In this document: positions 1-30,301 of the stretch, piece by piece | Layout: each line of letters opens with the position of its first letter | Numbering within the stretch: position 1 is the first letter of the stretch | IMG/VR virus record: IMGVR_UViG_3300025872_000209 | Span: 1-30,301 of that record | Length of the DNA: 30,301 nt | Source: a virus | Strand: one strand, 5' to 3' | Program-made: the position numbers and the translations under genes | The notes under the pieces: model-generated | The model's database searches: none | What the model was told of the DNA's origin: nothing | What the model saw: only the letters and a program-made list of their open reading frames with translations

Positions 1-808
1 GGATTTTTTCCTGATGAGTTTTTATACTCTGATCAAAGTCCATCTCTTTAAAACTGGTGTCCGTAATCTTTTGCGGCTTCAATCCCGAATCCAGGATAAC
101 CGGACGACGACCACCTACTTTAGGATTGTACTTTTGCTGCCAGTACTGAATTGTGCGCTCTTTGGCTATGGTCGATAATGTATTTTCAGTAGTTAGAACC
201 ATACCAAACACAGCACCGTTTTCAAAAAATGCATCCTGAAACTGTTCCATGTTGTAGAGTGTACGAACCGAACGCTGTGCACTTTCCAGCCTGCTCGAAC
301 CACGGTAGATACTCTCCGAACTTAAATCTTTAAGCGAGAATACCTCCGATTCCTTGAAGTCTACCAATCCGTTGTATCGGTAGCCACGAATAAACGTTTT
401 TTCATCGGTGAGTATTTCTACCTTGCTAGCGGGCAGGTGGTAGAGAAATGTACCGTCGTAGTGTACGAACACATTACCCTCTAGCAAAAAGTCAGTAAAT
501 ATGTTCTTGCGAAAATCTTGTGCCGATTGGTAGGGGTTGGGTCTGTAGTTGAGTAGTGTACTTAATGACTTTTGACGAGTACCTACAACTACACCCTCGT
601 ACAGCTTGTCCTTGACGTCATAGTCCAAGCTGGCGCAAGCGCTTACAATGAGGTTAACACCACGATTAACCATCTCAACACGCTTGAATGCTTGCTGATA
701 GGTAATTGGCGCAGTGGTACCAACCATGGTACCTTCTTCCTGCGCTATTCTAACCTGTGCAGGATTAAGTTTCCAGCGCAAGTCACTAAAAAATTCTTTT
801 ATTCCCAC
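1..808 (-). CDS. phage portal protein, N-terminal part (runs off window)
   Basis: I read this frame directly. A GTG start (806-808) follows GGAG eight bases upstream, and the frame stays open to base 1, giving 269 codons. The portal is the dodecameric ring at the capsid vertex through which DNA is pumped, and it docks TerL. The sequence fits the HK97/PF04860-type portal family: RGVNLIVSACASLDYDV near residue 44, the NYRPNPYQSAQDFRKNI segment, LLEGNVFVHYDG, and GSSRLESAQRSVRTLYNMEQ followed by FFENGAVFGMVLTT (stem/wing region). It is the last gene of a TerS-TerL-HNH-portal run and overlaps the HNH gene by 23 bases, so the two are probably translationally coupled. The C-terminus lies outside the window. 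The family call is from recalled motifs, not a search. Confidence 0.88.
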   Translation of the reverse strand, partial: MGIKEFFSDLRWKLNPAQVRIAQEEGTMVGTTAPITYQQAFKRVEMVNRGVNLIVSACASLDYDVKDKLYEGVVVGTRQKSLSTLLNYRPNPYQSAQDFRKNIFTDFLLEGNVFVHYDGTFLYHLPASKVEILTDEKTFIRGYRYNGLVDFKESEVFSLKDLSSESIYRGSSRLESAQRSVRTLYNMEQFQDAFFENGAVFGMVLTTENTLSTIAKERTIQYWQQKYNPKVGGRRPVILDSGLKPQKITDTSFKEMDFDQSIKTHQEKI

Positions 809-1244
809 GGTTATCTCCACTGGTAAACTCACTAAACGGAGATCCCCAGCTAGGCTGCTTTAGCACTTCTCCACTCTGTTTCTGGCGTTGCAGTTCTAAC
901 CAAGATTGCTGCTTACTAGCAGTACCCAGACCGGGCGCTTTGCCAAATATCTGGTGTAACCTGACGTGGTGTGGATTACATAGTGTATACACTAGTTCGT
1001 ACAGCTCACGGCGATGCTCACTAATGAACTGGTCCCGTACCGCCAACACACTCTCATCCGTATCCAGCTGGATGCCCAGTTGTTGGCACCACTGTTCTAG
1101 GAGTAGGGTAATACTGTGGGTATGGTGTAGTTCAAGGTCTTGGTTAGTTCCGCAAACCCAGCACTTAGATTGCTTCTCGTAAGCACCCTTGGCACGGTCT
1201 CGGATCCATTTTACAGGTATACGTTTTTGAGTATTTTTTGCCAT
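786..1244 (-). CDS. HNH-type endonuclease
   Basis: 152-residue protein with a CWVCG knuckle near residue 28, ELHHTHS (histidine pair of a beta-beta-alpha-metal fold) near 38, and LCNPHHVRLHQIFGK near 88. This CxxC...HH...N..H order matches HNH nucleases. HNH genes next to terminase are common in tailed phages, and several act with TerL in cleavage of packaged DNA; that role here is inference from position. No Shine-Dalgarno precedes the ATG. The promoter -10 ends about 10 bases upstream, so the message is probably leaderless. A selfish homing nuclease is the alternative, but the compact overlap with the portal gene argues for an integrated function. Confidence 0.75.
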   Translation of the reverse strand: MAKNTQKRIPVKWIRDRAKGAYEKQSKCWVCGTNQDLELHHTHSITLLLEQWCQQLGIQLDTDESVLAVRDQFISEHRRELYELVYTLCNPHHVRLHQIFGKAPGLGTASKQQSWLELQRQKQSGEVLKQPSWGSPFSEFTSGDNRGNKRIF

Positions 1245-1253
1245 AATGTTAGT

Positions 1254-1282
1254 ATTATACCACCGGGGCAGTACATAGTCAA
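1254..1282 (-). promoter_or_regulatory. sigma70-type promoter of HNH-portal
   Basis: On the minus strand TTGACT, 17 bases, then TATAAT. The expected start (about 1247) lies three bases before the ATG at 1244, so transcript and reading frame would begin almost together. Confidence 0.75.
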
Positions 1283-1315
1283 TGTGGTAATTTTACCAGC
1301 CTTAGAATTTTAAAG

Positions 1316-1344
1316 TTGACACACTAGCTCAGTTATAGTATAAT
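1316..1344 (+). promoter_or_regulatory. perfect consensus promoter facing into terL antisense
   Basis: TTGACA (1316-1321), 17-bp spacer, TATAAT (1339-1344), all twelve consensus bases present. It points rightwards, into the 3' end of terL on the opposite strand, where no plus-strand gene exists. It would make an antisense transcript of the packaging genes. Confidence 0.7.
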
Positions 1345-1346
1345 AG

Positions 1347-2660
1347 TTATCTAGTAAACGAGTAGAGACAGTAGCGGAGTGCGTCCATAAGGTGTGAATA
1401 CCGATCATGCTTAGGCTTTTCCTTAGTCAAACCCTCACGATCATCCCACTTGTACTGGTTGAGTGCTTCGATGGTTTTGGTACAACTAGGATCTACCCAT
1501 AGTTTACCCTGTGCAACCAGTGTTTGCACATAAGCGATACCTGGTAACACATCTTTTTTGGCACGAACTGTGGGAATATCGTACTGATAGGCAAGGTCTT
1601 GGGCAAATTGTGCTGCTGCCGAATCTATAAAGATCAGCTCGATCCCAAACTCGTCGGCTAGGGTTTTAATTTGGCCCGCATGGTATTCAGTAGTCTGCTC
1701 TGCCTCCTCATACTCACGTATAACCCAGAATTTATCCTCGCCCGCATCACGTGGATCTGGTAAGTAGGCTACTACTAGAAACGCGGTAGGATCACGATAG
1801 CCCGGATCGCAGCCGGCCAGAAATTGAGTACTCTGATCCTCTTGCAACTTAGGGTCCCAAGTCTGTACCGAATTGTCGTGCAGCTCATAAATCTGACCCT
1901 CAAATGTGGTAAATGATGCTAAGTACTCCTGCTCAAACTCCTGCTTTGACATCGATCTACGGGCTTCTTCAATGTCCTTGGGGCTCATACGGGGATTTTC
2001 TTCATAATCTGCCCAGAGTGAACACCACTCGGGAAATTCTGGGGAGAACCCACGATCCCAGAATCGTGAAAACCAGTTTTGCTTGCCACGAGGAGTTGAA
2101 ATAAATATAGCCTTAGCATCTGTCCTGTCTAGGGTCGGTCTGAGCTGAATGTTAAACGCCTCCTCGCCACCGTCACCGAGCGCAGCCTCGTCAAAGAGTA
2201 TGAGCTGGTACGAGCGGCCAACGGTTGAGTCTACAGTCGACAAGCTACCCATACGTACCGTCGACCCGTTTGAGAGCTCAATTACACGATCTTTTAGGTT
2301 ATCACGCTCTACCTCTAGTTCAAAGTGCTTGATAAACCTGCGCTGCAGTTCGAATGAAATTGAGCTTAAGTTGTAGTTGGGTGAAATTACTAGGACATTG
2401 CAGTTTGGCACTAGGCTTACAAGTTGCGCGATAATATTTGCGATGTAGGTTTTGCCTAGGCGACGTGCTAGTGCCGCTACAACAAAACGGTATTGGGGAT
2501 TGTTGATGGCATTGATTAGTGCCAGTTGCGCGCGGTTGAGCTGATCCCATGCTCCGATGAGCTTGAGATAGTTTTCGATAGGCAGTTTAATAAATCGGGT
2601 ATGTGGGTCGAATTCTTGAATACCGTCCCACTCTACGTCGGGTCTCGACACTTTAAGCAA
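1347..2660 (-). CDS. terL: terminase large subunit
   Basis: 437-residue packaging motor and nuclease, a normal family length. ATPase domain: Walker A LARRLGKT (residues 64-71, R-rich variant usual in TerL), Walker B LILFDEA (153-159, catalytic E at the end), and coupling motif ISTPRGK (187-193). RNase H-like nuclease domain: D285 in AGCDPGYRDPTA, D346 in LIFIDSAA, and D425 in HLMDALRY form the expected three-acid metal site. It would cut and translocate concatemeric DNA into the prohead at the portal. Its ATG overlaps the end of the small-subunit gene by 8 bases. Fold and motifs are complete, so it is probably active. Confidence 0.96.
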   Translation of the reverse strand: MLKVSRPDVEWDGIQEFDPHTRFIKLPIENYLKLIGAWDQLNRAQLALINAINNPQYRFVVAALARRLGKTYIANIIAQLVSLVPNCNVLVISPNYNLSSISFELQRRFIKHFELEVERDNLKDRVIELSNGSTVRMGSLSTVDSTVGRSYQLILFDEAALGDGGEEAFNIQLRPTLDRTDAKAIFISTPRGKQNWFSRFWDRGFSPEFPEWCSLWADYEENPRMSPKDIEEARRSMSKQEFEQEYLASFTTFEGQIYELHDNSVQTWDPKLQEDQSTQFLAGCDPGYRDPTAFLVVAYLPDPRDAGEDKFWVIREYEEAEQTTEYHAGQIKTLADEFGIELIFIDSAAAQFAQDLAYQYDIPTVRAKKDVLPGIAYVQTLVAQGKLWVDPSCTKTIEALNQYKWDDREGLTKEKPKHDRYSHLMDALRYCLYSFTR

Positions 2661-3120
2661 GTTTGTCTCCCAGCAATTTCTGGATTAGCTGCCCATAACG
2701 GGTACCGTCACCACCCTCATTAATCTGCACATTAACCTGATTTTTGGGTCCGCCGGCTCGGAGTTTCTCCAACTGAATTTCACGGTCTAGCAACTCCATT
2801 GACATTTTGTGGCTCAGGGCTAATAGTTCACTAATATCCTTAGTGGAGCCCGTTTGCGACTCCTCCAGCTCTTGAAACTTTTGACTAATAAGTGCGTCCA
2901 TGGCACGGCGCATGCGGAATCGGTTGTTGAAGCCTAAGTCGAAGAACACCTGATTGATGTAGGATTTAACATCTGGACGCTTTAGGATCTGAGCAACGTC
3001 GTGGGGGTCGAGCTGGAGTACCTGTGCCACTTCTTGGGTGTTTTGGTGCTCTAGGTACAAGTTGGCCACCTCGAGTAACTCAGGTGAAATTTGTATGGTA
3101 TCGGTGGGTAGTTGGTTCAT
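2653..3120 (-). CDS. terS: probable terminase small subunit
   Basis: 155 residues from the ATG at 3118-3120, chosen because AGGA sits about 8 bases upstream; a longer frame from 3213 would run back over the promoter. The N-terminal half (SPELLEVANLYLEHQNTQEVAQVLQL...) looks like a helix-turn-helix that would recognise the packaging site. The middle (GFNNRFRMRRAMDALISQKFQELEES) and the following charged helix fit an oligomerisation region. The role is inferred from its place immediately upstream of, and overlapping, terL. TerS sequences are poorly conserved, so this rests mostly on synteny. Confidence 0.7.
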   Translation of the reverse strand: MNQLPTDTIQISPELLEVANLYLEHQNTQEVAQVLQLDPHDVAQILKRPDVKSYINQVFFDLGFNNRFRMRRAMDALISQKFQELEESQTGSTKDISELLALSHKMSMELLDREIQLEKLRAGGPKNQVNVQINEGGDGTRYGQLIQKLLGDKLA

Positions 3121-3141
3121 GGTGATCCTGTAGTTTTTTAA

Positions 3142-3171
3142 AGTGTAACACACTTGGCGGTTTAGGGTCAA
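3142..3171 (-). promoter_or_regulatory. promoter of packaging operon
   Basis: Minus strand TTGACC (3166-3171) and TACACT (3142-3147) with an 18-bp spacer. The -35 begins the motif TTGACCCTAAA, also seen in the promoters at 19139 and 29112. It would start about 15 bases before the TerS ATG. Confidence 0.5.
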
Positions 3172-3244
3172 TGGGTAAATTTTTACTGGTGTTACACGCG
3201 TGGGTGGGCGCACAGATTTTTTGGTTTGTCAAGTCAAAAAACCG

Positions 3245-3270
3245 CCCTGTGATGTTATAACATCACAGGG
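3245..3270. repeat. 26-bp perfect palindrome, GTTATAAC core
   Basis: CCCTGTGATGTTA followed by its exact reverse complement. The inner 18 bases GTGATGTTATAACATCAC recur twice at 7589-7633, and a degenerate relative lies at 5986-6007. It sits between the divergent packaging and early regions. It could be an operator or, as RNA, an 11-bp hairpin with TATA loop that separates transcription units. Confidence 0.75.
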
Positions 3271-3279
3271 CCTGGCGCT

Positions 3280-3298
3280 GTTACAAATTGTTACAATT
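3280..3298. repeat. TTGTAAC-type repeat, inverted copy
   Basis: GTTACAAATTGTTACAATT is the reverse complement of the repeat at 4140-4160, 6096-6116 and 8299-8317. It directly follows GGCCTGGCGC, a remnant of the intergenic module found downstream of the plus-strand genes. Confidence 0.65.
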
Positions 3299-3304
3299 CT
3301 CCCA

Positions 3305-3332
3305 TTGCACCTGGGCGCAAGGCGTGTATAAT
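3305..3332 (+). promoter_or_regulatory. promoter for 3358 cassette
   Basis: TTGCAC, 16-bp spacer, TATAAT followed by TAGCACA. The expected start near 3339 gives an ~18-base leader containing GAGGA before the ATG at 3358. Confidence 0.65.
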
Positions 3333-3357
3333 TAGCACATAGCAACTGAGGAACACC

Positions 3358-3510
3358 ATGCGGAACACCTACACAATTAGTTACTACTTGCAAGGCAAGC
3401 AAGGCTCTGTTACACTACAGGCTCAAAGCGAGGATGATGCTTGCCATCAGGTTAAGGCAATGCACAAGGGTTGCCGTATCTTTCACGTTCTGAATTACAA
3501 TCTTTATTGA
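3358..3510 (+). CDS. small hypothetical protein (50 aa)
   Basis: Begins MRNTYTISYYLQGKQGSVTL and ends IFHVLNYNLY. A GAGGA ribosome site lies 5-9 bases before the ATG and a promoter directly upstream. The middle (QSEDDACHQVKAMHKGC) looks like a small alternating strand-helix fold. No family recognised. First gene of a three-gene cassette with 3523 and 3711. Confidence 0.75.
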   Translation: MRNTYTISYYLQGKQGSVTLQAQSEDDACHQVKAMHKGCRIFHVLNYNLY

Positions 3511-3522
3511 TAGGGGTTTGCA

Positions 3523-3708
3523 ATGAAAAGCATTCTAGGATTCGCGCTGGTTCTGCTCTCGATTGTGTTGCTTGCTGCGGTTGCTGGCGGGCTTGACCAG
3601 ATACCCGCGACGGGTTCTGTGATATACTGGTTCGCCAGCGTAATGCTTGCGCTTGCTGGCATTGCATCAGGTTTGCTTGGAATTTCGTTCATTGAAAAAG
3701 GGGAATAA
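3523..3708 (+). CDS. small membrane protein (61 aa)
   Basis: Two hydrophobic helices (about residues 4-22 and 34-56) joined by GGLDQIPATGS, ending in the charged tail FIEKGE. AGGGG lies at good spacing before the ATG. It sits two bases ahead of the HTH-like gene at 3711. Inner-membrane placement is likely; the function is unknown. Confidence 0.75.
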   Translation: MKSILGFALVLLSIVLLAAVAGGLDQIPATGSVIYWFASVMLALAGIASGLLGISFIEKGE

Positions 3709-3710
3709 AC

Positions 3711-4031
3711 ATGGCTGAAAAAACCGTAAACTACACCGAGGAACAAACCCTTAAACTTGTAGCCGATTACAAGGCTGGCGTACAGGTTGAGGAAATTGCC
3801 AAGGCAATGGGTAAATCCGTTCGGTCGATTGTTGCAAAACTGTCCCGTGAGGGCGTATACCAGAAAAAGGAATACACGACCAAAACGGGTGAGGCTCCCG
3901 TCAAAAAGGATGAGCACGCCGATGCAATCGGCAAGGCCTTGAACCTTTCGGAAGGGGATACCGATTCGCTTGCCAAGGCAAACAAGCGTGCGCTTGCTGC
4001 GATTGCGGAGTTTATCCGCAGCAAGGCGTAG
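3711..4031 (+). CDS. HTH-like putative DNA-binding protein, paralogue 1 of 4
   Basis: 106 residues with AGGGG at the ribosome site. The N-terminal half (NYTEEQTLKLVADYKAGVQV, then EEIAKAMGKSVRSIVAKLSREGVYQKK) has the shape of a trihelical HTH domain whose last helix SVRSIVAKLSREGVY is nearly invariant in the copies at 7827, 8730 and 9677(-). The C-terminal half (ADAIGKALNLSEGDTDSLAKANKRALAAI) is a second helical unit, also conserved in all four. I know similar small proteins from large myophages but no assigned function. A regulator of the palindrome- and promoter-rich intergenic modules is a reasonable guess, not shown. Confidence 0.8.
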   Translation: MAEKTVNYTEEQTLKLVADYKAGVQVEEIAKAMGKSVRSIVAKLSREGVYQKKEYTTKTGEAPVKKDEHADAIGKALNLSEGDTDSLAKANKRALAAIAEFIRSKA

Positions 4032-4041
4032 CACACTACGG

Positions 4042-4095
4042 CTCGGGGCGCAAGCCCCGAGGCCTGGCAGCGTGTTGTATTTTTACAACACGCTG
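4042..4095 (+). terminator. two stacked hairpins after HTH paralogue 1
   Basis: First stem CTCGGGGC/GCCCCGAG with a GCAA loop (4042-4061). Second stem CAGCGTGTTGTA/TACAACACGCTG with a TTTT loop (4068-4095). There is no U-tract, so classic intrinsic termination is not certain; they could equally be 3'-end protectors. Confidence 0.5.
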
Positions 4096-4133
4096 GCGCC
4101 AAAATTATATCATATAATTTTGGCCCGTGTCAA
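4095..4133 (-). promoter_or_regulatory. antisense promoter cap A
   Basis: Minus strand TTGACA (4128-4133), 18-bp spacer, TATAAT (4104-4109), then GGCGCC (4095-4100). The spacer and -10 form a near-perfect AT palindrome (AAAATTATAT, CAT, ATAATTTT). It faces left into the gene that ends at 4031. Sister elements are at 4882, 6053, 7640, 8256 and 9523. Confidence 0.65.
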
Positions 4134-4139
4134 GCGTTT

Positions 4140-4160
4140 AATTGTAACAATTTGTAACAG
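4140..4160. repeat. TTGTAACAA direct-repeat pair
   Basis: AATTGTAACAATTTGTAACAG contains TTGTAACA twice, 10 bases apart, and lies just beyond antisense promoter cap A. It recurs at 6096-6116 and 8299-8317. Confidence 0.6.
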
Positions 4161-4202
4161 CGTGGTTTTTTGGTCACTAGGGTTTTCCTTATATGCTCTG
4201 GG

Positions 4203-4230
4203 TTGCACAACCCCAAAAAACCTGTATAAT
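4203..4230 (+). promoter_or_regulatory. promoter for 4262-4846 pair
   Basis: TTGCAC, 16-bp spacer, TATAAT. The start near 4237 leaves a leader carrying AAGGAAACC before the ATG at 4262. This excludes the upstream in-frame ATGs at 4193 and 4238. Confidence 0.65.
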
Positions 4231-4261
4231 TCTCTACATGGACACAACACAAGGAAACCAA

Positions 4262-4492
4262 ATGATGAATGATCCGCAAATGATAGTTGACCATGCCATG
4301 CAGTGTGGCGCGATTTGGGCTGGCATTGATAACCTTGCATTGCACAAGGAGCGCAAGGCTGTTGCAATTTCATTCCCACACGCACACGATGCCGAGGAAT
4401 TCGTGTATCATGTATGGCATTGGTTGGACGATCATGGTTTCGAGGGTTTGCAAGTAACCCATGACGAAGAATTTGTGTTGGTCTGGCTCTGA
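4262..4492 (+). CDS. hypothetical acidic protein (76 aa)
   Basis: Starts MMNDPQMIVDHAMQCGAIW; AAGGAAACC precedes the paired ATGs (4262 or 4265). Rich in His, Asp and Glu (FPHAHDAEEFVYHVWHWLDDHGF). No family recognised. Followed after 24 bases by the 4517 gene, with which it shares a promoter. Confidence 0.7.
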   Translation: MMNDPQMIVDHAMQCGAIWAGIDNLALHKERKAVAISFPHAHDAEEFVYHVWHWLDDHGFEGLQVTHDEEFVLVWL

Positions 4493-4516
4493 AACTTAAC
4501 CTTAAAGGGGTTTATC

Positions 4517-4846
4517 ATGAAAAAATGGGATCAGGTTTTGCGTCGTAATCTTCTGTCCGACCTTGAGGGCGAAGGTGGCTCGCTGGTTTATGATGTTGAG
4601 GAAGGTATCACGGTTGCGGTTCGCCCCAGTGTGCCTGAATCATGGAGCCGGAATTCCGTGAACTGGGTTAAAATTGCGGTTGCCTATTGTGCAGACTTCG
4701 ATGCCTATGATCCTGTCAAGGGTGAGATTCTGGCAATGGAGCGAGCCTTTCAAGGCGAAACGGTTTCGTTTCCCCGTATGCCCGGAGAAACTACGCTGGA
4801 AGTTGCCCTTAACTTTTTGCGATTTGTCAAGGGTGACGTAAACTAG
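4517..4846 (+). CDS. hypothetical protein (109 aa)
   Basis: Strong AAAGGGG ribosome site. The sequence alternates strands and short helices (LVYDVEEGITVAVRPSVPESW, NWVKIAVAYCADFDAY) and ends RFVKGDVN. No known motif; soluble and acidic. It is the last gene of its cassette and is followed at once by a 13-bp hairpin and antisense promoter cap B. Confidence 0.75.
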   Translation: MKKWDQVLRRNLLSDLEGEGGSLVYDVEEGITVAVRPSVPESWSRNSVNWVKIAVAYCADFDAYDPVKGEILAMERAFQGETVSFPRMPGETTLEVALNFLRFVKGDVN

Positions 4847-4853
4847 GGTAAAC

Positions 4854-4883
4854 CCCAGGTGTTGCGTAGGCGCAACACCTGGG
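4854..4883 (+). terminator. 13-bp perfect hairpin, TAGG loop
   Basis: CCCAGGTGTTGCG / CGCAACACCTGGG around a four-base loop, directly after the gene ending at 4846 and running into GGCGCC of cap B. No U-tract. Confidence 0.5.
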
Positions 4884-4918
4884 CGCCAATTTTATCATAT
4901 AAAATTGGCGGGTGTCAA
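4882..4918 (-). promoter_or_regulatory. antisense promoter cap B
   Basis: Minus strand TTGACA (4913-4918), 18-bp spacer, TAAAAT (4889-4894), GGCGCC (4882-4887). Arms CCAATTTTAT/ATAAAATTGG change in a compensated way relative to cap A. It faces the 3' end of the 4517 gene. Confidence 0.6.
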
Positions 4919-4985
4919 GGGGTTTTGCAAAAAATTTTTTCTATGGGCGTGCGCGTGTCGATTAAAAAATACAATAAAACCTGGC

Positions 4986-5014
4986 TTGCACTAGACGCAA
5001 TTTTCCTGTACTAT
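4986..5014 (+). promoter_or_regulatory. promoter for 5021-5954 operon
   Basis: TTGCAC, 17-bp spacer, TACTAT. Seven bases after the -10 comes the A of the ATG at 5021, so the mRNA is predicted to be leaderless. Confidence 0.6.
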
Positions 5015-5020
5015 TAGCAC

Positions 5021-5365
5021 ATGGACACTTTCAACCCTCTGCTAAAACCGTGGCGCATCGCGTGTGGCGTGTGGCCGGAACTGGAAGCGCATAAGCCTCC
5101 GACCTTCAAAATCTCGGAACGGTTAACCCGTACTGCCGGAATGTGCTACCCGGAATCCGGCGAGATTATTCTTTCCGGCCCCTACTTGCGCGAATACCGG
5201 CGTGAGATGATGGGCGAAATTCTCACCCATGAGACTGCACATTATATAGACTACTGCCTGAACGGATGGAAAAAATATAAGCGGCATCACGGCAAACCGT
5301 GGCAGGAAATCATGTATACTCTAGGGTATGAACCGAAACCTTTTCACACAATGGAATTGAAATAA
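5021..5365 (+). CDS. SprT-like zinc metallopeptidase
   Basis: 114 residues containing HETAHYID (residues 70-77), the HExxH zinc-peptidase signature, then KRHHGKPWQEIM (H90), matching the spaced third ligand and the H-G-x-x-W pattern of SprT-like proteins. Those proteases (host SprT, eukaryotic Spartan) act on DNA- or protein-linked substrates; the phage substrate is unknown. No Shine-Dalgarno lies before the ATG; the start coincides with the predicted transcription start. It overlaps the following HAD gene by one base (TAATG). A second relative, with a different fold surround, is at 7206. Confidence 0.75.
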   Translation: MDTFNPLLKPWRIACGVWPELEAHKPPTFKISERLTRTAGMCYPESGEIILSGPYLREYRREMMGEILTHETAHYIDYCLNGWKKYKRHHGKPWQEIMYTLGYEPKPFHTMELK

Positions 5366-5838
5366 TGGCAATCAAGCGTATCAGAATTTACGACATGGAT
5401 GGAACCATTGTATGCTCGCTTCATCGATACCGGACGGTTATCGATGAGCGTGGCGAGCGTATCGACCTAGACTATTGGCGCGAGAATGAATATCGCGCGC
5501 TTGACGATTCACTGCTACCGCTGGCCGAACAATATCGCGCAGACCTTGCCGATTCTGAAACTTATACCATCATTGCCACTGCGCGCGTACTAGGTGAACC
5601 CGATATGCAATTTATCCGCGACACTCTAGGCGAACCCGATTATATCGTTTCCAGAAAACAGGGCGACACTCAATCTGGCCGAACCCTGAAAATCGGTGGC
5701 CTAGCAAAGTTTTTCAACCTTGTCAATTTCCAGACCGATGACGTTGTTTTTTATGAGGATAATGTCGAATATCTCAAAGCCGTTTGTGACCGTTTCGGTA
5801 TCCGTGGCGTGTATATTCCAAGCAAGCAGGGGCATTGA
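5365..5838 (+). CDS. HAD-superfamily phosphatase
   Basis: 157 residues. Motif I YDMDGTI supplies nucleophile D10 and acid/base D12; motif II ATAR (T72); motif III lysine K109 in SGRTLKIGG; motif IV VFYEDNVEY (E131-D132). This is the minimal catalytic set of a HAD phosphohydrolase of the polynucleotide 3'-phosphatase/nucleotidase size class. It could trim phosphate ends of nucleic acid or nucleotides, but the substrate cannot be read from sequence. Start by TAATG coupling to the SprT-like gene; its own stop overlaps the next small gene (TGATG). Confidence 0.8.
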   Translation: MAIKRIRIYDMDGTIVCSLHRYRTVIDERGERIDLDYWRENEYRALDDSLLPLAEQYRADLADSETYTIIATARVLGEPDMQFIRDTLGEPDYIVSRKQGDTQSGRTLKIGGLAKFFNLVNFQTDDVVFYEDNVEYLKAVCDRFGIRGVYIPSKQGH

Positions 5839-5954
5839 TGAAAACTGCCTTTTGCCTGATTTTGATCGGGCACCTATTGACGGGTTCGCGGTATCGTGCT
5901 AGGGAGTACCTTGAGGAAGAACCTATAACGTGGCAATGGGTTGAGGGTGAATAG
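5838..5954 (+). CDS. 38-aa protein with hydrophobic N-terminus
   Basis: MKTAFCLILIGHLLTGS, then a charged tail ending ITWQWVEGE. The ATG overlaps the HAD stop codon (TGATG). The N-terminus could be a lipoprotein-like or Sec signal, or one short membrane helix. Its TAG is inside the terminator hairpin that follows. Confidence 0.55.
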   Translation: MKTAFCLILIGHLLTGSRYRAREYLEEEPITWQWVEGE

Positions 5955-5976
5955 GGGCATATGCCCCTATTATTTT
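5954..5976 (+). terminator. intrinsic terminator of 5021-5954 operon
   Basis: GGGGCATATGCCCC, a self-complementary stem, followed by TATTATTTT. Confidence 0.7.
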
Positions 5977-5985
5977 GCCCAGGCC

Positions 5986-6007
5986 ATGTTATGTTATAAC
6001 GTAACAT
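5986..6007. repeat. degenerate GTTATAAC palindrome
   Basis: ATGTTATGTTATAACGTAACAT is palindromic in 20 of 22 bases and shares the GTTATAAC core with 3245-3270 and 7589-7633. It occupies the same place in the intergenic module, after an AGGCC box. Confidence 0.55.
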
Positions 6008-6012
6008 TAAGA

Positions 6013-6028
6013 TGTTTCACATGAAACA
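6013..6028. promoter_or_regulatory. parS-like ParB-binding site
   Basis: TGTTTCACATGAAACA differs at one base from the chromosomal parS consensus TGTTTCACGTGAAACA. It lies in a 299-base gap without genes (5955-6253), between the GTTATAAC palindrome and cap C. No ParB gene is in this window. Confidence 0.55.
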
Positions 6029-6052
6029 ATGGTGTTGTATAAAAACCACGCG

Positions 6053-6089
6053 GGCGCCAATTTTACTAGTAAAATTGAGCCGGTGTCAA
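6053..6089 (-). promoter_or_regulatory. antisense promoter cap C
   Basis: Minus strand TTGACA (6084-6089), 18-bp spacer, TAAAAT (6060-6065), GGCGCC (6053-6058). Central AT palindrome is AATTTTACTAGTAAAATT. Faces the 5021-5954 operon. Confidence 0.6.
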
Positions 6090-6095
6090 GCACTA

Positions 6096-6116
6096 AATTG
6101 TAAATAATTGTAACAG
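6096..6116. repeat. TTGTAAC repeat
   Basis: AATTGTAAATAATTGTAACAG, a relative of 4140-4160, followed by GGCCTGG as in the other modules. Confidence 0.55.
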
Positions 6117-6168
6117 GCCTGGCCCCGTGTCGTTTTTTGTACACTAGGGTTTGCCCCTATAGAATTTT

Positions 6169-6197
6169 TTGCATGGGGCTGGATTGTGTGATAGAAT
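6169..6197 (+). promoter_or_regulatory. promoter for 6254-7550 operon
   Basis: TTGCAT, 17-bp spacer, TAGAAT. The leader contains AAAGGGT before the ATG at 6254. Confidence 0.5.
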
Positions 6198-6253
6198 CTG
6201 TTTGTGGCAATTGCCACGCGCGATTTCCGGCGCTTTCCGGTAAAGGGTAAATA

Positions 6254-6952
6254 ATGGCTCGCAAGCAGTTTTTTTGTATCGTTGACACTGAGACAACGAT
6301 TCAGGATACCGTCGCCGATTTTGGCGCGGTAATCGTTGACCGTGAGGGTAAGATTTTCACGCAATGTGCGGTTCTGGTTCGCGGTGAATATGGGGATAAA
6401 ACCCTTTTCCATGATAAAGCAAAATCCGATATTTGGGGTTTTGCTGGTTTGCGTAAACGTGAAGCGCAATATGTCGCCATGCTAGATTCTGGCGCGCGTA
6501 TGCTTGCCAGCGTACCGGCAATTAATCGTTGGCTTGCGCTTGCTGTTGGCAAATATAACCCGATTCTCACGGCATATAATCTAAACTTTGATGAGGGTAA
6601 ATGTCGCAATACTGCGATTGACCTTGACCTATTCACGGATCGGTTTTGCCTGTGGCAAGCCGCAATCGGTAATATTTGTGGTTCACGCAAATATCGTCAA
6701 TTCTGTTTAGAGAATCACCTATTTAATCCGCCGACTGACAAGGGTAATATGTCTTTCAAGACTACTGCCGAATCGGTTTGCGGATTTATTCAGGGCGAAT
6801 TTAAGGTTGAACCGCATACCGCGCTTGAGGATGCGCGCGATTTTGAATTGCCCATTCTCACCAGTATCATCAAGCGTAAAGGTTGGCGCGATAATCTCAA
6901 AGCGCATACATGGTACGATTTTCAGGTCAAAAATCATTTTAAGGCGATTTAA
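6254..6952 (+). CDS. DEDD-family 3'-5' exonuclease
   Basis: 232 residues. Exo I motif IVDTETT (D11, E13), Exo II in TAYNLNFDEGK (D113), Exo III HTALEDARDFELP (H188, D193), the DEDDh arrangement of DnaQ/RNase T-like exonucleases acting with two metals. No polymerase domain is attached. It could degrade host or recombination DNA or RNA, or trim tRNA 3' ends; the last fits the tRNA-rich genome but is inference. Good AAAGGGT ribosome site. First of three tightly packed genes with the SemiSWEET and second metallopeptidase. Confidence 0.85.
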   Translation: MARKQFFCIVDTETTIQDTVADFGAVIVDREGKIFTQCAVLVRGEYGDKTLFHDKAKSDIWGFAGLRKREAQYVAMLDSGARMLASVPAINRWLALAVGKYNPILTAYNLNFDEGKCRNTAIDLDLFTDRFCLWQAAIGNICGSRKYRQFCLENHLFNPPTDKGNMSFKTTAESVCGFIQGEFKVEPHTALEDARDFELPILTSIIKRKGWRDNLKAHTWYDFQVKNHFKAI

Positions 6953-6954
6953 TT

Positions 6955-7209
6955 ATGTCGGACGTAATCGGTATTATCGGCTCGATTGCATTCGCAACCT
7001 GTGCAATTCCGCAGGTTGTAGAATGCTACCGTAAAAAATCCGCGGAAGGTTTGTCGTGGATGTTTCTTATTCTGTGGGCAATTGGCGAGATATTTACAAT
7101 CGTTTATATCTGGCCTAATCAAGATTGGATTTTGCTTTCCAATTATTTTTTTAATTCACTCTGCCTTTCAGTTATGCTCTTTTTCAAAATTGAGGATTTA
7201 AGAAAATGA
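6955..7209 (+). CDS. SemiSWEET / PQ-loop transporter
   Basis: 84 residues forming one triple-helix bundle: helix 1 DVIGIIGSIAFATCAIPQVVECY with the PQ pair, the basic loop RKKSAEGLS, helix 2 WMFLILWAIGEIFTIVYIW, helix 3 LLSNYFFNSLCLSVMLFF. Bacterial SemiSWEETs are this size and dimerise into a sugar uniporter. Starts two bases after the exonuclease stop and overlaps the next gene by 4 bases, so it is a real member of the operon. Substrate and benefit to a phage are unknown. Confidence 0.85.
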   Translation: MSDVIGIIGSIAFATCAIPQVVECYRKKSAEGLSWMFLILWAIGEIFTIVYIWPNQDWILLSNYFFNSLCLSVMLFFKIEDLRK

Positions 7210-7550
7210 AGTTTCGCAAATCTGATATTGAACTATTCCAGCGAATTGCGGAAACCGAAATAGAACTTTGCAAACCCGTAGTTTTACGGGTTTGCAAGAC
7301 TATAAATCTCGGAGGTGTTTATTGTGTGGGATTATATGAGGACGAATTTGATTATCACCTCATACAAGTTTCACGCGCGGAAATTTGGAATCCGGTTGAA
7401 TTATTTGCCACGATTGTGCATGAGTATATTCACGCTTGGCAATCGGAGAATGATTTACCATTAAATCATTCTCCGTCAGGTTATTTTGATCGCTGGCGAA
7501 AATATTTCCGGCGATATTATGGCGTTAATATCGCGGGATTTAATAACTAA
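7206..7550 (+). CDS. zinc metallopeptidase, SprT-like, with two hairpin insertions
   Basis: 114 residues with HEYIHAW (residues 72-78, HExxH) preceded by a hydrophobic helix, then H88 in LNHSPSGYFDRW as likely third zinc ligand. Similar layout to the 5021 gene but little identity. Two long perfect inverted repeats lie inside the frame: 7268-7297 (codons about 21-31) and 7444-7475 (codons about 80-90, straddling H88). They keep the frame open. Starts by ATGA overlap with the SemiSWEET and is followed by an intrinsic terminator. Confidence 0.72.
   Translation: MKFRKSDIELFQRIAETEIELCKPVVLRVCKTINLGGVYCVGLYEDEFDYHLIQVSRAEIWNPVELFATIVHEYIHAWQSENDLPLNHSPSGYFDRWRKYFRRYYGVNIAGFNN
7268..7297. repeat. 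13-bp perfect hairpin inside a gene
   Basis: TTGCAAACCCGTA / TACGGGTTTGCAA with a GTTT loop, in the coding sequence of the metallopeptidase. Confidence 0.85.
7444..7475. repeat. 14-bp perfect hairpin inside a gene
   Basis: CGGAGAATGATTTA / TAAATCATTCTCCG with a CCAT loop, in the coding sequence of the metallopeptidase just after HExxH. Confidence 0.85.
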
Positions 7551-7553
7551 ATA

Positions 7554-7578
7554 AAAACCCCTTACGGGGTTTTATTTT
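7554..7578 (+). terminator. intrinsic terminator of 6254-7550 operon
   Basis: AACCCC TTAC GGGGTT followed by TTATTTT; flanking A and T runs make it usable in both directions. Confidence 0.75.
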
Positions 7579-7588
7579 GCCAGGCCTA

Positions 7589-7633
7589 TGTGATGTTATA
7601 ACATCACACGGGTGTGATGTTATAACATCACAC
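7589..7633. repeat. tandem GTTATAAC palindromes
   Basis: Two perfect copies of TGTGATGTTATAACATCACA, centres 24 bp apart, identical to the core of 3245-3270. Operator-like spacing, directly before cap D and the HTH paralogue at 7827. Confidence 0.75.
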
Positions 7634-7639
7634 TTTGCT

Positions 7640-7677
7640 GGCGCCAAATTTTATCATATAAAATTTGCCCGTGTCAA
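7640..7677 (-). promoter_or_regulatory. antisense promoter cap D
   Basis: Minus strand TTGACA (7672-7677), 18-bp spacer, TAAAAT (7648-7653), GGCGCC (7640-7645). Faces the 6254-7550 operon. The following bases (7695-7735) repeat the block GTCGATTAAAAAATACAAT also present at 4957-4975. Confidence 0.6.
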
Positions 7678-7826
7678 GGGTTTTCTACAAAATATTTTTC
7701 TATCGGGGTCGCCTAGTCGATTAAAAAATACAATGGCTCGCCCAGGGCGCAAGGCTGAGTTTTCGTGTAGAATCTTTTCTGTGGCGGGTGCATGGGGCGC
7801 TTGCCCGAAACTGAAAGGGTAGCAAA

Positions 7827-8153
7827 ATGGCAGAAAAAGCCGTGAACTACACTCCCGAGCAAACCGCGAAGGTTGTCGCGGATTATCTCGCGGGTGTTAC
7901 CGTGGAAAGCATTGCCGAAAATCTCGGCAAATCGGTTCGCTCGATTGTGGCGAAATTGTCGCGTGAGGGTGTTTACCAGAAAAAGGTTTATACCACAAAA
8001 ACGGGTGAACCCGTTCAGAAAAAGGATATGACTGCGGATGCTATCGGTCGAATCCTGAACCTGAGCGAAGCCGATACCGACTCGCTCACCAAAGCGAACA
8101 AGCGCGCTTTGAAAGCGATTTTTGATGCGCTTGCCAATTCCAAGCCTATCTAA
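7827..8153 (+). CDS. HTH-like putative DNA-binding protein, paralogue 2 of 4
   Basis: 108 residues, AAAGGGT ribosome site. Very close to paralogue 1 throughout (shared GKSVRSIVAKLSREGVYQKK, YTTKTGE, SLTKANKRALKAI), including the Lys-rich linker and second helical unit, which suggests recent duplication together with its intergenic module. A weak TAGAAT at 7768-7773 may be the -10 of its promoter; I see no good -35. Confidence 0.8.
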   Translation: MAEKAVNYTPEQTAKVVADYLAGVTVESIAENLGKSVRSIVAKLSREGVYQKKVYTTKTGEPVQKKDMTADAIGRILNLSEADTDSLTKANKRALKAIFDALANSKPI

Positions 8154-8172
8154 CTAGGCAAGGATTGTGCCA

Positions 8173-8201
8173 GCCCCGACTCCGGTCGGGGCTTTTTTTT
8201 T
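8173..8201 (+). terminator. strong intrinsic terminator
   Basis: GCCCCGAC TCCG GTCGGGGC followed by nine T. Confidence 0.92.
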
Positions 8202-8213
8202 GCCCCGGCCCAG

Positions 8214-8251
8214 CCTGGCACAGTTCTTGCTAAGGCAAAAAGTGTGCCAGG
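8214..8251. repeat. 9-bp hairpin of the intergenic module
   Basis: CCTGGCACA / TGTGCCAGG with a 20-base loop, at the same place before GGCGCC as the other module hairpins. Confidence 0.55.
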
Positions 8252-8255
8252 CGCT

Positions 8256-8292
8256 GGCGCCGATTTTATCATATAAAATCGGCCCGTGTCAA
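8256..8292 (-). promoter_or_regulatory. antisense promoter cap E
   Basis: Minus strand TTGACA (8287-8292), 18-bp spacer, TAAAAT (8263-8268), GGCGCC (8256-8261). Stem arms CCGATTTTAT/ATAAAATCGG again vary in a compensated way. Faces the 7827 gene. Confidence 0.6.
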
Positions 8293-8298
8293 GCGCAG

Positions 8299-8317
8299 AA
8301 TTGTAACAATTTGTAAC
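8299..8317. repeat. TTGTAACAA direct-repeat pair
   Basis: AATTGTAACAATTTGTAAC, identical to the core of 4140-4160. Confidence 0.6.
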
Positions 8318-8337
8318 CGTGGCTTTTTCGCCACAAA

Positions 8338-8418
8338 GCAAGATTCGTGCCAGGCCTAGATGAGAATGATTCTCATTCGCACCAAGCAAAATTCGTGCCA
8401 CTAGCAAGATTCGTGCCA
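8338..8418. repeat. three 15-bp direct repeats
   Basis: GCAAGATTCGTGCCA at 8338-8352 and 8404-8418, and GCAAAATTCGTGCCA at 8386-8400. Part of the 576-base gene-free stretch 8154-8729, which also holds cap E, a Fur-box-like palindrome, tandem repeats and two promoters. Confidence 0.8.
8360..8376. promoter_or_regulatory. Fur-box-like palindrome
   Basis: ATGAGAAT G ATTCTCAT, an 8-1-8 palindrome containing TGAGAATGATTCTCA, which closely follows the 7-1-7 Fur operator (TGATAATNATTATCA, with G/C variants common in proteobacteria). It lies between two of the 15-bp direct repeats. Confidence 0.5.
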
Positions 8419-8427
8419 GCCTAGCGA

Positions 8428-8503
8428 AGTGAGCACTTACTAACCCCACCAAGTTAGTGAGCACTTACTAACCCCACCAAGTTAGTGAGTGCTTACTAAC
8501 CTC
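8428..8503. repeat. 28-bp tandem repeat, 2.7 copies
   Basis: Unit AGTGAGCACTTACTAACCCC plus ACCAAGTT at 8428-8455, exact at 8456-8483, then a partial copy at 8484-8503 with two changes. Each unit contains an inverted TTACTAAC/GTTAGT pair. Confidence 0.85.
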
Positions 8504-8514
8504 CAGGGGAGGTT

Positions 8515-8589
8515 GCGCCAGTGCAAAACCTTGTCAAGTGCAAAATCTTGCGCGTGCGCCAGTGCAAAACCTTCAAGTGCAAAATCTTG
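8515..8589. repeat. duplicated GCGCCAGTGCAAAACCTT block
   Basis: Two copies (8515-8550, 8556-8589) of GCGCCAGTGCAAAACCTT plus CAAGTGCAAAATCTTG, the first with two extra bases in the middle. Confidence 0.75.
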
Positions 8590-8592
8590 GGG

Positions 8593-8621
8593 TTGCCTGT
8601 GAGTGCTAAACCTTGTATAAT
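8593..8621 (+). promoter_or_regulatory. upstream tandem promoter for 8730
   Basis: TTGCCT, 17 bp, TATAAT followed by ATTTATATTGA. Confidence 0.7.
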
Positions 8622-8672
8622 ATTTATATTGAGTCAGTGATCAAGGCGTCCAAAACCAGAAAAAATCCTGAC

Positions 8673-8701
8673 TTGATTCTCAAGCCTAATCCCTGTATAA
8701 T
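8673..8701 (+). promoter_or_regulatory. downstream tandem promoter for 8730
   Basis: TTGATT, 17 bp, TATAAT followed by the same ATTTATATTGA as the promoter 80 bases upstream. Only the ATG at 8730 follows both promoters and has AAGGAAACCC before it, which fixes the start. Confidence 0.7.
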
Positions 8702-8729
8702 ATTTATATTGATTGATAAGGAAACCCAA

Positions 8730-9038
8730 ATGACTGACAAAGTAATGAACTATACCCCTGAACAAGTTCAGGAACTGGTCCAGAAGTATCAGCAAGGCGT
8801 CTCTGTGGAGCAACTGGCTGAAACTCTTGGTAAGAGTGTGCGTAGTGTGGTTGCTAAGCTGAGCCGCGAGGGTGTGTACGTAGCGAAGACCCGGACTACA
8901 CAGGCGGCCCGTGTTACCAAAGCTGAGCTGGTCGAGCGCATTGCTCGTGTGTGTGATCGGAATAGTGAACAGTTTGAATCGCTGGAAAAAGCAAATCAGG
9001 ATGTTTTGACCCGCCTGGTCGAAGTGCTCAAAGCCTGA
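8730..9038 (+). CDS. HTH-like putative DNA-binding protein, paralogue 3 of 4
   Basis: 102 residues. NYTPEQVQELVQKYQQGVSV, then EQLAETLGKSVRSVVAKLSREGVYVAK keeps the conserved recognition-helix block. The C-terminal unit (ELVERIARVCDRN...SLEKANQDVLTRLVEVL) is more diverged than in paralogues 1 and 2. It alone among the plus-strand copies has two tandem TATAATATT promoters and sits right after the iteron-like repeats, so it could be the autoregulated master copy (inference). Confidence 0.8.
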   Translation: MTDKVMNYTPEQVQELVQKYQQGVSVEQLAETLGKSVRSVVAKLSREGVYVAKTRTTQAARVTKAELVERIARVCDRNSEQFESLEKANQDVLTRLVEVLKA

Positions 9039-9064
9039 TCCCCGGGGGCTGCAAAAATTTACTC

Positions 9065-9093
9065 TTGCAGCCCCTACTCAAACAGTGTATAAT
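9065..9093 (+). promoter_or_regulatory. promoter of hammerhead RNA
   Basis: TTGCAG, 17-bp spacer, TATAATATTATTA. The expected start, about base 9100, is exactly where the 12-bp outer helix of the RNA begins. The -35 is also the right arm of a GGGGCTGCAA/TTGCAGCCCC hairpin (9046-9074) after the preceding gene. Confidence 0.8.
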
Positions 9094-9391
9094 ATTATTA
9101 TAGTTTGGGAAATGCGATAAAGCGCACAAACAGAGTCCACTTAGCCAACTACAAGTGTCGATAACCTAAGTACGAGACTCAAGTTTGATTCCCAAACTAT
9201 CACACTTCAGAAAGGCAGCAGTTAGTTACTGCTAGCAGACAGCACCTAGTGCATACAGTTTTACGTAGTCTGGCTCTGACGGGTCCCTAATGTCTCAGTA
9301 CCTAGAATCAGTAAATTCGGGGAACGCACTCACGGGAATCAACCAGACCCTAAACTGTAGCAAATGGTCCAGTCGTTGCTGCCCTTCCCCT

Positions 9392-9478
9392 ATTCCTCTG
9401 ATGAGCTCACCAAGAGCGAAACCCAAACCCGAAAACTGGTGCCCCATGCCCAGCAGACTACGGTTTAGGGTCAGGAAT
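9392..9478 (+). ncRNA. type I hammerhead ribozyme
   Basis: Stem I ATTCCT (9392-9397) with AGGAAT (9473-9478). Core CUGAUGA (9398-9404). Stem II GCTC/GAGC (9405-9408 with 9414-9417) around ACCAA. Core GAA (9418-9420). Stem III ACCC then AAACC (9421-9429) with GGTTT, bulged A, GGGT (9462-9471). Cleavage is expected after C9472 in GGGUC/A. Every invariant core base is present. The ends lie in stem I, hence type I. It sits 10 bases before the terminator stem, so cleavage would remove the terminator hairpin. Confidence 0.88.
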
Positions 9479-9482
9479 TTAG

Positions 9483-9511
9483 CCCGCCAGTGCAAGCTGG
9501 TGGGTTTTTTT
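9483..9511 (+). terminator. intrinsic terminator of hammerhead RNA
   Basis: CCCGCCAG TGCAAG CTGGTGGG followed by seven T. Confidence 0.92.
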
Positions 9512-9522
9512 ATTTGGGGTAG

Positions 9523-9561
9523 GGCGCCAATATTATACAGTGCTAAACCTTTATGTGTCAA
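9523..9561 (-). promoter_or_regulatory. antisense promoter cap F
   Basis: Minus strand TTGACA (9556-9561), 18-bp spacer, TATAAT (9532-9537), GGCGCC (9523-9528). It lacks the AT palindrome of caps A-E but keeps promoter spacing and GGCGCC, so the promoter rather than the palindrome is what is conserved. Faces the hammerhead RNA. Confidence 0.65.
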
Positions 9562-9623
9562 GACTAAAATTATGGGTGTTTGACCCTAAGCCAGAGCAAG
9601 TCTCACAGTTTGCGCGACCAAAA

Positions 9624-9662
9624 CAAAAACCCCCAAGGCTTCCACAGCTTTGGGGGTTTTTT
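9624..9662. terminator. bidirectional terminator between convergent units
   Basis: CCCCCAAGGCT / AGCTTTGGGGG hairpin with A5 on the left and T6 on the right. It ends the minus-strand chain from 17.8 kb and insulates the plus-strand region. Confidence 0.88.
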
Positions 9663-9676
9663 CTGGTTATTACGAT

Positions 9677-9988
9677 TTAGGGTCGGTTATTCTTAGATAA
9701 TTCCCGTTCTATGACCTCAAGTACACCTTTATTGACCTTTTCCAGACTTTCTAGGAGTTCAAGGTTCATATTCAGCAGTTTTGCGATCCGTTCTATGTAT
9801 TCTGACTTCTTAACCGGTACCTCACCGCGTTTGTTTAGGTACTGTTTTTTCTGGTACACCTCGAGCGAGCTGAGCTTGGCAATTATGCTCCTGGTTGGCA
9901 CTTGGAGCTCCTGAGCCAGCACGTCCACCGAAACACCTTCTCGGTACCTTTGCACTAGACGGTCAGTGATTTCTTTAGTATATTTCAT
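9677..9988 (-). CDS. HTH-like putative DNA-binding protein, paralogue 4 of 4
   Basis: 103 residues from the ATG at 9986-9988. The longer frame to 10051 would lie inside the upstream gene. YTKEITDRLVQRYREGVSV, then LAQELQVPTRSIIAKLSSLEVYQKKQY keeps the pattern of the other three copies, and GEVPVKKSEY...SLEKVNKGVLEVI matches their C-terminal unit. It is the only copy on the minus strand. No Shine-Dalgarno is visible; it starts 4 bases after the stop of the 9993 gene and is probably coupled to it. Confidence 0.75.
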   Translation of the reverse strand: MKYTKEITDRLVQRYREGVSVDVLAQELQVPTRSIIAKLSSLEVYQKKQYLNKRGEVPVKKSEYIERIAKLLNMNLELLESLEKVNKGVLEVIERELSKNNRP

Positions 9989-9992
9989 GTTG

Positions 9993-10775
9993 TTAGTCGT
10001 CCCATGGCATATCTGCGACTTTAACGTGTTTTGGACCCTCAGTCGCCACAACCGAAAAAATCTCGTCGGGTAGGAGCGGCGGGGGCATGTGATCCCACTG
10101 CCAGGGGTCTAGGATTAAGTATTGTGTTCGTAGCTGTGGATGGCAAACCCAAATTTGTGTCAACATTGTGACCGCCAGACGAGGAATCTCACGCCATATA
10201 GTGGGCAGACCAGTGAGCTGCCAAGTTGTAAGTGCACTTTTATACTGACCCTGCTTTTGTCCAGTTTTGTATAAGAGTCCTTGCTGGCGAATTTCGATTA
10301 ACTCATCCGACCCTAAATCGCGGAAGTGTGGGTTATTAGTAGCCCACAGCAAACACTCGTATAGTTCCTTGGAGATCACACGATCTAGGCCCTCTAAGGG
10401 CCATTTGTGGTATGGAACACCACGATCTCGACGTTGTGCGAAGAGGATAGTAGGAGCTAGACTACTCCAGTTGACAGAGCTGGGATGGCTTTGACGTTTG
10501 ACGAGGTGGCTGCGATTTACTCGATTAACTAGCCTCCATAGCCCCAGATCCCAATCGCTGCAAATATTGATACGGAGGGTTTTGGGAATGTCTACCCTGC
10601 CGTGGTCGTCTAGAATAAGATTCCAGCGATTATAGTGTGCTAGAATTTGAGGCCACAGCCACTCCTCTTTGCTTTGAAGTTGTTGTTCAGCAACCCAAAT
10701 TTCAAGCAGCTTAGGGTCGACCTGATTAGCAATTTCATTGAGTGGAATTGCTTCCAGCTTATTTAGTTTTTGCAT
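9993..10775 (-). CDS. hypothetical protein (260 aa)
   Basis: Trp-rich and soluble: LLEIWVAEQQLQSKEEWLWP, RINICSDWDLGLWRLVNRVNR, HKWPLEGLDRVISKELYECL, LDPWQWDHMPPPLLPDEIF. No family recognised. No clear ribosome site before its ATG; the region upstream (10776-11067) has no gene but a strong promoter and a structured RNA, so expression may depend on read-through of that element. Codon use resembles the rest of the minus-strand chain. Confidence 0.75.
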   Translation of the reverse strand: MQKLNKLEAIPLNEIANQVDPKLLEIWVAEQQLQSKEEWLWPQILAHYNRWNLILDDHGRVDIPKTLRINICSDWDLGLWRLVNRVNRSHLVKRQSHPSSVNWSSLAPTILFAQRRDRGVPYHKWPLEGLDRVISKELYECLLWATNNPHFRDLGSDELIEIRQQGLLYKTGQKQGQYKSALTTWQLTGLPTIWREIPRLAVTMLTQIWVCHPQLRTQYLILDPWQWDHMPPPLLPDEIFSVVATEGPKHVKVADMPWDD

Positions 10776-10839
10776 TGAGTTTTAGCGTAAAAATTGGGGG
10801 TATAAAAAATTTATTATAATTCTTTTAAAAGAAAACAAT

Positions 10840-11008
10840 TACCCAACTTATTAAGTTGGTAGTGATTAACACCTCTAGTTCTTACAACAACTGCACTAGG
10901 CTTGCTGGTACTCAGGGGCCCTCGCGAAACGTCGCCTGGTCCTGCACAGCTTGGTGCAGTTGTTTTAAACTAGGGTTTAATCACCAATTGTTTAATCTCT
11001 TTAGATAT
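10840..11008 (-). ncRNA. structured RNA or leader with two competing folds
   Basis: Transcribed leftwards from the promoter at 11015-11043. Closing helices (plus coordinates): GTGATTAA 10862-10869 with TTAATCAC 10977-10984; CTAGTT 10875-10880 with AACTAG 10968-10973; ACAACTGCAC 10887-10896 with GTGCAGTTGT 10954-10963. Inside is GCGA/TCGC. In the RNA, CTGCAC can also pair locally with GUGCAG across a 6-base loop, which excludes the long-range helix. A CCAACTT/AAGTTGG stem (10842-10859) with T-rich sequence follows. Either a ~170-nt small RNA or a regulated leader of the 9993-9677 genes. Confidence 0.65.
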
Positions 11009-11014
11009 AACAAT

Positions 11015-11043
11015 ATTATATCATACTTTTTTAGTGTTTGCAA
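11015..11043 (-). promoter_or_regulatory. promoter of 10840-11008 RNA
   Basis: Minus strand TTGCAA (11038-11043), 17 bp, TATAATATTGTTAT. Expected start about 11008. Confidence 0.75.
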
Positions 11044-11067
11044 GCGTAAATTTAGTTGAGGTAGTAG

Positions 11068-11262
11068 TTAATTGTCGTGTTCCACACGCACATAGCAATC
11101 TGTGTATAGTGGAGTACTGGTAAATACGTAGACTTCTTTGTGGGGAAATAGTTGGTTAAAGTATAGCCTAACCTGTTCAGGGTTGATTGGTTCGTGGTTT
11201 AGGTTCTTGACCCACCAAGTGTTGTGGTTAAGGACTTCGATGAATTGTGGAGGATTAGTCAT
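11068..11262 (-). CDS. hypothetical protein (64 aa)
   Basis: MTNPPQFIEVLNHNTWWVKNL... ending YTDCYVRVEHDN. Start taken at 11262 by ATGACTAA overlap with the upstream stop. No family recognised; last gene of the 12.8-11.0 kb chain. Confidence 0.65.
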   Translation of the reverse strand: MTNPPQFIEVLNHNTWWVKNLNHEPINPEQVRLYFNQLFPHKEVYVFTSTPLYTDCYVRVEHDN

Positions 11263-11437
11263 TTGAAGGCTCCGGGAAATCAAACCAAGCATCAAGTTCC
11301 GCCCAGATACATTGGTAGATTTGAGTATGAATCTCGTCTTGGGTAGGGGTGCTTGTATGCTTGTGTGCACGTTGCCAGCCTAGTTGAATGCCGGTTTCAA
11401 TGCACTGGTCAAGAAGGGGTACAATTTTAGGGGTCAT
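11255..11437 (-). CDS. hypothetical protein (60 aa)
   Basis: MTPKIVPLLDQCIETGIQLG... then WAELDAWFDFPEPSND, largely helical and acidic. TAATG overlap with the gene above it. Function unknown. Confidence 0.6.
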   Translation of the reverse strand: MTPKIVPLLDQCIETGIQLGWQRAHKHTSTPTQDEIHTQIYQCIWAELDAWFDFPEPSND

Positions 11438-11631
11438 TATGCGCTCACATCAAAGTTAGGTGGATAAACAATTTGGTACAGTTGGTCATAGGCCTTACCA
11501 ATCTGGCCACTCTCCATGAGTTGGAGAACTTGCTCCAGCTCGTGTAGTTGAACTGTGTAGATGGCTTGGGAGATTTCGGTTCGCCACAGGTTGGTGTCGA
11601 AGTTGGGCTTTTTATACTTATCATCCCACAT
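11437..11631 (-). CDS. hypothetical protein (64 aa)
   Basis: MWDDKYKKPNFDTNLWRTEI then YTVQLHELEQVLQLMESGQI, a likely amphipathic helix pair. GGAG ribosome site 10 bases before the ATG, inside the preceding gene. Function unknown. Confidence 0.6.
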   Translation of the reverse strand: MWDDKYKKPNFDTNLWRTEISQAIYTVQLHELEQVLQLMESGQIGKAYDQLYQIVYPPNFDVSA

Positions 11632-11902
11632 AGTGGTATCGCTCCAGAATAGTACGGATACAATCGCTGATGGTATTTAGTTCTGTAGTAGCTTGTGGCT
11701 CTTGTAGGTGTTGCATAGGTAAGAGGGCCAGTTGGGTAGCACAGTCACGAGCTGTAAGTTGTACTAGGTGTTTAACACACTCTTGCTGGTACTGGTCTAG
11801 CTCATCCCAACCACCTTGGGCAATTAATCCGCTGTTGTAGAGTAAGTCTTCAAAGGGATGGTGTGGAAAGTCGATAGGATTTGTGGTGTTTGTCTGGTGC
11901 AT
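11621..11902 (-). CDS. hypothetical protein (93 aa)
   Basis: Start chosen at 11902 (MHQTNTTNPIDFPHHPFEDL) because GAGG lies 7 bases upstream; the longer frame to 11953 lacks a site. Mostly helical (WDELDQYQQECVKHLVQLTA). It overlaps the upstream gene by 53 bases, long for this chain, so the start is uncertain. Confidence 0.55.
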   Translation of the reverse strand: MHQTNTTNPIDFPHHPFEDLLYNSGLIAQGGWDELDQYQQECVKHLVQLTARDCATQLALLPMQHLQEPQATTELNTISDCIRTILERYHYVG

Positions 11903-12071
11903 CGTTTGCCTCGTCATCAGGAATCTGTTCGCCATGGGGTCCAATAATATCAAATCGTTTACCGCACTGCTTACACCACCACCATGACCAGCCTAGGCCG
12001 TTGTAGTGGAACAATTTATATCCAGTGTGGTTGTTGGGTGGACATGGAGTTCTGTCTAAGTTTAGTTTCAT
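11850..12071 (-). CDS. hypothetical protein with one CxxC (73 aa)
   Basis: MKLNLDRTPCPPNNHTGYKL, then WWWCKQCGKRFDIIG and a polar tail. The C-P...CKQC pattern could be a zinc ribbon of the kind small phage proteins often carry. ATGA overlap with the 12068 gene. Confidence 0.6.
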   Translation of the reverse strand: MKLNLDRTPCPPNNHTGYKLFHYNGLGWSWWWCKQCGKRFDIIGPHGEQIPDDEANDAPDKHHKSYRLSTPSL

Positions 12072-12379
12072 TTGTCAACTCCAAACTGGTCTTTAAGGAG
12101 TTTAGCTAAAGTCCAACCTCTAATATCCGGATTACGAGCAGCTATACTAGCACATTCCAGAATAATCAACTCGGCGAACTTTTCTGAATAGTAATCAACC
12201 CACCTATTCATATCTTTTTCAAAATAATCGGTATTCAAGTTGGTTGTGATAGCGGCCTCAATAGCAAGTTCTCGAATCAATAGGTTCATTTGGGGTTTTA
12301 CCTCAACCGGACCACACACGTGTGCATAGTCCCATGTAGGATCAAATTGACCACATTTGTGGCATTGTATAAGCTGCAT
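12068..12379 (-). CDS. zinc-finger plus helical phage protein (103 aa)
   Basis: N-terminal QCHKCGQ...AHVCG supplies three Cys and one His of a small zinc site (residues 5-22). The rest (MNLLIRELAIEAAITTN... FAELIILECASIAARN) matches a widespread phage module with the RELA...FAELIxxECA pattern, of unknown function; here the two are fused. AAGGAG ribosome site. Confidence 0.7.
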   Translation of the reverse strand: MQLIQCHKCGQFDPTWDYAHVCGPVEVKPQMNLLIRELAIEAAITTNLNTDYFEKDMNRWVDYYSEKFAELIILECASIAARNPDIRGWTLAKLLKDQFGVDK

Positions 12380-12381
12380 AC

Positions 12382-12576
12382 CTACTCCTTGTAGTGTGCA
12401 AGTATGTTAAGTGCCTCTAGCTGACCCCAAGTCAAGGCAAACCTCTGCCCGTCCAGCTCGCAGTCAAATCCCTCGCCATTCTGCCACTCGACAAGGTATA
12501 ACTGCTTGTTCTCACTTAGATAGCAGTACTTATCTAGGTCTAGTTCACGTGCATTAACTTGGTAGATTTTAATCAC
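12382..12576 (-). CDS. hypothetical protein (64 aa)
   Basis: Begins at GTG 12576 (VIKIYQVNARELDLDKYCYL), with GAGG about 10 bases upstream and an 8-base overlap with the previous stop; the TTG at 12591 is the alternative. Compact beta-rich sequence (YLVEWQNGEGFDCELDGQRF). Function unknown. Confidence 0.6.
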   Translation of the reverse strand: MIKIYQVNARELDLDKYCYLSENKQLYLVEWQNGEGFDCELDGQRFALTWGQLEALNILAHYKE

Positions 12577-12790
12577 AGAAATATGCCTCAAATTGGTGTT
12601 TGTGTATTAGACATTTAAACCACACAGTATGTTCGTAGACATTGGTCCACTCACGAATGTGCCACTGGTGTTGTGGAACATTGGCCCGTAGCCAATGTTT
12701 TACTTTCCACAGTAAATCGCTGTGAAATGGAGCTTGATACGCTTGGGGAATCCACCTCTGCTTATAACTCCACTGTTCTTGCGGCGTCAT
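12569..12790 (-). CDS. hypothetical protein (73 aa)
   Basis: MTPQEQWSYKQRWIPQAYQA...; AAGGAC ribosome site before 12790 and promoter at 12819-12847, which rule out the longer frame to 12850. Trp- and His-rich. First gene of its transcription unit after the TerC terminator. Confidence 0.65.
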   Translation of the reverse strand: MTPQEQWSYKQRWIPQAYQAPFHSDLLWKVKHWLRANVPQHQWHIREWTNVYEHTVWFKCLIHKHQFEAYFCD

Positions 12791-12818
12791 GGTTTGTCCT
12801 TTTCTCAAATTATATAAT

Positions 12819-12847
12819 ATTATAGCACAAACAAAAAGGGCATTCAA
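12819..12847 (-). promoter_or_regulatory. promoter of 12790-11068 chain
   Basis: Minus strand TTGAAT, 17 bp, TATAATATTATATAAT; a second TATAAT (12809-12814) follows immediately. Confidence 0.65.
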
Positions 12848-12874
12848 CACAAAAATAATTGTGGTGAATGCCCC
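12830..12874 (-). terminator. terminator after TerC gene
   Basis: On the minus strand GGGGCATTCA ... TGAATGCCC followed by TTTTTGTTTGT. It overlaps the next promoter. Confidence 0.8.
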
Positions 12875-12882
12875 GGTGGTGT

Positions 12883-13536
12883 TTATGATTTAATTTTTTG
12901 CCTGTAGTACTGAGTACAGGCTAGTTGTACAGCAACTAAGACGGGTAGTACCATAACTACCCAACGATCAAGTGCCTGCAGCCAGTTGGCTAGAATCGGC
13001 TCATCAAGGATCATTTTAGTGGCTACTAGGTAGAGAACACCAGCTCCCCAGTATACCAGCCACGGTCTGCGTTCTAGCTGGACCTGAATCCAAGTGGCTC
13101 CCCACACAATAATAGGTACACTAATTAGGAGACCTAGGATAATAAGTAGCCAACTGCCACCACTTGCCCCCGCAATAGCTAGGCTGTTATCTAGGCCCAT
13201 AGTAAAGTCGGCCAGTACAATGGTAGTGATGGCTCCGAACAGTGTAGTTTTACCCTCAACTGCAGCACTCTCTTGATGTTGGCCTAGCCGCCAAGCAATC
13301 CACACCAGTGCAAGTCCGCCTACCAGCCGTAATCCTGGAATTAACAGCAGCCATGCTAGGATAACCACACAGACGAATCGAGCTACCACCGCTCCTACTG
13401 TACCCCACAGAATAGCCCTACGCTTTAGGTCTGGCGGTAGGTTACGACTAGCTAGTGCAATTACTAGTGCGTTTTCACCGCCTAGTACAATGTCGATAAG
13501 GATAATGGTGACTAGTGCTAAGAGGAATTCCATCAT
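12883..13536 (-). CDS. TerC/Alx-family membrane protein, probable metal exporter
   Basis: 217 residues with seven or so membrane helices. Two internally related signature stretches: LIDIVLGGENALVIALAS (D15, E21, N22) and VLADFTMGLDNSLAIAGAS (D110, D116, N117), the polar metal-site pairs of the TerC fold. Bacterial members (Alx, MntP-like TerC exporters) export manganese and are linked to tellurite resistance; length fits the short YjbE-type. Start at ATG-ATG overlapping the upstream stop. A host-derived accessory gene in a phage operon; native role here unknown. Confidence 0.88.
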   Translation of the reverse strand: MMEFLLALVTIILIDIVLGGENALVIALASRNLPPDLKRRAILWGTVGAVVARFVCVVILAWLLLIPGLRLVGGLALVWIAWRLGQHQESAAVEGKTTLFGAITTIVLADFTMGLDNSLAIAGASGGSWLLIILGLLISVPIIVWGATWIQVQLERRPWLVYWGAGVLYLVATKMILDEPILANWLQALDRWVVMVLPVLVAVQLACTQYYRQKIKS

Positions 13537-13868
13537 AGCTGAATCCAGTCAATATCATCTTTGTACCAAACACACTCTAGTCCATCATACTCATGAATAA
13601 AAAACTTGCGATGCCGATCGGTCCAGCAGACTTCAAGTTCTTGTATATCTTTTATGCTAACATTATTAAGAAGTACAGTACCCTCTTGATCAGCAATCTC
13701 CTTAGCCAGGTCCAGTGCTAGTTCCAGCTCTCCATCATCAATGGCCCTGCATAGTTCAGGGTCAACACACAGCCTCCAAATCCAGTGGTAGGTAAACCAG
13801 CCGGTACCATATCCTCGGGTGATTAGGACTCCAACCTGCCCATGTTCGTTAGTATAGTAATTACCCAC
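13533..13868 (-). CDS. hypothetical protein (111 aa)
   Basis: Starts at GTG 13868 with AGGAG ten bases upstream, overlapping the preceding gene by 8 bases. GYGTGWFTYHWIWRLCVDPE, then an acidic helix DDGELELALDLAKEIADQEG and KFFIHEYDGLECVWYKDDID. I recall similar unannotated phage proteins but no function. Confidence 0.7.
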   Translation of the reverse strand: MGNYYTNEHGQVGVLITRGYGTGWFTYHWIWRLCVDPELCRAIDDGELELALDLAKEIADQEGTVLLNNVSIKDIQELEVCWTDRHRKFFIHEYDGLECVWYKDDIDWIQL

Positions 13869-14100
13869 GATATACCCACTCCTTTACCCTAAGCCGGGCT
13901 GTGTCAACAGCCTCTGCACACTGAGGCAGCGGCCCCCCGTAGCTGTTGGCAAGTATTTGGTCAACCTGTTCTACCAGTTGGTTAACAAACCATTCTACTG
14001 GGCTCATATTAATTGGGGCCGCTAGTTGAGATTTAACCCACAGGTCCCAAACATCTTCACTTATATGCTGAAGTTGATTGCTCACTGCAATGCCATCCAT
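13861..14100 (-). CDS. hypothetical protein (79 aa)
   Basis: MDGIAVSNQLQHISEDVWDL... AQCAEAVDTARLRVKEWVYRG-like C-terminus. No good ribosome site; GTG at 14085 is an alternative start and would shorten the overlap with the membrane-protein gene above. Function unknown. Confidence 0.55.
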   Translation of the reverse strand: MDGIAVSNQLQHISEDVWDLWVKSQLAAPINMSPVEWFVNQLVEQVDQILANSYGGPLPQCAEAVDTARLRVKEWVYRG

Positions 14101-14251
14101 GTTGAGTTTTGATTACTACACCGCCCCGCTTAAAGCAGTCTTGGTGTGGGTCTAGGTGGTATTTAATAGTATTGGCTACATAGGCTAGTGTAACCAGCAC
14201 AAACATACCTATTAGTGTCCAGTGTAATATGGTTTTATTTTCTTGGTTCAT
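14057..14251 (-). CDS. single-pass membrane protein (64 aa)
   Basis: Short polar N-terminus, one membrane helix (residues about 8-28, ILHWTLIGMFVLVTLAYVAN), then a tail with DCFKRGG and WHCSEQS. ATGA overlap with the 14248 gene. Resembles small phage inner-membrane proteins; function unknown. Confidence 0.65.
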   Translation of the reverse strand: MNQENKTILHWTLIGMFVLVTLAYVANTIKYHLDPHQDCFKRGGVVIKTQHGWHCSEQSTSAYK

Positions 14252-14469
14252 ACTACTACATCCATGTTGTGATACTTGCCAAGACCCTTGAGCAGTTCGG
14301 GATTAATAATAGGCTGATAAGCACCTTTAGCAAGGGGAACTACGCAGTGTGTTTGTTGGCGTGCTCGTTTTTCGCCACACACTAAACACAGCTTACTAAT
14401 CTTGAGATACCGTTCGCGCGGCACATCATCTTGACACTGTGGATTAACGCAGAAAAACATTGTAGTCAT
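14248..14469 (-). CDS. zinc-ribbon protein (73 aa)
   Basis: FFCVNPQCQDDVPRERYLKI then KLCLVCGEKRARQQTHC: two CxxC/CxxxxC knuckles of a small zinc ribbon. ATG at 14469 is close to AAGG; the ATG at 14460 is better spaced and may be the real start. Own promoter at 14497-14525. Confidence 0.65.
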   Translation of the reverse strand: MTTMFFCVNPQCQDDVPRERYLKISKLCLVCGEKRARQQTHCVVPLAKGAYQPIINPELLKGLGKYHNMDVVV

Positions 14470-14496
14470 TGCCTTTTTTAATTTTGCAAAGAATAT

Positions 14497-14525
14497 ATTA
14501 TACAGGGTTAGTCACACACAATCAA
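14497..14525 (-). promoter_or_regulatory. internal promoter for 14469-12883 genes
   Basis: Minus strand TTGATT (14520-14525), 17 bp, TATAATATATTC. Overlaps the end of the 14522 gene by four bases. Confidence 0.7.
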
Positions 14526-14728
14526 GTGCGAATTCCTAAGGTTTGTTCAATCAAGAGTTTGCCATCATCTGGGTTTAGGAATCGGCCTAGTGGCTTACCC
14601 TCAGCTGTAGCAATCCAGTCCACACTGTGCACACCAGGTCGCATTACCTGTGCTTGAATACGATTCATAGTGTCTACGAGAATCCAAGTGTTGCCGAGCA
14701 GGATCTTCCAAGTAAGTTTTTCGTTCAT
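14522..14728 (-). CDS. hypothetical protein (68 aa)
   Basis: MNEKLTWKILLGNTWILVDTMNRI..., ending LLIEQTLGIRT; looks like a small beta-sheet domain (WIATAEGKPLGRFLNPDDG). ATGA overlap with the 14725 gene. Function unknown. Confidence 0.6.
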   Translation of the reverse strand: MNEKLTWKILLGNTWILVDTMNRIQAQVMRPGVHSVDWIATAEGKPLGRFLNPDDGKLLIEQTLGIRT

Positions 14729-14952
14729 AGTTTATTAATAATATATTGTTTGGCTAAGTCTTTGGTTTGAAAAAGTTCTAGTACAGGGTCAAAAGTACCG
14801 TCTGTTTTTGTAAATTTTACCCTAAACTGCATATCTTGTGTAACTTCAATAATTGCTACACTTTTATTAGTAGTTTTATTTATAGCCAGCTCTGGCTGTT
14901 TGTTGGTTTGCCCAATTAAAACAGGCACCCAAATTATATCATCATTAGTCAT
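14725..14952 (-). CDS. hypothetical protein (75 aa)
   Basis: MTNDDIIWVPVLIGQTNKQP..., a beta-rich Lys/Thr-rich sequence ending AKQYIINKL. Overlaps the upstream stop by 8 bases. Function unknown. Confidence 0.6.
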   Translation of the reverse strand: MTNDDIIWVPVLIGQTNKQPELAINKTTNKSVAIIEVTQDMQFRVKFTKTDGTFDPVLELFQTKDLAKQYIINKL

Positions 14953-15313
14953 TTCGATTCATTGCCTTTTTAAGCATATAAACAAGATTATTAATGGTTT
15001 GCTTGTAGTTATTAATACTAGCACGTTGACCTGGTAACCAATCGGGTCTAAGTGTAAGTGCTAGCTCGTCGTCTTGGGTAACAATAATAGGCTTTTGTGA
15101 GCCATCCGACCATCGCAGCCTGTAGCACTCTAGGACCACAGTTTTGGGTTGGTGTGGGGTAGTGGGGTCTGCATCTGTCATCCACTGGGTAGTTGGGGGT
15201 TCTTGTACCGCTACACGTACCCTGCCCTGCTTTTCCATTTGTTCGATTAACCATGTGGGCAAGTCAAGGATTGTGATAGGCTCAAAGTCCCGGGTGTAAA
15301 GTACTATGTTCAC
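14945..15313 (-). CDS. conserved-type phage hypothetical protein (122 aa)
   Basis: Starts at the second of two adjacent GTGs (15313), giving a 4-base GTGA overlap with the upstream stop and AGGAG at correct spacing. VNIVLYTRDFEPITILDLPT, then RVRVAVQEPPTT and VVLECYRLRWSDGSQKPIIV. The pattern recalls small phage proteins found beside the 15310 gene type; function unknown. Confidence 0.65.
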   Translation of the reverse strand: MNIVLYTRDFEPITILDLPTWLIEQMEKQGRVRVAVQEPPTTQWMTDADPTTPHQPKTVVLECYRLRWSDGSQKPIIVTQDDELALTLRPDWLPGQRASINNYKQTINNLVYMLKKAMNRND

Positions 15314-16089
15314 CACAATCTCCTGTAGATGTCAATTACCCGGTGTAGCTGTTGTTTATCTTCAATTAGGTAGGCTACCTCTAGCCGGGTAAGCTTAGCA
15401 AGCATATGATCAACTCGAGCACGAGTAGCCTCGTCATAATCTTTATTTAGGATACCTAGACGCTTTTGACTTGCGGTCCACTCGGTCCAGCCAGTAACCT
15501 CGTAGGGATCAGGCCGGTTGGGGCGGGCTTCGGTCCACCATAGGTAGAGCTCTTTAAGCTCACGAGCGGCATGAGACTGATCTGGGCTTTCGTCCCCTAA
15601 AGCGATCTCCCAGTCTAGGTAGTCCAAGCCTGCTTGTGGACACCGCCAGCCACGAATGTGTGGCCACTTAAACATCCACCAAGAAGTATTATATTTAGTA
15701 CGACTTTCAACATCCCAGCGTACTTGATCTAGTGCTTTATCAATCTCCACAAAGTCGACCAGCTCACTCATTATGCAGGGCAGGAGGCGATCACAGAAAT
15801 CCCAGCCCGTTCCGGGTTTAATGTGTTCTTTGTGTGCTCGAAGCACATGGGCGGGTCTCTGCCAGCGAGTATACACCCAGTATACTAGGGCATCAATTTT
15901 TTCCGGAATCCAGTAAACTATGTCTTGTAGCTTTTGTAAACCAGTTTCAGCAATCCAGTAACGGATGGGATGTTTATGTTTAGCCCCTTCGTGCCATTGA
16001 TCCCAAGCATCCCACTCTAGGGCTGTTGGTTTAGCAATACCACGAATTCGATCTGCTAGTGGTGTACAAGACCAGTGTTCGGATCTCAT
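15310..16089 (-). CDS. conserved large-phage protein of unknown function (259 aa)
   Basis: Start taken at 16089 (MRSEHWSCTPLADRIRG) because GGAG precedes this ATG; the upstream ATG at 16101 has no site. Features: WDAWDQWHEGAKHKHPIRYWIAE (residues ~30-50), IKPGTGWDFCDRLLPCIMSEL, WRCPQAGLDYLDWE, LYLWWTEARPNRPDPYEVTGW. I recognise this set from uncharacterised proteins of T4-like and other large phages. ATGA overlap with the small membrane protein before it. Confidence 0.78.
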   Translation of the reverse strand: MRSEHWSCTPLADRIRGIAKPTALEWDAWDQWHEGAKHKHPIRYWIAETGLQKLQDIVYWIPEKIDALVYWVYTRWQRPAHVLRAHKEHIKPGTGWDFCDRLLPCIMSELVDFVEIDKALDQVRWDVESRTKYNTSWWMFKWPHIRGWRCPQAGLDYLDWEIALGDESPDQSHAARELKELYLWWTEARPNRPDPYEVTGWTEWTASQKRLGILNKDYDEATRARVDHMLAKLTRLEVAYLIEDKQQLHRVIDIYRRLW

Positions 16090-16286
16090 GCTCGGCTCCA
16101 AGTGTGCGCAATCTTAACAAAAACACCAGCAATGCACAACAACCAAGCTCCCGTAAACTTTTGTGAATCCCAGCTTAGGATAACGGTATGGTCTAGCATA
16201 ATTAGTGTCCACAGGTCAATAATACCTACTAGCATGGGTAAGAAAAACAAAAACGCTATTAAATTAAATATGATATTCTTTACCAC
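16086..16286 (-). CDS. small membrane protein (66 aa), GTG start
   Basis: AGGAGAAGCAAA places the start at GTG 16284-16286, overlapping the thyX stop by 7 bases; a longer frame to 16400 lies inside thyX. VKNIIFNLIAFLFFLPMLVG and WLLCIAGVFVKIAHTW form two membrane helices. Function unknown. Confidence 0.65.
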   Translation of the reverse strand: MVKNIIFNLIAFLFFLPMLVGIIDLWTLIMLDHTVILSWDSQKFTGAWLLCIAGVFVKIAHTWSRA

Positions 16287-17179
16287 TTTGCTTCTCCTGG
16301 AATAAGTTTGCGGTACTGAACCCAACCGCAGAAGTTGCCACTCCACAGCTGACCATATCGATCCTGATGTGATACACCAATACGTTCTAGGGTATCCCAT
16401 TGCGTAATAGGAGTAGCCTGATGTTCAACTGGACTAGCGTGTGCTGGTTTTGATTCTACTAGCTGATCGTAGATTCTGATAGCTTTTTCTAGCGAAGTAT
16501 CCTGCTTGCGATAACTTACTTGTGCACAACAACTAGCACTAATCTTGATAGCATCGGCCAGTTTGATCTCTAGGCCTGTTTGCTCGTCAATAAACATTTG
16601 AGTATGATTAGCTGCTCGACCTGATTTAACGTAAGGTAGGTGCCATTCTTCTGGCTGTAGTGCTTGTGGCTGTGATTGATTGTATAGTGTGTGCATTTGA
16701 TGGGCAAGTTCCTTAAACTCAGGCTGTGCCATCTCATGGTCTCGTAGCCAAAAGAAGTTTTCCCATTCTGTGGCAGTTACTACAGTTTTAACAATCTGAA
16801 ACGGCTCTGTAAGCCGGTTAGTAATCTGCTTGTGCACATCAAAATCTGCTAGTAACCTACTGTAGCGAATTGCGCTATCTCGGGCTTCCATCCAAGTTAG
16901 CTTAGCATAGTTTTGCATATCTGGCAGTATTTCTTGGTCTGCTTGCATACCTGCTTTATTCTGACCCCAAACCACAGGAACCGCAGTATTTTCACGAATA
17001 TGTTCGTGCATTTTTTGCACAGGAATTGCTCGCGAACTAGCCGTGTTACGCGACAGCATACGGTGAGTGTTAAACTCGGCTAGGATGAATCTGGGATACT
17101 CAATTTCAAATGTAGTAATTCTGGACTTAGTGGGAGTATATACACTGTCCTTGATAATAGTAGCTTTTATATTGCTCAT
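16280..17179 (-). CDS. thyX: flavin-dependent thymidylate synthase-like protein
   Basis: 299 residues. The ThyX signature region is RFILAEFNTHRMLSRNTASSR (H39-R40 then S43-R44-N45 and S48-R50), where classic ThyX has RHR-x7-S. Supporting segments: WENFFWLRDHEMAQPEFKEL and SCCAQVSYRKQD. It would methylate dUMP to dTMP with FADH2 and methylenetetrahydrofolate, supplying phage DNA synthesis. The C-terminal extension (KPAHASPVEHQATPI, LWSGNFCGWVQYRK) matches the long phage-type variant. The first Arg of RHR is replaced by Thr; I believe this is seen in phage homologues, but activity is not certain. Confidence 0.85.
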   Translation of the reverse strand: MSNIKATIIKDSVYTPTKSRITTFEIEYPRFILAEFNTHRMLSRNTASSRAIPVQKMHEHIRENTAVPVVWGQNKAGMQADQEILPDMQNYAKLTWMEARDSAIRYSRLLADFDVHKQITNRLTEPFQIVKTVVTATEWENFFWLRDHEMAQPEFKELAHQMHTLYNQSQPQALQPEEWHLPYVKSGRAANHTQMFIDEQTGLEIKLADAIKISASCCAQVSYRKQDTSLEKAIRIYDQLVESKPAHASPVEHQATPITQWDTLERIGVSHQDRYGQLWSGNFCGWVQYRKLIPGEAKW

Positions 17180-17180
17180 T

Positions 17181-17606
17181 TTAGTGGTAAAATGTGTGCC
17201 GACCTATTGTAGCCAGCTTTTTATGTCGCCAAAGTGGGCGAACTGTGTGATTGTGAAAGTATAGTGCAGGAAAGTGCCGGGCATACTCATGTGCAAACTC
17301 TTGTGCAATAAGTGCTACTAGGATGCTGTCATTCCAAGCTATGGTATCAGTTATCCTAAGATGCTTGTTACCCGTCCAGTGAAATTGCCCCGGCTGATAA
17401 ACTACTTTACAAATAGTTTTAGGAAACTGCCAGTGTTTAGTACGGTTTATAGTAGTTATTGCTACTGCCATCTTACCGTTCCAAGGTTCACCACGGGCTT
17501 CGTGATAAATATTACGGGCCAAGCATTGTGTTTCTGGATCGGCTTGCTTTGCCACAGCACTGGAAATTAGCACTGCGCCACACAACACAACAAAAAACTT
17601 TTTCAT
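17181..17606 (-). CDS. SleB-type cell wall hydrolase with signal peptide (endolysin candidate)
   Basis: 141 residues. Sec-type signal MKKFFVVLCGAVLISSAVA (residues 1-19), then the Hydrolase_2/SleB domain: CLARNIYHEARGEP (likely catalytic E36), GKMAVAITTINRTKHW, TICKVVYQPGQFHW, and ALYFHNHTVRPLWRHKK. The family cleaves peptidoglycan glycan strands. A secreted lysin would reach the periplasm without a dedicated holin; no holin is obvious, although two small membrane proteins (16286, 14251) are candidates. AGGGGG ribosome site. Located just upstream of thyX in the same chain. Confidence 0.85.
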   Translation of the reverse strand: MKKFFVVLCGAVLISSAVAKQADPETQCLARNIYHEARGEPWNGKMAVAITTINRTKHWQFPKTICKVVYQPGQFHWTGNKHLRITDTIAWNDSILVALIAQEFAHEYARHFPALYFHNHTVRPLWRHKKLATIGRHTFYH

Positions 17607-17645
17607 TTGAGCCCCCTGGGTGGATTGCTCAAATCACACACTAGT

Positions 17646-17792
17646 TTAGTCTACAATTTGCCATACTTGCCAGTTCTTTCGTTGGATTCGGTTGAGATCG
17701 ATTTGATTTTTGTAACAATGCAGCCACGCGTCCAGATAGAATAAGAATTCATTAGCTAGAAGCGGTACTTTATCCATTTTTACGATTTGCAT
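17646..17792 (-). CDS. small hypothetical protein (48 aa)
   Basis: MQIVKMDKVPLLANEFLFYL then HCYKNQIDLNRIQRKNWQVW. First frame after the promoter at 17857-17885; no clear ribosome site, and the Met at residue 6 is an alternative start. Small aromatic and charged protein of unknown role. Confidence 0.5.
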   Translation of the reverse strand: MQIVKMDKVPLLANEFLFYLDAWLHCYKNQIDLNRIQRKNWQVWQIVD

Positions 17793-17856
17793 TTTTGGTG
17801 TGATTTGGTAAAGGTTTATGATAGTTCTAGTCTATCAGGCGACGACTAGATTATAT

Positions 17857-17885
17857 ATTATACTCTATCAACAAAAATAAATCAA
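17857..17885 (-). promoter_or_regulatory. promoter of the lysin-thyX minus-strand chain
   Basis: Minus strand TTGATT (17880-17885), 17 bp, TATAATATATAATC. Leader carries a TGATAG/CTATCA hairpin (17817-17836). Divergent from the promoter at 17931. Confidence 0.75.
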
Positions 17886-17930
17886 GTCCGAAATATAACC
17901 AGGTCCTGGGCAGGCAACAAAAATTTTGTG

Positions 17931-17960
17931 TTGCACAAGGTTCTGCTAGAGTGCTATAAT
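17931..17960 (+). promoter_or_regulatory. promoter for 17985
   Basis: TTGCAC, 18 bp, TATAAT followed by a GGAGG ribosome site. Confidence 0.65.
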
Positions 17961-17984
17961 TATAAAAATTGTGGAGGATTTATC

Positions 17985-18167
17985 ATGGCAACGGATTACA
18001 CTAAAAATCTAGAACAGGTTATTAGGCAGGAACTACTTCCCACATATCTAAAGTATAACAGGGAACACACCATAGAAACAAGTCCAAAAGTAAATGAACT
18101 TATAGAAACCCTAAATATTCGCCGTGAGCAACAAATTCCGGCTTTATTTAAACCACCAAAAAAGTAG
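17985..18167 (+). CDS. hypothetical protein (60 aa)
   Basis: MATDYTKNLEQVIRQELLPTYLKYNREHTI... ending ALFKPPKK. Strong GGAGG site 9 bases before the ATG. Helical and charged; likely phage-specific. Confidence 0.75.
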   Translation: MATDYTKNLEQVIRQELLPTYLKYNREHTIETSPKVNELIETLNIRREQQIPALFKPPKK

Positions 18168-18169
18168 CG

Positions 18170-18198
18170 TTGACATAGTCTTCCACAAATGCTATAAT
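18170..18198 (+). promoter_or_regulatory. consensus promoter
   Basis: TTGACA, 17-bp spacer, TATAATATTA: a full match. Expected start about 18205, 200 bases before the next gene. Confidence 0.85.
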
Positions 18199-18204
18199 AT
18201 TACT

Positions 18205-18384
18205 TTGCGTGGTGTTCTAGGATTTGACCACGAACTGCTAGTTGCAAGAAACAACTCAAATGCCTTAATCCACTATATAATTTGGGCCGTACACGGCTCA
18301 AAGGTACAAGTTGGATGCTACACTATAAGTCCTGTGTACAGGTAAGTGTGTTCCCGCGGCCAAGTTCTCCTACGAGACTTGGCC
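18205..18384 (+). ncRNA. structured leader or small RNA before the dNTP diphosphohydrolase gene
   Basis: No convincing frame. Stems: CGTGGT/ACCACG (18209-18231), AGTTG/CAACT (18239-18258), GCCG/CGGC (18286-18297), CCTGT/ACAGG (18332-18343) and the strong GCGGCCAAGT/ACTTGGCCGC (18356-18386) followed by CTTTGTCT, which is terminator-like. Either a ~180-nt RNA or an attenuator leader for the gene at 18406. Confidence 0.6.
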
Positions 18385-18405
18385 GCCTTTGTCTATACTA
18401 TAATC

Positions 18406-18849
18406 ATGACAACTATAAATTTTACACAAACACCATTCTATACCCAGCAAGACCTAGAAAAGATGAAACAGGCTATTGAAGCCGATAAGTTTTTTGGTAA
18501 ACATACTTGGCAAGAGGCTATTCCAAAGCCACAAGGTACTGCACTAAAGTATGATGATCACAAGGCTCCTATGAGCCTACTCAGCAGCGAAGCACTACAT
18601 CAAACCGCTATGGTACTAGCCTTTGGCAAACAGAAATATGCTGCACATAATTGGCGCGGCGGATTTGAGTGGTCCCGTCCACTTAGTGCAGCACTACGTC
18701 ACATCTTAGCGTTTCAAGACGGTGAAGATCGTGATCCTGAATCGGGACTAAGCCACCTAGCTCATGCTATGTGTTGTCTTATGTTCCTCCTAGAATTTGA
18801 AAAAACACACCGTGAACTTGATGACCGCTGGAAGCCTGAAACTAAGTGA
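18406..18849 (+). CDS. dATP/dGTP diphosphohydrolase-like protein (DUF5664 family)
   Basis: 147 residues. LKYDDHKAPMSLLSSEAL, VLAFGKQKYAAHNWRGGFEW, SAALRHILAFQDGEDRDPESG, and SHLAHAMCCLMFLLEFE match the all-alpha, MazG-like N-terminal family annotated as dATP/dGTP diphosphohydrolase in phages. The acidic EDRDPESG and HLAH residues would bind metal and nucleotide. It probably adjusts dNTP pools, in keeping with ThyX. No ribosome site is visible before the ATG, and the strong hairpin at 18356-18386 ends 20 bases upstream, so translation is probably controlled by the leader. A GTG at 18346 in frame is less likely. Confidence 0.8.
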   Translation: MTTINFTQTPFYTQQDLEKMKQAIEADKFFGKHTWQEAIPKPQGTALKYDDHKAPMSLLSSEALHQTAMVLAFGKQKYAAHNWRGGFEWSRPLSAALRHILAFQDGEDRDPESGLSHLAHAMCCLMFLLEFEKTHRELDDRWKPETK

Positions 18850-19048
18850 ATTGGTTAAACGCCTAGAGCGTACCCGTGTGCCACTTAAAAAAGTATGTGA
18901 TGAACTTGACCTAGATTACGAAAGTATACTAGAGATGGACATTGGCATAGAGCAATGCACACATTGTTCAATCTGGTCTAAGCGTCTAATCCTAGACTTA
19001 GATCAAAATCCCATTTGTAGTGTATGCAGGGATATAGCTGGTATGTAA
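18821..19048 (+). CDS. zinc-finger protein (75 aa)
   Basis: MTAGSLKLSELVKRLERTRV then KKVCDELDLDYESIL (HTH-like helix pair) and CTHCSIWSKRLILDLDQNPICSVC, a CxxC-x17-CxxC zinc ribbon of a type frequent in phage genomes. Overlaps the preceding gene by 29 bases in another frame; the start (ATG 18821) is not backed by a ribosome site. Confidence 0.65.
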   Translation: MTAGSLKLSELVKRLERTRVPLKKVCDELDLDYESILEMDIGIEQCTHCSIWSKRLILDLDQNPICSVCRDIAGM

Positions 19049-19051
19049 ACA

Positions 19052-19126
19052 CTGGCCGTCGTTCAACGGATAGGACAGCATTCTTCTAAAGTGCGAATGG
19101 GGGTTCGATTCCCTCCGGCCGGGCCA
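19052..19126 (+). tRNA. tRNA-Arg(TCT)
   Basis: Acceptor CTGGCCG/CGGCCGG, anticodon stem GCATT/AGTGC with loop CTTCTAA, T arm GGGGG TTCGATT CCCTC, discriminator G, encoded CCA. Confidence 0.93.
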
Positions 19127-19138
19127 TAAATTCCTATC

Positions 19139-19167
19139 TTGACCCTAAATCTCAAAAATTATATAAT
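19139..19167 (+). promoter_or_regulatory. promoter for 19197-20423
   Basis: TTGACC, 17 bp, TATAATATTTATTC; begins with TTGACCCTAAATC as at 29112. Confidence 0.8.
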
Positions 19168-19196
19168 ATTTATTCAATAATCAAACTGAGACAATC

Positions 19197-20054
19197 ATGC
19201 GAGTGCATATCGCTAGCGACCTACACATTAACTTTGATACCGGATACGACACACTAGTCTTACCGGGCGGAGATTTGTTACTCCTGTGCGGCGACCTCTT
19301 AGAGGCTGGACATATTCGACTGGCACATACTGTGGGTCGTGGTATGGGTACACTAGATGCGTATCACAAGTTTTGTGATACTCAACTTCCTAAGTATGGG
19401 CAAGTCCTATACGTGTTCGGCAATCACGAGTATTACAACCATGATTTCTCAACTGCGCGTAAGCGTATTGAGCCACTCTTACCCCCTAACGTAACTATCC
19501 TACAAAATAACTACGTTAAAGTAGAAGATTACTTAATCTGGGGCGCTACTATGTGGACAGATAATGATCGTGGTAACCCCGTTGTGCGTCAAGCGGTTAG
19601 CAGTGGAATGAGTGACTTTCGTGTAATTAAACACGAGCCCAGTAAGTTGGTTAACAATGGAATGGGCGAATTTTACACCCACAAATTTTCCATTTGGGAT
19701 GCCGAACAAGAGCACCGGTTTAGCCGTGCCCGCCTAGAAGAATTCTTACTAGCCTATCCCAACCACAAAACTATTGTGATGACTCACCATGCTCCTAGCT
19801 ACGAGTCAATTGCTAGTGAGTACCGGGAGCACGTGCATGGTTATATCAACCATGCATATTACAGTGATCTTACTAGCATCATCTTAGACAATCCACAGGT
19901 TAAACTGTGGGCACATGGTCATGTGCATTCGATGAATGACTATCAGATCGGCAACTGCCGTGTGGTAAGTAACCCTCGTGGATACGCTGGTTATGAGCGG
20001 CAAGCTGAACGCTTTGAACAGGCTAGTAGTAAAATCTGGATTGACTTGGAGTAA
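19197..20054 (+). CDS. calcineurin-like metallophosphoesterase
   Basis: 285 residues with the full five-block dimetal motif: SDLH (D8, H10), GDLLEAG (D33), GNHEYY (N76, H77), THHAPS (H197), and AHGHVH (H242, H244). The MRVHIASDLHINF opening and single-domain size match the phosphohydrolases common in large phages. Substrate unknown (cyclic nucleotides, nucleotides or nucleic-acid ends). Promoter directly upstream; the ribosome site is weak (ACTGAGACAATC). Confidence 0.92.
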   Translation: MRVHIASDLHINFDTGYDTLVLPGGDLLLLCGDLLEAGHIRLAHTVGRGMGTLDAYHKFCDTQLPKYGQVLYVFGNHEYYNHDFSTARKRIEPLLPPNVTILQNNYVKVEDYLIWGATMWTDNDRGNPVVRQAVSSGMSDFRVIKHEPSKLVNNGMGEFYTHKFSIWDAEQEHRFSRARLEEFLLAYPNHKTIVMTHHAPSYESIASEYREHVHGYINHAYYSDLTSIILDNPQVKLWAHGHVHSMNDYQIGNCRVVSNPRGYAGYERQAERFEQASSKIWIDLE

Positions 20055-20056
20055 CA

Positions 20057-20239
20057 ATGAAAGACTTTGAAGTACATGAGCTGGGAACGCACAGAGAGCT
20101 TTTTCTAAGTCGACAACTTGCCAGAGAAATTGAGCAAGTTATCCTTCAGTATGGTTCGGTAATTCCTAAACAAGTTCTAGATAAGTATGAACTCCTAAAG
20201 GCGCACTATGACTACCAACGACAGTGTGAAATGCTGTAA
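20057..20239 (+). CDS. hypothetical protein (60 aa)
   Basis: MKDFEVHELGTHRELFLSRQ then LAREIEQVILQYGSVIPKQVL, mostly helical. Starts two bases after the phosphoesterase stop and overlaps the next gene by 32 bases. Function unknown. Confidence 0.65.
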   Translation: MKDFEVHELGTHRELFLSRQLAREIEQVILQYGSVIPKQVLDKYELLKAHYDYQRQCEML

Positions 20240-20423
20240 CGGTGACTGTAACCAAGGCAGAGATTGTCCCCTACGCAAAGAGCTACGCAGCCCTCCCATA
20301 AACTGGAAGGTTGCGTGGCATAACTTTGTGCATGCAGGTAGCTTTACCATAACAGAGCGGATAGTATTAGTTGTGTCTGCTATACTGGTAATGACTTGGT
20401 TATATTCTCTCTTGAATTACTAA
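20208..20423 (+). CDS. small Cys-rich membrane protein (71 aa)
   Basis: CCNGDCNQGRDCP near the N-terminus (tight Cys cluster, also seen in other phage membrane proteins) and a C-terminal helix IVLVVSAILVMTWLYSLL. AAAGG lies 6 bases before the ATG. Function unknown. Confidence 0.7.
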   Translation: MTTNDSVKCCNGDCNQGRDCPLRKELRSPPINWKVAWHNFVHAGSFTITERIVLVVSAILVMTWLYSLLNY

Positions 20424-20440
20424 ACCCGCTGTGCTATAAT
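20412..20440 (+). promoter_or_regulatory. promoter for 20464-21653
   Basis: TTGAAT, 17 bp, TATAATATTC. The -35 is in the end of the preceding gene. Confidence 0.7.
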
Positions 20441-20463
20441 ATTCTTTCATTTGGAGAATAAAC

Positions 20464-20652
20464 ATGGCAGGCTATACCCGTGAATTTTTGTTAGAATGTT
20501 TTGCGAGCAGATATGAGCCACTGGGACTTGAAGCCACCGAAAAGCAGTACAAACTGGCTAGGGAATTCTACGACAAAGTTGGTAAAGACAAATTCAGAGT
20601 CTATGCTAGCTTGGACGCCGAAGCAATCCGTAACTATAAAAACAGACGATAA
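20464..20652 (+). CDS. hypothetical protein (62 aa)
   Basis: MAGYTREFLLECFASRYEPL then LAREFYDKVGKDKFRVYASL. TTGGAG ribosome site. TAATG overlap with the UV endonuclease gene indicates coupling, so it may accompany it. Function unknown. Confidence 0.75.
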   Translation: MAGYTREFLLECFASRYEPLGLEATEKQYKLAREFYDKVGKDKFRVYASLDAEAIRNYKNRR

Positions 20653-21653
20653 TGTTCAAACAACATCCACGAATTGGTTTTGCTTGCAAAATTCAAGAAA
20701 GCCATGACAAAGCAGCTCCGGGTTTAAACACCGGCACTACCACAATTACTTGGCTAAACAATCAGACCCGAGATGTAGCTGTGGCTAAGCTGTGGGGTAT
20801 TCTTGACAAGAATACAAACGCCGTTCGCAAACAGCTTGACTGGATTAGCAAACTGCCAACCAGTCAGCGTATGTTTCGTCTAAGCAGCGATCTCCTTCCA
20901 GCATATACTCACGATGACTGGTCGTGGTTCTACTGGCAAGGGGATGTAGTTCGCGAATTAGAAGCTAGATTTGCACAGATAGGTGACCTAGCCAGACAAC
21001 ACGATATTCGTCTTAGCTTTCATCCGGGTCAGTTTTGCGTCTTAGCTAGTGACAATCCTGAAATTGTGGAGAACAGTATTCAGGAATTTGAGTATCATTG
21101 CGATCTTATTCGGTACATGGGATATGGTCGTGAGTTTCAAGACTTCAAGTGCAACGTGCATATTGCAGGTAAACAAGGTCCAGACGGCATTAAGCGTGCA
21201 ATGACTAAGCTGAGCCGTGAAGCCCGTAATACACTCACCATTGAGAATGCCGAGTTTACATGGGGTATTGATGCCAGCCTAGAGCTAGTAGATACCTGTG
21301 CTCTTGTCCTAGATATTCACCATCACTGGATTATGAGTGGCGAGTATATCGAACCCCAAGACCCACGAGTGCAGCGGTTATGGGAGTCGTGGCGCGGTGT
21401 CAGGCCTGTAATCCACTACAGCTTGAGTCGTGAGAACGTGGTGGTAGATCACGATGCTCAAACCAAGCCACAGCTGAGTGAATTGCTCCAGCAAGGTTTT
21501 ACTAAAGCCAAGTTGCGAGCACATAGTGATTACTACTGGAATGAAGAGTGTAATCGCTGGGCAGCCAGCTTTTCTCCGTATGCCGATATTATGCTAGAGG
21601 CTAAAGAAAAGAACCTTGCCCAACAGGGTTTTGTCAAGCAAATGAAAATTTAG
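20652..21653 (+). CDS. uvsE: UV damage endonuclease (UvdE/UvsE family)
   Basis: 333 residues, full TIM-barrel length. Family blocks: PRIGFACKI, FRLSSDLLPAYTHDD, DIRLSFHPGQFCVLASDNPE (metal His in SFHPGQ), NVHIAGKQG, LTIENAEF, LVLDIHHHWIM, VIHYSLSREN, and LRAHSDYYW. The enzyme nicks DNA 5' to UV photoproducts and some other lesions without ATP, starting excision repair. In a phage it would repair its own DNA after sunlight exposure. Translationally coupled to the 20464 gene. Confidence 0.95.
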   Translation: MFKQHPRIGFACKIQESHDKAAPGLNTGTTTITWLNNQTRDVAVAKLWGILDKNTNAVRKQLDWISKLPTSQRMFRLSSDLLPAYTHDDWSWFYWQGDVVRELEARFAQIGDLARQHDIRLSFHPGQFCVLASDNPEIVENSIQEFEYHCDLIRYMGYGREFQDFKCNVHIAGKQGPDGIKRAMTKLSREARNTLTIENAEFTWGIDASLELVDTCALVLDIHHHWIMSGEYIEPQDPRVQRLWESWRGVRPVIHYSLSRENVVVDHDAQTKPQLSELLQQGFTKAKLRAHSDYYWNEECNRWAASFSPYADIMLEAKEKNLAQQGFVKQMKI

Positions 21654-21655
21654 AC

Positions 21656-21684
21656 TTGCCCTAGCCCGGTATTTGTGATATAAT
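21656..21684 (+). promoter_or_regulatory. promoter of the tRNA/RNA locus
   Basis: TTGCCC, 17 bp, TATAATATTATTATAAT. Drives the 21.69-22.69 kb RNA locus. The 21690-21785 stretch before the first tRNA holds stems GCGG/CCGC, AAGCT/AGCTT and AACGAT/ATCGTT. Confidence 0.8.
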
Positions 21685-21785
21685 ATTATTATAATGTGAA
21701 TGGGGCGGCACAAACCGCAAAAGCTCAACAAGCGTCAGCTTGGGGTACATGAGCCACAACGATTAAAACCTTAGATCGTTATCAT

Positions 21786-21868
21786 GCCCAGGTGGTGAAA
21801 TTGGTAGACACGCTGGTCTTAGAAGCCAGTGCGCGAGCGTGACGGTTCGAGTCCGTCCCAGGGCACCA
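21786..21868 (+). tRNA. tRNA-Leu(TAG)
   Basis: Class II tRNA: acceptor GCCCAGG/CCAGGGC (one A-A mismatch), anticodon arm CTGGT CTTAGAA GCCAG, variable arm, T arm GACGG TTCGAGT CCGTC, encoded CCA. CTA is a favoured Leu codon in the flanking genes. Confidence 0.92.
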
Positions 21869-22053
21869 TAGTTAAGTATTTTGTTCGTCCTAGGTGAAAT
21901 AAACAGGACATTGCAGCCCAGAGAAATAAGGGTACCCGGCCGGTATATCCCTAAAGCGGGCTGAAGTTAATCGTAGCCGATCCTTAGCGGGATCATATGG
22001 CAGGAAGATTAACTCATGCGTAAGCAGGCAGTAAGCAAAATACTTTACTATGG
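21866..22053 (+). ncRNA. inter-tRNA structured RNA domain 1
   Basis: Closed by CCATAGTTAAGTATTTTG (21866-21883) with CAAAATACTTTACTATGG (22036-22053): 17 of 18 pairs. The left strand begins with the CCA of tRNA-Leu, and the right strand ends in the first GG of tRNA-Tyr. Interior stems: GTCCT/AGGAC, CAGCCC/GGGCTG, AGGG/CCCT over TACC/GGTA, AGTTAATC/GATTAACT enclosing GATCC/GGATC, and TGC/GCA. No reading frame. Confidence 0.75.
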
Positions 22054-22138
22054 ATGCGTAGCCAAATGGTTGACGGCAGCGGGCTGTAAACTCGTGACAC
22101 TAGAAACGCTGGTGGTTCGAATCCATCCGCATCCACCA
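22052..22138 (+). tRNA. tRNA-Tyr(GTA)
   Basis: Acceptor GGATGCG/CGCATCC, anticodon arm GCGGG CTGTAAA CTCGT, class II variable arm, T arm GGTGG TTCGAAT CCATC, encoded CCA. Confidence 0.92.
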
Positions 22139-22234
22139 TATTGAAGCACATTAAAATCTGTAAAAAGATCAGGGCTGGTACACCACATACCTCTCACAGA
22201 AAGTATGTATAGACCACAGTGTGTTTCAATATGG
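22136..22234 (+). ncRNA. inter-tRNA structured RNA domain 2
   Basis: Closed by CCATATTGAAGCACA (22136-22150, starting with the CCA of tRNA-Tyr) and TGTGTTTCAATATGG (22220-22234), 15 pairs with one G-U. Interior ACATAC/GTATGT and TGGT/ACCA. Confidence 0.72.
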
Positions 22235-22596
22235 CTGTTGACTGGCCCGATATATGGCACTCTAAAGCCTGAAATGGGAAAACTTATTTCTAGTCAACAT
22301 CCGTAATTGCGCTGCTCACGCTGAACCTATAAACTCTAGGCTGGTGACTAGGACGGGGTCGTACCCCCTAACGATATTAGGCTGAATAACGATAACAGCT
22401 AAGTCTAGAGCAAGCAGGGATGAGCACCTGCATATATAGTTCCCGCCACGCTTATATAATCAAATCCCTAGATTATATAGCGCACTAGGGCGATAAAAGT
22501 TACGAGTGATGGTGGACTACGTAACTGGACACTGGAGACCTGCGGGCCGTCGCCCAATAGTAAAAAGACACTATGTTACCACTTTAGGGAGTGGGG
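22235..22596 (+). ncRNA. structured RNA region, unassigned
   Basis: No gene or tRNA is visible. Dense stems: TGTTGACT/AGTCAACA (22236-22243 with 22292-22299), CTCTAG/CTAGAG (22334-22339 with 22405-22410) enclosing GGGG/CCCC and CCTAA/TTAGG, GCAG/CTGC, CGCTTATATAATC/GATTATATAGCG (22449-22461 with 22471-22482, one bulge), GTTACG/CGTAAC (22499-22525), GGGC/GCCC and CCACT/AGTGG (22579-22594). Confidence 0.6.
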
Positions 22597-22690
22597 CCAT
22601 AGTTCAACTCATACTGATTCGCTGGTAACTGCCAGAGATAGCTCTTTCAGGCTGAAGAATGGGTTTAAGTGAGTTGAACTATGGTTTTTT
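22597..22690 (+). ncRNA. structured RNA domain 3 with terminal 15-bp helix
   Basis: CCATAGTTCAACTCA (22597-22611) pairs perfectly with TGAGTTGAACTATGG (22670-22684), followed by TTTTTT. The interior has CTGG/CCAG. It is the fourth CCATA..TATGG-closed domain counting 26818. The helix plus T6 could also terminate the RNA locus before the gene at 22701. Confidence 0.7.
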
Positions 22691-22700
22691 GGAGATAACA

Positions 22701-23027
22701 ATGAGTCGTACTCTAAAAGATAAACCGCATAATGTAATATATCCAGAAGATCACTACTTATACGATACAGTTCGTGTAGATACTGATCCAGAATCAAGAA
22801 TTGGTTTTCGTTACATACAAGTTGCGGGCAAAAAAACTAAAAAGCGTAGAAACTACTGTCATTTTCGCTGGTATAGTACAACACCTAGCTGGTGGACTCG
22901 TATTACTATGACTCGTCCACAGCGTCGTCGTGGTCGTGTGTGGGAGCACACAGTGCTTAAAGCCACAGACTTAGAGCTAGTAGATCCTCCCACAGTAGGA
23001 CGTAAACCGCACGTATATTATTATTAA
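22701..23027 (+). CDS. basic phage protein (108 aa)
   Basis: Start at 22701 (MSRTLKDKPHNVIYPEDHYL), set by GGAG seven bases upstream. Lys/Arg clusters AGKKTKKRRNYCHFRW and TRPQRRRGRVWEHTV around TTPSWWTRITM. I recall the TPSWWTR...RPQRR pattern from uncharacterised phage proteins near tRNA clusters; RNA binding would suit the charge but is a guess. Its stop codon is immediately followed by the first base of tRNA-Ala. Confidence 0.75.
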   Translation: MSRTLKDKPHNVIYPEDHYLYDTVRVDTDPESRIGFRYIQVAGKKTKKRRNYCHFRWYSTTPSWWTRITMTRPQRRRGRVWEHTVLKATDLELVDPPTVGRKPHVYYY

Positions 23028-23102
23028 GGGCTGCTAGTGATAATGGGAGCACGGTGCCTTTGCACGGCATAGGTCGGAGTTCGATCCTCCGGCGGTCCAC
23101 CA
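23028..23102 (+). tRNA. tRNA-Ala(TGC)
   Basis: Acceptor GGGCTGC/GCGGTCC (two G-U), anticodon arm GTGCC TTTGCAC GGCAT, T arm CGGAG TTCGATC CTCCG, encoded CCA. Abuts the preceding stop codon. Confidence 0.9.
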
Positions 23103-23108
23103 TCCAAT

Positions 23109-23185
23109 GCAGGGAATAGTGTTAGTGGCAAGCACGTCTGTCTGTGAAACAGAAAGTTAGGGATCGAAACCCGTTCACCTGCCCA
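23109..23185 (+). tRNA. tRNA-His(GTG), irregular
   Basis: Anticodon arm TCTGT CTGTGAA ACAGA is clear. G at -1 opposite C73, then CCA, fits tRNA-His. The T stem TAGGG/CCCGT has only three pairs, the T loop is ATCGAAA, and the acceptor has two mismatches, so it may be decaying. Hairpins TTTGGG/CCCAAA and CCCC/GGGG follow at 23197-23230. Confidence 0.72.
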
Positions 23186-23252
23186 GCCAATAAGATTTGG
23201 GAACCAACCCAAACAGCCCCCGTAAGGGGAATTTAAACACACGGAGATGTGT

Positions 23253-23450
23253 ATGATGGCATATAACGGATTAGACATTATTTCAGTCGATGTTCCGCTA
23301 ATGCTTAGATTAATGGAATTTGCTAGAGAAGATGCTACTTCCGATAAGGATTTACACTTTGTAGCAGAGCACCTAATCAGGCTAATGCAAACAAATACTC
23401 TCCTCACTATGAAACACTATGACGCAATAGTTGATAGAGGGGGTTTTTAA
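23253..23450 (+). CDS. hypothetical protein (65 aa), paralogue of next gene
   Basis: GGAG six bases before 23253 favours MMAYNGLDIISVDVPLMLRL. Contains VDVPLMLRLMEFAREDATSD then LTMKHYDAIV, which aligns with the following gene (IEVSPKLMKKLLEHAKDPNV, LTLDEYEVI): a tandem duplication. Function unknown. Confidence 0.72.
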   Translation: MMAYNGLDIISVDVPLMLRLMEFAREDATSDKDLHFVAEHLIRLMQTNTLLTMKHYDAIVDRGGF

Positions 23451-23653
23451 TGGGCGATAAATATTACAAGTTCGTAGAGATTGAGGTTAGCCCTAAACTC
23501 ATGAAAAAGCTCTTAGAACACGCAAAAGATCCAAACGTAACGCAAGATCATATAAACTATATAATGGACAACTTGTTGTGGTTAAGTAAACACGACGAGT
23601 GCCTTACCCTAGATGAGTACGAAGTAATCACAGAGAAACCCATAGTTAGTTAA
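23450..23653 (+). CDS. hypothetical protein (67 aa), paralogue of previous gene
   Basis: MGDKYYKFVEIEVSPKLMKK..., TAATG overlap with its paralogue. Both proteins have a short strand, two helices and a closing LT(x)5Y segment. A hairpin (CTAGGC/GCCTAG) follows at 23667-23684. Confidence 0.72.
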   Translation: MGDKYYKFVEIEVSPKLMKKLLEHAKDPNVTQDHINYIMDNLLWLSKHDECLTLDEYEVITEKPIVS

Positions 23654-23728
23654 CTATGGTCGGCAGCTAGGCTTGCCGGCCTAGTAGCCGTTTAACTCCA
23701 CTAACAATAATAAAAAACGGAGAATAAA

Positions 23729-24481
23729 ATGGCAGAATCAATCACACCTGCAGGCATGATGATGAGTGGCGGCGACGGTCTTTTCGGAGGCGGTGGTCTT
23801 ATTGGCGGTCTTATTTTAGGCAGCTTGCTACGAAACAACGGCAATCTATTCGGAGGTGCCGAAGGCGGCGCTGCACTACGTAGTCCTCCTGAGCAGAGTC
23901 AAGCCAACATGAGCCTAATGAACGCTATTGGCGAAGTTGGTAAACAAGTTGCACTAGGAACTGCTACAGTTGAGACTAGCAATGCTACTCAAACTGGTCA
24001 ACTAACTAATGCTATTAGCAGCTCAACAAGTGCAAATCTTATTGCTATCCAAGGTATTAAAGATAATGTTAGTGCTGCAACAGCAGCTTTAACTAATCAA
24101 ATCAATGGTGTTCAACAGCAAGTAATGGAAAACCGTTACGAGCTGTCGAAAGACATTAGTAACGACGGTGAAAAGACTCGTGCACTATTAGTACAACAGT
24201 ACGAAGCAATGCTGAACCGTCAGCTAAGCGATGCTAACGCACAAGTTATTGCTCTACAAGCTCGTTTTGATAATTCTGAGCGTGCACGCGGTGTTGAGGT
24301 TACTACAACCAATAACATCAATCAGATGCAGCAGCAAGCTCAACAGCAACAGCAATACGGCCAGCTATACAACGCTCTCTGGGGTATTGCTCAACAAATT
24401 CAGAGCACTAACTCAGCAATCAATGTTGGTAGTGGAACACAAACCGCTAATCCATCAAACACAAATACAAATATTAGATAA
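23729..24481 (+). CDS. probable structural/virion-associated protein (250 aa)
   Basis: CGGAG ribosome site. N-terminus Gly-rich with a GLFGGGGLIGGLILGSLL hydrophobic stretch, then long helical, Ala/Gln/Asn-rich coiled-coil region (residues ~60-200: VGKQVALGTATVETSN, ALTNQINGVQQQVMENRYEL) and a QQQ-rich, Asn/Thr-rich tail. It resembles annotated phage structural proteins of low complexity; the exact virion role is unknown. First of a fibre-protein block. Confidence 0.65.
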   Translation: MAESITPAGMMMSGGDGLFGGGGLIGGLILGSLLRNNGNLFGGAEGGAALRSPPEQSQANMSLMNAIGEVGKQVALGTATVETSNATQTGQLTNAISSSTSANLIAIQGIKDNVSAATAALTNQINGVQQQVMENRYELSKDISNDGEKTRALLVQQYEAMLNRQLSDANAQVIALQARFDNSERARGVEVTTTNNINQMQQQAQQQQQYGQLYNALWGIAQQIQSTNSAINVGSGTQTANPSNTNTNIR

Positions 24482-24498
24482 TCTCTAATTAATAGTTG

Positions 24499-24525
24499 GC
24501 CCCCACGTTCAAAAGACCTGGGGGC
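24499..24525 (+). terminator. hairpin after 23729 gene
   Basis: GGCCCCCA / TGGGGGC with a 13-base loop, followed by GCTTTACT; a weak terminator or RNA stabiliser. Confidence 0.5.
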
Positions 24526-24544
24526 GCTTTACTAGGAGTTATCT

Positions 24545-25042
24545 ATGCTAAATCAAAGACAGCACTTATTGCCCATTATTGGTTGGTGTCCTGTAATACC
24601 TCCAGTACCACCAGTAGCTCCATGTCCTCCGCCACCCCTACTAGAAGATAATGACCTTTTTATTAATTATAACGGCAGTGGCATGCCTGGTCCTCCGGGA
24701 CCGCCAGGTCCGCCAGGTCCGCAGGGACCAGAAGGTCCACAAGGACCACCTGGCACAGTAGCTAATATACCAGTTACGCTTATAGATCAGAGTACATATT
24801 CGCCTACTATAGATGAATACTTTTTAGGTGTTATTTACGATGGCGCAACTACCATTACCATACCTGTAGGTGTGTTAGGCAAAGCCTATATCATAAAAGA
24901 TAGCGTTGGCGATGCTGAGACTAATCCTATTGTAATTCAAGCCACAGGCTCTACTATAGACGGCGATACCAGCTATATAATCAACGTAAACTGGGCTAGT
25001 ATTGGCCTTGTATACAATGGCATAGAATGGAATGTAATATGA
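24545..25042 (+). CDS. collagen-like fibre protein (165 aa)
   Basis: Pro-rich head, then seven or eight G-x-y triplets ([20 protein letters not shown], residues ~50-70) forming a short collagen-like triple helix, then a beta-strand domain ([18 protein letters not shown]... [12 protein letters not shown]) that also ends the 25590 protein. Short collagen stems trimerise phage fibres. AGGAG ribosome site. Overlaps the next gene by 4 bases. Confidence 0.82.
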
Positions 25043-25560
25043 GTTACAATCTGCCATTAGCCACTAATACAACTTATGGTGTAGTAACTACTGGCGGCAG
25101 CACTGGTGGTGGAGATGTAGGTTATTTTTACTCTAGCCTAACTCAAACCAACTTACTGCCTATTAACACAGTTACTCTTACAAATACTACCTTATCACAA
25201 GGTATAACCCTTGTAGTGGGCAGTAGGTTAACAGTTAGTAAATCTGCCAACTACACGCTACAAGTAATGATTCAGTTTTCTAAAAGTACAAGCGCGGGCG
25301 GCGCTGCAACTGGTTTTTTCTGGTTGCGTAAAAATGGCATAGACGTAGCAGATAGTGCAACTGATGTAATAACTACGGCTGCCGGGGCTGGCGTTGTGCT
25401 AGCTGTGCCTTATACTTTAACAATGTTAGCTGGCGATTATCTAGAAATGGCATGGTCTGCTAATACTGCTAATTCCGAACTAATTGCGATACCAGCACAA
25501 GCAGGACCACCTGTGATACCTGCAGCACCTAGTGTGCGTATGACACTTCTCCAAGTATGA
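25039..25560 (+). CDS. fibre or decoration protein with C1q/TNF-like domain (173 aa)
   Basis: ATGA overlap sets the start at 25039. N-terminal NLPLATNTTYGVV is a fibre-anchor motif shared with the 25590 protein. The rest (TNTTLSQGITLVVGSRLTVS, YTLQVMIQFSKS, GFFWLRKNGIDVADS, VPYTLTMLAGDYLEMAWSA, SVRMTLLQV) follows the ten-strand jelly-roll pattern of C1q/TNF-like phage proteins. Probably receptor-facing. Confidence 0.7.
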   Translation: MSYNLPLATNTTYGVVTTGGSTGGGDVGYFYSSLTQTNLLPINTVTLTNTTLSQGITLVVGSRLTVSKSANYTLQVMIQFSKSTSAGGAATGFFWLRKNGIDVADSATDVITTAAGAGVVLAVPYTLTMLAGDYLEMAWSANTANSELIAIPAQAGPPVIPAAPSVRMTLLQV

Positions 25561-25569
25561 TGCTATAAT
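25540..25569 (+). promoter_or_regulatory. promoter for 25590
   Basis: ATGACA, 18 bp, TATAAT followed by an AAGGAAAC ribosome site. Confidence 0.55.
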
Positions 25570-25589
25570 AAAAATAACAAGGAAACATC

Positions 25590-25994
25590 ATGGCTTATAA
25601 TACCCCAGTAACCTCTACCACAAACTACGGTGTAGTTAAAGTTGGTAGTGGTATTAATGTAACTAACGGTGTCATTTCCGTAGTAGGAAACGAAACTGTA
25701 AATACATATCTAGTAAATAACGCAGCAAGTCCCTATACCCTAGATAGCGCAGGAACTACTCCAAATTACTACTTAGGCGTAGTTGGCACTGGCGCAGCGA
25801 TTACTATTAATCTAACTGCTGGCACAGATGGCAGAACAGTAGTCGTCAAAAGCGAAGCAGGACAAACAAGTGATATTACTATAGTGCCTAATGGCGCAGA
25901 AACCATTGAAAATGCAGCAAACTATACTATCCTTGCTGCTACAGATGGCAGTACAACTCTTATATTTCGCGGAACAAACTGGAACGTAGTCTAA
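25590..25994 (+). CDS. fibre-type protein (134 aa)
   Basis: NTPVTSTTNYGVVKVGSGIN and VTNGVISVV, typical of tail-fibre repeats, then the same C-terminal beta domain as the collagen-like protein (YYLGVVGTGAAITINLTAG..., IFRGTNWNVV). The domain shared by both suggests mixed or interchangeable fibre tips. Confidence 0.7.
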   Translation: MAYNTPVTSTTNYGVVKVGSGINVTNGVISVVGNETVNTYLVNNAASPYTLDSAGTTPNYYLGVVGTGAAITINLTAGTDGRTVVVKSEAGQTSDITIVPNGAETIENAANYTILAATDGSTTLIFRGTNWNVV

Positions 25995-26178
25995 GGAGAT
26001 AACGGGTTAATTTAACTTTGACGCAATTCTAGAGGTACCTGCTAGAGTTGCGGAGCGTTAATTGTAGTGTGGTTTCTTTGGCCTAGGGTGTAACAGCTTC
26101 TAGAGGGCTTGGACGGAGCAATCCAAGACATAGTTAGATTTTAATTATAACCTTTAAAAACCTTATAAAGTAGTAAAA
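25995..26178 (+). ncRNA. structured spacer RNA
   Basis: No gene. CGCAATTCTAG/CTAGAGTTGCG (26021-26053, 11 pairs with one G-U, 9-base loop) and CTTGGA/TCCAAG (26108-26128). No promoter or terminator found, so probably part of the fibre mRNA. Confidence 0.45.
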
Positions 26179-26394
26179 ATGTCAGCTTTAAAAATTCACA
26201 AATACTGGTGCCCTAAACAAGAACAAGATTACAAAACCATAATGCAAGCTGTAGATGACTTGGGCGCAGCCAGTCTAGCCTTAGCAACTAACGGCGCTCA
26301 AGCCTATACACAATTTTTACAAGCCCGCGATGAATTTCGAGAATGTTTTACACAGATAACTAAACACTATCGCTATGTAGAACAAGACAATTAA
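26179..26394 (+). CDS. hypothetical protein (71 aa)
   Basis: MSALKIHKYWCPKQEQDYKT then a helical pair (AVDDLGAASLALATNGAQAY, TQFLQARDEFRECFTQITKH). Weak ribosome site. Function unknown. Confidence 0.65.
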   Translation: MSALKIHKYWCPKQEQDYKTIMQAVDDLGAASLALATNGAQAYTQFLQARDEFRECFTQITKHYRYVEQDN

Positions 26395-26404
26395 AATTTT
26401 AATA

Positions 26405-26433
26405 TTGATTTTACTAGTATAGCCGTGTATAAT
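26405..26433 (+). promoter_or_regulatory. promoter for 26464 and following tRNAs
   Basis: TTGATT, 17 bp, TATAAT; leader with AAAGAG before the ATG at 26464. Confidence 0.7.
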
Positions 26434-26463
26434 AATTACTTCGGTGTTTGAAAAAGAGAAAAA

Positions 26464-26649
26464 ATGACAAAACAAGAAGCACTACTAATACTTCAAGCTC
26501 TGCCGGACAACACCGAAGTAACCATTATCCTAGGTAAGTATCCACAACCTAATCACTGGCAAATGCCCTACACAGTGCCATATCCACCAACACCCTACTG
26601 GCAAGACCCTTATAAGGTAACCTGTACTAGCTATGAAACCAAAACTTAA
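26464..26649 (+). CDS. hypothetical protein (61 aa)
   Basis: MTKQEALLILQALPDNTEVT, then a Pro/Tyr-rich tail (YPQPNHWQMPYTVPYPPTPY). Overlaps the next gene by 17 bases. Function unknown. Confidence 0.65.
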   Translation: MTKQEALLILQALPDNTEVTIILGKYPQPNHWQMPYTVPYPPTPYWQDPYKVTCTSYETKT

Positions 26650-26755
26650 ACCTCGTAATCCCTATGTGGCACTAGCACATAAACGACGTGCTGGCTCACA
26701 TACCAAAACACACAAGCAAGTTCGTGGCAAACTAAATCGTCAACTGGATGCATAA
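26633..26755 (+). CDS. conserved small basic phage protein (40 aa)
   Basis: MKPKLKPRNPYVALAHKRRA, then GSHTKTHKQVRGKLNRQLDA. The KPRNPxVALA..RxAGSHxK pattern is one of the most widespread tiny proteins of tailed phages, of unknown function. Its last codons and TAA lie inside tRNA-Lys (10-base overlap; the stop uses U8-A9-A10 of the tRNA). Confidence 0.85.
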   Translation: MKPKLKPRNPYVALAHKRRAGSHTKTHKQVRGKLNRQLDA

Positions 26756-26820
26756 CTCAACGGTAGAGTAACTGGCTTTTAACCAGTAAGTTGTGGGTTC
26801 AATTCCCTCTGCATCCACCA
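26746..26820 (+). tRNA. tRNA-Lys(TTT)
   Basis: Acceptor GGATGCA/TGCATCC, anticodon arm ACTGG CTTTTAA CCAGT, T arm GTGGG TTCAATT CCCTC (one T-T mismatch), encoded CCA. Overlaps the end of the preceding gene. Confidence 0.92.
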
Positions 26821-26880
26821 TATTAAAACACATTACTAAGAGTCCAGGTTCATAGCGTGGCATAGTGTGTTCCAATATGG
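26818..26880 (+). ncRNA. inter-tRNA hairpin domain 4
   Basis: CCATATTAAAACACA (26818-26832, starting with the CCA of tRNA-Lys) pairs with TGTGTTCCAATATGG (26866-26880) in 13 of 15 positions, ending in the GG that begins the next tRNA. Closely related to domain 2. Confidence 0.7.
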
Positions 26881-26979
26881 AAGGGTTGCTAATATTGGCC
26901 TTAGGGCGAGCCTTATAAACTCGTAAGCACTGTCCAGATAAGGCAGTTAATGTGGGTTCGATTCCCACCCCTTCTACCA
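26879..26979 (+). tRNA. tRNA-Ile(GAT)-like with ~25-nt excess in the 5' half
   Basis: Bases 26930-26979 are canonical: anticodon arm CTGTC CAGATAA GGCAG, 5-base variable loop TTAAT, T arm GTGGG TTCGATT CCCAC, acceptor CCCTTCT, A, CCA. The matching 5' acceptor GGAAGGG is at 26879-26885, leaving 44 bases where about 19 are normal. D arm probably CTTA/TAAG (26912-26926). Position 33 is A instead of U. Alternative reading: class II tRNA with 9-base anticodon loop CCTTATAAA. Confidence 0.6.
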
Positions 26980-26984
26980 TCAAT

Positions 26985-27077
26985 AGTGAGTTGGCTGAGC
27001 GGCTTAAGGCAGCGGTTTGCTAAACCGTCGATTCGGGTCAACCGGGTCCGTGGGTTCGAATCCCACACTCACTGCCA
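26985..27077 (+). tRNA. tRNA-Ser(GCT)
   Basis: Acceptor AGTGAGT/ACTCACT, anticodon arm GCGGT TTGCTAA ACCGT, long variable arm, T arm GTGGG TTCGAAT CCCAC, encoded CCA. Confidence 0.93.
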
Positions 27078-27088
27078 CGGAGAATACT

Positions 27089-27394
27089 ATGAACTATTCT
27101 ACAGAAACGCTTATAGCAGCACTAGATGCTATAATTACTAAAGCAAAAAATGTTAAACGAGGCGATAGCGTTAGCTGGAATTCCAGTGGCGGTACTGCTC
27201 GTGGTAAAGTTACTAAAGTTATTACAAGTGGCGAAGAACAAGTACCCGGTAGTAGCTTTAAGATTACTGGAACGCCTGATGATCCCGGTGCTTTAATCAG
27301 AGTATACCGGGAACAAGATGGCGAGTACAAGCCTACAGATACTATTGTAGGGCATAAAACAAAAACTCTAACAAAAATTCCTGCATTGGATTAA
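27089..27394 (+). CDS. Hva1/TUDOR-domain (DUF2945) protein (101 aa)
   Basis: GGAG ribosome site sets the start at 27089. VKRGDSVSWNSSGGTARGKV, TKVITSGEEQV, then GTPDDPGALIRVYRE and PTDTIVGHKTKTLTKI match the hypervirulence-associated TUDOR family (small SH3-like barrel, common in bacteria and phages). Function unknown; the fold could bind nucleic acid or peptides. Confidence 0.8.
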   Translation: MNYSTETLIAALDAIITKAKNVKRGDSVSWNSSGGTARGKVTKVITSGEEQVPGSSFKITGTPDDPGALIRVYREQDGEYKPTDTIVGHKTKTLTKIPALD

Positions 27395-27396
27395 TT

Positions 27397-27555
27397 ATGC
27401 CTTGCTATAAATGCTCAAATGGAAAATACAAGTACGGTCAAAAGGGCAACTGCCAATTTGACACACTAGAGGCTTGTAAGGCTGCTGAAGCAGCTATTCA
27501 TGCTCGCGAAGGCGACAAGGGAAAGAAACCTTACCCTAAACCGCCAAAAAAATAA
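27397..27555 (+). CDS. small Cys-rich phage protein (52 aa)
   Basis: MPCYKCSNGKYKYGQKGNCQ, then TLEACKAAEAAIHAREG and a Lys/Pro tail. The CYKCxNGKYKxGxxGxC pattern is a recurrent small protein of T4-like and other myophages, probably a zinc site. Two bases after the TUDOR gene. Confidence 0.78.
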   Translation: MPCYKCSNGKYKYGQKGNCQFDTLEACKAAEAAIHAREGDKGKKPYPKPPKK

Positions 27556-27557
27556 AT

Positions 27558-27634
27558 GCACCTATCGTCTAGCGGCCCAGGACAACTCCCTTTCACGGAG
27601 TAGATCGGGGGTTCGAATCCCCCTAGGTGTGCCA
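27558..27634 (+). tRNA. tRNA-Glu(TTC)
   Basis: Acceptor GCACCTA/TAGGTGT, anticodon arm ACTCC CTTTCAC GGAGT, T arm GGGGG TTCGAAT CCCCC, encoded CCA. Confidence 0.93.
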
Positions 27635-27638
27635 TATA

Positions 27639-27717
27639 CTGAGTGTATTGTCAGCCCGGTTAGACGGCCGAGCTTGGAACTCGGAGGCCGCAGGTTCAAA
27701 TCCTGCCACTCAGACCA
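27639..27717 (+). tRNA. tRNA-Pro(TGG)
   Basis: Acceptor CTGAGTG/CACTCAG, anticodon arm CCGAG CTTGGAA CTCGG, T arm GCAGG TTCAAAT CCTGC, encoded CCA. Confidence 0.93.
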
Positions 27718-27722
27718 GATAT

Positions 27723-27798
27723 GCCGCTTTAGCTGATGTGGTCATAGCATGGGCCTGAAGAGCCCGGGAACCTGGTTCGATTCCAGGAGGCGGTACCA
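27723..27798 (+). tRNA. tRNA-Phe(GAA)
   Basis: Acceptor GCCGCTT/AGGCGGT (two G-U), anticodon arm TGGGC CTGAAGA GCCCG, T arm CCTGG TTCGATT CCAGG, encoded CCA. Confidence 0.92.
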
Positions 27799-27911
27799 AT
27801 TCAGGTTAGCTATAGAACCTAAACCGCTATAGCCGTTACTAGCTGCGGCAGTGCTAGCGTCATCCATAACAGACGATACGGGTTATGCCGGACAGGTAAC
27901 CGGCTTTTTTC
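27799..27911 (+). ncRNA. structured RNA ending in a terminator
   Basis: AGGTT/AACCT (27804-27821), GCTATAG/CTATAGC alternative pairing, CTAGC/GCTAG (27840-27858), CATAAC/GTTATG (27865-27887), then GCCGG/CCGGC (27888-27905) and TTTTTT. Ends the tRNA run before the 27942 gene. Confidence 0.6.
27888..27911 (+). terminator. intrinsic terminator after tRNA-Glu-Pro-Phe
   Basis: GCCGG ACAGGTAA CCGGC followed by TTTTTT. Confidence 0.8.
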
Positions 27912-27941
27912 TTTTACACACACAACACACAAGGTTCTAAC

Positions 27942-28181
27942 ATGACAACTAAAAATCCGTACGAAATCCGCACTGAGTTGCTGCAACTTGCTCAGGGCTA
28001 CCTGCAACAGCAGTTTGAAGCCAACAAACAATTTGCAGAGCAAGCATTTCACCAAATGGTAGATCTTGGCAAAGTTCAGCCCGAAGACTGGGCTAAACAT
28101 ATGCCCAAGTTTTATGATTTTAAAGATATTCTAGAGAAAGCCAAGGAATTATACGGCTTTGTAAATAATGAAAGTCGCTGA
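27942..28181 (+). CDS. conserved-type phage protein (79 aa)
   Basis: MTTKNPYEIRTELLQLAQGY, a long amphipathic helix (LQQQFEANKQFAEQAFHQMV) and an acidic tail. The NPYEIR...LLxLAQ opening is familiar from uncharacterised T4-like phage proteins. The leader contains ACAAGG. Overlaps the next gene by 14 bases. Confidence 0.72.
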   Translation: MTTKNPYEIRTELLQLAQGYLQQQFEANKQFAEQAFHQMVDLGKVQPEDWAKHMPKFYDFKDILEKAKELYGFVNNESR

Positions 28182-28326
28182 TATGTGGCAGCGTGTCCTT
28201 GAGTTTGTTCGTCCGTACACACTCGAAGATTATGTCAAACAATACGGCCCTAAAGATCACAAAGAACTAGAAGATCTAGAAAAGCGCTGGCTTACTTCTA
28301 GTAACTGGTTCAATCGTTCACAATAA
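28168..28326 (+). CDS. hypothetical protein (52 aa)
   Basis: MKVADMWQRVLEFVRPYTLE, then DHKELEDLEKRWLTSSNWFN; helical, acidic, Trp-rich. Coupled to the preceding gene by overlap. Its stop lies 7 bases before tRNA-Met. Function unknown. Confidence 0.6.
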   Translation: MKVADMWQRVLEFVRPYTLEDYVKQYGPKDHKELEDLEKRWLTSSNWFNRSQ

Positions 28327-28333
28327 AAATTTT

Positions 28334-28407
28334 CGCGGAATAGAGTAAAGGTAACTCAGGAGTCTCATAAGCTCCAGATGGGGGTTCGATTCCCTCTTCC
28401 GCTACCA
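28334..28407 (+). tRNA. tRNA with CAT anticodon (Met, initiator or Ile2)
   Basis: Acceptor CGCGGAA/TTCCGCT with C1-T72 unpaired, D stem GAGT/ACTC, anticodon arm GGAGT CTCATAA GCTCC, T arm GGGGG TTCGATT CCCTC, encoded CCA. The open 1-72 pair is initiator-like, but the anticodon stem lacks the three G-C pairs of initiators. Confidence 0.88.
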
Positions 28408-28417
28408 AGGACCACAT

Positions 28418-28876
28418 ATGAGTGCAACAATTAAAAACTTAGAAAGTGCCCTAGCTGGTGAATCTATGGCACATATTAAATACTTGTACTTTGCAAAACT
28501 TGCTGAAGAACAAGGCTTCTGGGATGTAGCAGATCATTTCTACTGGACTGCAGATCAGGAGATTAAACACGCTTGGGGTCACCTTGAGTTGTTGATCGGT
28601 AAACCTAGTGTAGTAGAATCTCTTGAAATGGCAATTGCTGGCGAAACTTATGAGTATACAGAAATGTATCCTGAGTTTAAGCAAATTGCTAAAGCAGAAA
28701 AAAATCTTAAGATTGCAGCCGAGTTTCAAGAACAACAAACAGAATCTCAAGATCATGCTCAACGATTTGCTGAGGTTTTACAAAAAGCCGAAAAGCGATT
28801 TGCAGCTCTTGCTAAGGTAGAACAAAAACACGCTGAAGCATATAAACAAATTCTTAAAGGGGTAGACCATGAGTGA
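28418..28876 (+). CDS. rubrerythrin-like diiron protein
   Basis: 152 residues, AAGGA ribosome site. Four-helix ferritin-like bundle with two ligand pairs: E15 in ALAGESMAH with E48-H51 in DQEIKHAW, and E76 in MAIAGETYEYTEMYPEF with E102...H113 (AEFQEQQTESQDHAQ). Rubrerythrins reduce hydrogen peroxide at a diiron site using electrons from rubredoxin; the usual fused rubredoxin domain is missing here but is encoded by the next gene, which overlaps by 8 bases. Together they form a compact peroxide-detoxifying module. Confidence 0.88.
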   Translation: MSATIKNLESALAGESMAHIKYLYFAKLAEEQGFWDVADHFYWTADQEIKHAWGHLELLIGKPSVVESLEMAIAGETYEYTEMYPEFKQIAKAEKNLKIAAEFQEQQTESQDHAQRFAEVLQKAEKRFAALAKVEQKHAEAYKQILKGVDHE

Positions 28877-29012
28877 AGAGCACGTTTGTGTAGTTTGCGG
28901 CTGGGTTTATGAAGACAGCGAACTTGACGAGGGCATTCATTGGAACGACCTTGAAGACGATTTTGAATGTCCAGAGTGCGGCGTAGGCAAAAGTGACTTT
29001 GAGGTAATTTAA
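28869..29012 (+). CDS. rubredoxin
   Basis: 47 residues: CVVCGWVYEDSE and CPECGVGKSDFEVI provide the four Cys of the FeS4 site, with the invariant GWVYD-like and GKSDFE segments. Natural electron donor for the overlapping rubrerythrin gene. Length is at the short end for the family (usually ~53). Confidence 0.93.
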   Translation: MSEEHVCVVCGWVYEDSELDEGIHWNDLEDDFECPECGVGKSDFEVI

Positions 29013-29023
29013 GCCTACTAGTC

Positions 29024-29097
29024 CTCCCTATAGTGTAATGGCAGCATACCAGTCTCCAAAACTGTTGGTTGCGGTTCGAGTCCGTATGGGGAGGCCA
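29024..29097 (+). tRNA. tRNA-Trp(CCA)
   Basis: Acceptor CTCCCTA/TGGGGAG, anticodon arm CCAGT CTCCAAA ACTGT (outer pair mismatched), T arm TGCGG TTCGAGT CCGTA, encoded CCA. Confidence 0.9.
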
Positions 29098-29111
29098 AGA
29101 AAATTTTTGTC

Positions 29112-29140
29112 TTGACCCTAAATCGCAGATTTGCTATAAT
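29112..29140 (+). promoter_or_regulatory. promoter for 29170 and tRNA-Leu(TAA)
   Basis: TTGACC, 17 bp, TATAATATTATTTC; starts with TTGACCCTAAATC as at 19139. Confidence 0.82.
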
Positions 29141-29169
29141 ATTATTTCTGTGACAATTTAGGAATCCAA

Positions 29170-29385
29170 ATGCAAGCATTAAATCAAGTTACTAGCCCCA
29201 TGTTCTTGTTGCCTGCCTATGGTCGCCAGTATAAGACTCGTGAGCAAGTGCTCCGCGACTGGCAGGGTGGCAAAGACTTTCAAATTGAAGGTGGACCGTA
29301 TTGTTCGATCCGCGACCTTGACCTAATGCATAAGCAGTTCCAAAATATCTATATCCTCTACGACAGGGGAACTGTAGAAGTCTGA
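29170..29385 (+). CDS. conserved-type phage protein (71 aa)
   Basis: AGGAATCC ribosome site. FLLPAYGRQYKTREQVLRDW, then GGKDFQIEGGPYCSIRDLDL and NIYILYDRGTVEV: a small alpha/beta protein of a pattern common in large phages (LLPAYxRxYKxxxxVxxDW). Function unknown. Confidence 0.75.
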   Translation: MQALNQVTSPMFLLPAYGRQYKTREQVLRDWQGGKDFQIEGGPYCSIRDLDLMHKQFQNIYILYDRGTVEV

Positions 29386-29390
29386 TCTAA

Positions 29391-29476
29391 GCCCCGGTGG
29401 TGGAATCGGTAGACACAAGGGACTTAAAATCCCTCGCTGAAAATGCGTGCCGGTTCGAGTCCGGCTCGGGGCACCA
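29391..29476 (+). tRNA. tRNA-Leu(TAA)
   Basis: Acceptor GCCCCGG/TCGGGGC, anticodon arm AGGGA CTTAAAA TCCCT, class II variable arm, T arm GCCGG TTCGAGT CCGGC, encoded CCA. Confidence 0.93.
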
Positions 29477-29626
29477 TAACACTAGACCCGAAAGCGATGC
29501 AGGCCCAGCTAGCCTGACCTGACTATCAAGGATAGACCTCTCCCACTACTGCTTAGCCGCAGACCCCTAGTAGGGATGCCCGACTACGATTGGCATTAAA
29601 CGGATATGATAGTGTCTAGTATTATG
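29475..29626 (+). ncRNA. structured RNA domain 5, after tRNA-Leu(TAA)
   Basis: CATAACACTAGAC (29475-29487, beginning in the CCA end) pairs with GTCTAGTATTATG (29614-29626), 12 of 13. Interior: CAGG/CCTG, CTATC/GATAG, CTACT/AGTAG extended by CCC/GGG around a bulge and enclosing CTGC/GCAG, TGCC/GGCA. No reading frame. Confidence 0.68.
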
Positions 29627-29641
29627 TTTAAAGGAACTTAA

Positions 29642-29839
29642 ATGAAGTATCCATACGCTACACTTAATATGTGTTTACACAGTATGCTTGGTTCACAAGA
29701 GCTAGTAGACAAATGGTACGAATCGCCCAATCGTGCATTTGGTATGCAGACTCCGCTTCAAATGCTTGAAAGTGGTGATGAACCTCGTAGAACAGTATAC
29801 AAGTATATCTTAGCACAACTTAACTATATTCCACAGTAG
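29642..29839 (+). CDS. phage protein (65 aa) ending inside a tRNA
   Basis: AGGAAC ribosome site. MKYPYATLNMCLHSMLGSQE, then WYESPNRAFGMQTPLQMLES and an amphipathic helix. The RAFGMQTPLQML part resembles the DNA-binding toxin/antitoxin-like MbcA/Xre C-terminal pattern (NxAFxGxxPLxLL), but the link is weak. Its TAG is formed by U8-A9-G10 of tRNA-Asn. Confidence 0.75.
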   Translation: MKYPYATLNMCLHSMLGSQELVDKWYESPNRAFGMQTPLQMLESGDEPRRTVYKYILAQLNYIPQ

Positions 29840-29904
29840 CTCAGCGGTAGAGCAGTTGACTGTTAATCAATTGGTCGTTGGTTCGATCCCAGCCTGTGGA
29901 GCCA
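29830..29904 (+). tRNA. tRNA-Asn(GTT)
   Basis: Acceptor TCCACAG/CTGTGGA, anticodon arm GTTGA CTGTTAA TCAAT, T arm GTTGG TTCGATC CCAGC, encoded CCA. First 10 bases are also the end of the preceding gene. Confidence 0.94.
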
Positions 29905-29906
29905 AG

Positions 29907-29980
29907 TGGGGTATAGTGAAACGGTATCACACAGGATTTTGATTCCCATATTCTTGGTTCGACTCCAAGTACCCCTGCCA
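29907..29980 (+). tRNA. tRNA-Gln(TTG)
   Basis: Acceptor TGGGGTA/TACCCCT (1-72 T-T), D stem GTGA/TCAC, anticodon loop TTTTGAT, T arm CTTGG TTCGACT CCAAG, encoded CCA. Two of five anticodon-stem pairs (CAGGA/TCCCA) are mismatched. Confidence 0.85.
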
Positions 29981-29986
29981 CAAATC

Positions 29987-30301
29987 ATGAAACAATTCGA
30001 CCTAGACGAAATCAAACAATTTATTAGTGCTCAGAGTCCAGACACCAAGATATACTTGGGCGCAGACAGTGAGCGTGTAAGTGGTGGCAACTGCTGGATG
30101 GCTGAATACTACCTAGCTGTTGTAGTCCACCTGGAGGGCAAGCACGGCTGTAAAATATTTGGTCAGATTACTCGTGAGCGAGACTACGACCAACGCCGAG
30201 ACAAGCCTGCACTCAGACTAATGGGCGAAGTTTACAAAGTAGCCCAGCTATTTAATGAGCTAAGCGACGTCCTACAAGATCGTCATGTAGAAGTACATCT
30301 A
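29987..30301 (+). CDS. YkuK-like RNase H-fold protein (partial)
   Basis: 105 codons from ATG 29987, open at the window edge. IYLGADSERVSGGNCWMAEY, then YLAVVVHLEGKHGCKIFGQI, RERDYDQRRDKPALRLMGEV, and the beginning of a strand VEVHL match the DUF458/YkuK RNase H-like family. The GADSE acid and the DKPALRL helix are its hallmarks. Function unproven in bacteria; a nuclease is plausible. No strong ribosome site; it directly follows tRNA-Gln. Confidence 0.8.
   Translation, partial: MKQFDLDEIKQFISAQSPDTKIYLGADSERVSGGNCWMAEYYLAVVVHLEGKHGCKIFGQITRERDYDQRRDKPALRLMGEVYKVAQLFNELSDVLQDRHVEVHL

Follow-up and report, generated by a model that had tools for sequence, protein, structure and literature searches.

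The window, i.e. the whole stretch of DNA analysed here (30,301 nucleotides; IMG/VR record IMGVR_UViG_3300025872_000209, positions 1 to 30,301), comes from a phage that carries a tRNA island and whose terminase is nearest to those of T5-like phages (about 49% identity). The non-coding RNA (ncRNA) locus studied is composed of the following features:

8730–9038, + strand: gcrA1, gene of a GcrA-like protein of 102 aa (Pfam GcrA, E 2.1e-6), upstream of the ncRNA
9065–9093, + strand: P1, promoter of the ncRNA as read from the sequence (TTGCAG, 17 nt, TATAAT, with TG before the latter)
9100–9201, + strand: domain A, closed by the 12-bp helix AUAGUUUGGGAA/UUCCCAAACUAU
9203–9386, + strand: domain C, with closing helix 9214–9220/9377–9383
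9346–9360, + strand: GACCCTAAACTGTAG, complementary to the 3′ strand of the hammerhead (9458–9472); a possible alternative pairing, not favoured by energy
9392–9478, + strand: type I hammerhead ribozyme, predicted cut between C9472 and A9473
9481–9506, + strand: intrinsic terminator hairpin, then a T run
9532–9561, − strand: P3, a perfect sigma-70 promoter (TTGACA-18-TATAAT), convergent and directed into the ncRNA
9677–9988, − strand: gcrA2, convergent GcrA-like gene bounding the locus, a gcrA1 paralogue by shared motif

The −10 region of P1 is conserved in the relatives, and each of the 18 loci checked has a P3-like promoter at the equivalent position. P3 lies beyond the terminator of the ncRNA and would yield an antisense RNA over terminator and hammerhead; in one relative (L010) another hairpin takes the place of the terminator hairpin. 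The alignment of domain A covers only six distinct sequences, and in the window's clade a hairpin of domain C (9302–9320) covaries and has an invariant CAGUAA loop. Four similar small GcrA-like proteins are encoded within about 6.3 kb (3711–4031, 7827–8153, 8730–9038 and 9677–9988), of which only one scored against Pfam GcrA; gcrA2 gave no Pfam match of its own. A coding role for the ncRNA was rejected: the window's open reading frames of 97 and 88 aa are not kept in the relatives, whose longest frames over the ncRNA differ in strand, frame and length, and 1-nt indels are present.

The hammerhead is built of three helices placed round the core, with stems II and III closed by loops and stem I open. 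Stem I (AUUCCU/AGGAAU, 9392–9397/9473–9478) comprises 6 bp and is followed by the core strand CUGAUGA (9398–9404), by stem II with its loop (GCUC-ACCAA-GAGC, 9405–9417) and by the GAA (9418–9420). Stem III has two parts, ACCC/GGGU (9421–9424/9468–9471) and AAACC/GGUUU (9425–9429/9462–9466), with A9467 bulged, and the cleavage triplet GUC occupies positions 9470–9472. The order CUGANGA, GAA(A), NUH triplet is the one that a type I hammerhead requires. A preliminary description of this DNA had recognized the core bases, the three stems, the bulged A and the GUC triplet, all of which are present at these positions, and had placed the cut 10 nt before the terminator stem, in agreement with the GC core of that stem beginning at 9483 (9481–9506 by scan). 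The minimum free energy fold includes the hammerhead both in the local piece and in the whole transcript (9100–9512), which is unusually stable (z −4.4), and the hammerhead pairs have probabilities of 0.74–0.96 in the precursor.

Several lines of evidence set this element apart from chance. With a descriptor of the core and the three stems, the window gave a single site when both strands were scanned, and 150 dinucleotide shuffles gave none. The search with the Rfam hammerhead models that the preliminary description had proposed as a check did return HH9, at 21.3 bits (E 0.012) and thus under the curated gathering score of 52, so that routine annotation would miss the hammerhead of the window. 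A hold-out covariance model gave an independent test, since its 27 distant relatives contained no sequence of the window's clade; its single match on the window was the hammerhead (37.3 bits, E 9.4e-10). Among 35 aligned hammerheads, 89.8% of the cells are paired (81.2% in shuffles), 49 cells show changes on both sides (17 in shuffles) and the covariation score is 0.230 (0.108 in shuffles); sliding the partner strands destroyed the signal, with far lower scores. Across the 35 sequences the catalytic core (CUGANGA and GAAA) varies only at N7, where change is tolerated; H17 is an A in a single sequence, which still obeys the NUH rule, and a C in the other 34. Self-cleavage activity is likely, as judged from the sequence comparison, because the stems covary well beyond the controls and the catalytic core is invariant. 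The rate of cleavage could be low, given that stem I measures only 3–4 bp in most relatives and that no stem I partner was found with which loop II would make the tertiary contact of fast natural hammerheads. The conserved part of stem I is restricted to CCU/AGG, the other 3 bp of the window being local, and loop II is of either an ACCAA or a UGNAAKU type, each conserved in its own group.

The same module was found in eight IMG/VR contigs, beside unrelated hammerheads, with an exact pattern of core and stem II; a pattern with free stem II added L023, and the gcrA-like protein used as query led to 80 related loci. A hammerhead lies downstream of the gcrA-like gene in about half of these 80, very diverged ones included, and it keeps its position in the locus across over 50 contigs of uncultured phages, many of which have diverged strongly (the longest related contigs reach about 100 kb). 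From gcrA1 (+) the locus continues with one or two promoters, the ncRNA, the hammerhead and the terminator, and ends with gcrA2 (−), which is seen in most contigs that extend that far. Neither the large ncRNA (queries L045 and L054) nor the GcrA-like protein matched any named phage.

The domains of the RNA vary among these phages. Domain A is followed directly by C in the window's clade, which has no domain B, while L008 contains A, B and C. The domain B pattern GACAGCGG...CGUCUUAAUUGUGG...CCGAGCCACAGCCC, located upstream in most loci, has 55 matches in IMG/VR; neither this pattern nor that of the hammerhead matched among GTDB genomes. The hold-out covariance model placed a hammerhead in 49 of the 55 domain B stretches (46 at full length and 3 cut at the sequence end). 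The simple descriptor missed 18 of these loci, 12 of which were recovered by reading and the covariance model. In the remaining six (L138, L144, L162, L171, L177 and L179) no recognizable hammerhead was found, which indicates that it is dispensable in some lineages. Three contigs of about 98 kb, like the window, each gave a single hammerhead of this type with the covariance model. L153 and L169 turned out to be one 100-kb contig (IMGVR_UViG_3300043436_004120) with two copies of the domain B/hammerhead RNA, whose hammerheads differ. In many relatives the giant RNA includes a tRNA-Glu(UUC) upstream of the hammerhead, which it abuts directly in several; in L042 the tRNA spans 3734–3808 and the hammerhead starts at 3808, and the same tRNA occurs in L035, L043, L053, L131, L133, L134, L136, L143, L160, L169 and L178. 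ARAGORN also listed tmRNA genes, as starred entries, within the tRNA islands of L141 (7674–8028) and L161 (5526–5941).

The distance from the cut to the terminator is 10–11 nt in the window and seven close relatives (8 contigs), about 80 nt in L008 and L033, about 295 nt in L023 and L034, and about 270–690 nt elsewhere, where a terminator was found; for L126, L134 and L141 the script gave 738–816 nt, with cut position or terminator less certain. The stretch between cut and terminator, domain D, is ORF-poor and contains motifs common to several phages. When domain D was sought elsewhere in the genome, only matches of 13–17 nt were found, most of them the GACCCTAA motif. A loss of domain D in the window's clade is suggested, on comparative grounds, since L023 and L008 look like intermediate states.

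Because the hammerhead usually sits in the middle of the RNA and not at its end, it probably cuts the giant RNA into defined pieces. We regard it as the site at which a large structured phage RNA, not described before and located between convergent gcrA-like genes, probably cuts itself. In this scenario the giant RNA would start at a strong promoter and fold into domains A and C, to which domain B is added in some phages and an embedded tRNA-Glu in some; the hammerhead would form locally as transcription passes and then cut after GUC. The 5′ product in most relatives would consist of A/B/C plus the ribozyme, with a 2′,3′-cyclic phosphate end, and the 3′ product of domain D (about 270–690 nt), starting with 5′-OH-AGG; with a conserved stem I as short as CCU/AGG, the two products would be able to separate. 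In the window's clade, with domain D gone, the cut would remove the terminator hairpin and leave an RNA of about 373 nt (9100–9472) with a defined 3′ end. The sequences themselves show that the ribozyme is present, where it lies with respect to promoter and terminator, that its stems covary, that its core is conserved and that it is single-copy; transcription, cleavage, dissociation, the loss rather than gain of D, and any function of the products are inferred. Against such a role stand the HH9 score under the gathering cut-off, the short stem I of most relatives together with the six domain B loci that lack a hammerhead, and the fact that in the window's clade the cut would remove only the terminator tail, a step for which a 3′ exonuclease could also suffice.

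The preliminary description had seen in the hammerhead a device for trimming the 3′ end of a dedicated non-coding transcript. What is borne out is the type I hammerhead and its place in a dedicated transcript of non-coding phage RNA; trimming as its general role is not. That the ribozyme serves only to define the 3′ end of the ncRNA and free it of the terminator hairpin appears unlikely: the layout of the window's clade, with the terminator stem 10–11 nt past the cut in the window and its seven close relatives (10 nt in the window), agrees with this proposal, but in most relatives the cut is followed by 270–690 nt more of ORF-poor, motif-sharing RNA. As only the window's clade has its terminator so near, 3′ trimming looks like a reduced version of the division into pieces.

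A regulated cut, in which GACCCUAA segments (in domain C of the window, in domain D elsewhere) would compete for the 3′ strand of the hammerhead, UUAGGGUC, in the manner of a conformational switch, seems quite unlikely. The segment 9346–9360 can form 15 bp with 9458–9472, its complementarity is kept in the window's clade, and GACCCTAA and TTAGGGTC occur together in domain D of 27 of 33 loci. However, this pairing is 8 kcal/mol worse than the hammerhead in the precursor, for which it was rejected as the true fold, and its probability is near 0 both before and after the cut. Moreover, the octamer GACCCTAA, complement of the cleavage-site strand, is spread over the whole phage genome, with 10 copies in the window (at 1849, 3162, 9346, 9465, 9582, 9677, 10309, 10711, 19141 and 29114) where 0.8 are expected. 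Those at 19141 and 29114 form part of promoter −35 regions and the others lie within genes and the ncRNA. In the related contigs the octamer often occurs as GACCCTAAAYYGC, and GACCCTAAA has 12–15 copies per contig (1–3 for the reversed control). Owing to this spread it may be a DNA site, and it is possible either that it is bound by a regulator of the phage or that it is tied to the hammerhead strand. An apparent much longer stem II containing the GACCCTAA motif was seen in L146 (716–814), L158 (12588–12758) and L178 (8585–8675).

The short stem I of most relatives would also fit a structural relic, in which the fold is kept as an element of the RNA and cutting has been lost. We judge this very unlikely, since the catalytic core is fixed while the stems covary and N7 varies, and the lone H17 = A still leaves a cleavable NUH triplet. 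Circularization, by joining of the cyclic-phosphate and 5′-OH ends left by hammerhead cuts, is highly improbable because there is a single hammerhead of this type per genome and the window's clade has no second site past the cut, even though TTAGGGTC is often present more than once in domain D and has AGG after it in 15 of 33 loci, a possible second substrate for the same core. A two-hammerhead circular RNA of the viroid or retrozyme type was rejected for want of a flanking pair, as the window and each of the three 98-kb contigs had only one match.

Returning to the division of the RNA by its own hammerhead, a wider proposal is that these loci define a new class of giant phage RNA, of about 0.4–1.2 kb, which the hammerhead would cut into two structured RNAs acting separately or as a nicked complex, and that P3 could control the cut; belief and doubt are evenly balanced here. 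One ribozyme kept at one place in one RNA, with natural variants in which the downstream domain is retained, shortened or absent, or in which the ribozyme itself is missing, makes the role of hammerheads in phages directly testable.

Type I hammerheads are known in bacteria, prophages and phages, including phage intergenic regions, and several that flank prophage genes have been reported (Perreault et al. 2011, PMC3088659). The present one shares with them and with Rfam HH9 (RF02275) the core, the three helices, the open stem I, the NUH site and the phage location. It differs in occurring once per genome inside a conserved structured ncRNA, whereas theirs lie between protein genes, and in its conserved stem I of 3–4 bp and long structured loop III. 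Two to four hammerheads in the same orientation were also observed in gaps between small genes in L005 (6261–7742), L009, L011 (5815–6908), L014 (8212–9362), L019 and L020; the arrays of L005, L009, L011 and L014 resemble the prophage arrays of Perreault et al. 2011 (PMC3088659). The Pelagibacter phage HTVC168P (OR420735, 494–545; L022) contains, by the descriptor, a complete unannotated hammerhead between gp2 and gp3, with core and stem II nearly identical to those described here but with its site between small protein genes; being a cultured phage, HTVC168P offers a convenient experimental comparison.

Theta (HDV-like) ribozymes adjoin phage tRNAs and have been proposed to process ncRNA, cutting the 3′ trailer of the tRNA (PMC10879173). 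They are likewise phage ribozymes beside a tRNA, but of a different class, and here the cut falls about 100 nt past the tRNA in the relatives, while the ncRNA of the window has no tRNA. GOLLD and ROOL are large structured phage RNAs of unknown function, often near tRNA islands, and the GOLLD linker can hold tRNAs (PMC12286853); the terms "hammerhead" and "self-cleav" are absent from the text of that paper, and the open-access literature yielded no report of a hammerhead built into a GOLLD-like phage RNA. The GOLLD and ROOL models of Rfam matched neither the window nor 20 relatives at the gathering score, nor 8 relatives up to E 1, and no other Rfam family was found for the giant RNA beyond tRNA and the weak HH9 match. 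The RNA described here is likewise large, structured and phage-borne, and the phage of the window also has a tRNA island; unlike GOLLD and ROOL, it is flanked by gcrA-like genes and contains a ribozyme predicted to be self-cleaving. Two known kinds, the hammerhead and the GOLLD/ROOL-like phage RNA, are combined in a large RNA that is itself not in Rfam. This giant phage RNA, similar to GOLLD and ROOL in its size and setting but not described so far, would carry its own processing enzyme.
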